DNA from: an uncultured Pseudomonadota bacterium
GTDB lineage: Bacteria; Myxococcota_A; UBA796; GCA-2862545
Reading direction: 5' to 3'
NCBI GenBank assembly: GCA_903861005.1
Contig: CAIOSP010000170.1
Span: forward strand, 1 to 46,963
Length of the DNA: 46,963 nucleotides
Positions 1 through 46,963 of this stretch are shown here, in pieces. Both the position numbers and the translations under genes were made by a program. Under the pieces are notes generated by a model. It did no database searches, was not told the origin of the DNA, and saw only the letters and a list, made by a program, of their open reading frames with translations. Numbering within the stretch: the first letter of the stretch is position 1; every line of letters begins with the position of its first letter.

Positions 1-65
1 ATCCGCGGCTCAGACGCGGGCGGCTTGCCGGACAGCCTCCGGACCGGTTAAGCCGGACGGGCTCT

Positions 66-138
66 AGGGGTATAGCTCAGTTGGTAGAGCAGCGGATTCC
101 AAATCCGCAGGTCCCGGGTTCGAGTCCCCGTGCCCCTG
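66..138 (+). tRNA. tRNA-Trp (anticodon CCA)
   Basis: A 73-nt cloverleaf can be folded. The acceptor arm AGGGGTA (66-72) pairs with TGCCCCT (131-137, one G-T pair) and G138 is the discriminator. The D-arm contains AGCTCAGTTGGTAGAGC. The anticodon stem-loop GCGGATTCCAAATCCGC places CCA (Trp) in the loop. The T-arm contains GGTTCGAGTCC. The 3' CCA is not encoded. A hairpin terminator follows 10 nt downstream, so the gene is probably the last or only gene of its transcript. Confidence 0.97.
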
Positions 139-147
139 TTTTCCTAC

Positions 148-189
148 ACAAGGCCGGCTTCTCTCACGAGAACCGGCCTTGTTGCTTTT
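148..189 (+). terminator. Rho-independent terminator after tRNA-Trp
   Basis: ACAAGGCCGG (148-157) pairs perfectly with CCGGCCTTGT (173-182), and the stem continues with TTCTC/GAGAA around one unpaired base. A short T-rich tail (TTGCTTTT) follows on the + strand. It lies just after the tRNA and before the 3' end of the leftward PIN gene, so it probably ends the tRNA transcript and may also serve the opposite strand. Confidence 0.8.
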
Positions 190-219
190 GAACCCGAGTT
201 CGAGGAGCCGGTCCCGGCG

Positions 220-702
220 TCACTCCCCGACCTGTTCAAGCACGCGGGCGACGAGGGCGGGCGACGCACGGAATCCCATCGCGAGGATGGCCTCGATCTC
301 GGGCCTGATCGCCGCGATCAGGCCTTCCTGTCTCGCGCGCACGAGCACGCCGAGCGTGCCGATCACCGGCAGACCGCAGTCGCCCGCGACGGCTCGGCCG
401 GCACGATCGTCGCACAGGAAGAGGTCCGCGTGGATGTGCAGCGCGATCTGGATCCCGTCGGCCTCACCGGGGTCGAGGTGTCGACGCGCATCGGGCGGCA
501 CCGAAGTCACCGGGACGTCGAGCACGACGATCCACGTCGCGTCGGCCACTGCCGCAGCGCCCGCCCGTCCGACACCGGCCGTCACGACCTCGTCCCAGAC
601 CGATCTCGGCACGACGACACGCTGGAACAGCCGCTCCAACACGGAGAGCCGATTCACCGCGCCGAGGTAGAGCAACGGTCCGGCGTCACTGACGACGATC
701 AC
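220..702 (-). CDS. PIN-domain toxin of the DUF3368 family (probable ribonuclease)
   Basis: 160 aa. It opens with MIVVSDAGPLLYLGAVNRLS and continues with LFQRVVVPRSVWDEVV, the typical N-terminus of DUF3368 PIN-like proteins. The Asp at residue 6 (VSDAGPL) is the first metal ligand expected of a PIN nuclease, and further acidic residues occur in LFLCDDRAGR (residues ~93-102) and GEADGIQIAL (~78-87). PIN proteins of this kind are toxins that cleave RNA; the exact target cannot be read from sequence. The GTG start (702-700) overlaps the stop of the upstream UPF0175 gene as GTGA, so the two are translationally coupled, the usual antitoxin-then-toxin order. It looks intact. A non-toxin housekeeping role is possible but less likely given the pairing. 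Confidence 0.8.
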   Translation of the reverse strand: MIVVSDAGPLLYLGAVNRLSVLERLFQRVVVPRSVWDEVVTAGVGRAGAAAVADATWIVVLDVPVTSVPPDARRHLDPGEADGIQIALHIHADLFLCDDRAGRAVAGDCGLPVIGTLGVLVRARQEGLIAAIRPEIEAILAMGFRASPALVARVLEQVGE

Positions 703-971
703 AGCGTCTCGATCAACGCGAGCTCGCGCTCCAGATCGTCGAGGTCGTACCCAATCGCGGCGACGCCGTGCTCATCGAGCGTCCGGATGAAGGTCCAGCG
801 GTCCTGGCCCGCGAGCGCCGCACCATAGGCGAGGCTCATGTCGCCGCGACGCACTTGGTCGATGATCCACAACAGCCGCAACTCGATGGCCAGCGCCGCG
901 GGATCGGTGTGCCCTGGCGCCAACGCGTCGCGTGGAAGGTCGACAGTGAGGGTGAGCCGTGCAGAGGACAT
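699..971 (-). CDS. UPF0175 family antitoxin-like protein
   Basis: 90 aa from ATG 971, preceded by TTAGGTGG, a good ribosome binding site; an in-frame GTG at 1016 lacks one, so the shorter form is preferred. The central LAIELRLLWIIDQVRRGDMS and AYGAALAGQDRWTFIRTLDE, followed by GVAAIGYDLDDLERELA, match the UPF0175 pattern: a helix, a helix-turn-helix-like segment entered by (G)xxSxxxAAxLAG, and a C-terminal acidic helix. UPF0175 proteins are commonly found beside DUF3368/PIN toxins and are taken as DNA-binding antitoxins that neutralise the nuclease and repress the operon. The stop overlaps the PIN start by 4 nt (GTGA). Family assignment is from sequence pattern only. Confidence 0.72.
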   Translation of the reverse strand: MSSARLTLTVDLPRDALAPGHTDPAALAIELRLLWIIDQVRRGDMSLAYGAALAGQDRWTFIRTLDEHGVAAIGYDLDDLERELALIETL

Positions 972-1116
972 ACGGCCACCTAACCCGGGATCGGCCCGAC
1001 GAACCACCTCGGCCACCCGAGCCGGAGGATCTCCATCGCCTCGGCCTTCGTCCGCACGGCCAAGGGTTGAACCTGGATTCCAGTTCGTGTTCTGTCCACG
1101 ACGCCCTGTTCATCCC

Positions 1117-1148
1117 AAGCGCCGGTCACCTTCGGGGGACCGGCGCTT
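1117..1148. terminator. Strong hairpin downstream of the methyltransferase-like gene
   Basis: AAGCGCCGGTC (1117-1127) pairs perfectly with GACCGGCGCTT (1138-1148), with a short inner CC/GG stem closing on a UUCG-type loop. It lies 16 nt past the stop of the leftward gene ending at 1164, where a terminator is expected. No T-run follows on the minus strand (a weak TCTTT follows on the plus strand), so it may act as a 3'-end stabilising hairpin or bidirectional terminator. The remaining sequence between 972 and 1116 shows no other supported feature. Confidence 0.6.
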
Positions 1149-1163
1149 CGTCTTTGTGGGCGC

Positions 1164-1844
1164 TCAGGCCGCGCTGCCGCCCGTGAACGGCAGGAACTTG
1201 GGCGTGACCTTGGCGTACGCCTCGTACTCGGGGAACGCCTCGCGCAGCACCTTCTCCTCGTGGTGCATGCGCCGCATCTGCAGCGACCACTGCACCACCA
1301 AGAACGCCGCCGCGGTCGGCGACAGGTGCTGCAGGAAGATGCCGAAGACGGCGATCTCCTCCACCGCGTAGAGCGGGTGGCGCACGATGGAGTACGGACC
1401 CGCCGTCACGAGCCTGCGCGCCTCGGCCATGATGCTGAACGAGCGTCCGAGCCAGTACAGCACGTACGCCGACAGCCCAAAGCCCACCGCCGTGAAGCAC
1501 AGCGACGTGATGCGCAGCGCGGGCGTGAGCACGACAGTCGGCTCGATGATCGTGAGCACGCCCGTGGCGAACGTGCCCGCGAGCGCGATGACCCGCGTCT
1601 CGATCCCCTGCGCGGACTTCAGCGGCTGAAGGCGGATGAGCGTGGTCGCGACGATGAGCACGAGGAAGCTCAGGTTGGCGACCTCGGACAGCATCCGCAG
1701 GCCCTCGTAGTGATCCACGCCCGCGGTCCATTCGGAGTAGGCGTGAAGCAGCGCGCGGGTCTTCTTGAGGGCGGCGAAGGAGAAGAGGACCACGATCAAC
1801 GTGCGTCCGATGAGGTCTCCGATCCACGTCGCGCGATCCGTCAT
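1164..1844 (-). CDS. Isoprenylcysteine carboxyl methyltransferase-like / phospholipid methyltransferase family membrane protein
   Basis: 226 aa. The start chosen is ATG 1844, preceded by GGGAAGGGA; an in-frame upstream start would add 11 residues without a better site. Several hydrophobic segments are visible (IGRTLIVVLFSFAAL, ANLSFLVLIVATTLI, VIALAGTFATGVLTII, ITSLCFTAVGFGLSAYVLYW). The C-terminal half carries the ICMT/PEMT fingerprint: LVTAGPYSIVRHPLY, then a membrane segment, then HEEKVLREAFPEYEAYAKVT. This region binds S-adenosylmethionine in the family and methylates carboxyl or lipid amine groups at the membrane. The substrate in this organism cannot be deduced. Neighbours (toxin-antitoxin pair, helicase) give no functional link. 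Confidence 0.82.
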   Translation of the reverse strand: MTDRATWIGDLIGRTLIVVLFSFAALKKTRALLHAYSEWTAGVDHYEGLRMLSEVANLSFLVLIVATTLIRLQPLKSAQGIETRVIALAGTFATGVLTIIEPTVVLTPALRITSLCFTAVGFGLSAYVLYWLGRSFSIMAEARRLVTAGPYSIVRHPLYAVEEIAVFGIFLQHLSPTAAAFLVVQWSLQMRRMHHEEKVLREAFPEYEAYAKVTPKFLPFTGGSAA

Positions 1845-1887
1845 GCGTCCCTTCCCGTGCTGGTGACTGGGGGACATAACGTCCGGG

Positions 1888-4800
1888 CTAGGCCGCGACC
1901 CGACCCGCGACGAGCAGACCCGGCGGCATGGCGAACCGCAGGCGCCACTCGACCGTGATTGGACGCTCGCCGGCGTCCCCGTCTGGCAGCACCGGACCCA
2001 GGTAGCAGAAGGCCATCGTCACGCCCGGACGGTCGTCCGACCGCTCGCGCACGAACAGCAGCGGCTGGCAAGCCTCCGCGATCGGGTCCAGGTGGCGCCT
2101 GCCTTCTCTGGACGCGCGACGGGTGCGGGCCTTGGACTGCCAGTGGAAGCGTCGCTCGTTCATCGGGAAGTCGCGGTAGCGCAGGTGCTCCTTGGTCGCC
2201 GCGGCCTTCTCGAGCGTCACGAGGAGCAGGTCGAATCGACCGCCCGGGGTAGACTCCACGCCCGTGTAGTAGTCGCGGAACTTGCCCGCGGCGGTTCGCT
2301 GATCGAACGCGACGCTCAGTTCGGCGCCCAAGTAGCGGGCATGCAGCGCGAGCGGCACGCCGGTCTCCAGCTCATGCGGCTCAGCGAGCAGCGCGTTGAC
2401 CGCGCGCAGGACGGCACCCAGGTCAGCGACCTCGTCGCGGAGGACCGGGTGCCCTTCCCACGCGGTCCACGCGGCGGCGTCGTCTGCGGCGACGTCCTTC
2501 CCGTAGAGCACGGCGAACAGCATCCGGGCGAGCCTTCGCGCCGCCTCGTCGCCAGGGCGATGGAGCTGGACCAGCCGGTCCCACGCGTCCAGCCGACGAA
2601 CGTCCCCGACGTGGAGCAGCTTGTGCACGTTCTCCAGCGCGTCGCGCTCACCGTCGGCGAGGGCACGCGGATCGAGCCCGACCGCCTGCCGATGGAGCGT
2701 CCAGCACTGACGAATCGCGTACAGATCGGCGAGCGCGACGTCCGTCTCGTGCAGGAACCCCGCCAGGCTCAACCCCGCGTTCTGCGGTTCCCGCAGCAGC
2801 GCGCGAATGCCGCGCAGGTCGTCGGGGATCGCCCGACGGATCTGGTCGAGCACGGCGCTGCGGGCGTGCTCGTCGAAGTGCATGTGACAACCCGCGGGCA
2901 GTCGACCGAACTCGGTCTGCACGAACTCGCGCAGCTCGCGCGGGGTGTGACCCAGGAGCGCGCGCAGTCGGCGGTCGAAGCGGAACTGCACGCTCTGCCG
3001 ACCGGTGAGGTCGAACACCACCAGCTCAGACTTCAGCGGCGCCCGGCGTAGCCCTCGGCCCAGCTGCTGCAGAAAGACCGTCGCGCTCTCGGTGGGGCGG
3101 AAGAAGAAGAGCGTGTTCACGTTCGGGATGTCGACGCCCTCGTTGTACAGGTCGACGACACACAACACCTGCACCGCGCCCGCGTCCAGGTCGTGACGCG
3201 CGTCCGCACGCTCCTGCCGCTCAGTCCCGGCCGACAGCACGCGCGACTTGTAGCCGCGCTCCAAGAACCGGCGGTTCACCTCGTCGGCGTGGCGGACGCT
3301 GACGCAGAATGCGATCGCGCGCAGCGCGTCGGGTCGCGCGATGTGCTCGTCGATCGCGGTCACGGCGCGCCGCACGAAGATCTCGGACGCGCCGACCAGC
3401 TTGTCGGACAGGGCGTCGCTCGCGTACCGGCCGTTGCGCCAGGACACGTCGCGCAGGTCCACGTCGGCCACGTCGAGCGCGTAGTAGCGGAACGGGACCA
3501 GCGCCCCGGGGATGGCGTTCCAGACGCGCAGGTTCCCCACCCAAGGGCGCGGGAAGTGCTCGTCGTAGTCCAATCCATCGGCGCGCTCGGGCGTACCGGT
3601 CAGGCCCAACAGCTCCTTGGGCCGTATGCGCTTGAGCAGCTTGGTCCACGAGTCGGCGGCGGTGTGGTGCGCCTCATCCAAGATCACCATGTCGAACTGG
3701 GACGGATCGACGGCACCGCCCTCCACGAGCGAGTCGATCGACGCGAACACGTGCCGTCCCGTCCTCACGACGTGGCCCTCATAGAGCAGCTCGCCGAAGC
3801 TCTGCACCTGCAACGCCGCACGAAACACCTTGCGGGCCTGGTCCAGGATCTCCCGCCGGTGCGCGACGAACAGCAAGGTGTCGACACGGCCCGACAGCTT
3901 GAGCGCGCGGTAGTCCAGCGCGGCCATCACGGTCTTTCCCGTGCCCGTCGCGGCGACCAGCAGGTTGCGGTGACGGCCGAGCTCGCGGGCCCGCATCAGC
4001 TCTTCGAGGACTGGCTTCTGGAAGTCCTTCGGCTCGATCTCGGGCAGCCAGCCGTCGGTCGACTCATACCGCTCGGACAGCGCGAACGACAGACGGTGCC
4101 GCTGGACCTTGTTCCCAAGCTCGAAGCGCTCGAACTGGTTTGCGTCCGCCCAATACTGCGCGAAGGTCTCGCGCATCTGCTCGACGATGCCGGGCTGGTC
4201 GGAGTCCGTCACCCGCACGTTCCACTCGAGGCCGTCCGTCTGCGCCGCGTGCGAGAGGTTCGAAGACCCGACGTACGCCGTCGAGTACCCGCTGCTACGA
4301 TGGAAGATCCACGCCTTCGCGTGCAGGCGGGTCGCCGTCTCGTCGAACGAGATCTTGAGTTCGGTGTTCGGCAGCGCGGCGAACCGCTCGATGGCCTTCA
4401 CGTCCGAGGCGCCCATGTAGGTGGTGGTGAGCACGCGGAGCGGACGCCCCCGCTCGACGCAGTGCTGCTCCAGCACCCGGCGGAACTTGTCGAACCCGGA
4501 GAGCTTCACGAAGGCGCACAGCAGGTCGACGCGGTCGGCGGTCTCGAACTCGCTGCGAAGCTGGTCCAGCAGGGAGTCGCCGCTGGCGTTCACGATCAGC
4601 CGGGACACGTGGAGCGAGCCCATCGGCGGCTCCGCGATCACGGCAGGACGCTCGACGATCGCCTCAAGGCGCTCCGAGCGAAGCACCACCTCGTCGGCGC
4701 GATCGAACACCCGCGGCGCGGCGACGCGCAGCGCGGACAGGACCGCCTCCGCCAACCGGAGGCTCTCCTCCGGCTTGTCCTTGAGGGAGAGCAGCGCCAG

Positions 4801-4989
4801 CTCGACCGCGCCGCGGATCAGCGACCCGAGCGGTGCCGACAGATCGTCGCTCTTCCCAAGCGCGCGGGTGACCGACTCGAACCGCGGGTCAAGCTCCGCC
4901 AGCTCACCCAGCAGGCGCTCACTGACGACCTCGTCGTAGACGCCAGGACTCAACGCCGCGCGCCGCCACGTGCCCAACCTGCCCCCCAA
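1888..4989 (-). CDS. Fused PLD-family nuclease, superfamily II helicase and DUF3427 protein
   Basis: 1033 aa if the TTG at 4989 is used; TTG codons at 4977 and 4953 are also possible and no start has a well-spaced ribosome binding site. Domain order: an N-terminal region (~1-125); a phospholipase-D/HKD nuclease domain (~130-285) with LHAKAWIFH (H223, K225) and GSSN (241-244), the single-copy HxK catalytic pattern; an SF2 helicase (~320-665) with Walker A ATGTGKT (347-353), DEAH box (438-441), motif III-like LTGTP (463-467) and motif VI QQLGRGLR (641-648); and a C-terminal DUF3427 region, ~670-1030, ending in a LRYRDF/RRFHWQSK-type module. All catalytic motifs are intact. Fusions of this kind are restriction/repair-like DNA translocase-nucleases often found in accessory regions; a role in defence against foreign DNA is an inference. 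No methyltransferase or specificity subunit lies next to it, so it acts alone or with distant partners. Confidence 0.88.
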   Translation of the reverse strand: MGGRLGTWRRAALSPGVYDEVVSERLLGELAELDPRFESVTRALGKSDDLSAPLGSLIRGAVELALLSLKDKPEESLRLAEAVLSALRVAAPRVFDRADEVVLRSERLEAIVERPAVIAEPPMGSLHVSRLIVNASGDSLLDQLRSEFETADRVDLLCAFVKLSGFDKFRRVLEQHCVERGRPLRVLTTTYMGASDVKAIERFAALPNTELKISFDETATRLHAKAWIFHRSSGYSTAYVGSSNLSHAAQTDGLEWNVRVTDSDQPGIVEQMRETFAQYWADANQFERFELGNKVQRHRLSFALSERYESTDGWLPEIEPKDFQKPVLEELMRARELGRHRNLLVAATGTGKTVMAALDYRALKLSGRVDTLLFVAHRREILDQARKVFRAALQVQSFGELLYEGHVVRTGRHVFASIDSLVEGGAVDPSQFDMVILDEAHHTAADSWTKLLKRIRPKELLGLTGTPERADGLDYDEHFPRPWVGNLRVWNAIPGALVPFRYYALDVADVDLRDVSWRNGRYASDALSDKLVGASEIFVRRAVTAIDEHIARPDALRAIAFCVSVRHADEVNRRFLERGYKSRVLSAGTERQERADARHDLDAGAVQVLCVVDLYNEGVDIPNVNTLFFFRPTESATVFLQQLGRGLRRAPLKSELVVFDLTGRQSVQFRFDRRLRALLGHTPRELREFVQTEFGRLPAGCHMHFDEHARSAVLDQIRRAIPDDLRGIRALLREPQNAGLSLAGFLHETDVALADLYAIRQCWTLHRQAVGLDPRALADGERDALENVHKLLHVGDVRRLDAWDRLVQLHRPGDEAARRLARMLFAVLYGKDVAADDAAAWTAWEGHPVLRDEVADLGAVLRAVNALLAEPHELETGVPLALHARYLGAELSVAFDQRTAAGKFRDYYTGVESTPGGRFDLLLVTLEKAAATKEHLRYRDFPMNERRFHWQSKARTRRASREGRRHLDPIAEACQPLLFVRERSDDRPGVTMAFCYLGPVLPDGDAGERPITVEWRLRFAMPPGLLVAGRVAA

Positions 4990-5030
4990 ATCCGCCGAAG
5001 GGCCAGGTTACGCGACGGGCAGCCAGGAGT

Positions 5031-5465
5031 CTAGCGATCCTTGGCCCCACCCGGCTCCCACCCGACCTCCGCCATCTCAAACCCCGCGAACTCAAACCCC
5101 GGCGCCACCGTGCACCCCACTAACGTCCACGCGCCCAGCGACCGCGCGGACTGCCACCAGCCGGTCGGCACCACCGCCTGCGGGCGCTCGCCCTTGGCCA
5201 GGTCGATCCCGAGCACGGCGCGGCGCATGAGCACGTCGCCGTGGGCCATGCGGACCTCGAGCGGCGCGCCGGCGTGGAAGTGCCAGGCCTCGGCCGCGTC
5301 GACGCGGTGCCAGCGGGACTCCTCACCTTCGCGGAGCAGGAAGTAGATCGCGGTGCAGCGGGCGCGCCCGTCATGGGTGTCCGGATCGCGGAAGGTCTCG
5401 GCGTAGTAGCCTCCCTCGGGGTGGGGCTTGAGGCCGAGCTGGGCGATGATCTCGTCTGCGTCCAT
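5031..5465 (-). CDS. Cupin superfamily protein, DUF985 (cupin_5)
   Basis: 144 aa from ATG 5465, preceded by a textbook AGGAGG at 6-nt spacing; longer in-frame starts are rejected for that reason. LGLKPHPEGGYYAETFRD is the hallmark opening of the DUF985 cupins, followed by AIYFLLREGEESRWHRVDAA (cupin motif 1 region with its His) and AWHFHAGAPLEV, then VVPTGWWQSARSLGAWTLVG and CTVAPGFEFAGFEMA, the second cupin motif. Family members are small single-domain beta-barrels of uncertain function, sometimes annotated as sugar-binding or isomerase-like. It looks complete. It is divergent from the EAL-like gene on its right, with about 240 bp between them. Confidence 0.9.
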   Translation of the reverse strand: MDADEIIAQLGLKPHPEGGYYAETFRDPDTHDGRARCTAIYFLLREGEESRWHRVDAAEAWHFHAGAPLEVRMAHGDVLMRRAVLGIDLAKGERPQAVVPTGWWQSARSLGAWTLVGCTVAPGFEFAGFEMAEVGWEPGGAKDR

Positions 5466-5705
5466 GGGACCTCCTGACGAGAGCTCCATCGCACGGACCG
5501 TGCCGTCGATCACGCAACCGTGGCCGCGCGATCAAAAAGGCCCCGAGTGGCGCCGACCACGAAGAGCGTCGATCCGAGCCTAAGGGCGGCGCGAACGGCC
5601 GATCTTCCCCTCAACGACGAGCGCCGGGCGACAGGTGCGGGCGCGCACGTACGCAACACCGCACTACAAAATCCGCTTTCAGCGCCGATACCAGATCGGC
5701 CAGCC

Positions 5706-7256
5706 ATGGAAGCTCTCCTGCTACATCACCTCGACCCCCCCTCCATGCACACGATGCCGTCCCCCAAGCCCAGCGCGGTCGACGTGGCGCACCCGCTCCG
5801 CACGAGCTCCGGCAAGGTCACGGCCGGCGCGGCCGGCGCGTGCGCGCTCGCGGTCAACGGCGTGGTCTACGGCGCGATGAGCGGCGCGGGGATGCTCGCG
5901 GTGGGCGTGTTCGCGCTGGCAGCGGGCGTCGCCGCGGGCGTCGCGCTGCGGCCCTCGCAGGACGCGCCGGTCGCGACGGGTCCGTCGAGGTCAGCGAGGC
6001 CCGCGGACCCCGAGCGCGCGAGCCTGATCGGCGTGGACCTGGGCGACGGCGTGGACGACGACGACGACAGCCTGGTCACGTCGCAGACCCAAGCGGCCAG
6101 CGCGGTGCTCGTGTTCCGCGCCACCCCAGAGGCGCACGCGGCGCTCAAGCGCGCCGTCCAGTGGGCCCCGGTTCCGCTGGAGGCGGTGGACCGCGCCGCG
6201 GAGGGCGAGCTGGTGTTCGCGTGCCACTCAGCCGAGCTGGCGAACGCCGGCCCCGCGCTGATGGGCCACCTGCACGGCCGCCTGGGACCCCTCTTCGACC
6301 AGATCCGCGTCGGCGTGGCGGTCACCCCCCACGACGGGAGCTTTGCCGACGCGCGTATGCTGGCTGGCGTCGCCGCGGAGCACGCGAGCGCCGGTGAGGC
6401 CGCATGGCACGACGACCTCTCCCGCAAGCTGTTCGGCTGTGGGCCGTTCCAGGCGGGCGACCTGACCGCAGCGCTGGAGGACGGCCAGATCGTCATGGCC
6501 TTTCAGCCCTTCTACACCAACGACCGCTGGACGCTGGCGGGCGCGGAGATCCTGATCCGCTGGCAGCACCCCCAGTGCGGCGAGCTCCCTCCCTCGCGCT
6601 TCTTGAGCGCGTTCCGCGGCAAGCACGATCTGGTCACGCTCACCCAGGAGGTCGTCACAGTCGCATGCCGCAAGCTCAGCACCTGGAAAGCGGCGTTCGG
6701 CGATGGCTTCCGCGTGGTGGTGAACTCCGGCCTCGCCGAGTTCTGCGACCCATCCACCTTCGGCAGCCTAGCCTACCTGCTCGATCTGGCGGGCGCGGAC
6801 CGCGTGCGGTTCGACATCCCGGTGGACGAGCTGCTGCACATGACCGACGAGGAGCGCGAGATGCTCACCTCGGCGGCCGACGAGGGCGCGCAGCTCATCG
6901 CCACGTCGGTGCGCGACATCGCCCAGCTCGACGCGCTGCGCGGCCTGCCCGTCAGCGGCGTGAAGATCGACGCGTACCGCCTGGGCGCGCTCGGCGTCAC
7001 CCAGATCGAGCCGCTCGCCCGCGCCGCCGTAGAGCGCGGCCTCCAGGTTTACGCCGTGCGCGTGGAGTCGGCGGCGGACCTGCAGCGCCTCCGCAACCTC
7101 GACACGCTCGCCTACGTTCAGGGCTTCGCCCTCTCGCAGGTGGTCGACGCCGCCACCATCGACCGGCTGGGCTCGCCCTTCGCCCAGGTCACCATCGACC
7201 CCAAGGCGTCCCGCCCCGTGGTCGAGGCCCGCGCGGCCGTGGAGCTGCACCTGTAG
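5706..7256 (+). CDS. Degenerate GGDEF-EAL membrane protein (probably catalytically inactive)
   Basis: 516 aa from ATG 5706; an in-frame GTG at 5520 would add 62 residues of non-conserved, less GC-rich sequence, and ATG 5742 is another option, since none has a clear ribosome binding site. Residues ~36-82 hold two adjacent hydrophobic segments (AGACALAVNGVVYGAM and MLAVGVFALAAGVAAGVAL), so the rest is probably cytoplasmic. Residues ~130-235 resemble the end of a GGDEF domain (IRVGVAVTPHDGSFADARML) but have no GGDEF site. Residues ~252-490 are EAL-like. The Glu of the EAL motif (AEILIRW), the Lys of KID and the QGF motif are kept, but LEITE reads FDIPVD, the DDFG site reads TSVR, and AEGVE reads AVRVE. 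Loss of these metal ligands argues against phosphodiesterase activity, leaving c-di-GMP sensing or scaffolding as the likely role. Confidence 0.8.
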   Translation: MEALLLHHLDPPSMHTMPSPKPSAVDVAHPLRTSSGKVTAGAAGACALAVNGVVYGAMSGAGMLAVGVFALAAGVAAGVALRPSQDAPVATGPSRSARPADPERASLIGVDLGDGVDDDDDSLVTSQTQAASAVLVFRATPEAHAALKRAVQWAPVPLEAVDRAAEGELVFACHSAELANAGPALMGHLHGRLGPLFDQIRVGVAVTPHDGSFADARMLAGVAAEHASAGEAAWHDDLSRKLFGCGPFQAGDLTAALEDGQIVMAFQPFYTNDRWTLAGAEILIRWQHPQCGELPPSRFLSAFRGKHDLVTLTQEVVTVACRKLSTWKAAFGDGFRVVVNSGLAEFCDPSTFGSLAYLLDLAGADRVRFDIPVDELLHMTDEEREMLTSAADEGAQLIATSVRDIAQLDALRGLPVSGVKIDAYRLGALGVTQIEPLARAAVERGLQVYAVRVESAADLQRLRNLDTLAYVQGFALSQVVDAATIDRLGSPFAQVTIDPKASRPVVEARAAVELHL

Positions 7257-7283
7257 GCCGCCCCGGCTGGGCGCCGACGCAAC

Positions 7284-7317
7284 GTGACACGTTTATTGTG
7301 ACACCGTCTACTGTCAC
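7284..7317 (+). promoter_or_regulatory. Palindromic operator with repeated GTGACAC, upstream of the desaturase
   Basis: GTGACAC occurs at 7284-7290 and again at 7298-7304 (period 14). The second copy forms a perfect inverted repeat with TGTCAC at 7312-7317 (GTGACA-8 nt-TGTCAC). The site lies 48 bp before the desaturase start and is locally AT-richer than its surroundings. Because the desaturase is followed by a coupled MerR-type regulator gene, this is the natural candidate for that regulator's binding site, given the MerR preference for short palindromes within promoters. That assignment is inferred. Confidence 0.6.
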
Positions 7318-7364
7318 CGTTATTGGTGGCGCGCCATCTGGTGATCCGGTGGCTGGAGGTGCAC

Positions 7365-8519
7365 ATGAACGCGATCGCCCCGAACTCCGCGGCCACCCTG
7401 TCTGACGCGGACCGCCTGAAGTCCTTCGCCGCCGCCCTCGACGAGCTGAAGGCACGGACAGAAGCCAAGATCGGCGCAGCGGATCTGACCTACATCCGAC
7501 GCCTCGACGCGACGAGCCGCGGCCTGGAGGCGGTCGGCCGCGTGCTGATCCACCTGTCGCCGGGGCCCATCACCTGGACCGTCGGCGTGCTCGCGCTGTG
7601 GCTGCACAAGCAGCTGCAGGCCACCGAAGTGGGCCATACCGTCCTGCACGGCGCGTTCGACAAGATCGACGGGGCCGGGCGCTTCAACAGCAAGTCGTGG
7701 CGCTGGGACGCGCCGATCGACGAAGAGGCCTGGCACGAGGGCCACAACCTGCGCCACCACCAGTTCACCAACATCGCCGGCAAGGACCCGGACATCCACT
7801 TCGGGCCGGTGCGCCTGACGGAGCACACGCCGCACGGCCCGCGCCACTACATCCAGCTGCCGTTCTCGTTGATCGCCCTGTTCCCGAACTTCGGGATGAC
7901 GATGAACGCGCACTTCTCGGGCCTGACCGACCTGTACCAGGGCAACGGCCGCGCGGACGAGTTCGACTTCGTGAAGGACCGCAGCTGGGACTCGATCCGC
8001 AAGGCGCACTGGCGCGCGTGGCGCAAGTACCTGCCCTACTACGGCAAGGAGATGGTGTTCTTCCCGCTGCTGGCGGGCGTGTTCTGGTGGAAGGTCGCGC
8101 TCGGGAACTGGGCGTCTGAGGTCCTGCGCGACCTGTACACGGCGGCCACGATCTACTGCGGGCACGTCGGCGAGGACGTGAAGACCTTCCCGGAGGGGAC
8201 GCGCGCGCACGGCAAGGGCGAGTGGTACGCGATGCAGGCCGAGGCGAGCCAGAACTACGAGGTCCCGCTGCCGCTGTCGGTGCTGTCCGGCGCGCTCGAC
8301 AGGCAGATCGAGCACCACCTGTTCCCCCGCTTCCCGACCAACCGCCTGCGCGAGATCGGGCCGGAGGTCCGCGCGATCTGCGAGGCCCACGGCGTCGCCT
8401 ACACCACCGGCAGCTGGCCCTCGGTGCTGGGCAAGGTGCTCCGTCGGATCGGCACGCTGTCGTTCCGCACGCCTGCCGAGGTCGCGGCCGCGCAGGCCAC
8501 CGCGGGTGCACATGTCTGA
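7365..8519 (+). CDS. Membrane fatty acid desaturase
   Basis: 384 aa from ATG 7365, preceded by GGAGGT at 4-nt spacing; an in-frame GTG at 7323 is rejected because it lies close to the operator and lacks a site. The three histidine clusters of membrane di-iron desaturases are present: GHTVLHG (H91, H95), HEGHNLRHH (H124-H132) and QIEHH (H317, H318). Hydrophobic segments lie at ~62-80, ~163-180 and ~229-265. The enzyme would introduce a double bond into membrane acyl chains using O2 and a reductase not encoded here. QIEHH-type third boxes are typical of acyl-lipid and front-end desaturases, but regioselectivity cannot be inferred. The gene overlaps the MerR gene by 8 nt and is probably controlled by it through the palindrome just upstream. 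Confidence 0.93.
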   Translation: MNAIAPNSAATLSDADRLKSFAAALDELKARTEAKIGAADLTYIRRLDATSRGLEAVGRVLIHLSPGPITWTVGVLALWLHKQLQATEVGHTVLHGAFDKIDGAGRFNSKSWRWDAPIDEEAWHEGHNLRHHQFTNIAGKDPDIHFGPVRLTEHTPHGPRHYIQLPFSLIALFPNFGMTMNAHFSGLTDLYQGNGRADEFDFVKDRSWDSIRKAHWRAWRKYLPYYGKEMVFFPLLAGVFWWKVALGNWASEVLRDLYTAATIYCGHVGEDVKTFPEGTRAHGKGEWYAMQAEASQNYEVPLPLSVLSGALDRQIEHHLFPRFPTNRLREIGPEVRAICEAHGVAYTTGSWPSVLGKVLRRIGTLSFRTPAEVAAAQATAGAHV

Positions 8520-9318
8520 GGACGGCGCTACGGTCGTGCAGGTCCAAGCCCCGGAGCCGCACGCCATGGCCGACGACGCCGTCCACACGGAGCCGGTCGA
8601 GTTCACGATCGACGAGCTGGCCGCGCACACGCGCGTGCCAAGCCGCACGATCCGCTTCTACCAGTCCGCAGGCGCCCTGCCCGCGCCGGAGATCCGCGGT
8701 CGAAAGGCGTTCTACACGCCATCGCACGTGGAGCGGCTCAAGCTGATCGGCGACCTGCAGGACCGCGGCCTCACCATCCGCGCCATCCGCGACGTGACCA
8801 GCCGCATCGACCGCGGCGAGCTCGCGCTGCACGACTGGCTCGGCCTGGAGGGCCGCCTGCAAGAGGCGTGGTCGGACGAGGAGCCGCGCCTGTTCACCGA
8901 GGCCGAGCTGGACGCGCTCCTGGGCGACCGCCCCGCGGGCTTGATCGCCGAGCTCGTGCGGCTGGGCGTGCTCGAACGGCACGGTCGCTCCTACCTGGCG
9001 CCCAGCCCGTCGCACCTGAACGCCACCCTGCGCCTGCACGAGGCCGGCGTCACGCCCGAGGTGTCGACCGCCGGGTCGACGCTGATGCGCAAGCACCTGG
9101 CGCGCCTCGCCGACGAGCTGGTCGCGCTCTACGTGAAGAACGCGGGCGACGGCTTCGGCGCGTCCGGGTCCGCGTCTGAGCTGGGCGACGCGTTCGCGTC
9201 CATTCGCCCCGTCGCGCTGGAGACGGTGCAGCGCACCTTCGCCCACGAGATGCAGCGCGTGCTGCGCGAGATGGTGAAGTCGGGCGCCGCCGCGCGCGTC
9301 CCCAAGAAGCGCAGTTAG
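8512..9318 (+). CDS. MerR-family transcriptional regulator, coupled to the desaturase
   Basis: 268 aa from ATG 8512, overlapping the desaturase stop (8517-8519); a later ATG at 8566 is an alternative. Residues ~32-100 are a MerR DNA-binding domain: FTIDELAAHTRVPSRTIRFY is the winged-helix recognition region, followed by GALPAPEIRGRKAFYTPSHV and ERLKLIGDLQDRGLTIRAIRD. The C-terminal part (~110-268) is helical without a recognised ligand domain and has no cysteine cluster for metal sensing. It contains a charged stretch (MRKHLARLADELVALYVK) and a basic tail. Coupling to the desaturase suggests it senses a lipid or acyl signal and adjusts membrane unsaturation, which is inferred. A possible binding site is the palindrome at 7298-7317. 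Confidence 0.88.
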   Translation: MSEDGATVVQVQAPEPHAMADDAVHTEPVEFTIDELAAHTRVPSRTIRFYQSAGALPAPEIRGRKAFYTPSHVERLKLIGDLQDRGLTIRAIRDVTSRIDRGELALHDWLGLEGRLQEAWSDEEPRLFTEAELDALLGDRPAGLIAELVRLGVLERHGRSYLAPSPSHLNATLRLHEAGVTPEVSTAGSTLMRKHLARLADELVALYVKNAGDGFGASGSASELGDAFASIRPVALETVQRTFAHEMQRVLREMVKSGAAARVPKKRS

Positions 9319-9327
9319 ACTGTCTCC

Positions 9328-10440
9328 ATGGCCGACTTGAACCCCAACCTGCTCGTCCGCGGCGCCGCCACCGTCTACCGGTTGTTCGACGTCGGCTACG
9401 AGATCGACCTGGTGATGGCGCTCGACCTGCTGTCGTCGAGCGCACCCGACCGCGTGCGCCCCGTCCGCGGTGAGGCGCAGGCCCTGGAGATCCCCAACCC
9501 GCCGATCACGGTGCTGCTGGGCCCCGAGGCGATCGACGTCGGCGGCCACCGGCTCGACACCGAGATCAGCGCCCGCATCTACGAGTTCGGCGTCTGCTCG
9601 ATGCGCGCGCGCGTTCACACGCCCGACGACATGACCTGGGAGGCGTTCGCCGCCTTGGGCGCCGCCATCGCCAGCGCGCCCGCGTTCACGGTGGCGTTGG
9701 AGCACGCGGTCCGTCGCCTGGTGGACCGGATCAACCCGTCGATCTCCGGCCAGCAGATCGCACCCGTGGCCGAGGAGTACGTCGTCTACCGGATCCGTCG
9801 CCTGACGGACGCGGCAGGCACCCCGCTGGGTCCCGACGCCATCGCCTCGCTCGACGTGGTGCCCTTGCTGCTCGGCGAGACGCGCCCGCTGTCGGAGCAG
9901 GCCCGCAAGGAGCTTCTGCCGCACCGCTTCTCGTACTACGCCGACGATCTGGCGATCCTCACCTGGGACAACGCCCTGGTGGTGGAGCCCGGCCCGGACG
10001 ACACCGACATCGAGTACGTGCTGGAGTTCGCGAACGCGCAGCTGCTGGAGCTCCGCTACTACGACGCCGAGCTGGACCTGGAGCTGCCGCTGGTCTTCGA
10101 CCGCGTCGCCGAGATGCGCGGCCGCTCGATCTACCCGCGCCGCTACGCGCCGCTGCTCGCCGAGCTTCAGCAGAAGGTCGCCGACGTCACGGAGCTGGTG
10201 GAGCGCGCCGAGAACTCGCTCAAGGTCACCGACGACGTGTACCTGGCGCGCATCTACGCGAGCGCGCTCGACATCTTCCGCGCGCGCGCCTGGCGCTCAG
10301 GCATCGACCGCAAGCTCGCCATCCTGCGCGACACCTACGAGATGCTCAACGCGCAGTCGCAGGCCGCGCGCGGCGAGGCGCTCGAGGTCGCTGTGGTGGT
10401 CTTGATCCTCGTGGAGATCGTGCTCGGCCTGTGGCGCTGA
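9328..10440 (+). CDS. RMD1/YagE (DUF155) family protein
   Basis: 370 aa from ATG 9328. The second half matches the RMD1/RMND1 family: FSYYADDLAILTWDNALVVE, then EYVLEFANAQLLELRYYDAE, a helical coiled-coil-like region (~270-345), and a C-terminal hydrophobic anchor (ALEVAVVVLILVEIVLGLW) ending the protein, as in mitochondrial RMND1/Sif relatives. The first ~150 residues are less conserved. Molecular function in bacteria is unknown; eukaryotic homologues support mitochondrial translation at the inner membrane. The start has no clear ribosome binding site. A TAGACT hexamer lies 6 nt before the ATG, which would fit a leaderless message. It is separated from the MerR gene by 9 nt and could equally be read through from it. 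Confidence 0.75.
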   Translation: MADLNPNLLVRGAATVYRLFDVGYEIDLVMALDLLSSSAPDRVRPVRGEAQALEIPNPPITVLLGPEAIDVGGHRLDTEISARIYEFGVCSMRARVHTPDDMTWEAFAALGAAIASAPAFTVALEHAVRRLVDRINPSISGQQIAPVAEEYVVYRIRRLTDAAGTPLGPDAIASLDVVPLLLGETRPLSEQARKELLPHRFSYYADDLAILTWDNALVVEPGPDDTDIEYVLEFANAQLLELRYYDAELDLELPLVFDRVAEMRGRSIYPRRYAPLLAELQQKVADVTELVERAENSLKVTDDVYLARIYASALDIFRARAWRSGIDRKLAILRDTYEMLNAQSQAARGEALEVAVVVLILVEIVLGLWR

Positions 10441-10450
10441 CGCCGCGCGC

Positions 10451-11599
10451 TCACTCGGTGTCGTTCACGATCGCCAGGCTGACCTCGACGGTCTGCTCCT
10501 TGGTGCCGCCGCGCAGCAGGCCGACCCGCACCTTCTCACCCGGGCGCCGCGTGTCGAGCGCCGTGTAGTAGTCGTCGAACGAGGCGATCGTCTTGTCGTC
10601 GATCGAGACGATGACGTCGCCCACGCCCACACCGCCGCGCGGCGAGGTGCGCAGGCCCTGCAGCCCCGCGGCCTCAGCCGGGGAGCCCTTCACCACCTCC
10701 TGGATGATCACGCCGCGCACGCCGATCTGCTGGGCGTAGCGGTCGTCGAGGAGCGCCACGCCCAGGCCCACGACCTCCACCTTGCCGGTGGTGAGGACCT
10801 GGCCGACCACACGCTCCACAGTGGCGATCGGGATGGCGAACCCGATGCCCGCCGAGCTGCCCGACGGGCTGTAGATCATGGTGTTCATGCCGATGAGCTG
10901 GCCGCGGCTGTCGAGCAGAGGACCGCCAGAATTGCCAGGGTTGATGCTGGCGTCCGTCTGGATGACGCCGCGGATGGTCACCTCGCCGTAGCCCTTGACC
11001 TCACGGCCCATCGCGCTGATCACGCCGGTGGTCAGCGTGTGGTCCAGGCCGAACGGGTTGCCGATCGCCAGCACCTTCTGCCCCACCTCGGGCACGTAGC
11101 CGGAGCCCGGGCGACGCACGGCGGTGAGCTTGTCCTTGGGCGCCTCGATCTTGAGCACCGCCACGTCCTTGCGCGGGTCGCCGCCGACGAGCGTCGCGGG
11201 CCAGGTGCTTTGATCCTGCAGCGTGACCGTCAGGCCGCGCGCGTTGGCGACCACGTGGAAGTTGGTGACCACGTGCCCGTCGGCATCCCAGATGAAGCCG
11301 GTGCCCGTGCCGGACGGGACCTCCAGCGCGCGTCGACGCCAGTGATCCACCACGATCTGCGTCTGCGTGACAAACACCGCGGCGGGCGCGGCGGCGCGGA
11401 ACACCTGGACCGAGTTCTGCTCGTCCTCCAGCAGCGCCGCGTTGGACGGCGGCGGCACGGCGGGCGTCACCGCGACGGGCGCGGGCTCCACTGCGGGCAC
11501 CGCGACGTCGACGGGCGCGGCCGCGGGGTGGGTCGGCTTGGCCTCGGACACGGGACCAGAGAGGGTGCACGCCACACACACGATCGGCAGCCAGCGCAT
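10451..11599 (-). CDS. HtrA/DegP-like periplasmic serine protease with one PDZ domain
   Basis: 382 aa from ATG 11599, with GAGG upstream at suitable spacing. A hydrophobic N-terminus (MRWLPIVCVACTLSGPVSEA) is a signal peptide; neither Cys sits in a convincing lipobox. An Ala/Pro/Val-rich linker spans ~22-52. The S1C protease domain (~65-275) contains the full catalytic triad: H115 in TNFHVVA, D145 in RKDVAVL and S224 in GNSGGP. A single PDZ domain follows (~285-375, including GVGVGDVIVSIDDKTI). Such proteins degrade or refold misfolded envelope proteins, usually as trimers. It is convergent with the DUF155 gene, with only 10 nt between the two stops. Confidence 0.94.
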   Translation of the reverse strand: MRWLPIVCVACTLSGPVSEAKPTHPAAAPVDVAVPAVEPAPVAVTPAVPPPSNAALLEDEQNSVQVFRAAAPAAVFVTQTQIVVDHWRRRALEVPSGTGTGFIWDADGHVVTNFHVVANARGLTVTLQDQSTWPATLVGGDPRKDVAVLKIEAPKDKLTAVRRPGSGYVPEVGQKVLAIGNPFGLDHTLTTGVISAMGREVKGYGEVTIRGVIQTDASINPGNSGGPLLDSRGQLIGMNTMIYSPSGSSAGIGFAIPIATVERVVGQVLTTGKVEVVGLGVALLDDRYAQQIGVRGVIIQEVVKGSPAEAAGLQGLRTSPRGGVGVGDVIVSIDDKTIASFDDYYTALDTRRPGEKVRVGLLRGGTKEQTVEVSLAIVNDTE

Positions 11600-11690
11600 G
11601 TGAACCTCGCGAGGCCGCCTTCTAGCCTGCGCGCCGCGGGCCCGCCGATCCGATCGTGCGTGGGCGCAAGCGCCGCGCTAGGAACGAAAC

Positions 11691-11927
11691 ATGAGCGCAC
11701 GCACCGTCCAACTCACGCTGCTGGATGCCCCCACCGTCAACGCCTCGCGTTGGCAGGCCGAGGGCGCCGCTTGCTCTGCCTGCAAGGAAGGCCGGATGCA
11801 CATGATGCACCCGTCCGATCCCTGCGCGTGCGCAGAGGCGCTCTGCCTCTGTCTGGCTGAAGGCTATGCCCTGTGCGACGCCTGCGGCGAGATCCGTCAG
11901 GTGTGGCCCCGAGAGATGATCGGGTAG
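11691..11927 (+). CDS. Small Cys-rich protein of unknown function
   Basis: 78 aa from ATG 11691. Cysteines form CxxC-type pairs: CSAC in the first half, CAC and CLC in the middle (DPCACAEALCLCLAEG), and CDAC near the end, a pattern that suggests a zinc-binding or iron-sulphur fold. No signal peptide or membrane segment is present. AGGAA lies 7 nt before the ATG as a possible ribosome binding site; the same bases also form a TAGGAA hexamer 6 nt from the start, a possible -10 element for a leaderless message. It is not recognised as a known family. It sits alone between a divergent protease gene and the PHP gene. Confidence 0.6.
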   Translation: MSARTVQLTLLDAPTVNASRWQAEGAACSACKEGRMHMMHPSDPCACAEALCLCLAEGYALCDACGEIRQVWPREMIG

Positions 11928-12024
11928 CCCTGCGGCGGTGTTGGCGGCCCTTGCCTCGTTGACGCGCCGGCCTTGACGCGGGGATCGGCTTCTACTAGCG
12001 TACAAGATCCACCCCCCGGGGATC

Positions 12025-12852
12025 ATGCACCGCCTAGAAGGCTCCCGCCGTTTCGACCTCCACATGCACTCGACGCGCTCCGACGGCGCGTTCGATCCGG
12101 AGGCTGTGATCGAGGCCGCCGCGCGTGGTGGCCTCGACGTCGTGGCCATCACCGACCACGATCTGGCGACCGACTTTGCGTTCGGGCCGCGCACCGTGGG
12201 GGGTCGACAGCTGGTCGTGCTGCCGGGCGCTGAGATCAGCGGCACCCATGAAGGGGTCGAGTACCATCTGCTCGTGTACTTCCCCCACGACGTGCCCCGC
12301 GCCTTCCACGAGTTCTGCCGGGAGCGCTGCCGCGAGCGCGCGGAGCGCTTTGACGCGGGCGTCGCGAGCATCGGCCTGCCGGACCTGCCCTCGGCGGACG
12401 AGCAGGCGCGGGAGGGCAAGCGCGCGCTCACCCGGCACCACCTGGCTCAGGCGCTGATCGACAAGGGCCACGCCAAGAACCTCCGCGACGCCTTCCAGCG
12501 CTTCGCCGGCGACCGGATCGGCCACGTACCGCACGTGTCGCTGTCCTTCGTCGAAGCGATCCGCGTCGCGCGCGAGGTGGGCGGCGTGACGTCGTGGGCG
12601 CACCCGCAGGTCGACGCCATGCGCCAGCACCTGGGCACCTTCGTCGCCGCCGGCCTGCACGCGGTCGAAGGCCACCGCCCGAACATCTCGTCGGCCGACC
12701 GCAAGAAGACCAAGAACTTGGCCAAGCAGCACGGGATCTTCCTCACCGGCGGGTCGGACTGGCACGGATGGCACGACAAGGCCTTGGGCCTGTTCCACGT
12801 CGAGCGGGTGGACCTCCAGCCGTTCCTGGCCGCGCTCGCCGCGGTCGCCTGA
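12025..12852 (+). CDS. PHP-domain metallophosphoesterase (TrpH/YciV-like)
   Basis: 275 aa from ATG 12025. PHP metal-binding motifs appear in order: DLHMHS (residues 11-16), ITDHD (42-46), LPGAEISG (E70), the His in EYHLLVYF (H81), an HP in SWAHP, and GSDWHG near the C-terminus. The central insert, TRHHLAQALIDKGHAKNLRD, matches the H-x-A-x-x-(L/M)-(V/I)-x-x-G region of the TrpH/YciV group. E. coli YciV is a 5'-3' exonuclease/phosphatase acting on short RNAs and pAp-like nucleotides, so a related trinuclear-metal phosphoesterase activity is likely. The Rossmann-protein gene begins 10 nt after its stop, suggesting one transcript. Upstream lie two TTGACGCG copies (11959 and 11973) and TACTAG (11993), a possible but poorly spaced promoter. 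Confidence 0.9.
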   Translation: MHRLEGSRRFDLHMHSTRSDGAFDPEAVIEAAARGGLDVVAITDHDLATDFAFGPRTVGGRQLVVLPGAEISGTHEGVEYHLLVYFPHDVPRAFHEFCRERCRERAERFDAGVASIGLPDLPSADEQAREGKRALTRHHLAQALIDKGHAKNLRDAFQRFAGDRIGHVPHVSLSFVEAIRVAREVGGVTSWAHPQVDAMRQHLGTFVAAGLHAVEGHRPNISSADRKKTKNLAKQHGIFLTGGSDWHGWHDKALGLFHVERVDLQPFLAALAAVA

Positions 12853-12862
12853 CGGATCGGAC

Positions 12863-13597
12863 GTGCACGCCATCTTGGGTGACGGCCCCCTCGCCCACGC
12901 GCTCGCGCGACGCCTGACCCGCATGGGCCCCACTGTGCTCGGCTCGTCGTCCATCACGGACGGTCCCTGGCTGTGGCGCCACGCCGACATGGCGACCGGC
13001 CAAGGCGTGAAGGCGGCGATCGAGGGCGCGCGCCTGGTGGTGGTGGCGCTCGACGACGACGCGCCGACCGACGGCGGGTTCGTGGTGCTCAAGCGTGTGG
13101 ACCGCCTCCACGGCGTGGTCGCCTTGGCCCTCGACGTGCCCGCGCCGCGTGCGCTCACCGGCTTGGCCGACCTGTCCGTGGTGCGCGTGGGCCCGGTGTG
13201 GGGCCCCGACGAGCCGTGGATCGCGGCGTGGTCCCGCGCGGCGCTCGATGGCCGCCGGCTGCTGGTGCCCGACGTCGGCCCGATCCGCCCCGTCCCCGCC
13301 GACGACGCCGTCGACGCCATCCTGGCCGCCGCCTCGCACAAGGGCGCGCGCTGGACCGTCACGGGCGCCGAGGAAGCGCGCCTGACCGACCTGGCGACCA
13401 CCATCGGCGCCACGCTCGGCAAGCCCGCCCGGGTCGCCAAGGTGCCGCTCGGTCTGGCCGCGTGGTGGACCGGCGCCGACCCCAAGCGCGCCACCCGCTG
13501 GGCCGCGATGCCGCCCACCCCGCGCGCGACCGAGGGTTGGACCGCCACCCGCGCCGCGGGCCGCACCGGCTGGGCGCGGTCGTCCGACGCCGTCTAG
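12863..13597 (+). CDS. NAD(P)-binding Rossmann-fold protein (epimerase/NmrA-like)
   Basis: 244 aa from GTG 12863. The N-terminus MHAILGDGPLAHALARRLTR is a nucleotide-binding loop of the GxGxxA kind (GDGPLAHAL) on a first beta strand. A second strand carries VVVALDDDAP, and LSVVRVGPVWGPDEPWIAAW resembles the substrate-domain entry of atypical short-chain dehydrogenases. The catalytic YxxxK expected of active extended SDRs is not obvious, so it may only bind NAD(P). It lies 10 nt behind the PHP gene, probably co-transcribed. Function is not recognised beyond the fold. Confidence 0.7.
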   Translation: MHAILGDGPLAHALARRLTRMGPTVLGSSSITDGPWLWRHADMATGQGVKAAIEGARLVVVALDDDAPTDGGFVVLKRVDRLHGVVALALDVPAPRALTGLADLSVVRVGPVWGPDEPWIAAWSRAALDGRRLLVPDVGPIRPVPADDAVDAILAAASHKGARWTVTGAEEARLTDLATTIGATLGKPARVAKVPLGLAAWWTGADPKRATRWAAMPPTPRATEGWTATRAAGRTGWARSSDAV

Positions 13598-13609
13598 GCT
13601 CAGACCTCG

Positions 13610-13625
13610 TTGACATGCCTGTCAA
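13610..13625. promoter_or_regulatory. Perfect palindrome TTGACA-TGCC-TGTCAA upstream of the SCP2 gene
   Basis: A 16-bp inverted repeat with 6-bp arms and a 4-nt centre lies 12 bp after the Rossmann gene stop and 72 bp before the SCP2 start. The left arm is identical to the sigma70 -35 consensus, but no good -10 lies 16-18 bp away, so an operator is more likely. It shares the TGACA/TGTCA half-site with the palindrome at 7298-7317, though the spacer is 4 nt rather than 8. Confidence 0.45.
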
Positions 13626-13641
13626 ATCGACGGCGCGCGGC

Positions 13642-13669
13642 TTGATCCAGGGCCCTTGGCCGGGCTAGT
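13642..13669 (+). promoter_or_regulatory. Possible sigma70-like promoter for the SCP2 gene
   Basis: TTGATC (13642-13647) and GCTAGT (13664-13669) are 16 bp apart and 28 bp before the start codon, which leaves room for the GGAGGG ribosome binding site in a short leader. Fit to the consensus is moderate, and recognition of the -10 is uncertain in so GC-rich a genome. Confidence 0.35.
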
Positions 13670-13697
13670 CGCTGCGGGTCCATCCCTGGAGGGAACC

Positions 13698-14015
13698 ATG
13701 GCCGACATCCGCGCCTTCTTCACCGAGTACCTGCCCGCCAAGCTCGCCAAGAACCCGACGATCGCGTCGGAGATCAACAACATCTACCAGTTCAACCTGG
13801 GCGACGGTGGCTCCTGGATCGTCGACCTCGTCGGCGGCAACGCCAACGTGTCCGAGGGCACCCACGCCGCCCCGGGCTGCGTCGTCACCGCGGCCAGCGC
13901 GGACTTCGCCAAGCTGCTCGACAGCCCGTCCGCCGCCATGACCCTGTTCATGACGGGCAAGCTCAAGGTCAGCAACATGTCGCTCGGCATGGCGCTGCAG
14001 AAGCTCCTCGGCTGA
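13698..14015 (+). CDS. SCP2 sterol-binding domain protein
   Basis: 105 aa from ATG 13698, preceded by GGAGGG; an upstream in-frame start at 13656 is discarded. The whole protein is one SCP2 domain: an N-terminal helix (FFTEYLPAKLAKNPTIASE), strands IYQFNLGDGGSWIVDLV and AAPGCVVTAASADFAKLL, then AAMTLFMTGKLKVSNMSLGM and a C-terminal helix. SCP2 proteins bind lipids (sterols, acyl-CoA, phospholipids) in a hydrophobic tunnel. No signal peptide is present, so it is cytoplasmic. The nearby palindrome suggests regulated expression. Confidence 0.9.
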   Translation: MADIRAFFTEYLPAKLAKNPTIASEINNIYQFNLGDGGSWIVDLVGGNANVSEGTHAAPGCVVTAASADFAKLLDSPSAAMTLFMTGKLKVSNMSLGMALQKLLG

Positions 14016-14028
14016 TTCAAGCCGCCTT

Positions 14029-14048
14029 GTCGGCGTGTACGCGCCGAC
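14029..14048. terminator. Hairpin between convergent SCP2 and GldG-like genes
   Basis: GTCGGCG (14029-14035) pairs perfectly with CGCCGAC (14042-14048) around a 6-nt loop, 13 nt after the SCP2 stop and 28 nt past the stop of the leftward gene. There is no T-run on either strand, so it would be a weak or factor-assisted terminator. Confidence 0.45.
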
Positions 14049-14076
14049 GGGTCGACGTCGCCGCGCGCCGGAGCGC

Positions 14077-15933
14077 CTACAAGCTCCGGCGCCGCAGCAG
14101 CGTCCCCAACGCCAGCGCGCCCGCCGCGCCAGGCACCAGCAGCAGCGCGAACACGGCCAGGATGCCCTCTTGGGTGGCGTTCATCGTCAGCGTGTCGCCC
14201 ATGTCGTCCGGGCGCTCACCCAGCTGATCGTCCTCGCCGGTGAGCCAGGCGACGGAGTCCAGGAACAGCTCGCGGTCGCTGCCGAACGCCAGGCTGCGGT
14301 TCCCAGCGAAGCTCGCGTCGCCGAACACGACCAGGCGCCCGCCCGCCTTGGGCGCGGGGAGCGGCACGGCCACGGCGTCGCCGAGCGCCGACACCCGACG
14401 GGAGGCCGCCTCCGTCGCCCGCGCGAGGAGCGTCGCCACGGTGTCGATCGGCGGGTCTGAGGACACGCTGACGCCGAGCTGATCGCCGACCGTCTTGCGG
14501 AGCGCGTCGATCCCCTCGGCGGACAGGCCCAGGTCCATGTCCAAGCGTGTGGCGTCGGACACGGGCCGGTCGCCCAGCGCGCCGGTGATCACCTGGGTGA
14601 CCGCCGCGCGCACGTCGGCTTCGTCCGCGCCTACCGTGGCGCCCGAGTCGGGCACCACGACGTTCTCGGGCGTGATCAGCTCGGACGCCACCGCCAACGG
14701 CAGCTCGCCCTGCGCCTCGTCCGGATCGCGCGCGTACGTAGAGCTGTCCTCGGCGAGGTCCTTCTCGGCCCACGACTGCTCGCCCGCGCGCAGCAGCACC
14801 CGCGCCGCCACGCCGGGTGTGTTCTCGGCCACGCCCACGCTGCGCGCGACGCTGAGCAGCGCGGCGCCGCGCAGCCCGTCGGTGATCGGGTGTGAGTCGA
14901 ACGCGCGCGGCGGCACCAGCAGACGCGACGCGTCCCCTGCCCCCGGCATCGCGCGGTCGGGGCTGGGGTCGAGCACCAGATCGTCGCCCACCGCCACGCC
15001 CAAGCTCGCGAACGACGCGGCCAGCGCAGGCGTCACGCCGGGCTCGAGCATGACCAGCACGCGACCGCCGCCGCGCAAGTAGCCGAGCAGCAGCCGACGC
15101 TCGTAGGCCAGCCAGTCCACCGTAGGCCGCGCGATCACCACCGCCTCGCAGCGCGGGTCGAGCCGCCCGGCGAGCGTGTTGGCGTGCAGCACCTGGACGT
15201 TCGCGCCCTCCAGCGCGAGCACCGCGTCGCCCATCCCGGCCGCGTTGCGGGTGTCGTCTGGGTCGGCCTCGCCGTGGCCTTCGGTCCAGCAGACCACGTG
15301 CACCGTGTCCGACGTCACGCGCACGATCGCGTCGGTGAGCGCGGACTCGTCGAACCGACCGGCGAGCGTCTCGTGGCGGTCGTCCTGCGTGATCACCACC
15401 TCACCCGCCAGCACGTCGACCTGGTGCTCGCGCGCCTTGAGCGGCTCCTTCACCGGGTCGATCCAGGTCAGCGACACGCGCGCGCTGCGCTCGGTATAGG
15501 CGCGCACCACCCGCGCGAACTCCTTCTGCGTGCTGGAGCCGTCGACGAAGAAGGCCAGGATCTGCACGTCTTGGTCGAGCCCGTCGAGCACGGACAGCGT
15601 GTGCGCCGACGGCGTGAAGCGCCGCCCTTGGGTCAGGTCGATCGTGTCGTCGACGCGCCGCACGCCCGCGTAGAGCAGGCCGCCCGCGACGGCCGCGCCC
15701 AGCACGACCAGCCACGCGGCGCCCCCGTGCCGCACGTCGCGACGCTGGGCAGCCTCATCCAGCCGATCGCGGTCGAGCGCGGCGTAGGTCAGCAGCAGCG
15801 TCGCCCCAGCGAAGGCCAGCTCCAGGCTGCGCTCGTCGGTGCCGCCGAGCAGCCACACCCGCACGCCGAAGCCCAGCACGCAGGCCGCGCCGATCAGGCC
15901 GAGCGCCCACACAAACTTGCGCAGCGCGCTCAT
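14077..15933 (-). CDS. GldG-like ABC auxiliary protein with an embedded ACP-like segment
   Basis: 618 aa from ATG 15933, chosen because it overlaps the permease stop as ATGA. Three N-terminal hydrophobic segments (~6-30, ~37-52, ~73-91) and a C-terminal one (~592-612) frame a large domain with GldG/DUF4350-type features: a DLTQGRRFTPSAHTLSVLDG strand-helix, WIDPVKEPLKAREHQVDVL, LLGYLRGGGRVLVMLEPGV and GRLVVFGDASFAGN. GldG/F/A form an ABC exporter needed for gliding in Bacteroidota; in other phyla the trio is common and of unknown role. Residues ~438-510 are unusual: VRAAVTQVITGALGDRPVSD, then DMDLGLSAEGIDALRK and LGVSVSSDPPIDTV resemble an acyl carrier protein, but the phosphopantetheine Ser position aligns with Ala. 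The gene is last in the kinase/ATPase/permease operon. Confidence 0.8.
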   Translation of the reverse strand: MSALRKFVWALGLIGAACVLGFGVRVWLLGGTDERSLELAFAGATLLLTYAALDRDRLDEAAQRRDVRHGGAAWLVVLGAAVAGGLLYAGVRRVDDTIDLTQGRRFTPSAHTLSVLDGLDQDVQILAFFVDGSSTQKEFARVVRAYTERSARVSLTWIDPVKEPLKAREHQVDVLAGEVVITQDDRHETLAGRFDESALTDAIVRVTSDTVHVVCWTEGHGEADPDDTRNAAGMGDAVLALEGANVQVLHANTLAGRLDPRCEAVVIARPTVDWLAYERRLLLGYLRGGGRVLVMLEPGVTPALAASFASLGVAVGDDLVLDPSPDRAMPGAGDASRLLVPPRAFDSHPITDGLRGAALLSVARSVGVAENTPGVAARVLLRAGEQSWAEKDLAEDSSTYARDPDEAQGELPLAVASELITPENVVVPDSGATVGADEADVRAAVTQVITGALGDRPVSDATRLDMDLGLSAEGIDALRKTVGDQLGVSVSSDPPIDTVATLLARATEAASRRVSALGDAVAVPLPAPKAGGRLVVFGDASFAGNRSLAFGSDRELFLDSVAWLTGEDDQLGERPDDMGDTLTMNATQEGILAVFALLLVPGAAGALALGTLLRRRSL

Positions 15934-16685
15934 GCGTACCGCCACGACGCGACGCGCTGCCGCAGCGCCACCACGCACCAGCCGGACAGCAACACGAAGT
16001 ACGCGACGTCCGACGCGCGCAGCGCCCCGCGCGCCATGTCACCGACGTGGGTGGCGATGGAGATCTGCGACACGAACGACGTGGGGTCGGGGTTGAGCCA
16101 GCCGACGATCCACAGCACCAGCGTCACCGAGAACGACAGCACCAGCGCCACCAGCGCCTGGTCCGTCAGCGCCGACGCCAGCGTGCCGAGCGCGCACAGG
16201 GCCGCGCCCAACAGCACCAGCGACAGGTAGCCCCCCGCGAGCGCGCCCGGGTCCAGCGCGCCAAACGGCGTCAGCGCCAGCGGCATCCACAGCGTACACG
16301 CGAGCAGCAGCCCGACGAAGGCCCACGCGCCGCCCAGCTTGCCCAGCGCGATCTGCCACGCCGACACCGGGCTGGTCGCCAGCAGGTCGAGCGTGCCCAG
16401 CCGCTGCTCGTCCGCGAACGAGCGCATGGTGACCGCGGGGCACACCACCAGCAGCAGGATCGCCACGTTGCCGAAGAACGGCGCGAGCAGGTGGTCGACC
16501 AAGCTCATGCGCACGTCGCTGTAAGGGTCGTAGGCCAAGTCGCCGGAGCGGGCTAGGTAGTTGTCGACCAGCGCCAGCCAGAACGCGCCCGTCAGGAACA
16601 GGAAGCCGCCCAGCACAAGCCAGCCGGTGGCGGTGTGCAGCAGCGAGCGCACCTCGCGCCGCGCGATGGCCCACACCACCCTCAT
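15930..16685 (-). CDS. ABC-2 type permease, GldF-like
   Basis: 251 aa from ATG 16685, overlapping the ATPase stop by ATGA; its own stop overlaps the next start in the same way. About six membrane segments are visible, e.g. WLVLGGFLFLTGAFWLALV (~22-40), VAILLLVVCPAVTM (~74-88), WAFVGLLLACTLWMPLAL (~120-138), ALVALVLSFSVTLVLWIVG and VAYFVLLSGWCVVAL. The soluble link MRSFADEQRLGTLDLLATSP is the conserved cytoplasmic signature of GldF/NosY-type permeases. It is expected to pair with the ATPase upstream and the GldG-like protein downstream. Confidence 0.9.
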   Translation of the reverse strand: MRVVWAIARREVRSLLHTATGWLVLGGFLFLTGAFWLALVDNYLARSGDLAYDPYSDVRMSLVDHLLAPFFGNVAILLLVVCPAVTMRSFADEQRLGTLDLLATSPVSAWQIALGKLGGAWAFVGLLLACTLWMPLALTPFGALDPGALAGGYLSLVLLGAALCALGTLASALTDQALVALVLSFSVTLVLWIVGWLNPDPTSFVSQISIATHVGDMARGALRASDVAYFVLLSGWCVVALRQRVASWRYA

Positions 16686-17572
16686 GCGTCCTCCCGGGCC
16701 AGACGCACGAACAGGTCCTCCAGGCCGCTCGGCGACCCAAGCTCCAGCAGGTCGAACGGCGCCGCCGCCCGCGCGACCGCCGCCCGCAGGTCGCCCTCGC
16801 CGCGCACCAGCAACGTGCCGTCCACCGGCGAGTCGACCGAGCCCACGCCCGGCACCGCCGCCAGCGCCGCCGCCGCCCCGTCGACCCGACCGACCCGCAC
16901 GCGCACGACGCCCCCGCCGCCGATCGCGTCCAGGCGCGAGTCCAGCACGACGCGACCGTGGTGCAGGGCGATCACGCGGTCGCAGGTCGACTCCACCTCG
17001 GCCAGCACGTGGGTGGAGAGCAGCACGGTCACGTCGCCCGCCGCCAGCCTGCGCACGAGCGCGCGCATCTCCACGCGCTGCACCGGGTCCAAGCCGGACG
17101 CGGGCTCGTCGAGCAAGAGCACCTTGGGCGAGTGGACCAGCGCCGCGGCCAACCCCACGCGCTGCTTGAAGCCCTTCGACAGCCGCCCGATCGGGCGCGC
17201 CGCCACCTCGCGCACCGCGGCCAGCTCCAGCGCGCGCGCCACGGCCTCCGCCACGTCGTTCACCCCGTGCAGGGTGGCGGCGTACGACAGGAAGTCGGCG
17301 ACGCCCATGTCGGCGTAGAGCGGCGGGCGCTCGGGCAGGAAGCCGACCACGCGCTTCACGGCGATCGGATCCGCGAACACGTCGTGCCCGTCGATCTGAA
17401 CGGACCCCGACGACGCGGCGAGCGCGCCCGCCAGGATGCGCATGGTCGTCGACTTTCCCGCGCCGTTCGGCCCCAGCAGCCCCACGACCTCGCCGCGACC
17501 CACCGTGAAGTCGATGCCTTGAATCGCGGTGCGGGCGCCGTAGGTCCGCGTGAGCGCGCGTGCTTGGATCAT
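16682..17572 (-). CDS. ABC transporter ATPase, GldA-like
   Basis: 296 aa from ATG 17572. Walker A is GPNGAGKST (34-42), the signature is LSKGFKQR (131-138, in place of LSGGQ, as usual in this subfamily), and Walker B is VLLLDEP (151-157) followed by ASGLDP. The C-terminal ~75 residues form the extra domain seen in GldA/CcmA-type ATPases (RVGRVDGAAAALAAVPGVG and similar). It starts 4 nt after the kinase stop and overlaps the permease by 4 nt, so all four genes are one operon. It drives the exporter formed with the downstream genes; the substrate is unknown. Confidence 0.93.
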   Translation of the reverse strand: MIQARALTRTYGARTAIQGIDFTVGRGEVVGLLGPNGAGKSTTMRILAGALAASSGSVQIDGHDVFADPIAVKRVVGFLPERPPLYADMGVADFLSYAATLHGVNDVAEAVARALELAAVREVAARPIGRLSKGFKQRVGLAAALVHSPKVLLLDEPASGLDPVQRVEMRALVRRLAAGDVTVLLSTHVLAEVESTCDRVIALHHGRVVLDSRLDAIGGGGVVRVRVGRVDGAAAALAAVPGVGSVDSPVDGTLLVRGEGDLRAAVARAAAPFDLLELGSPSGLEDLFVRLAREDA

Positions 17573-17576
17573 CGCG

Positions 17577-19007
17577 CTACTTGGGCCCCTGGGCCTCGGC
17601 CATCCCCGTGTAGTTGCACGGCTGGACCGGGCGGTCGTCGATGCTGATCGCGCCCTCGCCGCGCTCCATCACGTAGCGCACCACCTCGCCGTCCTTCGCC
17701 TCGAACGGGCAGGTGATGGTGTGGCCGTCCTCAAACGACAGGTCGAGCTCCTGGCGACCCGGGGCGAGGTCGAGCGAGCCCGGCACCGCCAAGCTCAGGA
17801 TGCCCACGCGCGCGCGCGAGTCGGACGGGAACCAGAAGCGCACCCGGGCGGTGTCGATGGCCGCGGCTGAGGTCTGCTGGTGCATCTGCTGGCTGAACGC
17901 CTTGTTCGCCGCGATGCTGCCAAACGCGACCAACAGCCCGAACAGCGCGCCGAGGAAGATCGCCGGCTGCTTGTGCATCTCGGGGCTTCGGGGCGTGGGC
18001 GGCGGCAGGTCGACCGCGCGGTCCATCGGCCCGGTGAAGAAGTCCTTGTCCTGCAGGCGACCGATGGCGACCTTGAGCGGGACGCGTCGACGCTCGGCGT
18101 AGAGCGGCTCGACCACGCTGCGCGCGAACTCTTCGAGCGACACGCGGTGGGCCGGGTCGATGCTGTCGACCAGGCGCTGAAGCTCGGCCGCCGCGTCACG
18201 CGCCGACGGTCGGAAGTCCACGTCGTACGCGCACATGCGACGGATCAGACGGCGCAGATCCTCCGCCGCCTCGCGCGACAGGCCCTCGGGGCTGAGCGGG
18301 TCGACGTGGCGCGACATGGAGCGGTCGTGCGTGGCCGAGTTGACCGACAGCGCCATGATGTTGCCGGCGAGCAGCTCGTAGAGCGACATGCCGGCGCTGT
18401 AGATGTCGACCGCGGGCGTGTCCGGGGAGCGGTCCAGGCGCTCAGGCGCCATGTAGGGCCGCGAGCCCATGACCACCGAGTCCGTCTTGGCCTCACGGCC
18501 GCTGAACTGGCCGGTGGCGATGCCGAAGTCCACGACCTTGAGCTGGCCGTGCACCGACAGCAGCATGTTCGACGGCTTGATGTCGCGGTGGATGACACGC
18601 AGGGGCTGGCCGTCATCGCCGATCGACTCGTTGTAGGACGCGTCGATCGCCACGCAGGTCAGGCGCATGACCTCCATCGCCACGCTGGCCGGCATGCCCT
18701 GCGGGAAGCGCTTCACCAGCGTCTTGAGGTCCAGCCCGCGGACCAGCTCCATGACCAGAACGGGGCGGCCCTGGAATTCAACCAGCTGCTCGACGCGCAC
18801 GATGTTCGGGTGGAACAGGCGCGACAGCAGTCGCGCCTCGTCACGGGTGCGCTGGAGCACCTTGGGGTTGGACGCGTACTCCTGCTTGAGGATCTTGATC
18901 GCGACCTGACGACGCAACGGGTCCGCGTTCAGACGCGCGACGCACACCGCGCCGAACGCCCCTTCTCCCAGGACCTCCAGGATCTCGAACGGCACCTCGT
19001 TCGGCAC
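17577..19007 (-). CDS. Hanks-type Ser/Thr protein kinase with a C-terminal membrane anchor
   Basis: 476 aa. The start chosen is GTG 19007, with GGGGAGG at 6-nt spacing; reading further upstream would add 100 residues that run into the divergent rhomboid gene. The kinase domain is complete: glycine loop GEGAFGAV (14-21), VAIK (K38), HRDIKPSN (140-147), DFG (160-162) and APE (187-189). A juxtamembrane region rich in Pro precedes the single membrane segment AIFLGALFGLLVAFGSIAA (~349-367). The ~110 C-terminal residues lie outside the membrane and contain PEGA-like strands (PGSLDLAPGRQELDLSFEDG). It is the first gene of an operon with the GldA/F/G-like trio, suggesting phosphorylation control of that transporter, which is inferred. 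Confidence 0.93.
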   Translation of the reverse strand: MPNEVPFEILEVLGEGAFGAVCVARLNADPLRRQVAIKILKQEYASNPKVLQRTRDEARLLSRLFHPNIVRVEQLVEFQGRPVLVMELVRGLDLKTLVKRFPQGMPASVAMEVMRLTCVAIDASYNESIGDDGQPLRVIHRDIKPSNMLLSVHGQLKVVDFGIATGQFSGREAKTDSVVMGSRPYMAPERLDRSPDTPAVDIYSAGMSLYELLAGNIMALSVNSATHDRSMSRHVDPLSPEGLSREAAEDLRRLIRRMCAYDVDFRPSARDAAAELQRLVDSIDPAHRVSLEEFARSVVEPLYAERRRVPLKVAIGRLQDKDFFTGPMDRAVDLPPPTPRSPEMHKQPAIFLGALFGLLVAFGSIAANKAFSQQMHQQTSAAAIDTARVRFWFPSDSRARVGILSLAVPGSLDLAPGRQELDLSFEDGHTITCPFEAKDGEVVRYVMERGEGAISIDDRPVQPCNYTGMAEAQGPK

Positions 19008-19089
19008 GCCATGCCTCCCCCGCGCAGAATAGCGTGCTAGACGTTCGCAAACCCGCCGAGTCTGCACGACCCGGTCTGGAGCGCGCGCA

Positions 19090-20004
19090 ATGCGCAACAT
19101 CGGTCGCCTCGACGATGCCGCCCAGGCGCGGATCTTCTCGGATCTCCTCTTCTCCCGAGGGGTCGCCAACGACGTCCGCCCCGCAGACGGCGACCATGCC
19201 ATCTGGGTACACGACGACGCGCGCGTGGACGAGTCCAAGGCCCTGATGGCCGAGTACAAGGCCGAGCCGGGCGCGGAGCGCTTCCGGGCGGACGCCGCCA
19301 GCGGCAAGGCCCGCCGCGCCGAGACCCGCCGTAAGGACGACGCCTACCGGGACCGCGTAAAGGCCGCGCAGGCGTCCATGTACGGCGTGCACGGGCGAGG
19401 CTGGGTCACCATGACCATGCTCGCGCTGTCCGTGCTGGTGGCCGTGCTGTCCAAGCTGGGCTCCGAGCCGGACAAGATCCCCTTCCTGTTCTTCACGCTC
19501 GCGCCCGCCAACAAGCTGCTTCCCGAGATCCAGGCCGGTCAGCTCTGGCGTCTGGTCACGCCGATCTTCGTCCACTTTGGCGTCATCCACCTGCTCTTCA
19601 ACATGTCGATGTGGTGGTCCTGGGGTCAGCAGATCGAGGTCCGCAAGGGCCTGAAGTTCTTCCTGCCCATGGTCCTGGCCAGCGCGGTCGCGTCCAACCT
19701 GGTGCAGTGGGGCTGGACCTTGACCACCGAGCCCCACTCGGTGTCGCTGTTCGGCGGCATGTCGGGCGTGCTCTACGCGCTGTTCGGCTACGCCTTCATG
19801 AAGGGCCGGATCGACCCGCTCGACGGCATCGCCGTGCCCGACAACACCTCGATCCAACTGGTCGGCTGGCTGCTGCTGTGCATGACCGGCTTCATGGGCT
19901 CCATCGCGAACGGCGCGCACGTGGGCGGCATGATCTTCGGCGGGATCTGGGCCTTCGTCGACGTCGCGTGGTTCCGCTGGCGCAAGAAGGGGATGCGGCG
20001 GTGA
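19090..20004 (+). CDS. GlpG-like rhomboid intramembrane serine protease
   Basis: 304 aa from ATG 19090. The N-terminal ~100 residues are soluble and charged, as in the GlpG cytoplasmic domain. The rhomboid core follows: HFGVIHLLFNM with the HxxxN oxyanion pair (H167, N171), the catalytic Ser in FGGMSGVLYALFG (S225), and the catalytic His in SIANGAHVGG (H277). About six membrane segments can be counted. Rhomboids cleave membrane proteins within the bilayer; the substrate is unknown. The stop overlaps the next start as GTGA, linking it to the fluoride channel. A TGCTAGAC hexamer at 19035 is a possible extended -10 for it. Confidence 0.95.
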   Translation: MRNIGRLDDAAQARIFSDLLFSRGVANDVRPADGDHAIWVHDDARVDESKALMAEYKAEPGAERFRADAASGKARRAETRRKDDAYRDRVKAAQASMYGVHGRGWVTMTMLALSVLVAVLSKLGSEPDKIPFLFFTLAPANKLLPEIQAGQLWRLVTPIFVHFGVIHLLFNMSMWWSWGQQIEVRKGLKFFLPMVLASAVASNLVQWGWTLTTEPHSVSLFGGMSGVLYALFGYAFMKGRIDPLDGIAVPDNTSIQLVGWLLLCMTGFMGSIANGAHVGGMIFGGIWAFVDVAWFRWRKKGMRR

Positions 20005-20360
20005 GCCAGGCCCTGCTGGTGATGCTCGGCGGCGCGCTGGGCTCGGTGTCGCGCTGGGGCCTGACGCTGCTCATCCCGGCGCCGTGGGGCGTGTGGCTGA
20101 TCAACCTCATCGGGTGCGCGCTGCTCTCGTTCCTGATGCACCCTTCGGCGCCGTTGTCGTCCGACGCGCGGCTGCTGCTGGGCACGGGCGTGATGGGCGG
20201 GTTCACCACCTACAGCACCTTCAACCACAACGTGCTGACGCTGCTGGTCGCCGGTCAGCCGGGTCGCGCGGCGTGGCTGGCCGCGGCCACCTTCGGCGCC
20301 TGTCTGGCGGGTGGCGCGGCGGGCTGGTTGCTGGCCGACCGCGTATTCAGCGCGTCGTAG
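20001..20360 (+). CDS. crcB: Fluoride channel, CrcB/Fluc family
   Basis: 119 aa from GTG 20001, overlapping the rhomboid stop by 4 nt. It has four hydrophobic segments and the family signatures GGALGSVSRW near the N-terminus, GVWLINLIGCALLSF (with the conserved Asn) and GVMGGFTTYSTFN (the Phe/Thr-rich pore region). CrcB dimers export toxic F- across the inner membrane. No riboswitch can precede it because the gene overlaps the rhomboid coding sequence, so fluoride control, if any, would act on the whole transcript. Confidence 0.93.
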   Translation: MSQALLVMLGGALGSVSRWGLTLLIPAPWGVWLINLIGCALLSFLMHPSAPLSSDARLLLGTGVMGGFTTYSTFNHNVLTLLVAGQPGRAAWLAAATFGACLAGGAAGWLLADRVFSAS

Positions 20361-20444
20361 AAGCCCGGCGCGCTTGCTCCTGAAGGGCCGATCGGCCCCG
20401 GACGGAGTAGTGCCGTGCGACCCTGACGCGCCCGGAGCGATGCC

Positions 20445-22040
20445 ATCGCCGAGACCCCGCCGGACACCAAGCGACCCTCCACTGGCGCCGCCGGCCTGGT
20501 CGCCATCGGCATCCTCGCGAGCCGCCTGGTCGGGCTGGTCCGCCAGCGCGTGTTCGCGCACTACTTCGGCAACGGCGACGCCGCGGACGCTTTCAACGCG
20601 GCCATGCGCATCCCCAACCTGCTGCAGAACCTGTTCGGCGAAGGGGTCCTGTCGGCGTCGTTCATCCCGGTCTACGCGGGCCTGCTGGGCAAGGGTGACC
20701 CCAAGGAGGCCGGACGCGTCGCGGGCGTGATCGCGTCGCTGCTGACCCTGCTGACCGCGGTGATGGTGGCGCTGGGCGTGCTGGTGACGCCGTACGTCAT
20801 CGACGTCGTCGCGCCCGGCTTTGAGGGCGAGAAGCGGCAGGCGACCATCGACCTAGTCCGCATCTTCTTTCCAGGCATCGGGCTGCTGGTGCTGTCGGCG
20901 TGGTGCCTGGGCGTGCTCAACAGCCACCGGCGCTTCCTGCTGTCGTACTCAGCGCCGGTGGTGTGGTCGGGCGTGATGATCGCGGCGATGACCTGGTTCG
21001 GCGCCACGTCGTCGGGCTACGACCTGGCGGCCTGGGTGGCGTGGGGCGCGGTGCTGGGCTCGCTCGCGCAGCTGCTGGTGCAGGTCCCCACGGTGCTCGC
21101 GCTGGACACGAACCTGCGCTTTGGCGTGGAGACGCAGTCCCCTGCGGTGCGCGAAGTGTTCCGGAACTTCGGCCCGGTCGTGGTCAGCCGTGGTGTCGTG
21201 CAGGTCAGCAGCTACGTCGACGGCATCCTGGCGAGCCTGCTGCCCTCAGGCTCCGTGGCGGCGCTCGGCTACGGCCAGACCATCGCCTACCTGCCGATCA
21301 GCCTGTTCGGGATGGCCGTGTCCGCGTCCGAGCTGCCCGAGATGGCCCGCGCCACCGGGTCGGTCGAGGAGGTCGCCAGCTACCTGCGCGCGAGGCTCGA
21401 CGGCGGACTGCGCCGGATCGCGTTCCTGGTCGTGCCGTCCACCGTGGCGCTGCTGCTCCTGGGCGACGTGATCGCGGCGCTACTCTACCAGACCGGCCAG
21501 TTCACCCACGACGACGCCGTGTGGGTGTGGAGCATCCTGGCCGGGTCGGCGGTGGGCCTGCTCGCGGCCACCATGGGGCGCCTCTACTCGTCCACCTTCT
21601 ACGCCCTGCGCGACACGCGGACGCCGCTGCGCTTCGCGGTGATCCGCGTCGTGCTCACCACGGTGCTCGGGTACGGCTGCGCCTTGTGGGTCCCTGGCTG
21701 GCTGGGCCTCGGCGCGCAGTGGGGCGTCGCGGGCCTGACCGCGTCGGCAGGTGTGTCCGGCTGGGTGGAGTTCGCGCTGCTGCGCCGGTCGCTGAACGCG
21801 CGCATCGGCGTGACCGGCGTGGCCCGCGGCCTGATGGTGCGCCTGTACGCCGCGGCGCTCGCCGGCGCGGCGCTGGCGTGGTGCGTGAAGCTGGGCCTGG
21901 CGGGCCAAGGTCCGTGGGTCGTCGGCCCGTTGGCGCTCGGCGTGTACGGCGTCACCTACTTCGCCGTGACGGCAGCCTCGGGCGTGCCGGAGTCGGGCGC
22001 CATCGCGAGCGCGGTCCGCAGACGCTTGCTGCGGCGCTGA
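20445..22040 (+). CDS. murJ: Lipid II flippase MurJ (MviN), with no standard start codon in frame
   Basis: About 531 aa if counted from 20445. The body is an intact MurJ: LASRLVGLVRQRVFAHYFGN, DAADAFNAAMRIPNLLQNLF, GEGVLSASFIPVY and FPGIGLLVLSAWCLGVLNSH are family signatures, and about 14 membrane segments follow. The first ATG/GTG in frame (GTG 20550) would remove the first membrane helix (GLVAIGILASRLVGLV), which is clearly encoded upstream in the same frame. An in-frame stop lies at 20424-20426, and between it and 20550 there is no ATG, GTG or TTG. ATC at 20445 has GGAG (20434-20437) at a proper 7-nt distance. ATG 20440 is in another frame and too close to that site. Either initiation uses a non-standard codon or the sequence has a small indel. 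MurJ flips lipid II for peptidoglycan synthesis. Confidence 0.9.
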   Translation: MAETPPDTKRPSTGAAGLVAIGILASRLVGLVRQRVFAHYFGNGDAADAFNAAMRIPNLLQNLFGEGVLSASFIPVYAGLLGKGDPKEAGRVAGVIASLLTLLTAVMVALGVLVTPYVIDVVAPGFEGEKRQATIDLVRIFFPGIGLLVLSAWCLGVLNSHRRFLLSYSAPVVWSGVMIAAMTWFGATSSGYDLAAWVAWGAVLGSLAQLLVQVPTVLALDTNLRFGVETQSPAVREVFRNFGPVVVSRGVVQVSSYVDGILASLLPSGSVAALGYGQTIAYLPISLFGMAVSASELPEMARATGSVEEVASYLRARLDGGLRRIAFLVVPSTVALLLLGDVIAALLYQTGQFTHDDAVWVWSILAGSAVGLLAATMGRLYSSTFYALRDTRTPLRFAVIRVVLTTVLGYGCALWVPGWLGLGAQWGVAGLTASAGVSGWVEFALLRRSLNARIGVTGVARGLMVRLYAAALAGAALAWCVKLGLAGQGPWVVGPLALGVYGVTYFAVTAASGVPESGAIASAVRRRLLRR

Positions 22041-22169
22041 TCGCGGAGGTCCACAAGCGTCGCGCCGTCGCGCCCGCGCTGGACCCACCCCGAGCCCCGC
22101 AATACTCCCCGCGGCATCGCCACTTGGGCCGAACACGTCGTTCGACCACGCGGTCTCCGGAGCCTCGGC

Positions 22170-22886
22170 ATGGGCCTCTTCCAACGCTTCGTGAACTTCT
22201 TCTCCGGCTTGTTCGGCAATGGCATGTCGAGCCTGGAGAATTCCAACCCGGCCGCGGTCTACGAGGCCGCGATCGCCGAGCGCATCCGCCGCCACAAGGA
22301 CCTCAAGAAGGCCGTGAGCAGCATCGTCTACCTGCGCAACAAGACCAACGAGGAGCTTGAGGCCAAGGAGAAGGAGCTCAAGGAGGTCGCCAGCCAGATC
22401 CCCATCGCGGTGGAGGAGGGTGAGGATGAGGTCGCGCTGGTGCTGCTGCAGCGGCAGGAGGGCCTGACCACGTCGATCGCCAGCCTCAAGGACGAGCTGA
22501 CCAAGATCGAGACCCAGGCGGAGGAGGCCAAGGAGGCGCTCATCCAGTTCCAGGGCGAGATCACCAAGCTCCAGCGCGAGAAGGACGAGATGCTCGCCAA
22601 GAAGGCCACGGCCGAGGCCCGCATCCAGATCCAGGAGTCGCTGTCCGGCTTCTCGGTCGACGCCGATGTCCAGGCGCTCGAGAACGTCCGCACGTCCATC
22701 CACAAGCTCCGCGCCGAGGCCGACGTCGGCGCCGAGATGGGCGACGCGTCGATCGACCAGAAGCTGAAGAAGATCAAGGAGAAGGCCGCGTCGGTCACGG
22801 CCCAGGGCCAGCTCGACGAGCTCAAGCTCCAGATGGCGGCGCGCAAGGCCCAGGCCGACGCCTCCGCCATCAAGAAGACCATGTGA
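22170..22886 (+). CDS. PspA/IM30 family membrane-stress protein
   Basis: 238 aa from ATG 22170. It begins with an amphipathic membrane-binding helix (MGLFQRFVNFFSGLFGN) and is then almost entirely helical and charged, with a long coiled coil (~45-160; LKDELTKIETQAEEAKEAL and similar) typical of PspA, which forms oligomeric rods that stabilise damaged membranes. The next gene starts within its last codons (ATGTGA), so they are coupled. Upstream, 22041-22169 has no other gene. Confidence 0.9.
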   Translation: MGLFQRFVNFFSGLFGNGMSSLENSNPAAVYEAAIAERIRRHKDLKKAVSSIVYLRNKTNEELEAKEKELKEVASQIPIAVEEGEDEVALVLLQRQEGLTTSIASLKDELTKIETQAEEAKEALIQFQGEITKLQREKDEMLAKKATAEARIQIQESLSGFSVDADVQALENVRTSIHKLRAEADVGAEMGDASIDQKLKKIKEKAASVTAQGQLDELKLQMAARKAQADASAIKKTM

Positions 22887-23227
22887 TCAGCCTCCCCCCG
22901 CCAGACCCTGCGTCCGAGGACGATCTGGTGGAGGCGCTCTGCCACGCGGCAGACCCGAACGCGCTCATCGAGACCATCCGCGCCGCCACCGCCGCCAAGC
23001 GCATGCGGCTGGCCGCCCGCTTGGTCGTGCTCCTGGATCCGGACCAGGACGACGAGACGACCGCGCGCGCCCGCCGCGCGAGCGAGCTCATGCTCCTCGA
23101 CCGCCACGACACCGCCGACGCAGACCCTGAGGCCTGGCGCGCGTGGCGCCTGCGCACGCTGTCGCGCCAAGGCGGACCGTCCGGTGGCCGCGATCCATTC
23201 GGCTTCGGAACACGTCATCGGCGCTAA
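22883..23227 (+). CDS. Conserved-looking small protein coupled to PspA; function unknown
   Basis: 114 aa from GTG 22883, overlapping the pspA-like stop by 4 nt (GTGA). It is rich in Ala, Arg and acidic residues and mainly helical (NALIETIRAATAAKRMRLAA, DETTARARRASELMLLDR), with a polar Gly-rich tail. There is no signal peptide, membrane segment or recognised domain. Translational coupling argues for a role with PspA, such as a partner or regulator, but nothing in the sequence proves it. Confidence 0.6.
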   Translation: MISLPPPDPASEDDLVEALCHAADPNALIETIRAATAAKRMRLAARLVVLLDPDQDDETTARARRASELMLLDRHDTADADPEAWRAWRLRTLSRQGGPSGGRDPFGFGTRHRR

Positions 23228-23265
23228 GCGGCTCCGCTTGCGGTAGAACAGCGCGCACAGGATGG

Positions 23266-24282
23266 ATGCGAATGGCTCGTTGGACGATGATCGCGTGGAT
23301 CGGCCTGGCCGGCTGCAGCCCGTACCGCTTTGAGACGCTGGAGGACGCCTGCCCCGATTCGCTCGCGGGCGAGTCCCAGCTGGCGCCAGGTACGGCAGGC
23401 ATGCTCACCCGCTTTGCCTGCTACCGTCGCTTTGAGGGCCTGCAGATGCCCCGCATCACCGCCGGTGCTCAGGACGCGGCCGAGGCGCACGCCCACTACA
23501 TCGAAGTCAACGGCATCCTCGACCCTGAGAGCGCCTACTTCGCCCAGACCGTCAACGACGTGTTCATCGAGCAGCCGACGCTGCCCGGCTACACCGGCCG
23601 CGACGCCATCGAGCGGCTGATCCACTTTCAGGCCTTGGACCAGACCACGTCGTTCGGGCTGTGGGACGTGGTGCTTCCCCACGGCGGCGCGGGCGTAGCC
23701 GACGAGAACGTGTCCGACCCGTACACCCGCGACGTCATCTTCCAGCCACAGTGGTACGCCGTCGGCTACGCCGTCTTCAAGACGCCGGTCACCAAGTCCG
23801 CCTACTTCTCGGCGGTGTACGCCAACCCGGCCACCACGCACGTCAACCACCCGATCGTCTACCCGCGCGACGGCCAGACCGGCATCCCGGCCTCGTTCGC
23901 GACGTATGGCATCGCGGACGACCCCATGTCGGTCGTGCCGATCACCGGCTTCCCGATCACCGTGACCGTGGGCGCCTACGAGTCGAACGACTCAAACAAC
24001 CCGTTCGACATGCACCCCATCTCTGCGACGCTCACAGGCGAAGAGGGCGAGATCCAGCTGATCGTCGTGCCTCCGGGCTCGTACCCTTGGGGCCCCATGA
24101 TCGGCACCATCGCTTACGCGCCTTACGAGCAGCTCATCCCCGGCCATACCTACGAATTTGACGCCAGGATCCGCTGGAATGCGTTCCCCAACGGCAAGGA
24201 CGTGCACTGCACGTTCACCGTCGCGGACGACGCCACCACCGTCGACCTGACCCAGACCGCCAAGATGGGCCCGATCCGGTAG
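23266..24282 (+). CDS. Lipoprotein with a CAP-like domain and a C-terminal beta domain
   Basis: 338 aa from ATG 23266 (ATG 23272 is equally possible); CAGGATGG lies just upstream. The signal ends in a lipobox, GLAGC, so it is lipid-anchored. Residues ~50-200 resemble CAP/SCP-like domains: EAHAHYIEVNGILDPES, a GYTGRDAIERLIHF helix, and VGYAVFKTPVTKSAYFSAVY. Residues ~205-335 start with VYPRDGQTGIPASF, a boundary often seen before an Ig/Fn3-like domain in such lipoproteins, and hold several beta strands. CAP proteins bind lipids or act in the envelope; the role here is unknown. TAGAAC at 23244 is a possible -10. Confidence 0.7.
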   Translation: MRMARWTMIAWIGLAGCSPYRFETLEDACPDSLAGESQLAPGTAGMLTRFACYRRFEGLQMPRITAGAQDAAEAHAHYIEVNGILDPESAYFAQTVNDVFIEQPTLPGYTGRDAIERLIHFQALDQTTSFGLWDVVLPHGGAGVADENVSDPYTRDVIFQPQWYAVGYAVFKTPVTKSAYFSAVYANPATTHVNHPIVYPRDGQTGIPASFATYGIADDPMSVVPITGFPITVTVGAYESNDSNNPFDMHPISATLTGEEGEIQLIVVPPGSYPWGPMIGTIAYAPYEQLIPGHTYEFDARIRWNAFPNGKDVHCTFTVADDATTVDLTQTAKMGPIR

Positions 24283-24337
24283 CCATTCGCGTCGTGAATC
24301 GGGTAGGAACGGGCCCTCTGCGCGTGGACCGCCCCGA

Positions 24338-27259
24338 ATGAACGACCCTGGCCGCACCCGTCGCATCGCGACCTACACCACCCTGACCGCCGCCATCCTG
24401 GGATCGATCATCCTGCAGGCTGGCCCGTCCTTCGACCAGAAGGGCGGCAGCATTCACTTCTCCGAGTGGCGTCTGTGGAACTGGTACATCGAGGACGCCG
24501 CGATCAGCTTCGCCTACGCCCGCAACTGGGTGGAGGGCGCCGGTCTGGCCGCGTTCCGCGGCGGCGAGCGCATCGAAGGCTTCAGCAACCCCACGTGGGT
24601 CGGGCTGATGGCCATCTGGGAGCTGTTCGGCGTGGACGGCTTCACCAGCTCCAAGATCATGGCGCTGGTGCTGTCCTCGGTCACCATTGTGATGAGCTGG
24701 TTCATCGCGCGTGAGGTGATCGACGACGAGGACTCGTGGGCGCCGCTCATGGCCCCCGTCCTGCTCGCCTGCTTCCCGCAGTTCGCCTTCTGGAACGCGT
24801 CGGGCCTCGAGAACCCGCTCATCACCTTCCTGATGGCCGGCGCCTTCTGGCGCGCCATCGTCGAGGCCAAGCGGGGCGGCTACCCCTGGTCGGCGGCGTG
24901 GTTCACGCTGCTCGCCATGTCGCGCCCCGAGATGATCATGTACGCGGCGTGGGGCGGCTTCGCGTCGATGATCATGGCCTTCCGCAACGGGCAGGGCGTG
25001 AAGAGCACGGCGCAGTGGCTGTTCACGTTCTTCGTGCCGTTCAGCGTCTACCAGGCCGTGCGCTACGACTACTTCGCGTGGGCCTTCCCCAACACGTACT
25101 ACGCCAAGCTGGGCGACCAGGAGTTCAAGCCCTTCGCGTGGGAGTCGCGCGGCTGGAAGTACATCCGCGCCTGGGGCTGGGACACCGGCACCGGCTGGTT
25201 CACGCCGGTCATCCTGTCGGGCCTGATCGGCCTGCGCGGCCTGCGTCGCTGGGCCGTGCCGGTGGTCACGCTCGCGATGATCTTCCTGGTGATCTACCCG
25301 TCGAGCGAGATGACCTCGAAGATCGAGTGGTGGCCGAAGGATCTCCCTGCCCCGGATTGGTGGAAGGAGGCCCGCGTATGGGCCCTGCTCGGCACGGCGC
25401 TCGCCGCCATGGTCGCCGCCTTCCCGGACCGCCGCGCGTTTGGTCGCGTCCTGGCCTGGGGCAGCATCCTGATCACGTTCTTCTTCTGCGTCCGCGCGAA
25501 CGGCGACTGGATGAAGGGCTACCGCTGGATGAACTTTGTCTCCATCCCCGGCGTGCTGCTGCTCACCTGCGGCATCGAGGAGCTGGCGGCGCTCTTCCAG
25601 CGCACCTTCGGTCGGACGCGCGCGCCCGGCTGGTCCACCCCCGGCTGGGTCACGGCCACCGTGCTGACCCTCGGCGTGATGCCCGGCTGGTTTATCCACT
25701 CCGCGTGGTTCATCGGCAAGCGCGAGACCGGCCCTTACAGCGTCGAGAAGCGCGTCGACTACACCGAGTTCCTGATGACCAGGACCTGGGAGGTCGACAA
25801 GCTGGTGAAGAACTTCGACGTCGACATGGGCGCCCACCTGTGGTGGTCCAAGCACGAGATGGTCGACATGGCCGGCCTGGTCGACGTCTCGATCGCGCAC
25901 CACGACTACAAGCAGCGCGACTTCGTCGAAGAGTACATGTACAAGGAGCAGAAGGCGGAGATCGCGCACGTGCATGGCGGCTGGGCCAACACGTCGAAGA
26001 TCCCGACCTACCCCGAGTGGAAGCGCGACTACATCGGCATGCCCGCGTTCCCGATGAGCGCGCGCGTGGCGCACGTCGGCAACTTCATGCGCCGCGACGT
26101 GTTCATGTCGCCCACCTTTGCCGGCGCCCACGGCCGCGAGGTCGCGTTCGACCGCGGGATCGTCCTGTCGGGCTTTGACGTGCCCAGCCCCGAGATCAGC
26201 CCCGGCAAGGCCCTCTACATCGAGGTCAGCGCGTCGTACCGCGCCCTCGACGCCAAGGAGAACTTCCGCTTCCTGATGTTCCTGGCCGACCACGAGGGCC
26301 ACCTGCAGACCGTCGACATCCCCGTCGGCTACGACTGGCTCCCACCCACCGAGTGGCGCATGGGCGAGGTCTGGACCGGCAAGTTCGCGTTCGCGATCGA
26401 CAAGGCGCTGACCCCTGGCGACTACGATCTCGGCTTTGTGGCGATCGGCGCAGACGGCGCCGTGGTGCCGCTCGCCACGGCGCCCGCCGTGAAGGGCAGG
26501 CCGGGCGCGCGCCTGCCGCTGCCCGACGGCGTCACCGTCGGCGGCGACCCGGACGTCGCGCCCCGCTTCGCCCGCGGCGAGGTCGTGTTCCCGTCCGTCG
26601 TGAAGATCGGGGCGCCTGAGACCGGCGAGAAGGCCGCTCGCGCCGACGTCGACCGCGCCGCCGACAGCGCCCGCGCCGACCAGTGCGACGAGGCAGCCGC
26701 GTCGTGGCGCCTGGCACGCGCCCACATCCCCAACGCCACCAAGTGGCTCACCGACAAGCGCGCGCTGTTCGCGGTGCTTGAGGCCGAGTGCTACGCCCGC
26801 GCCGCGCTCGTCGCGGCCGAGAAGGACCCGGCCGACGCCGTGCCGCTGCTTGAGGCCGCACGTGTCTGGACCTGGAAGAACAACGCGCTGTTCGCCGCGC
26901 AGGCCGCGGTCGGCCAGCAGCTCTACGACCGCGGGATGAAGGCGCGCGAAGCGCAGGACTGGGAGAAGGCCTACCTCGCGTTCGACGGCGCCGTGCGCGC
27001 CAACCCGTCGCTGTCCTGGGCTCGCCGCTACGCCGAGGAGGCACGCGACCTGCGCCTGGGTCTCACCGGCCCTGAGTCCGCCGCGCCGGCGCCCGCCGCC
27101 ACGCCCAAGCCGCCGCGTCCGCCGCGCCCCGCCAACCCGGGCGTGAAGCCGCCCGAGGGCGCCGCTGAGGACCCGGTCTCGCCCGAAGGCGCGCCGAACA
27201 ACCCCAAGGCCGAGGCGCCCGCCCCCGAGGCGCCTGCCCCGGAAGGCGCGGAGCCCTGA
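24338..27259 (+). CDS. GT-C-like membrane protein with a large soluble C-terminal region
   Basis: 973 aa from ATG 24338. Residues ~40-75 match the first loop of GT-C glycosyltransferases: EDAAISFAYARNWVEGAGLA, then GGERIEGFSNPTWVGLMA; the acidic ED pair is the expected catalytic/metal site for polyprenyl-phosphate sugar donors. About ten membrane segments follow to residue ~470. Residues ~480-800 are soluble, with mixed strands. Residues ~760-905 are Ala-rich helices resembling TPR-like pairs (CDEAAASWRLARAHIP; EKAYLAFDGAVRANPSLSW). The last ~55 residues are a Pro/Ala/Glu-rich tail. Transfer of a sugar to an envelope glycan or protein is inferred. The thioredoxin/cytochrome gene begins one base after the stop. 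No good ribosome binding site is seen. Confidence 0.7.
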   Translation: MNDPGRTRRIATYTTLTAAILGSIILQAGPSFDQKGGSIHFSEWRLWNWYIEDAAISFAYARNWVEGAGLAAFRGGERIEGFSNPTWVGLMAIWELFGVDGFTSSKIMALVLSSVTIVMSWFIAREVIDDEDSWAPLMAPVLLACFPQFAFWNASGLENPLITFLMAGAFWRAIVEAKRGGYPWSAAWFTLLAMSRPEMIMYAAWGGFASMIMAFRNGQGVKSTAQWLFTFFVPFSVYQAVRYDYFAWAFPNTYYAKLGDQEFKPFAWESRGWKYIRAWGWDTGTGWFTPVILSGLIGLRGLRRWAVPVVTLAMIFLVIYPSSEMTSKIEWWPKDLPAPDWWKEARVWALLGTALAAMVAAFPDRRAFGRVLAWGSILITFFFCVRANGDWMKGYRWMNFVSIPGVLLLTCGIEELAALFQRTFGRTRAPGWSTPGWVTATVLTLGVMPGWFIHSAWFIGKRETGPYSVEKRVDYTEFLMTRTWEVDKLVKNFDVDMGAHLWWSKHEMVDMAGLVDVSIAHHDYKQRDFVEEYMYKEQKAEIAHVHGGWANTSKIPTYPEWKRDYIGMPAFPMSARVAHVGNFMRRDVFMSPTFAGAHGREVAFDRGIVLSGFDVPSPEISPGKALYIEVSASYRALDAKENFRFLMFLADHEGHLQTVDIPVGYDWLPPTEWRMGEVWTGKFAFAIDKALTPGDYDLGFVAIGADGAVVPLATAPAVKGRPGARLPLPDGVTVGGDPDVAPRFARGEVVFPSVVKIGAPETGEKAARADVDRAADSARADQCDEAAASWRLARAHIPNATKWLTDKRALFAVLEAECYARAALVAAEKDPADAVPLLEAARVWTWKNNALFAAQAAVGQQLYDRGMKAREAQDWEKAYLAFDGAVRANPSLSWARRYAEEARDLRLGLTGPESAAPAPAATPKPPRPPRPANPGVKPPEGAAEDPVSPEGAPNNPKAEAPAPEAPAPEGAEP

Positions 27260-27260
27260 C

Positions 27261-28673
27261 GTGAACACCCGCCGCGTCGCCGCACTGCTGCTCGTGCTCA
27301 CCGTGGCCTCCGCCGCGGTGGCCGCCGGTCTGGACGCGCGCGGTTGGCACACCGGCACGCCCGCCGCGAACGCGGTGCGGGTGCTGGGCCCAGTCGGCAC
27401 CGAGCCGATCGACGTGCCCTTCCCGGCCGACTTCATGGCCCGGCTCAAGCGCACCACGTTCGTGATCTACTTCTCGCCGACCTGCCCGCACTGCCAGCAC
27501 GTGGCGCCTGAGATCGCCCAGCTCGCCGCCCGCATCGGCGACCGGGTGGACGTGATCGGCGTGGCCCCCGGCGGCACCCCGCCCGACCAGATCCGCGCCT
27601 TCCGCAAGGTGTACGGCTGGACCTTCCCGGTGGTGGCCGACGCCGACCACAAGATCGTCTCGGCGATCGGCGCGCAGGGCACGCCGTCCGCGCTGCTCGT
27701 CACGCCGCTCAACGGCGCCGCCCGCCTGGTTGACCTGTGGTACCCCTACGCGCTCGGCTCCGGCACCCTGGTCGAGATGCGCGTCAGCGAGAACCCCTGG
27801 GCGCCGTTCGGGCCGGGCGAGTACCACGGCATCAAGACCTGCGGCGCCTGCCACGCGGCCGAGGCCGAGTCCTGGGCGCTCACCCACCACTCCATCGCGT
27901 GGCGCACGCTCGTCGACGACGGCAAGGACAAGGACCCGGCCTGCACCGGCTGCCACGTCACCGGCGCGGGCCAGCCCATGGGCTGGGACGGCACCGCCGC
28001 CACCGACCGCCTGACCGACGTGCAGTGTGAGGCGTGCCACGGGCCCGGTGGTCCGCACGACGGCGTGGTCACGGACCCCAAGACGCAGTGCGTGAACTGC
28101 CACGACGCCAAGCACAGCATCCACTTCTCCTACGAGAAGGGCCTGCCGCTGATCGACCACTACGCGGCGAGCGAGCTCGACGACGTCGGGTTTGACGCCG
28201 CGCGCCGCAAGCTGGTGTCGGGCGAGGCGCCGCGCGCGCTGCTTGCGTTTGGTGACGGCGCCTACGTCGGCGCCGCCGCCTGCCTGACCTGCCACGCCGA
28301 GGAGCACGCCCAGTGGGCCACGTCCGGGCACGGGCGCGCCATGGCCCCGCTCGCGGGCAAGCCGTCCGCGGAGGATGCGTCCTGCGTGCGCTGCCACGCC
28401 ACCCGCACCCAGGGCGGGCCGCCGTCGACCCACGTCTTCGACTACCGCGTGGACGAGGGCGTCGGCTGCGAGTCCTGCCACGGCCCCGGCGGCGCGCACG
28501 TGGCGGCCGGCGGCGGGAAGGACAACATCGTCGGCCTCGGCGAGTCTTGCCCCGTGTGTGTCATCGAGGCGGTGTGCACCAGCTGTCACACCAAGGACTG
28601 GAGCCCCGAGTGGGACGTGGACGTCGACCTGCCCAAGGTCGCCCACCGCCCGGTCACCGGCGCACACCCCTGA
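27261..28673 (+). CDS. Exported thioredoxin-fold / octahaem cytochrome c fusion
   Basis: 470 aa from GTG 27261. A signal peptide (residues 1-22) is followed by a TlpA/AhpC-like thioredoxin domain (~45-165) with active site CPHC (75-78) and GTPSALLV (cis-Pro loop). Residues ~190-445 bear eight CxxCH haem sites: CGACH 194, CTGCH 228, CEACH 256, CVNCH 277, CLTCH 341, CVRCH 375, CESCH 403 and CTSCH 439. They form two similar tetrahaem halves, each with a CE(A/S)CHGPGG site third, in the style of cytochrome c554-type proteins. An extra CPVC (430-433), not followed by His, could be a disulphide. The protein would act outside the inner membrane, perhaps moving electrons between a thiol partner and a haem chain (inferred). 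It is co-transcribed with the GT-C-like gene. Confidence 0.9.
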   Translation: MNTRRVAALLLVLTVASAAVAAGLDARGWHTGTPAANAVRVLGPVGTEPIDVPFPADFMARLKRTTFVIYFSPTCPHCQHVAPEIAQLAARIGDRVDVIGVAPGGTPPDQIRAFRKVYGWTFPVVADADHKIVSAIGAQGTPSALLVTPLNGAARLVDLWYPYALGSGTLVEMRVSENPWAPFGPGEYHGIKTCGACHAAEAESWALTHHSIAWRTLVDDGKDKDPACTGCHVTGAGQPMGWDGTAATDRLTDVQCEACHGPGGPHDGVVTDPKTQCVNCHDAKHSIHFSYEKGLPLIDHYAASELDDVGFDAARRKLVSGEAPRALLAFGDGAYVGAAACLTCHAEEHAQWATSGHGRAMAPLAGKPSAEDASCVRCHATRTQGGPPSTHVFDYRVDEGVGCESCHGPGGAHVAAGGGKDNIVGLGESCPVCVIEAVCTSCHTKDWSPEWDVDVDLPKVAHRPVTGAHP

Positions 28674-29060
28674 TTCTCGGGCGACGCGTCCCGATTTCCA
28701 GACGCGCCCCCAGTTCATCCCCAAAGTTATCCCCAGGCCAGCGAGGCCTCGAACAGCCTCGATCACACACCGAAAACAACGCTGGCACAGTAACAATCTG
28801 GACTTTAGGCTGTCTTTCCGACCTGAGGGATCGAGGTTCCAACGTGTTGCTGTCCACAGCGACGTCGCCGACGCGCACAGCGAACGAAACTCCCGGCTTT
28901 CCAACGTCGCCTGCACCCACACCACTCTCGACGGATTGGTCGATCGCCTAGGTCCAAGGCCGATGGTCCAACGTGATACGCAAGCGTCACTTCCCCGCCG
29001 CACGACGCGTCAGTTGCGGCCCGGGCCCGGGTGGGGGAAAGGGAGCGGCCGGGAGATCGC
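28674..29060. other. 387-bp intergenic region with short repeats, no supported gene
   Basis: This is the longest gap in the window and is visibly less GC-rich than its flanks. It contains a tandem pair, AGTTCATCCCCA (28712-28723) and AAGTTATCCCCA (28724-28735), whose second copy includes TTATCCCCA, one base from the DnaA box TTATCCACA. It also has three copies of TCCAACGT (28838, 28900 and 28967) and CTGTCCACAG near 28850. Open frames crossing it lack start signals and family resemblance. The GGGAGAT ribosome binding site of the NAD+ synthetase lies at its right end. Promoters for the rightward NAD+ synthetase block are expected here. Confidence 0.6.
28837..28974 (+). repeat. Three spaced copies of TCCAACGT
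   Basis: TTCCAACGT at 28837-28845, TTCCAACGT at 28899-28907 and TCCAACGT at 28967-28974 are in direct orientation, 62 and 68 bp apart. This near-regular spacing (about six helical turns) in non-coding DNA suggests protein-binding sites on one face of the helix ahead of the NAD+ synthetase gene. No known regulator is recognised. Confidence 0.45.
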
Positions 29061-31115
29061 ATGGTCCGTGTCCCTGACGCCGTACACGTCGCCGTCGCCA
29101 CGCTGAACCAGACGGTGGGCGACTGGTCGGGCAACCGCGACCGCATCATCGACGCGATCGATCAAGCCCGCGCGCGCGGCGCCACCCTGCTCGGCCTGCC
29201 TGAGATGTGCCTGTCTGGCTACTCGCTGGGCGATCGGGTGTGGATGCGCGGCACGCTCGAGCGGTCGTGGTCGGCCCTGGTCGATCTGCTGCCGCACACG
29301 CGCGGCATGGTGGTGGTCGTCGGCCTCCCCATCTCGCACGGCGGCGCGCTCTACGACGCGGCCGTGGTGCTGGCGGACGGCGTCGCGGTGGGCGTGGTCC
29401 CCAAGGAGAACCTGGCCACCGGCGACGTGGAGTACGAGAACCGCTGGTACTCCGGATGGTCGCGCGGACGCCTCGACACCTTCGTCGCGCCCGACGGCAC
29501 CACGCTCCCCATGGGCAGCTTGGTGTTCGAGGCGGACGGCCTCGGCCGGTTCGCCGTCGAGGTCTGCGAGGACGGCTGGAAGGGCGTACGCCCCGGCAGC
29601 GTCGCCGCGCTCGCGGGGGCGCGCTTGGTGGTGAACGCGTCCGCGTCGTGGTTCGTGCTCGGCAAGCACGCGGTCCGTCGACGCCTGGTGGAGTCGGTCA
29701 GTCGCGAGGACCGCTGCGCGTACCTGTTCACGTCGCTCGCCGGGTGCGACGCGACGCGCCTGATCTTCGACGGCAGCGCGCTGATCGCCGCGGACGGCCG
29801 CCTGCTCGCCGAAGGGCGCCGCTTCCCGTTCGACACCGACGTCGTCGTCACCGACCAGGTGATCGACATGGCCGCCATCCAGCGCGGCCGCCTGACCGAG
29901 GGCTCCTGGCGCGCGCAGGAGGAGGCCTTCGCCCGCGGCGACTACGGCGAGCCGCCCACCGTCGTGCCCATCTCCGGCGACTACCGCTCCGACGATCGCC
30001 CCGCGCCCGACGCGCCCTACTGGTTCACCCCCGCCGCCACGCCGATCGACCCAAGCCTCACCTGGGTGATCGACCGTGGCCTGATCGACGGCCCGCTCAC
30101 GGGCGAAGATCTGGCGCACCTGGAGCTTGAGCTCGCGCTGTGCACGGGCCTGCGCGACTACCTCCGCAAGACGCGCATCCCCGGCGTCACCATCGCCATG
30201 TCCGGCGGCCGCGACTCCGCGATGTGCGCGCTGCTCGTCGCGCGCATGGTCCGCTACGCGCTCCCCGGCGCCACCGAGGAGCAGGTCCGTCAGAAGATCC
30301 ACGACACGCTGATGACCGCGTACCTGTCGACCGCACACTCCGGCGACACCACCCGCCACGCCGCGCGCGCCTTCTCCGAGGAGCTGGGCGCCGAGCACGT
30401 CGAGTGCGCCATGCAGGACACGGTCGACCTGCACCGCAAGCTCGCCGGCGAGATGATCGGCGCGCCGCTCTCCTGGGACGTCCCCGCGCACGACATCACC
30501 CTGCAGAACGTGCAGGCACGCCTGCGCGGCAGCCTGATCTGGATGCTCGCCAACCTGCGCGGGCGCCTGCTGCTCACCACGTCCAACAAGTCCGAGGCGG
30601 CGGTCGGCTACACCACCATGGACGGCGACACGTCGGGCGGACTCGCGCCGATCGCCGACGTGCCCAAGTCGCTGATCATCACCTGGCTCGCCTGGGCCGC
30701 GCGCACCCACAAGCTCACCGCGCTGGCCGAGGTCCTCTCCACCCCGCCCACCGCCGAGCTGCGCCCGTCCGCCGACGCACAGACCGACGAGGGCGACCTG
30801 ATGCCCTTCGCCATCCTCGACCGGCTGATGTACCACTTCGCGTATCTGGGCGAAGATCCGGTCGACATCTTCAAGAGCCTCTGGCCCGAGCTGTCGCCCC
30901 GCTACGACGGCGACCCGCGCGCGTTCGCCGCGCACATCACCAAGTTCGTGAAGATGTTCTGCGGCGCCCAGTGGAAGCGCGAGCGCTTCGCGATCTCCTT
31001 CCGCGTCACCGCGTTCGACCTCGACCCCAAGACGGGGTTCCGCTTCCCCGCCGTCCAGGCCCCGTTCACCGAGGAGCTGGCCGACCTGGCCCGGCACGTC
31101 GCCACCCTGAGCTGA
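29061..31115 (+). CDS. nadE: Glutamine-dependent NAD+ synthetase
   Basis: 684 aa from ATG 29061 with GGGAGAT upstream; an earlier in-frame start at 29031 is less likely. The N-terminal nitrilase-type glutaminase (~1-300) has its Glu-Lys-Cys triad: E48 in GLPEMCLSGY, K115 in VVPKENLATG and C169 in VEVCEDGW. The C-terminal synthetase (~340-684) has the PP-loop SGGRDSA (381-387), TTSNKSEAAVGYTTMDGDTS and GGLAPIADVPKS. It amidates nicotinic acid adenine dinucleotide to NAD+ using ATP and glutamine-derived ammonia channelled between the domains. The length fits the ~680-aa family. R in SGGRDS replaces the more usual I/V/L residue. Confidence 0.95.
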   Translation: MVRVPDAVHVAVATLNQTVGDWSGNRDRIIDAIDQARARGATLLGLPEMCLSGYSLGDRVWMRGTLERSWSALVDLLPHTRGMVVVVGLPISHGGALYDAAVVLADGVAVGVVPKENLATGDVEYENRWYSGWSRGRLDTFVAPDGTTLPMGSLVFEADGLGRFAVEVCEDGWKGVRPGSVAALAGARLVVNASASWFVLGKHAVRRRLVESVSREDRCAYLFTSLAGCDATRLIFDGSALIAADGRLLAEGRRFPFDTDVVVTDQVIDMAAIQRGRLTEGSWRAQEEAFARGDYGEPPTVVPISGDYRSDDRPAPDAPYWFTPAATPIDPSLTWVIDRGLIDGPLTGEDLAHLELELALCTGLRDYLRKTRIPGVTIAMSGGRDSAMCALLVARMVRYALPGATEEQVRQKIHDTLMTAYLSTAHSGDTTRHAARAFSEELGAEHVECAMQDTVDLHRKLAGEMIGAPLSWDVPAHDITLQNVQARLRGSLIWMLANLRGRLLLTTSNKSEAAVGYTTMDGDTSGGLAPIADVPKSLIITWLAWAARTHKLTALAEVLSTPPTAELRPSADAQTDEGDLMPFAILDRLMYHFAYLGEDPVDIFKSLWPELSPRYDGDPRAFAAHITKFVKMFCGAQWKRERFAISFRVTAFDLDPKTGFRFPAVQAPFTEELADLARHVATLS

Positions 31116-31210
31116 CGGACCGCCGACGATCGAGCGTCGGAAGCGGACACCGCCGCACGCGCGAACGCCGACTTCACACGGCACCGCCGCTGCCCGACGC
31201 CTGGGCAGAG

Positions 31211-31870
31211 GTGCCCTTGTCCCCATCCATCCCCGTCCCTACGCCCGCCGGCGACATCGAGCTGCTCGCCGCCCTGCTCGGCCTCCCGCTCACCGCCGCC
31301 GCCACCCTGCTCGACCGCGTCGGCGGCGTCACCGCCCTGCTCCGCGCCCACCCCGCCGACCTGGCCCGCCTGCCCGGGGTGGGCGCCAAGCGCGCCGTGC
31401 GACTCACCGCAGCCGCCCAGCTCGGTCGACGCCTAGCCGACCCGCCCGAGGACACCCGCGCGCCCGTGCTCGACGCGCGCGGCGCCCACGCCCACCTGGC
31501 GCCCGCCCTGCACGGCCTGCCCGACGAGGAGCTGCACGCGCTCTACCTGGACCGCCGCAACCGCCCGCTGGAGCGCCGCCGCCTGACCGTGGGCAGCGAC
31601 CGCTTCACCGTCGTCGACCCGCGCCAGATCTTCCGCCCCGCCGTCTCGCTCGGCGCCGCCGCGGTCGTGCTCGCCCACAACCACCCGTCCGGCGACCCCA
31701 CGCCCAGCCCGCAGGATCGCGAGGTCACGCGTCGCGTCGCCGCCGCCGGGCGCGTGCTCGGCGTCACGCTGCTCGACCACCTGGTGATGGGCCACGGCGG
31801 CTGGGTGTCGATGCGCGAGACCGGCGATTTGGACACGTCCGAGCCGCTCGCCGCCAACTGGACGGCGTGA
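31211..31870 (+). CDS. radC: RadC family JAB/MPN metalloprotease-like protein
   Basis: 219 aa from GTG 31211; TTG 31217 is also possible because AGAGG lies at a good distance from it. The N-terminal ~75 residues contain a helix-hairpin-helix (LARLPGVGAKRAVRL). The C-terminal part is the RadC JAMM domain: HNHPSGDPTPSPQD (156-169) with the zinc-binding His, His and Asp, preceded by IFRPAVSLGAAAVVLAHN. Despite its historical name, RadC is not an established recombination repair protein; its biochemical role is unsettled. It lies in the NAD+ synthetase to Lgt cluster, and its stop overlaps the longer reading of the next frame. Confidence 0.9.
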   Translation: MPLSPSIPVPTPAGDIELLAALLGLPLTAAATLLDRVGGVTALLRAHPADLARLPGVGAKRAVRLTAAAQLGRRLADPPEDTRAPVLDARGAHAHLAPALHGLPDEELHALYLDRRNRPLERRRLTVGSDRFTVVDPRQIFRPAVSLGAAAVVLAHNHPSGDPTPSPQDREVTRRVAAAGRVLGVTLLDHLVMGHGGWVSMRETGDLDTSEPLAANWTA

Positions 31871-31941
31871 CGATCGCTTCGCACGCGGATGAGCCCGTTT
31901 GGTGCTACGTTGCGGCCTCTCCTCGCCGTCCGGAGGACGTC

Positions 31942-32460
31942 TTGCGCTTCTCCTTGCTCATGCTCGTGGCCGCCTGCTCGTCGGGCAAGACCACGACCGG
32001 CGACACCGACGTCGACGCGGACGACACCGACGTCGCATCCGCCGACACGGACACCGACAACTCGGTGTGGGAGACCGGCGCCAACGTCGACACCGCCTCT
32101 GAGTACGTGCGCGACCCCAAGCTCGGGCCCACGCCGGTCGATGGCACCTGGGTCGGCACCTTCGTCTACAAGGAGTACCCGGAGCTGGGCGCCACCACGC
32201 CCACCTGCGCGGGCACGATCTCGTTCACCATCCGCGGCGACGCGCCCATGCACGTGTTCGGCACCGCCGACTGCACCAAGTTCCGCACCACCATCGACTG
32301 CTCGGCGCCCAACATGGCCCCGTTCAGCAAGCCCGCGGTGCCCGTGACGGTCGACGGCGACACGCTGACCATCGACTTCCACGACGTGAAGACGGTGCCC
32401 ATCTTCGGGAAGATCGGCAATGAGCTGACGGCCACCGCCGCCCGCACCCCGGTGCCCTAG
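31942..32460 (+). CDS. Lipoprotein with an Asp/Thr-rich linker, function unknown
   Basis: 172 aa from TTG 31942, chosen because GGAGG precedes it by 5 nt and translation then starts directly with a lipoprotein signal (LRFSLLMLVAACSSG; lipobox VAAC). Reading from the first in-frame ATG at 31867 would put 25 odd residues before the signal. A linker of repeated Thr-Asp (TGDTDVDADDTDVASADTD) follows, then a small beta-rich domain (~60-170) with three Cys. Such acidic DTD linkers are common in lipoproteins of Myxococcota-like genomes. The domain is not recognised. It lies just before lgt, the enzyme that modifies such proteins. Confidence 0.72.
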   Translation: MRFSLLMLVAACSSGKTTTGDTDVDADDTDVASADTDTDNSVWETGANVDTASEYVRDPKLGPTPVDGTWVGTFVYKEYPELGATTPTCAGTISFTIRGDAPMHVFGTADCTKFRTTIDCSAPNMAPFSKPAVPVTVDGDTLTIDFHDVKTVPIFGKIGNELTATAARTPVP

Positions 32461-32481
32461 TGTCGCCCCACGGTCCGCGCG

Positions 32482-33420
32482 ATGTGGCCTGATCTCGTCA
32501 CGCTGGGCTCAGCGTCCAACCCCATCACGGTGCACAGCTACGGGCTGATGGTCATGCTCGCGTTCATCGCGTCGCTCGGCTGGGTGCACGCGCGCAGCGG
32601 CACGGTCGGCCTGTCGCAGGAGCGCGTCGCGGTCGCGGACCTCGCCGCGGCCGTCGGCGGCCTGTTCGGCGCCAAGCTGCTCTACGCCATCACCGAGGCG
32701 GACGCGTCCTCGCTCACCACCTTGAGCTCGGGCTTCGTGTGGTACGGCGGCGTGCTCGGCGGCCTGGTCGCCGTGGTCGCGGTCGGCCTCGCGCTGCGCG
32801 TCGACGTGTGGAAGCTGGCCGATGTCGTCGCGCCCGCGCTCGCGATGGGCGCCGCCTTGGGTCGACTGGGCTGCTGGTTCGCCGGCTGCTGCCACGGCAC
32901 GCCGCTCCCGGCGGGCCTGCCCGCCACGCCGCTGCTGCCCGAGGGCACGCTGCACGGGCAGCTCTACCTGCACCCGTCCTTCCCATGGCTGTCCAACGCG
33001 TTCGACGGCGGCGTCGCCCGCTGGACGCACGTGCCGCTCTTCCCGACCCAGCTGTGGCAGTCCGTGGGCTCCGCGGTGATCGCGACGCTGCTGCTGGCGA
33101 TCACCTCGCGCCGCCGCTTCGACGGCCAGGTGTTCGCCGTCTGGCTCCTGCTCGACCCCATCCTCCGCACCTTCGTCGAGGCCTTCCGCGGCGACGACCG
33201 CGGCCTAGTGGTGGCGTGGAAGGGCGCGGCGCCGGCCGGGCTGCCGGGGTTGGGGGACGCCACCACGCAGGCGGGTTTGGTCGGCGTCACGACGTCGCAG
33301 GGGATCGGGCTAGTGCTCGCGCTGGCCGGGCTGGTGATCTTGGTCGTGCGACGGAACGCAGGCGTGAAGCCCGAGATCGCCCGCTCCGCGTGGGGCGACG
33401 ACCTGCTCGACGAGGTCTGA
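32482..33420 (+). CDS. lgt: Prolipoprotein diacylglyceryl transferase (Lgt) family, Cys-rich variant
   Basis: 312 aa from ATG 32482. Several membrane segments and the Lgt fingerprints are present: ITVHSYGLMVMLAFI (HSYG-type start), FVWYGGVLGGL (YGG(L/V)xGG), GRLGCWFAGCCHG (in place of GRxGNFxNxE), and RTFVEAFRGDDRG. The GC...GCC form of the third motif is seen in a diverged subgroup, so enzymatic equivalence to E. coli Lgt is likely but not certain. It attaches diacylglycerol to the lipobox Cys at the inner membrane. Its upstream neighbour is itself a lipoprotein. Confidence 0.82.
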   Translation: MWPDLVTLGSASNPITVHSYGLMVMLAFIASLGWVHARSGTVGLSQERVAVADLAAAVGGLFGAKLLYAITEADASSLTTLSSGFVWYGGVLGGLVAVVAVGLALRVDVWKLADVVAPALAMGAALGRLGCWFAGCCHGTPLPAGLPATPLLPEGTLHGQLYLHPSFPWLSNAFDGGVARWTHVPLFPTQLWQSVGSAVIATLLLAITSRRRFDGQVFAVWLLLDPILRTFVEAFRGDDRGLVVAWKGAAPAGLPGLGDATTQAGLVGVTTSQGIGLVLALAGLVILVVRRNAGVKPEIARSAWGDDLLDEV

Positions 33421-33502
33421 CGCCCGGCTCGGCCGGTGCGGGTCGCCGATCCGCGTGGGGCGAAGGTCCGCCGGTTACGTCACTCGTCGGGACGAGGCCT
33501 GC

Positions 33503-34843
33503 ATGACCACACGTGTACGGGTCGACGCGGCGGACGCAGCTTGGTGGTCGATGGACCGGCCGGAAAACCCGATGATGATCACCGGGATCCTCTGGTTCGA
33601 CGGTCCGATCGATATGGCGACGATCCGGGCGGTCTTGCGCGAGCGCCTGGTCGCCCGCTACCCCAAGTTCGCCATGCGGATCGTGCATGACCGGGCCTGG
33701 CCCATGTGGGAGCCGGACCCGAATTTCGACATCGACGCGCACCTGCACCGCAGCGCGCTGCCGGCCCCCGGCGGCAAGGCGCAGATGGAGGCGCTGGTTG
33801 CGCAGCGCATGTCGACTCGGCTGGACCCGGACGCCGCGCTGTGGCACGCCGATCTCATCGAGGGCTTCGAGTCGGGGCCGGCGCTGGTGGTGTGTATCCA
33901 CCATGTCCTCGCAGACGGGATCTCCCTCGCCCGCGTGCTGCTGGGCCTCGCCGACGGCGCCGCCGAGCCGGTGCCAGAGCCCCGTCCAGCCGTGGGCCTC
34001 GCCCAAGAGGGCGCGTGGCTGGCGCGGCGGGCGGCCGCCATCGGGTCGGGCTGGCTCAACGATCCGTCCGAGCTGGCGGACGCGGCGCGGCGCGCGGGCG
34101 GGGCCGCTATGAACCTCGCCCACCTGATCGCCATGCCTCCAGATCCGCCGAGCCTGATCCGCGGGGAGCTTGGCGCGCGCAAGGTGGCCGCGTGGATGGC
34201 TCCGCTGCCGCTCGACCGCGTGAAGGCGCTGGGTCGGCGTCTGGACGCCACCGTCAACGACGTGCTGCTCGCCGCGCTCGCGCTTGGACTGGGCGCGTAC
34301 CTGCGGTCGCGCGGGGACCTCGTGCACGAGCTGCGGACGTTCGTCCCGGTGAACCTGCGTCCTCTCGATCGTCCCGTTCCTCGCGAGCTGGGAAACCAAT
34401 TCGGTCTGGTCCTGCTCGGCCTGCCGGTGGGCCTGAACGATCCGCGTGTTTGCCTCACCGAATTGAAGCGCCGCATGGACACGATCAAGGAGAGCCCCGA
34501 GGCGCTGATCACGTTCGCGGTGCTGCAAGCGATGGCCGGCACCCCGGACGCGTTCGAGCGGTGGCTGATCGACTTCTTCGGCGCGAAGGTGTCGATGATC
34601 ACGACGAACGTGCCAGGGCCGCGCACACCGATCAAGGTCGGCGGCGTGACCGTGGCCGGGGTGCTGTTCTGGGTGCCGCAGTCGGGGTCCGTGGGCCTGG
34701 GGATCAGCATCATCAGCTACGCCGGGCAAGTGCGGATGGCCGTCGCCGGGGACGCACACCGCATCCCCGATCCAAACGCGCTGGTCGCCGCGTACGAGGC
34801 GGCGTTCGCGCGCTTGGAGGAGAGCGCGGGCGGTGGCTCCTGA
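33503..34843 (+). CDS. Wax ester synthase / diacylglycerol acyltransferase (WS/DGAT) family
   Basis: 446 aa from ATG 33503. The acyltransferase motif HHxxxDG is intact: HHVLADG (133-139). The N-terminus DAAWWSMDRPENPMMITGIL matches the conserved start (a D/W-x-M-E/R-x-P-x-N-P-M). The C-terminal half carries the WSD_C region (TVNDVLLAALALGLGAYLRS; TTNVPGPRTPIKVGGVTVAG). These enzymes make wax esters or triacylglycerol from acyl-CoA. An acyl-CoA-synthetase-like gene lies 1.2 kb away, on the far side of an unrelated gene, and could supply the substrate. It is complete at the usual ~450-aa length. Confidence 0.92.
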   Translation: MTTRVRVDAADAAWWSMDRPENPMMITGILWFDGPIDMATIRAVLRERLVARYPKFAMRIVHDRAWPMWEPDPNFDIDAHLHRSALPAPGGKAQMEALVAQRMSTRLDPDAALWHADLIEGFESGPALVVCIHHVLADGISLARVLLGLADGAAEPVPEPRPAVGLAQEGAWLARRAAAIGSGWLNDPSELADAARRAGGAAMNLAHLIAMPPDPPSLIRGELGARKVAAWMAPLPLDRVKALGRRLDATVNDVLLAALALGLGAYLRSRGDLVHELRTFVPVNLRPLDRPVPRELGNQFGLVLLGLPVGLNDPRVCLTELKRRMDTIKESPEALITFAVLQAMAGTPDAFERWLIDFFGAKVSMITTNVPGPRTPIKVGGVTVAGVLFWVPQSGSVGLGISIISYAGQVRMAVAGDAHRIPDPNALVAAYEAAFARLEESAGGGS

Positions 34844-34933
34844 GCGCTGGACTGGAGCAGCACGATGGCGCCCAGCGACACCGCGCGATCCAACGGGCGC
34901 CTCACCCTGTCCGCCCCGGACGTCTCTGCGACG

Positions 34934-34949
34934 CGACGCCCAGGCGTCG
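34934..34949. terminator. Hairpin between convergent genes
   Basis: CGACGCC (34934-34940) and GGCGTCG (34943-34949) form a compact inverted repeat in the 131-bp space between two convergent genes, followed by a palindrome GTCCGCGCGGAC (34962-34973) next to the leftward stop. No T-run is present. Together they may act as a bidirectional transcription block. Confidence 0.4.
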
Positions 34950-34974
34950 GCCCCAGTCTCCGTCCGCGCGGACC

Positions 34975-35886
34975 CTACTGAGCCTTGAGCGCCCCGGGAC
35001 CACACTCGCCGATGCAGCGCCGCGGGCCCGCCACGCGCACCGTCGCCGCGATCGCTCGAAACGCCTGAAGGCCGACCGCCTTGTCGACGCTGTGGCTTGT
35101 CGACGTGGGCCCGGTCGCGCTGCCAAGGACGACATACGCGTCGGGCAACGTCACGCGGCCAAACAGGACGTAGACGCCCGAGCCCGGAACGAACTCGGTG
35201 TACTCCCACGCCAACACGGCGCCCGAGGGCATCGTCTCACGCTGGGGGTAGTCGGAGCTGCTCGTAAAGCGGTCGCTCCGCCCTTTGCGCGTGACGCTGA
35301 TGACCACGTCCGAGTTGGGATCGCGAAGGTCTGCGGCGCCGCTGTCGGGATCAAAACGCGACACCCCGAATCCGGAGGGTAGCGAATACACGAGGCCCTC
35401 TTGAGTCTCGAGCACTCCACCCGCCAAGGGCTGGATGAGCATGGCGTTCGGGTCACGCGGAGGCGGTGGCTCGGTGCCTGGGCTGCAGTACTTCGCCAGG
35501 TCGGCCTTTGCTTCTCGGAGGAACCGCGCCTCAGCGATGGCGGCGTCTTCCTGACTTGGATCGACGGGCGGTGGCGACGCCTGCCAGATCGCGATCTCCG
35601 CGCGGTAGTGCGGACACCGCTCCCCGCCGTTGACGCCAGGCAGCTCGGCGACCGCGGCCAGGCAGCGCTCGATGTGAAAACCCAGGTAGGCCGGCGAGTC
35701 AGGCCGAATGAGCTTTCGGGCGTCTTCACAGATGGCGACGGCGGCCGCCTGCGAATCGAAGATCACCGCCGCCACCGCCTTGCCGGTCGCCATCCGCAGC
35801 TCCTGCTCAAGGTCCGGTTCGTCCGCCGCCGCATCGACGGCCAGCAGGCAGAGCGCCGCCCAGCCGATCAGGTCCCGGATGTGCAT
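34975..35886 (-). CDS. Exported protein of unknown function
   Basis: 303 aa from ATG 35886, with GGGAG 9 nt upstream; ATG 35895 would overlap that site. A signal peptide (MHIRDLIGWAALCLLAVDAAA) precedes an acidic N-terminal region. Residues ~30-140 contain four Cys (ICEDARK, ERCLAAV, GERCPHY, KYCSPG) that could form disulphides. A Pro-rich stretch (GTEPPPPRDP) links to a C-terminal beta domain with SLPSGFGVSRFDPDSGAADL and AWEYTEFVPGSGVYVLFGRV. It is not recognised. It is divergent from the ligase gene with ~170 bp between, and codon use seems a little less GC-extreme than its neighbours. Confidence 0.65.
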   Translation of the reverse strand: MHIRDLIGWAALCLLAVDAAADEPDLEQELRMATGKAVAAVIFDSQAAAVAICEDARKLIRPDSPAYLGFHIERCLAAVAELPGVNGGERCPHYRAEIAIWQASPPPVDPSQEDAAIAEARFLREAKADLAKYCSPGTEPPPPRDPNAMLIQPLAGGVLETQEGLVYSLPSGFGVSRFDPDSGAADLRDPNSDVVISVTRKGRSDRFTSSSDYPQRETMPSGAVLAWEYTEFVPGSGVYVLFGRVTLPDAYVVLGSATGPTSTSHSVDKAVGLQAFRAIAATVRVAGPRRCIGECGPGALKAQ

Positions 35887-36059
35887 GGTCGGCATCTCCC
35901 TGTACCCGTCCGTTATCCGATTCGAAACTCGAGGTACGCGGCGCGGCATGATCGTGCGCGGCGCCCGGCCCGCTCGGCGACTTCACCCGGCCCGGCCCCG
36001 GTCACCGCGCTACGGTCCCGACGCGCCCGTGCCGAACCCACTGCCCGCCGCGTGAGCCC

Positions 36060-37757
36060 ATGCCATCCCTGCGCCTCCGCCTCGCGCGCGCCCTCCGCGC
36101 AGGCCTCGCCACCACCGGCCCGCTCCGGATCTCGCTCGCGCTCGGCCGGGACCTGACCCTCGGCACGCTGCTCGATCGCGTCGCGGCCGCCCGCGGTGAC
36201 GGGCTCGCGCACGTCGCAGAGGCCGCACTTGGCTACAGCACGCTCGCCGGTCCGGAGATCACTCGACGCTCTCTCCGCGCCTTTGTCGCGCGCGCTTCGG
36301 CGGCGCTGGTCCAGGAGGGCGTGGCACCAGGAGATCGTGTCCTGATCGTGTGCCCAAACCGCCTCGACGCGCTCTACGCGATCCTCGCGGTGGCGCGCGC
36401 GGGAGGCGTCGCCGTGCCGCTGCACGCGCTTGCGACCGCGCAGGATCTGGCGGCGATCGCCGGTCGCTCGCACGCACGCACCGCGCTCGTCCATCCGGAG
36501 CAGATGCGCGCGCTCGACGGCCGCGCCGCGGCGCCGGGGATCCAGAGCTGGATCTTCCTCGGGCCCGAGCGCCACGTGCCGGATGGGGAGCGCTCGCTCG
36601 ATCGGGCGGCTGCGGGCTGTGACCCCGAGTCCGCGGCGGTGCCACGCTCACCGGACGACGTGGCCGTGCAGCTCTACACGTCGGGCACGACCGGGCAGGC
36701 CAAAGGTGCGCAGCTGAGCTCAGCCGCGCTGCTGGCCGTCGCGCGCCTGTTCGTGCTGCCGGACCGGTGGCTCCTGCGGAACGAGTCGGTGGTCGAGGCC
36801 CTGCCGATCGCCCACGTGATGGGCCTGGTCGTGCACCTGGCGGCGCTCGCGGCGGGTGTACCGGTTCGGCATCTGGTCCGGTTCGACGCCGGTCGGGTCC
36901 TGCAGCTCGTCGAGGAGACCCGCGCGTCGGTGTTCGTGGGCGTGCCGGCGATGTACCGGGCGCTGGCCGAGGCAGATCCAGAGTCGCGCGATCTGCGCTC
37001 GATCCGACTGTGGGTGTCCGGCGCGGACGCCATGCCGGTGGAGCTGGTCCCGCGGTTCAAGGCGCTCGGCGGGTCCGTCGGTGGACTGCCCGGCGGCCCG
37101 CCGATCGCCGAGGCGTTCTTCGTGGAGTTCTACGGATCGGTCGAGCTGTCCGGCGCGGCGCTCATCCGCGTGAGCCCTCCCGGCTTGGATCCGGAGGGTG
37201 GCTTCCTGGGGATCCCGATCCCGGGCTTCCACACGCGCGTGGTCGGCGAGGAGGACGCGGAGGCCCCCTCCGGGACGATCGGCGAGCTGTGGATCAAGGG
37301 CCCGGGCCTGATGTCGGGCTACGCCGACGACGCGCAGGCCACGTCGTCCGTGTCGCGAGAGGGCGGATGGCTGCGGACCGGCGACCTCGCCCGGCGCGAA
37401 CGCTTCGGGCTGGTGCGCTTCGTCGGCCGCGCCAAGGATGTGCTGAAGGTGGGTGGCTACACGGTGTCGCCCGAGGACGTGGAGGCGTCGCTCTCCGGCC
37501 ACCCCGCGGTGCAGCGCGCCGTCGCGTTCGGCCTGCGCGACGACGCCAAGGGCGAGCTCCCGGCGCTCGCGGTCGTCCTGGTTCCGGGGGCCCACGCCAC
37601 CCCCGAGGCGCTGCTCGCGCACGCCGCGGAGCGCGTCGCCGCCTACAAGCGCCCGCGCGCCATCTTCCTGGTGGAGGCGTCGGAGCTGCCGCTCACGTCC
37701 ACGCAGAAGGTGCAGCGCCGCCTGCTCGCCGACCGGTTCTCGACGCCGTCGCGGTGA
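36060..37757 (+). CDS. AMP-dependent acyl-CoA synthetase/ligase family
   Basis: 565 aa from ATG 36060 (no strong ribosome binding site; TACGGT ~49 nt upstream could be a -10). ANL-superfamily motifs occur in order: P-loop YTSGTTGQAKG (206-216), a diverged A5 motif FYGSVELSG (in place of YGxTE), GELWIKGPGLMSGY, LRTGDLARRERFG with the ribose-binding Asp, GRAKDVLKVGGYTVSPEDVE, and the C-terminal catalytic Lys in LTSTQKVQRR. It would activate a carboxylic acid, probably a fatty acid, to an acyl-AMP and then acyl-CoA. Substrate specificity cannot be read. Its 3' end abuts an antitoxin relic on the other strand (6 nt apart). Confidence 0.9.
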   Translation: MPSLRLRLARALRAGLATTGPLRISLALGRDLTLGTLLDRVAAARGDGLAHVAEAALGYSTLAGPEITRRSLRAFVARASAALVQEGVAPGDRVLIVCPNRLDALYAILAVARAGGVAVPLHALATAQDLAAIAGRSHARTALVHPEQMRALDGRAAAPGIQSWIFLGPERHVPDGERSLDRAAAGCDPESAAVPRSPDDVAVQLYTSGTTGQAKGAQLSSAALLAVARLFVLPDRWLLRNESVVEALPIAHVMGLVVHLAALAAGVPVRHLVRFDAGRVLQLVEETRASVFVGVPAMYRALAEADPESRDLRSIRLWVSGADAMPVELVPRFKALGGSVGGLPGGPPIAEAFFVEFYGSVELSGAALIRVSPPGLDPEGGFLGIPIPGFHTRVVGEEDAEAPSGTIGELWIKGPGLMSGYADDAQATSSVSREGGWLRTGDLARRERFGLVRFVGRAKDVLKVGGYTVSPEDVEASLSGHPAVQRAVAFGLRDDAKGELPALAVVLVPGAHATPEALLAHAAERVAAYKRPRAIFLVEASELPLTSTQKVQRRLLADRFSTPSR

Positions 37758-37762
37758 GGGGA

Positions 37763-38019
37763 CTAGGCCTGCCCTGACCATCCGAGGTGCTTGCGCAAGA
37801 AGCGCACCTCCTTGGGGGCAAGCCGACCGGCGCGACACGTGCCGGCTCCGCCAGCAAGCCGCTGACGTTCGGCAGTTCCACGAGCTCCTCGCCGCAGCCC
37901 TCGTCCGAGCAACGGTGCACCGTCACGCCCTGCGCGAGCACGTTGGCGAGCTCGACGTCGAGCGCCACGCGCTGTCCCACGTGGGTCACGCACTCAGCGC
38001 CGCAGTGGAAACACTTCAC
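37763..38019 (-). pseudogene. MqsA/YgiT-type zinc-finger antitoxin, frameshifted and truncated
   Basis: Reading from GTG 38019 (GGAGG at 6-nt spacing) gives KCFHCGAECVTHVGQRVALD, then VTVHRCSDEGCGEELVELPN and VSGLLAE, the zinc-ribbon half of YgiT/MqsA-type antitoxins with CxxC and CxxxxC pairs. The expected continuation, APKEVRFLRKHLGWSGQA, is encoded in another frame just downstream and ends in TAG at 37763. The frames switch at a C5 run (37814-37818); one extra C there would restore one reading frame. Even when restored, the protein stops after LGWSG, where relatives go on into the helix-turn-helix domain, so the DNA-binding half is missing. No toxin partner is recognisable on either side. 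It is called a relic, although a sequencing error could explain the frameshift but not the truncation. Confidence 0.78.
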
Positions 38020-38162
38020 GACTGACCTCCAAGACGGATCGCCGTCACCATCACCGGCTGAGCCTGCGCCCCCCCCAGGGCCGTCCGTGGCACCCCGTTC
38101 CGGGCAGACCACGCCCATGCCACAGTCCGCATCCCGCTCGCGGCACCAACCGAGCGCGCCGC

Positions 38163-39539
38163 TCACCCCAACCGGTTCGCGTCCCCGATCCGCGCCGGAT
38201 GCACCGCGTCCAACAGCCGCTGCGCCCAGATCACCGCGCCGGTGAACCCGAACGTCGGCATCATGAACGCCGCGTGGTGCTGGTCACTCGGGAACCCGAC
38301 CTCCATCAGGAACGCCGACGTCAGCCGCGCCGACTGCGCCGGCAGGTGCCGCAGCACGTCCAGCTCGTGCGTCGATCCGATCACGCCATCGAGCGCGTCG
38401 CGACCCAGCAGCTCGCTCACGCGTTCGCGCGTGGAGCGCAGGCTCGGGTCGACGAAGATCTCCATCTCGCCCACCGGCACGCCGTTGCGCGACAGCGTCT
38501 CCAGGAAGGCCTCACGACCACCCAGGCAGCCGGACTTGTCGCGCAGGCCCACCAGCACCACGCGGATGCCCATCTCGTGCAGCAGCGTCACCACGCCCGC
38601 CGCCAGCGGCGTCTCAGCGTACACGGCGAGCTTGAGGTTGCGGAAGCGCTCCGACACGTTGTCCAGCTGGGTCCGCACGGCGTCGCTCTGGGCCTTGATC
38701 CACGCGTCCACCTTGCGACGGTCGGCGCCCACCGCGTCGGCCACCGTCTGCACAAAGCGCGCGGTGCCCGCGAGGCCGATCGGCAGGTCGGCGGCGATCA
38801 CCTTGCGGCCCTTGAGCAGCTTGGCGAGCTTCTTGTCCGCGGGCTTGGTGTACGGCAGCGTCAGCACGTAGCGCGCGTCTGGCGCGGTCTTCGTCTCGGC
38901 CCAAGTCTGCCCCGAGAACAACACCGCGCCCGTCTCCAGCCCGCACGCCTTGAGCAGGCCCTTGAGCTGCGACACGTCGGCCTTGGTGTCGGGCTCGTAG
39001 CGGTGGAAGAAGTTGCCGAGCACGGTCACGCCGCGATCGTTCTTGGCGGGCGCGGTCCAGTCGAGCCGCGCGAGCACGTCGTGCATCACCGCCGCGAAGC
39101 CGTCGAAGAAGCCGTCGTTGGGCGCCTTGGTCGACACCACCACCATCGGGCAGTTGTCGAGCGTCGCCTCGACCTCACGCACGGCAGCACCCAGATCGTC
39201 CCCGGTCAGCTCGATGAAGTACGCGCTCACCACCACCATCAGCGCGGAGTGCCTGCGCTCCCACCACGCGCGCGCGAACGGGCCCACGCGACCGGAGACG
39301 CCGTGCACCAGCTCCAGCTCCGCCACCTGCGTCCACGCCTCGCGGCGGTTGGAGTGCTCACCCCAGTCGTGCACCGCGGACTGCGACGCGGTCTTGTACT
39401 TGCAGCCCACGCCTGAGTGCAGGAGCAGGAAGCTGTCGGAGATGCCGTGCGTGGCCACCATCACGCCGGTCATCTTGGCGTGCGCCATGCCCTTGAGCGC
39501 AAAGTCTTCCAGCGTCTTCTTGTCGTGCGCGGTGCTCAT
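38163..39539 (-). CDS. Nitrogenase-like component 1, NifK/NifN-like subunit
   Basis: 458 aa from ATG 39539, whose ATGA overlaps the stop of the partner gene. It belongs to the nitrogenase component 1 family (oxidored_nitro): the N-terminal LLLHSGVGCKYKT (C46) corresponds to the NifK HGSxGC site, VVVSAYFIELTGDDL (103-117) to xxTTCMAEVIGDDL but with Tyr107 where the family has Cys, and a C-terminal MEVGFPSDQHHAAFMMPTFG followed by GFTGAVIWAQRLLDAV to the conserved NifK/NifN ending. Only one candidate cluster Cys is conserved, so this subunit may donate a single ligand. It is not BchB or BchZ by pattern. The operon has only two genes; an electron-delivering NifH/BchL-type protein is not in the window. 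Confidence 0.8.
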   Translation of the reverse strand: MSTAHDKKTLEDFALKGMAHAKMTGVMVATHGISDSFLLLHSGVGCKYKTASQSAVHDWGEHSNRREAWTQVAELELVHGVSGRVGPFARAWWERRHSALMVVVSAYFIELTGDDLGAAVREVEATLDNCPMVVVSTKAPNDGFFDGFAAVMHDVLARLDWTAPAKNDRGVTVLGNFFHRYEPDTKADVSQLKGLLKACGLETGAVLFSGQTWAETKTAPDARYVLTLPYTKPADKKLAKLLKGRKVIAADLPIGLAGTARFVQTVADAVGADRRKVDAWIKAQSDAVRTQLDNVSERFRNLKLAVYAETPLAAGVVTLLHEMGIRVVLVGLRDKSGCLGGREAFLETLSRNGVPVGEMEIFVDPSLRSTRERVSELLGRDALDGVIGSTHELDVLRHLPAQSARLTSAFLMEVGFPSDQHHAAFMMPTFGFTGAVIWAQRLLDAVHPARIGDANRLG

Positions 39540-40984
39540 GCGACACCTCCGCGCTTCAGCGCCTGGCTCAAGGTGCGCTCCACGTGCTGCACGTTGTCGC
39601 CCACGCCCTCGAACCACGCCGCCAGATCACGGCCGGCGATCATCGGCACGCCCGCCTTGCGCGCCTCGGGGCGGCAGTGGTCGGCCAGGTACGCGACGTC
39701 AAAGCGACCGCCCGACAGGTGGTCCGACAGCATCCACGGGTCCGCGAACATCTCGAACGGAAAGCGGATGCCGCGGTTGTCGAACATCTTCTGGAACTTC
39801 TCGTGCTTGTCGGGCGGACCCTGCACCAGCACAGTGACGTCGAACCCGAACTCGGCCAGCGCGAGGTAGTCGCCGAGCCCGTGGAACGCGACCTGGTCGG
39901 CCTCGTAGTTGTTCACCATGCGCATGCCGAGCGCGACCTTCAGGCCGCCGTAGCGCGCGCGGAACTTCTCCAGCAGCGCGGCGGCGCGGTCACGCGGCTC
40001 GGCGATCGCCGCCTCGATCTGGGCCTCGTTGCCCGTCACCTTGCCGATCGCCCGGTAGAAGGTCTCGGTCTGCGCGACGCCCGTGGGCAGCGGCACCTCG
40101 ACCACGTCCTGGCCAGCCGCCTCCAGCACGCCGATGAACTTGGGGTACAGGCTGCGATCGACCACGAACGACGCGCGCGCGAACTTCACCGCGCGCCACT
40201 TGTCGAGCGACGCGGCGTGTGGGTAGTTCGACAGCACCCGCAGGCCCGCCGCCGCCGCGATCCGCTCGTACTCCGGGAACTGCCCGGACCCGGCGCTGCG
40301 CTTGGGCGCGCCGATCAGGTTGATGCAGGTGTCGCGCTCCGGCACCACCGGCGCCACCGCGACATGCCGCAGCAGCGTGTCCAGCTGCGGCGCGTCACCG
40401 TCCACCGCCGCGCTGTACAGGCCGTAGCCGACGTAGCCCAGCTGACGGAACCAGCCGTCGTCCGACGGCGGACGCACGGGCAGCGACGCGAGCGTGGAGA
40501 ACATCCAGTCGAGCATCGCAGACTGGCTGCCGACCTTGAGCCCGCTCGTGTGCATCGCGATCATCGGGATGTCTGGGTACTCAAGCCCCACCGCCGCCAC
40601 CACGGTCTCGAAGCGGTCGCCGATCACCTCGACCGGGCACGCGCCCAGCACGAAGATGGCATCAGGCGCCACCTCGGCCGCTACCAGGCGCAGGCAGCGC
40701 CGCAGGGGCTCGGCCGTCTCGCCCGTGACGAACTCGCGCTCCGTCAAACCGGTGCAGAAGAAGTTCACGGTGGACGGACCGATGTGCCGGAAGCACGACG
40801 CGCACTCGTCCTCGCCGTGCACGACCACCGCAAAGTGGCCCGACATCTTGATCAGGCCGGCCGAAATGCCAGACAGGGTGCAGCACGGCTGGCCGAGCGC
40901 CCCCTGGATCTTGCGCTCCTGCTCCTGCCAGAACAGCTCGTCGCGGGCCTTGAGGCGCCGCTCGGCTTCCAAATTGTCGGTCAT
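39536..40984 (-). CDS. Nitrogenase-like component 1, NifD/NifE-like subunit
   Basis: 482 aa from ATG 40984; longer readings to 41101 are not supported, and the upstream GGAGGGG is rather far (15 nt). N-terminal cluster-type motifs are QPCCTLSGISAG (C34, C35), GEDECASCFRHIGP (C61, C64), FFCTGLTEREFVTG (C77) and VLGACPVEVIGDR (C116), matching the three Cys sites of NifD/NifE/BchN-type subunits. The middle and C-terminal parts follow the family pattern (NLIGAPKRSAGSGQFPEYER; GLKVALGMRMVNNYEADQVA; RFDVAYLADHCRPEARKAGV). The FeMo-cofactor ligands of NifD are not obvious. Three Cys here plus one in the partner would suit a single [4Fe-4S] cluster, as in protochlorophyllide- and chlorophyllide-reductases. 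Substrate unknown. Confidence 0.82.
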   Translation of the reverse strand: MTDNLEAERRLKARDELFWQEQERKIQGALGQPCCTLSGISAGLIKMSGHFAVVVHGEDECASCFRHIGPSTVNFFCTGLTEREFVTGETAEPLRRCLRLVAAEVAPDAIFVLGACPVEVIGDRFETVVAAVGLEYPDIPMIAMHTSGLKVGSQSAMLDWMFSTLASLPVRPPSDDGWFRQLGYVGYGLYSAAVDGDAPQLDTLLRHVAVAPVVPERDTCINLIGAPKRSAGSGQFPEYERIAAAAGLRVLSNYPHAASLDKWRAVKFARASFVVDRSLYPKFIGVLEAAGQDVVEVPLPTGVAQTETFYRAIGKVTGNEAQIEAAIAEPRDRAAALLEKFRARYGGLKVALGMRMVNNYEADQVAFHGLGDYLALAEFGFDVTVLVQGPPDKHEKFQKMFDNRGIRFPFEMFADPWMLSDHLSGGRFDVAYLADHCRPEARKAGVPMIAGRDLAAWFEGVGDNVQHVERTLSQALKRGGVA

Positions 40985-41027
40985 GTCGCTCGCCAAAGCC
41001 CCTCCGAATGTCTGGTCGCGGTCGGTC

Positions 41028-41056
41028 CGGCCCCTACCTGGGGCCGCCCATCCTAC
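41028..41056 (-). promoter_or_regulatory. Possible -10 element and leader hairpin of the nitrogenase-like operon
   Basis: On the minus strand, TGTAGGAT (TAGGAT at 41056-41051) resembles an extended -10. Between it and the operon start, CGGCCCC (41028-41034) and GGGGCCG (41040-41046) form a 7-bp stem with a 5-nt loop in the presumed leader, ~44 nt before the ATG. This could affect translation or act as an early terminator. The -35 is not identifiable. Confidence 0.35.
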
Positions 41057-41175
41057 ACCAGACCATGCCCCTACACGGCGCCGCCCTGCCGCGCCCGTCA
41101 CGATCCCCCCTGGCCGTGGCCGGGCCCGTCGGCGCGGGGATAGGTGCGCTGGACCGCCAACCCCGAGAGGTCTCC

Positions 41176-41559
41176 ATGCGCCGCAGGTTGTTCGTGATGG
41201 CGTTGGCGCTGGCCAGCGCGGCCGGCTGCGACAGCATGTTCAGCCACGAAGCCCCCCACTTCAGCGCCGCCGCGCCGCTCACCGCGCCGTGGGACGCCAT
41301 GAAGCTGCCCGTGGCTGACGGCGTGATCACGTTCAGCGACGCCACCACCATGACCGCCCAGCACACCGGCCAGACGCCCGACGCGCTCGCGCCCAAGTAC
41401 ACGGACGCGCTCACCGCCGCGGGCTGGGCCAAGGACGCCGACACGTCGGCGGGCGGCATCGTGAACCAGACCTGGACCAAGGATACCACCAGCGTCGCGT
41501 TCACCGTGATGGAGCGCGACGGCGCCGCGGTCGTGTCCCTCTCCGTGCTGCCCTTCTGA
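41176..41559 (+). CDS. Small lipoprotein of unknown function
   Basis: 127 aa from ATG 41176, preceded by GAGAGG. It has a signal with lipobox SAAGC ([18 protein letters not shown]). The mature part (~110 aa) contains a mixed alpha/beta domain ([20 protein letters not shown], then [20 protein letters not shown]) reminiscent of small repeat-type lipoprotein domains of the BON/DUF4377 size class, but no family is recognised. Its stop shares a base with the uvrB start (TGATG), so uvrB is coupled to it. Confidence 0.72.
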
Positions 41560-43628
41560 TGTCGGAGAACTTCCAGGACCCAGCGCCGGCGATCAAGCTC
41601 GGCGCGCCCCGCGCCACCAAGCCTTTCGAGCTGGTGAGCGACCACCAGCCCACCGGCGATCAGCCCACCGCCATCGCCTCGCTGATGGACGGCCTGCGGC
41701 ATGGCGTGCGCGACCAGGTGCTGCTCGGCATCACCGGCTCCGGCAAGACGTTCACCATCGCGAACGTGATCGCCAAGCACGGCAAGCCCACGCTGGTGCT
41801 CGCGCCCAACAAGACGCTCGCGGCGCAGCTCTACACGGAGCTCAAGGGCCTCTTCCCGCACAACGCCGTCGAGTACTTCGTCAGCTATTACGACTACTAC
41901 CAGCCGGAAGCCTACGTCCCCTCGTCCGACACGTTCATCGAGAAGGACAGCCAGATCAACGAGGCGATCGACCGCCTGCGTCACGCGGCCACGCGCTCAC
42001 TGCTCGAGCGCAACGACGTGATCATCGTCGCCAGCGTCAGCTGCATCTACGGCCTGGGAAGCAGTGAAGCCTACGAGGGCATGCTGCTCTACCTGGAGAA
42101 GGGCCAGACCGCGGACCGCCAGGCCATCCTGCGCAAGCTGGTGGAGATCCAGTACGATCGCAACGAGGCCGACTTCCACCGCGGCACCTTCCGCGCGCGC
42201 GGCGACGTGATCGACGTGTTCCCCGCCTACGAGGACGAGGTCGCGATCCGCATCGAGCTGTTCGGCGACGAGGTCGAGTCGATCTCCACCTTCGACCCGC
42301 TGCGCGGCACGCGCCTCGACGCGCTCGACAAGGTCGCGATCTACCCGGCCAGCCACTACGTCACGCCCAAGGACAAGCTCGAGCGCGCCATGGGCGCCAT
42401 CCGCACGGAGCTCATCGAGCAGCTCGACTACTTGCGGAACGGGGACAAGCTGGTGGAGGCGCAGCGCCTGGAGCAGCGCACCAACTTCGACCTGGAGATG
42501 ATCCAGGAGATCGGCCGCTGCAAGGGCATCGAGAACTACACGCGCCACCTGTCTGGCCGCGACGCGGGCGAGCCGCCGCCGACGCTGTTGGAGTACCTGC
42601 CCAAGGACTGGCTGCTGATCGTGGACGAGAGCCACATCGCCATCCCGCAGGTGGGCGGCATGTTCCTGGGCGACCGCAGCCGCAAGGAGGTGCTGGTCAA
42701 GTTCGGCTTCCGCCTGCCCAGCGCCATGGACAACCGCCCGCTCAAGTTCGAGGAATTCGAGCGCCTCATCCACCGCGCCATCTACGTCAGCGCCACGCCC
42801 GGCAACTGGGAGCTGGAGCACGGCAAGGACCATCTGGTCGAGCAGCTCATCCGCCCCACCGGCCTGCTCGACCCGACGGTCGAGGTCATCCCCGCGCAGA
42901 TCCAGGTCGACCACGCGCTCGGCAAGATCCGCGAGGTCGTCGCCACCGGCAGCCGCGTGCTCGTCACGGTGCTCACCAAGCGCATGGCGCAGGAGCTGAC
43001 CGACTTCTTCAAGGAGCACGGCGTCCGCGCCCGCTACCTGCACTCAGACATCGACACCCTGGAGCGCACCGAGATCCTGCGCGACCTGCGCCTGGGCGTG
43101 TTCGACGTGCTCGTCGGCATCAACCTGCTGCGCGAGGGCCTGGACCTTCCGGAGGTCTCGCTCGTCGCGGTGATGGACGCGGACAAGGAGGGCTTCCTCC
43201 GCAACACGCGCAGCCTGATCCAGACCATGGGTCGCGCCGCCCGCAACGCCGACGGCCACGTCATCCTCTACGCCGACCGCATCACCGACTCGATGAAGGC
43301 CGCCATCGACGAGACCACGCGGCGTCGTGAGTTCCAGCGCCAGTACAACCTGGACCACGGCATCACCCCGACGACCATCTTCCGCGGCATCCAGGACAGC
43401 ATGGTGGGCGTGCTCGGCCTGGAACTGCCGAGCGAGCCCAAGCGCGGCCGCGGCGGCAAGTCGTCCACGCCCGAGAAGATGGCGGCGGACGTGCGGCCCG
43501 AGGCGATCCCCGTGCTGATCGAGTCGCTGCGCAAGGAGATGAAGACCGCGGCGCGCGCGCTCGAGTTCGAGCGGGCGGCGGAGCTGCGGGATCGCATCCA
43601 CCAGCTGGAGCAGAAGCTGCTGGTGTGA
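41559..43628 (+). CDS. uvrB: UvrABC excinuclease subunit B
   Basis: 689 aa from ATG 41559, which overlaps the lipoprotein stop by one base. All UvrB hallmarks are present: Walker A GITGSGKT (57-64), the damage-probing beta-hairpin [10 protein letters not shown] (110-119), the DESH box ([10 protein letters not shown]), helicase motif VI region [13 protein letters not shown], and the C-terminal UVR motif ([20 protein letters not shown]) that binds UvrC. The protein verifies damage delivered by UvrA and recruits UvrC for incision. Length is normal. The coupling to a lipoprotein gene is unusual. Confidence 0.97.
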
Positions 43629-43678
43629 GGGACGCGAGACGACGCACACCGGCGCCTACCCAAGGAGCCCGGAGCGTG

Positions 43679-43687
43679 TGCTAGACT
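43679..43687 (+). promoter_or_regulatory. Possible extended -10 upstream of the DUF1592-type gene
   Basis: TGCTAGACT (TG-C-TAGACT) lies 17 bp before the start and directly before GGGAGG, leaving almost no leader if used as a -10. A TGCTAGACG is also found ahead of the rhomboid gene. The -35 is not identifiable. Confidence 0.3.
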
Positions 43688-43704
43688 AGCCGGGAGGTAC
43701 TTCG

Positions 43705-45672
43705 ATGGGTTCGCGTCGCGCCACGCTAGTCGGAGCCTGCCTGCTCGCTGCGGCGTGCGGGGCCGACGTGCGCCAGCCCGACCGGCCGCAGAGCAGCAAC
43801 GGCAGCAGCGCCTCAGATGTGCACGACCCGTTTGTGGCCGCGCCGCGCCTGTCCTTCGACCCAGCCCTCCGTCGGATGTCGGACACGGAGTACCGTCGGT
43901 CGGTGTTGGACCTGCTCGGTGTGCCGGTCCCCGCCACCGTCCAGCTCCCGCCGGACGCCGAGACGCGCGGCTTCACCAACCAGGCCGACGCGCTGGACGT
44001 CTCCGGGCTGTTGTTCGAGGGCTACGAGTCCGCCGCCGAGTCGGTGGTCGACGCGCTCCTACGGCATTCCCAGATCAACGTGATCGTCGACGCGCCCGTG
44101 ACCGAGGTCGCGGTGGTCGGCGGCCTCCCGGGGAACGTGTACGCGGCGAGCGTCGTGGCCCCCGCCATCGGGCGCTACCGCCTCGACCTCTGGATCCAGG
44201 GCACGGGCGCCGCCGAGAACGTGGGGCACGCCTTCACGCTGGCCATCGACGACGTGCCGATTGGCGAGCAGATCCTGACCGTCACCTCGACGCCGCAGTC
44301 CATCTCGTTCGAGGTCGAGCTGAGCCGAGGCCCGCACCGCCTGGACCTCGACGCGATGGTCGCGGGGAGCCGGCCGGTGGTGGACGTCAGCGCGGGTCCC
44401 GTGCTCGCCACCGGTCCGCTCGCGCTGGTGCCCAACCCCGCGCGCGACGCGGTCGTCACCTGCGATCTGGAGGGGTCGCCCTCCACCTGCGTCCACGAGG
44501 TGCTGGGGCGGCTGGCGCCGCGGGCGCTGCGGCGTCCGCTCCGTGCGGGCGAGCTCGATCGCCTGATGACGCTCCCCGACGGCCTCCTCGCCGACGGCCA
44601 GACGCCGGAGGCGGCGCTTGGCGCGGGCCTGCGACTCCTGCTGACGCACCCTGCGTTCCTCTACCGGGTCGAGCCCGACCAAGGCATCGCCGTGCGCCCC
44701 CTGGACGCCTGGGAGCTGGCGGCCCGCATGGCGGCGCTCGTGTGGGTGTCGCTCCCGGACGACGGACTCCGCGCGGCCGCCGAGTCGGGCGCGCTGGTGG
44801 ACGCCGAAGCGCGACGCGCCGAGCTCGCTCGCATGCTCGCCGATCCGCGCGCGTCGGCGCTCGCAGACGTGTTCGTCACGGACTGGCTCGACCTCGACCA
44901 CCTCGACCGCGCCACGCCCGACCCGTCCGTGTACCCGGGGTTCGACGAATCACTCCGGGGCGCGATGGCGGACGAGCTACACGCGCTGGCGTCAGGCCTG
45001 GTGGGCTCCGGCCGGAGCATGAACGAGCTGCTCACGGGCACCACCGGACAGGTCACGCCGCGGCTCGCCACTTGGTACGGGCTGCCCGAGGGCACCTCGG
45101 GTGTGGTCGACCTGACGTCGGTCGGACGCGGGGGCCTGCTGGGCACGGGCGGCGTGCTGACGCTCACGTCGAACCCGAATCGGAGCTCGCCGACGCGTCG
45201 CGGCAAGTTCATCCTCGACCGCCTGCTCTGCTCGCCGCCGAGCCCGCCCCCCGCCGGCGTGCCGGCGCTGCCTTCGTCGGGAGACCCGCGCGACCTCTTG
45301 GAGGCCCACGCGCACGACCCGCTCTGCGCGTCATGCCACGCGTCGATCGACCCGCTCGGCTTCGCGCTGGAGGCCTTTGACGGCGTCGGCGCGCGTCGAA
45401 CCGGTACGGTGTCGACCGAGGCGACGCTCCCCGATGGCACCGTCCTCCACGGACTCGCCGAGCTCTCGCGCTACGTGGTCGATGACCCGCGCTACCTGGA
45501 CTGCGTCGCGGAGTCCATGTTCATCTGGGGCATGGGCCGCGCCCCCGGCCAGGACGAGCCGACCGTGACAGGCATGGCGGACGCGATGCGAGCCCACGGC
45601 GGATCGCTCGACGCCGGCATCGAGGCGCTCGTGCTCTCCGACGCCTTCGCTCAGCACCGGTGGGGAAAATGA
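43705..45672 (+). CDS. DUF1592/DUF1588/DUF1585-type lipoprotein with a haem site
   Basis: 655 aa from ATG 43705, with GGGAGG at good spacing. A lipoprotein signal (MGSRRATLVGACLLAAACG; lipobox AAAC) starts the protein. The multi-domain planctomycete/myxobacterial family pattern follows: DUF1587-like (LRRMSDTEYRRSVLDLLGVP), a beta-rich region, DUF1595-like (APRALRRPLRAGELDRLMTL), DUF1592 (GAGLRLLLTHPAFLYRVEPD), DUF1588 with NPNRSSPTRRGKFILDRLLC, CASCHASIDPLGFALEAFDG (CxxCH) and DUF1585. The one CxxCH suggests a c-type haem. Function is unknown. It is followed by the DUF1552 gene, with which it is usually paired. Confidence 0.88.
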   Translation: MGSRRATLVGACLLAAACGADVRQPDRPQSSNGSSASDVHDPFVAAPRLSFDPALRRMSDTEYRRSVLDLLGVPVPATVQLPPDAETRGFTNQADALDVSGLLFEGYESAAESVVDALLRHSQINVIVDAPVTEVAVVGGLPGNVYAASVVAPAIGRYRLDLWIQGTGAAENVGHAFTLAIDDVPIGEQILTVTSTPQSISFEVELSRGPHRLDLDAMVAGSRPVVDVSAGPVLATGPLALVPNPARDAVVTCDLEGSPSTCVHEVLGRLAPRALRRPLRAGELDRLMTLPDGLLADGQTPEAALGAGLRLLLTHPAFLYRVEPDQGIAVRPLDAWELAARMAALVWVSLPDDGLRAAAESGALVDAEARRAELARMLADPRASALADVFVTDWLDLDHLDRATPDPSVYPGFDESLRGAMADELHALASGLVGSGRSMNELLTGTTGQVTPRLATWYGLPEGTSGVVDLTSVGRGGLLGTGGVLTLTSNPNRSSPTRRGKFILDRLLCSPPSPPPAGVPALPSSGDPRDLLEAHAHDPLCASCHASIDPLGFALEAFDGVGARRTGTVSTEATLPDGTVLHGLAELSRYVVDDPRYLDCVAESMFIWGMGRAPGQDEPTVTGMADAMRAHGGSLDAGIEALVLSDAFAQHRWGK

Positions 45673-45698
45673 GCGCCGCGCGGTGGAGAGGCCCGGCG

Positions 45699-46963
45699 AT
45701 GAACCGACGCGCCTTCCTGGGCGGCGCCGCGGTGACGCTCGCGCTGCCGTGGCTCGAGTCGCTGCGCGGCGGCGGCGCGCGCGCGGACGACACGTCGCCC
45801 GTGCGGCTCGTCTACTGGTTCGCGCCATGCGGCATGCACATGCCCGCGTTCACGCCCACGACGACCGGCACCCACTACGCGCTCCCTCCGATCCTCTCGC
45901 CGTTGGCACCCCACCGCGACGACGTGACCGTGATCAGCGGCCTCGCCAACTACCTGGGCGCGACCAGCCCCGCGCCGCACTCCTTCGGCTCGGTCGGGTT
46001 CCTGACCGGCGTGCCGCCGCTCGTGGACGAGGTCGTGTGCGGCGTTTCGGTCGACCAGCGCGTCGCCTCGCGCATCGGCTTCCAGACGCCGTTCGCGTCA
46101 CTGCAGCTCGGCACCGAGGGCCCGCGTCGCTACGCCACCTGCGGCACAGACTACTCGTGCGCGTACACCACCCACATGTCGTGGTCAGACGCGCGCAGCC
46201 CCATGCCGGAGATCACCGACCCGCAGGTGGCGTTTGATCGCCTGTTCGGCGGCGCCAATCCCGCGGCCACCGCCGAGGAGCGCGCGCGCCGACTCGCGCT
46301 GCGCACCTCCATCCTCGACGCCGTGACCCAGGAGGCGCGTCTGCTCCAGGGTGAGCTCGGCGTGGCCGACCGGCGCAGGCTCGATGCGTTCCTCACGAAC
46401 GTGCGCGACTTGGAGGTGCGGATCGCCGCCATGGACTCGCGCGCCACCTGCGGCGATCCGGACCTGGCCTTTGACCTCTCAGACGACCTCGAGGCGTTGA
46501 TCGATCGCATGTCCGACCTCACCGCGCTCGCGCTCGCCTGCGACCTGACACGCGTCGTCACCTTCGCGCTCGCCAACGGCGGGTCGCTGCGCAGCTACGA
46601 CTTTCTGGGCGTGCAGGGCGCGCACCACGACCTCTCCCATCACGGCGGCAACGCGGACAAGCAGGCGGCGCTGCAGATCATCAACACCTGGGAGCTGGAG
46701 CGCTTCGCGTACCTGCTCGCGCGCCTCAAGGACGTGAGCGAAGGCGACGGCAACCTGCTCGATCACAGCTTGGTCACGCTCGGCAATGAGATCGCGGACG
46801 GCGACACACACACGCTGACCGACCTGCCGATCGTGCTGGCGGGTCGCGGTTCTGGCGCGGTCGTGCCAGGGCGTCACATCGCGTACCGGGACCGACCGCT
46901 GGTGGACCTGCACATGGCGACGGCGGCGGCGGCGGGCGTCACGTTGGCGCCGTGGGGCAACGG
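45699..46963 (+). CDS. DUF1552 family exported protein, partial (runs off the window end)
   Basis: At least 421 aa; no stop before the window end. The start chosen is ATG 45699 with GGAGAGG upstream, giving a twin-arginine-like signal (MNRRAFLGGAAVTLALPWLE). ATG 45669, overlapping the previous stop (ATGA), is the alternative and would add 10 residues. Family features are RLVYWFAPCGMHMPAFTP, ISGLANYLGATSPAPHSFGS, TLGNEIADGDTHTLTDLPIV and LVDLHMATAAAAGV. DUF1552 proteins are predicted exported folded proteins, paired with DUF1592-type haem lipoproteins; the pairing is seen here. Reaction unknown. Confidence 0.88.
   Translation, partial: MNRRAFLGGAAVTLALPWLESLRGGGARADDTSPVRLVYWFAPCGMHMPAFTPTTTGTHYALPPILSPLAPHRDDVTVISGLANYLGATSPAPHSFGSVGFLTGVPPLVDEVVCGVSVDQRVASRIGFQTPFASLQLGTEGPRRYATCGTDYSCAYTTHMSWSDARSPMPEITDPQVAFDRLFGGANPAATAEERARRLALRTSILDAVTQEARLLQGELGVADRRRLDAFLTNVRDLEVRIAAMDSRATCGDPDLAFDLSDDLEALIDRMSDLTALALACDLTRVVTFALANGGSLRSYDFLGVQGAHHDLSHHGGNADKQAALQIINTWELERFAYLLARLKDVSEGDGNLLDHSLVTLGNEIADGDTHTLTDLPIVLAGRGSGAVVPGRHIAYRDRPLVDLHMATAAAAGVTLAPWGN

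Follow-up and report, generated by a model that had tools for sequence, protein, structure and literature searches.

Where does translation of murJ begin in a genome in which no ATG, GTG or TTG codon precedes the gene's first conserved helix? In the window (the whole 46,963-nt stretch of DNA that was analysed), murJ has a rhomboid gene, crcB and a pspA-like gene as its neighbours. An in-frame TGA (20424-20426) closes the upstream side of the murJ frame, which is open from 20427, and the first ATG, GTG or TTG that follows in frame is GTG 20550-20552, exactly as the earlier note had described. Taken by itself this gap is unremarkable, because a run of 41 codons without any of the three is expected ~5% of the time under this genome's coding codon frequencies. 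It is notable because relatives have a start exactly at the position of an ATC codon (20445-20447), and because the N-terminus encoded in the gap is needed.

Identity of the gene and of its N-terminus

The murJ product, taken from the ATC to the stop codon as most likely translated (20445-22040, plus strand), scores 325.2 bits against TIGR01695 (cut-off 235.55) and 306.7 bits against PF03023 (cut-off 27.4), above the cut-off in both cases, and is matched by MurJ chains in the PDB with E-values down to 2.7e-53. Downstream, the frame is intact and free of stops, for a total of 537 codons. As judged from these matches, the frame is MurJ, a predicted lipid II flippase, at full length and with helix 1. 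The helix begins at ~20496 (region 20496-20549, LVAIGILASRLVGLVRQR) and, with the ATC as residue 1, it contains Arg27 and Arg33 (codons at 20523 and 20541), whose aligned counterparts in 7waw are positions 18 and 24. R18 and R24 are reported to be essential in both the E. coli and the Thermosipho MurJ (PMC9973255).

The earlier note had held that a start at GTG 20550 would delete the conserved N-terminal helix, and this is what we find: the TIGR01695 score drops by 29 bits, and helix 1 is gone together with the equivalents of R18 and R24. The loss is invisible to Pfam, since the PF03023 model omits helix 1 and its match starts at residue 43 of 537, past GTG 20550; TIGR01695 and the relatives reveal it. 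When compared with the MurJ lipid II flippases of TIGR01695 and PF03023, the gene thus has the same full length, helix 1 and both essential N-terminal arginines, and differs in its start codon alone.

There is a single clear MurJ in this genome; a second match, on contig C186, scores below the Pfam threshold and has a weak match to MatE as well. Amj was looked for in the genome and was not found. With one clear MurJ and no Amj, murJ is probably in use. Many relatives within the order carry a second, divergent MurJ-like protein (~30% identity), whereas this genome has the one clear MurJ only.

The start position of murJ

Comparison with close relatives had been suggested by the earlier note as a check, and it bears directly on the position of the start. 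A protein search of 58 genomes, this one included, gave a match in 51, and starts were examined in the 18 closest loci of the same order (L004-L020 and L144; 42-59% identity). All 18 have a standard start before helix 1, ATG in 17 cases and GTG in one (L020), and none has ATC there. The ATG of L004 (ATG AGT GAG ACG CCC CCC, MSETPP) and that of L011 (ATG CGC GAG ACG CCG CCC, MRETPP) align without a gap to ATC 20445, where the window reads ATC GCC GAG ACC CCG CCG (I-AETPP). The triplet GCC just before the start codon is common to the window, L004, L007, L011 and L016. The one same-genus genome among those searched, G001, gave no match for the murJ locus; its contig C149 matches the window from 24.4 kb on and, if collinear, stops before murJ.

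A Shine-Dalgarno-like GGAG (20434-20437) lies 7 nt upstream of the ATC, a suitable spacing, as the earlier note had pointed out. Matches of at least 4 nt to the Shine-Dalgarno sequence, at a spacing of 4-11 nt, were found at 436 of 764 confident starts as compared with 3511 of 20,000 random points, so that GGAG at 7 nt supports the start by about threefold. This GGAG is not obviously inherited, since many relatives in the order have no clear Shine-Dalgarno sequence. In several of them (L005, L008, L010-L013, L017 and L019), inspection by eye showed a TTAG/TTAT-like element ~10-15 nt before the murJ ATG and no clear Shine-Dalgarno sequence; this element might belong to a leaderless murJ transcript as its -10 box.

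A log-odds model of codon use, trained on the genome itself, places the onset of coding at 20442, one codon before the ATC, and codons 20427-20441 score negative in sum. The near-cognate ATC therefore stands, at Shine-Dalgarno spacing, where the relatives have their homologous ATG and where the coding signal sets in, and none of the standard start codons available would give the conserved N-terminus. Whether its ATC is real or a base error, 20445 is very probably the true start site.

Other placements have to meet the same evidence. Two of the codons concerned, GTG 20415 and CTG 20496, had gone unmentioned in the earlier note. Upstream, a candidate tiny frame, GTG CGA CCC TGA (20415-20426), lies 7 nt past a second GGAG (20404-20407) and in the frame of murJ, and translation could begin at its GTG if TGA 20424 were a base error or were read through. 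The non-coding summed score of codons 20427-20441, the alignment of the relatives' ATG at 20445 rather than upstream, and the need to explain away an in-frame TGA two codons later make such a start extremely improbable. Downstream, a shorter MurJ could start at GTG 20550, the first standard start, or at CTG 20496, immediately ahead of helix 1, which would retain both arginines. The former loses the helix and the arginines, while the latter lies downstream of where all 18 relatives start, has no visible Shine-Dalgarno sequence before it and is preceded by 17 codons that already carry the coding signal, which leaves a downstream start highly unlikely.

It could also be that murJ is broken, either because its start was lost or because of an indel or frameshift involving ATG 20440-20442, so that the gene is decaying or its start is shifted. 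This ATG is out of frame, as had been stated, and is indeed present 5 nt upstream of the ATC. However, it lies just 2 nt past the GGAG and has no counterpart in the aligned relatives, which align without an indel; if brought into frame, it would add residues that are absent from L004 and L011. Given in addition the intact 537-codon frame downstream and the absence of another clear MurJ in the genome, we regard a broken murJ as very improbable. The earlier note had offered AUC initiation, a one-base error or a programmed shift as explanations; the first two remain tenable, with the relatives' ATG aligning to that very codon, and an indel or programmed shift is not supported.

Missing and non-canonical starts in the genome and beyond

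The frequency of such cases was estimated from 80 further stretches of the assembly which, together with the window, make 81 stretches of 1,266,937 bases (22% of the assembly) with 885 gene calls. Eight of these calls lose a coding score of at least 8 ahead of their first standard start. That most of them were antisense frames was ruled out by Pfam: five are genuine genes, each with its domain lying past a standard start (L138, L147, L180, L155 and L184; a kinase, a GMP synthase, a RecQ-like helicase, an eCIS-core protein and TatD), and the other three are L181, which has no family, a transposase fragment in L143, and murJ. The fragment in L143 (2279-2776, minus strand) has its DNA-binding domain ahead of the first standard start codon and probably represents an insertion element in decay. 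Under a second criterion, 16 of the 885 calls were listed, most of which, by eye, run on into plausible starts or signal peptides. murJ is thus the one clear conserved gene without a start among the 885 calls, by a method that loses sensitivity wherever a GTG or TTG chances to be near, and the other calls yielded no further ATC start.

As a control we examined infC, the classic case of a discriminated start, which was matched in 54 of 60 genomes; 29 of those loci and the window genome's own were read, and one of these 30 had no motif. Of the 29 loci in the order that could be evaluated, 28 start infC with TTG at the homologous position, the window genome's own among them. Recovering these TTG starts by homology indicates that homology can reveal non-ATG starts in these assemblies. 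In one genome (G037, locus L232), infC has CTG at the apparently matching codon, and the nearest standard start lies at least 46 codons ahead of the conserved motif. Myxococcus infC is an example of an AUC start; it is no help here, because infC starts with TTG in this genome and its order.

In other groups, 80 murJ loci were examined, and ten of them were flagged as being without a start. Six loci (L047, L048, L062, L069, L094 and L096) proved to be mis-hits of the motif, an ATG being present immediately before helix 1, and two were set aside, L110 for a run of N and L055 for a contig end; L046, L049 and L104 stay without a start, 3 of 78. In L046 and L049, which come from two Acidiferrales MAG species, no ATG, GTG or TTG occurs between a well-conserved, promoter-like TTGACA...TAATGA and helix 1 of murJ. 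The promoter-like element precedes the VFAHYFG motif of murJ by 150-190 bases in L046, L049, L064, L044, L059 and L071, with TTGACA exact in five of the six and a TTGACA-like sequence in all, and L046, L049 and L064 share a near-cognate ATC in 'ATCGACAC', near the expected transcript start. The murJ of L046 and L049 may possibly have another non-canonical, even leaderless, start.

A weak ATC start or a wrong base

If 20445 is the start, the C at 20447 could be a wrong consensus base or a minority variant taken up by the assembly, the true codon being ATG (or GTG or TTG). Several observations point this way: the assembly is a draft in 223 contigs, 18 of 18 relatives have a standard start, and murJ is the sole clear case among the 885 gene calls. 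Moreover, C is the only base at 20447 that completes a perfect 5-bp hairpin, GCGAT-GCC-ATCGC (20437-20449), which takes in the ATC and could reflect a template-directed change or a repeat-linked artefact; sequencing artefacts have been reported in hairpin contexts. An equivalent gain would, however, arise at 37 of 502 ATG starts, and the hairpin therefore weighs little. It is also no more stable than shuffled sequences, and the RNA folds tested for a regulatory element were no better than those of shuffles. Searches for Rfam families returned none except a tRNA, and 20000-20600 held no match to a sigma-70-type promoter or a terminator. At typical consensus error rates, well below one start codon in a genome would be affected, as compared with several natural non-canonical starts per genome if these make up 0.1-0.3% of genes, as the Listeria figures suggest, although this comparison is rough. 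On balance a wrong base is a real but lesser possibility.

We favour instead a murJ that is intact and translated from 20445, its ancestral ATG now being ATC, and consider this probable on the sequence evidence. The ATG at 20445 would have changed to ATC, the GGAG 7 nt upstream would place the ribosome at this codon, and the ordinary initiator tRNA would start there with reduced efficiency, the reduced output sufficing for a membrane flippase. We infer, then, that the ATC is present in the living genome and is used with fMet, at a low output that is enough.

Near-cognate start codons in bacteria include ATT, ATC, ATA and CTG. Precedents come from Listeria monocytogenes, in which fixed non-canonical starts occur in 6 of 2265 conserved genes, the starts of two of the six, rnhC (ATC) and infC (ATT), were confirmed, and changing ATG to ATA or ATT at rsbW lowered expression without abolishing it (PMC13068326). 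The two Listeria genes resemble murJ in that a conserved gene has a start one base off ATG with no standard start nearby; in our case, the gene encodes an essential membrane flippase and is known from the sequence of a single draft genome. IF3 is described as disfavouring weak third-base pairs (PMC10158994), implying that output from ATC would be low. Among the papers listed by literature searches, none showed a murJ with a non-canonical start. Hecht 2017 is reportedly a systematic study of 64 codons.

The ATC start is supported by the gap-free alignment to the relatives' ATG, by the coding signal from 20442 and by the spacing of the GGAG. It is further favoured by the single clear MurJ and the lack of an Amj match, because the gene should then be functional, and by the loss of the R18 and R24 equivalents at GTG 20550; the confirmed ATC start of Listeria rnhC also counts for it. 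Against it count the absence of ATC from the relatives' murJ, from infC and from the rest of the 885 calls, as well as the inefficiency of AUC initiation and the bias of IF3 against weak third-base pairs.

A stronger form of the proposal, in which AUC is a fixed and regulated weak start that ties the supply of MurJ to IF3 or initiation stringency with the help of the hairpin, appears very improbable to us. Equally improbable is the corollary, drawn by analogy with infC, that start-codon fidelity would set flippase output. The oddity at murJ is real and lies at a definite codon, and it is ordinary in kind. ATC starts are a known rarity.

If the C at 20447 is an error, the locus illustrates how a single base suffices to give an essential gene in a draft assembly an odd-looking start. 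If the ATC is true, standard gene callers would truncate MurJ here, dropping two essential N-terminal arginines, and an essential membrane transporter would be added to the few bacterial genes known to start with ATC.

Follow-up and report, generated by a model that had tools for sequence, protein, structure and literature searches.

A thioredoxin-octahaem c-type cytochrome family with a conserved extra CxxC motif in its second tetrahaem module

In the window (the whole 46,963-nucleotide stretch of DNA analysed here), a single open frame encodes a 470-residue protein in which a thioredoxin domain is followed by two tetrahaem modules (Table 1). Residues 1-23 look like a Sec-like signal, and since no lipobox cysteine is present there, the protein reads as something other than a lipoprotein; it is probably exported. 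Translation confirms the original prediction that a CPHC motif at residues 75-78 is followed by eight CxxCH sites and that a haem-less CPVC lies between sites 7 and 8. The third site of each half also has the CE(A/S)CHGPGG form described earlier, as CEACHGPGG at site 3 and CESCHGPGG at site 7. All 20 cysteines of the protein fall within motifs: two in the thioredoxin site, 16 in haem sites and two in CPVC. When the protein was shuffled 20,000 times, CxxCH motifs occurred on average 0.04 times and at most 3 times, against the 8 observed. In a further 84 sequences, which are 28-53% identical, the motif cysteines are kept (Cys430 excepted in three), and this argues that the gene is real.

Table 1. 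Features of the thioredoxin-octahaem cytochrome gene and its upstream neighbour, in window positions
Feature	Position	Strand	Basis or remark
973-aa PMT_2-like protein, upstream neighbour	24338..27259	+	Ends one base before the GTG start of the gene; Pfam
Thioredoxin-octahaem c-type cytochrome gene	27261..28673	+	470 aa; GTG start, stop included; translation, Pfam, 85-sequence alignment
Signal-peptide-like N-terminus, about residues 1-23, VNTRRVAALLLVLTVASAAVAAG	27261..27329	+	Sequence reading; predicted helix 2-22 (model)
ResA/CcmG/TlpA-like thioredoxin domain, residues 44-178	27390..27794	+	Pfam, model, fold search
Thioredoxin active site CPHC (75-78)	27483..27494	+	Both Cys in 85/85; dipeptide PH in 75/85
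cis-Pro position of the thioredoxin fold, Pro142	27684..27686	+	Invariant, 85/85
First c554-type tetrahaem module, residues 184-306; haem sites C194, C228, C256, C277	27810..28178	+	
Second c554-type tetrahaem module, residues 331-464; haem sites C341, C375, C403, C439	28251..28652	+	
Extra haem-less CPVC (430-433), insertion directly before haem site 8	28548..28559	+	Alignment

The possibility that the N-terminal region is unrelated to thioredoxin, raised with the original prediction, is not borne out. Pfam finds AhpC-TSA at 2e-10, and AhpC-TSA, Redoxin and thioredoxin models cover residues about 63-149. An AlphaFold2 model of the whole protein was built from the 85-sequence alignment (pLDDT 92, pTM 0.85), and in a fold search with this predicted model residues 44-178 match ResA with Z 15.9 (2.2 A over 126 residues) and CcmG with Z 15.4. 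The fold, the CxxC and the cis-Pro are thus common to all three; ResA differs in having CEPC in place of CPHC, and here the domain is joined to eight haem sites. Membership of the ResA family (NF002854) was rejected, at 23 bits against a curated cut-off of 170. A peroxiredoxin (AhpC/TSA) was rejected as well, because the active-site segment, FSPTCPHC, is a CxxC site and lacks the PxxxTxxC peroxidatic motif; judged from this segment, the AhpC-TSA match reflects a common fold. Among the 85 sequences the motif is CPHC in 75, CSHC in 5, CGHC in 4 and CSYC in 1. A histidine directly follows the active site (CPHCH) in 49 of the 85, none of them from the window's own class, so that the site resembles a ninth haem-attachment motif. 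These loci (L035-L045 and L072-L111) come from other classes of the phylum, and in the window protein the motif reads CPHCQ.

For the haem part, Pfam reports Cytochrome_C554 (PF13435) in two stretches (4e-22, 79.4 bits against a curated cut-off of 20.8). Because matches to the thioredoxin domain filled the list when the whole model was searched, the haem part was folded alone, both halves together (pLDDT 91). Half 1 then matches cytochrome c554 (1ft6) with Z 11.1 (3.7 A over 126 residues, 30% identity). The matches listed for half 2, folded along with half 1, are weaker, with the undecahaem 6qvm at Z 6.7 and OcwA at Z 6.5. Of the two kinds of fold originally proposed for comparison, c554 is therefore clearly recovered for half 1, while for the multihaem nitrite reductases NrfA is not among the matches listed; HAO appears at Z 2.3, and these two observations argue against neither fold.

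Each half contains four CxxCH sites and three distal-type histidines at shared positions (H210/H357, H266/H413 and H300/H462). We aligned both halves with 21 single tetrahaem modules of the same phylum, which comprise UshA-like fusions and small tetrahaem proteins. The four CxxCH are common to all, as are the three histidines, the last with some exceptions. His285 is conserved in half 1 alone and has no counterpart in half 2 or in the 21 single modules. The candidate distal ligands are therefore H210, H266, H300 and H285 in the first module, and H357, H413 and H462 in the second. By elimination, not geometry, H285 could cap haem 2. In OcwA, the active site is the open haem 2, one of a group of four (haems 1-4) that superposes on c554 (PMC6703420); with three distal histidines in half 2, counting ligands suggests that this half may keep haem 6 (C375-H379) open, as in c554. 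All eight CxxCH sites would be loaded with haem, and Cytochrom_C_asm (cytochrome c assembly) genes lie at three places in the genome.

Across the 85 sequences, the invariant residues are C75, C78, P142, all haem cysteines and their histidines, C433, H210, H266, H357 and H413; close to invariant are C430 (82), H285 (84), H300 (83), H462 (81) and D448 (84). Position 448 (28602-28604), five residues past the last haem histidine, is Asp in those 84 and Ser in the window protein. In one UshA-like subfamily (L116, L120, L124, L125, L126), the C-terminal distal-type histidine gives way to a Ser-Cys end, e.g. YLPKASCQGG, which suggests a different ligand for one haem.

The original prediction also held that the two halves are similar and arose by internal duplication. 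The similarity is plain (BLASTP 3e-7; profile-profile E 1.4e-34). A recent tandem or internal duplication is unsupported, since in the module tree (unrooted and short) half 2 groups with UshA-like single modules (95/76), apart from half 1, and each half forms one clade (100/96 and 99/97). The halves are best read as c554-type modules that diverged long ago and do not form one group. The same genome also encodes a separate single tetrahaem protein with a UshA-like N-terminal region (L002:517-1902, G000 contig 64).

The key finding is that the extra CxxC is a specific, conserved feature of the thioredoxin-linked second module. Both of its cysteines are present in 82 of 85 sequences, and Cys433 in all 85, so that it is kept more strictly than Cys430. 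The dipeptide between them is DS in 45, PV in 19, PE in 14 and another in 7, counting in the three sequences that lack the first cysteine. In the alignment the insertion is confined to half 2 and is absent from half 1 and from the 21 single modules.

The taxonomic distribution of the fusion, a check proposed with the original prediction, reveals a conserved family: 117 of 379 genomes of the same phylum match at E <= 1e-45. In a set of 58 relatives, the gene occurs in members of five of the order's six families, and the large family f2 has single-module matches only. A profile of the haem part, run against the 239 genomes that are at least 90% complete, matched octahaem proteins over their full length 73 times (E <= 5e-78) and in part four times; below a gap, the matches to single modules begin at about 3e-34 and continue down. 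The thioredoxin site is present in every octahaem protein read, save one (L133), whose contig stops short of the thioredoxin region and which has the extra CxxC. Three proteins matched partly or not at all in the first search (L132, L134, L135) contain CPHC and the extra CxxC on reading. L134 lacks haem site 6 and L135 lacks haem sites 3 and 4, either through real deletions or through assembly errors. The gene is not universal among relatives: some near-complete ones, among them G003, which is in the same family, yielded no match.

Relatives outside the class of the window are mostly longer proteins, some of them with a lipobox. Of four long proteins scanned with Pfam, three (L035, L041 and L042) have a second AhpC-TSA stretch, which precedes the active domain and has no CxxC; L036 also shows two stretches. 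Matches on Halioglobus/Haliea contigs were set aside as different multihaem proteins, with a tetratricopeptide-like tail and mainly haem-motif segments in common. Among the plasmids searched there was no match. Selenocysteine was considered and dismissed: the flags for stops inside the plus-strand frames L011, L015 and L021 mark terminal stops, and no internal Sec was seen.

The surroundings of the gene suggest no function. The PMT_2-like gene is a conserved neighbour only in part of the same family; in some other classes, uracil-DNA-glycosylase-like and AroE-like genes (named from sequence reading) lie downstream. DnaK- and DnaJ-like genes, likewise read from sequence, are found directly upstream of long relatives at five loci (L035, L037, L040, L043, L044). 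Elsewhere in the window, positions 43705-45672 encode a 655-residue protein with a PSD2/PSD3/PSD4/PSD5/PSCyt3 domain set (DUF1585-DUF1595). Profile searches also found Ser/Thr kinase, PSD/PSCyt3 and WS/DGAT genes, a set from which we would guess at Myxococcota. As for thiol-redox background, VKOR is present in 58 of 58 relatives, whether or not they bear the fusion, DsbB in 4 and a DsbD_TM protein in 55. We therefore rejected the idea that the fusion replaces DsbB or VKOR. Among these 58 genomes, strong DsbD_TM matches (E about 1e-48) occur mainly in family f2, which lacks the fusion, in f3 and in part of f5; weak ones (E about 1e-20) occur in f1, f4 and f6, mostly fusion holders.

We propose, with a probability of roughly 0.45, that the protein is exported and carries electrons between thiol-disulphide couples and haems, with the extra CxxC as the relay from one domain to the other. 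Such a protein would link thiol-disulphide exchange, a two-electron process, to the one-electron steps of haem transfer. Through its CPHC, the ResA-like domain would exchange a disulphide both with client thiols and with the internal cysteine pair (CPVC, CDSC or CPEC). This pair, adjoining haem 8, would in turn give electrons to, or take them from, a wire of eight haems formed by the two c554-type modules, and the wire would connect to an external redox partner. CPHC is the oxidising motif of DsbA, and on that ground we guess that the direction from thiols to haems is the more likely one. The relay, its direction, the partner and the substrate are what we infer from the domains, motifs, conservation and CxxC restriction observed.

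Several results fit this relay. Throughout, the thioredoxin site is accompanied by another CxxC next to a haem, and the site itself has an invariant cysteine pair and cis-Pro in a domain with the fold of ResA and CcmG. The eight CxxCH are invariant, with three shared distal-type histidine positions per module, and the octahaem matches, with the thioredoxin site in those read, are set apart by a gap from single modules. The confident predictions (pLDDT 91-92) and the Cytochrom_C_asm genes lend further support. Above all, the extra cysteines are conserved, yet absent from half 1 and the 21 single modules, and conservation of this pair makes thiol-to-haem coupling more plausible. Other results count against the relay. 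The CPVC loop is modelled with lower confidence (residues 421-430, pLDDT 70), and the extra cysteine pair might form a structural disulphide. The neighbouring genes at the loci compared include no conserved functional partner. Finally, the spread of VKOR and DsbD_TM proteins leaves no obvious thiol-redox gap to be filled.

It is also conceivable, if rather unlikely, that the protein is an enzyme whose catalysis takes place at a haem and whose thiol domain is accessory. Haem 6 would then be a five-coordinate catalytic haem, as in c554 and OcwA, acting on a small nitrogen or sulphur oxide; Cys433 would lie near it, and the thioredoxin domain would keep this cysteine reduced or pass on a bound sulphur species. 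The ligand count speaks for this, as three distal-type histidines are found in half 2 and in single modules and the fourth, H285 (84 of 85), in half 1 alone; so do the open haem 2 of OcwA (PMC6703420) and the stricter conservation of Cys433 than of Cys430. The assignment of His285 to haem 2 was, however, made by elimination, and substrate-specific gene context is absent. L134, in which the haem 6 site is missing, still has both the extra CxxC and the thioredoxin site, and this counts mildly against the CxxC acting at haem 6; L134 comes from a single metagenome-type assembly, with a possible error.

The closest structural matches, ResA and CcmG, are classic apocytochrome reductants, and the domain might accordingly be a built-in maturation factor that keeps the CxxCH thiols of its own or other apocytochromes reduced, with the extra CxxC as a structural or assembly disulphide. 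We consider this unlikely: ResA and CcmG work in trans on all cytochromes, such a domain is missing from the other tetrahaem proteins of the phylum, the motif is CPHC and not the CEPC of ResA, and this reading does not explain why just one module has a CxxC insertion that is strictly conserved. An improbable alternative is a plain electron-transfer cytochrome, whose thioredoxin domain serves for docking only and whose CxxC is a structural disulphide. There is no direct evidence of catalysis, and in the long relatives the active domain is preceded by a degenerate thioredoxin-like one that lacks CxxC. A docking domain, however, would be expected to lose its catalytic cysteines and cis-Pro, as that N-terminal copy has, and they are invariant in all 85 sequences.

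Known extracytoplasmic thiol-disulphide systems are linked either to quinones (DsbB, VKOR) or to cytoplasmic thioredoxin (DsbD/CcdA). If the proposed relay is correct, protein or small-molecule thiols could be oxidised, or disulphides reduced, by extracytoplasmic electron transport without DsbB, VKOR or DsbD. Whether the family amounts to a widespread, undescribed class of exported transducers, with an internal CxxC relay wiring thiol-disulphide exchange directly to a chain of haems, is doubtful at present. About a third of the sampled genomes of the phylum carry it, so it is not a one-strain curiosity, and the fusion to a haem wire with a conserved extra cysteine pair offers a testable case for direct coupling between thiols and multihaem chains.

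Our searches of profile libraries, the PDB and the literature turned up no characterised member of the fusion, which answers the concern in the original prediction that this might be a known family. Each half resembles cytochrome c554 (CycA of Nitrosomonas europaea; PF13435) in being a c554-type tetrahaem module; here there are two in tandem, with a thioredoxin domain in front, a CxxC insertion in the second and His285 in the first. The protein is not a CycA equivalog (NF043010; 45.3 bits against 400 required). Its best NCBIfam match is the UshA-like (seleno)protein NF041198, which carries one tetrahaem module of the same type behind a UshA-like N-terminal region and lacks the extra CxxC; at 154.4 bits, from the tetrahaem part only, the match falls below the 275-bit cut-off, and membership was rejected. 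The UshA-like protein is listed among selenoprotein families (PMC13188914). The best PDB sequence match is OcwA, the nonahaem terminal reductase of Thermincola potens (6i5b), whose haems 1-4 form a c554-type core like the modules here (PMC6703420), but which has nine haems, an NrfA-type second part and no thioredoxin domain. The parts are thus of known kinds, and it is their combination that makes this an uncharacterised family, not a new fold.
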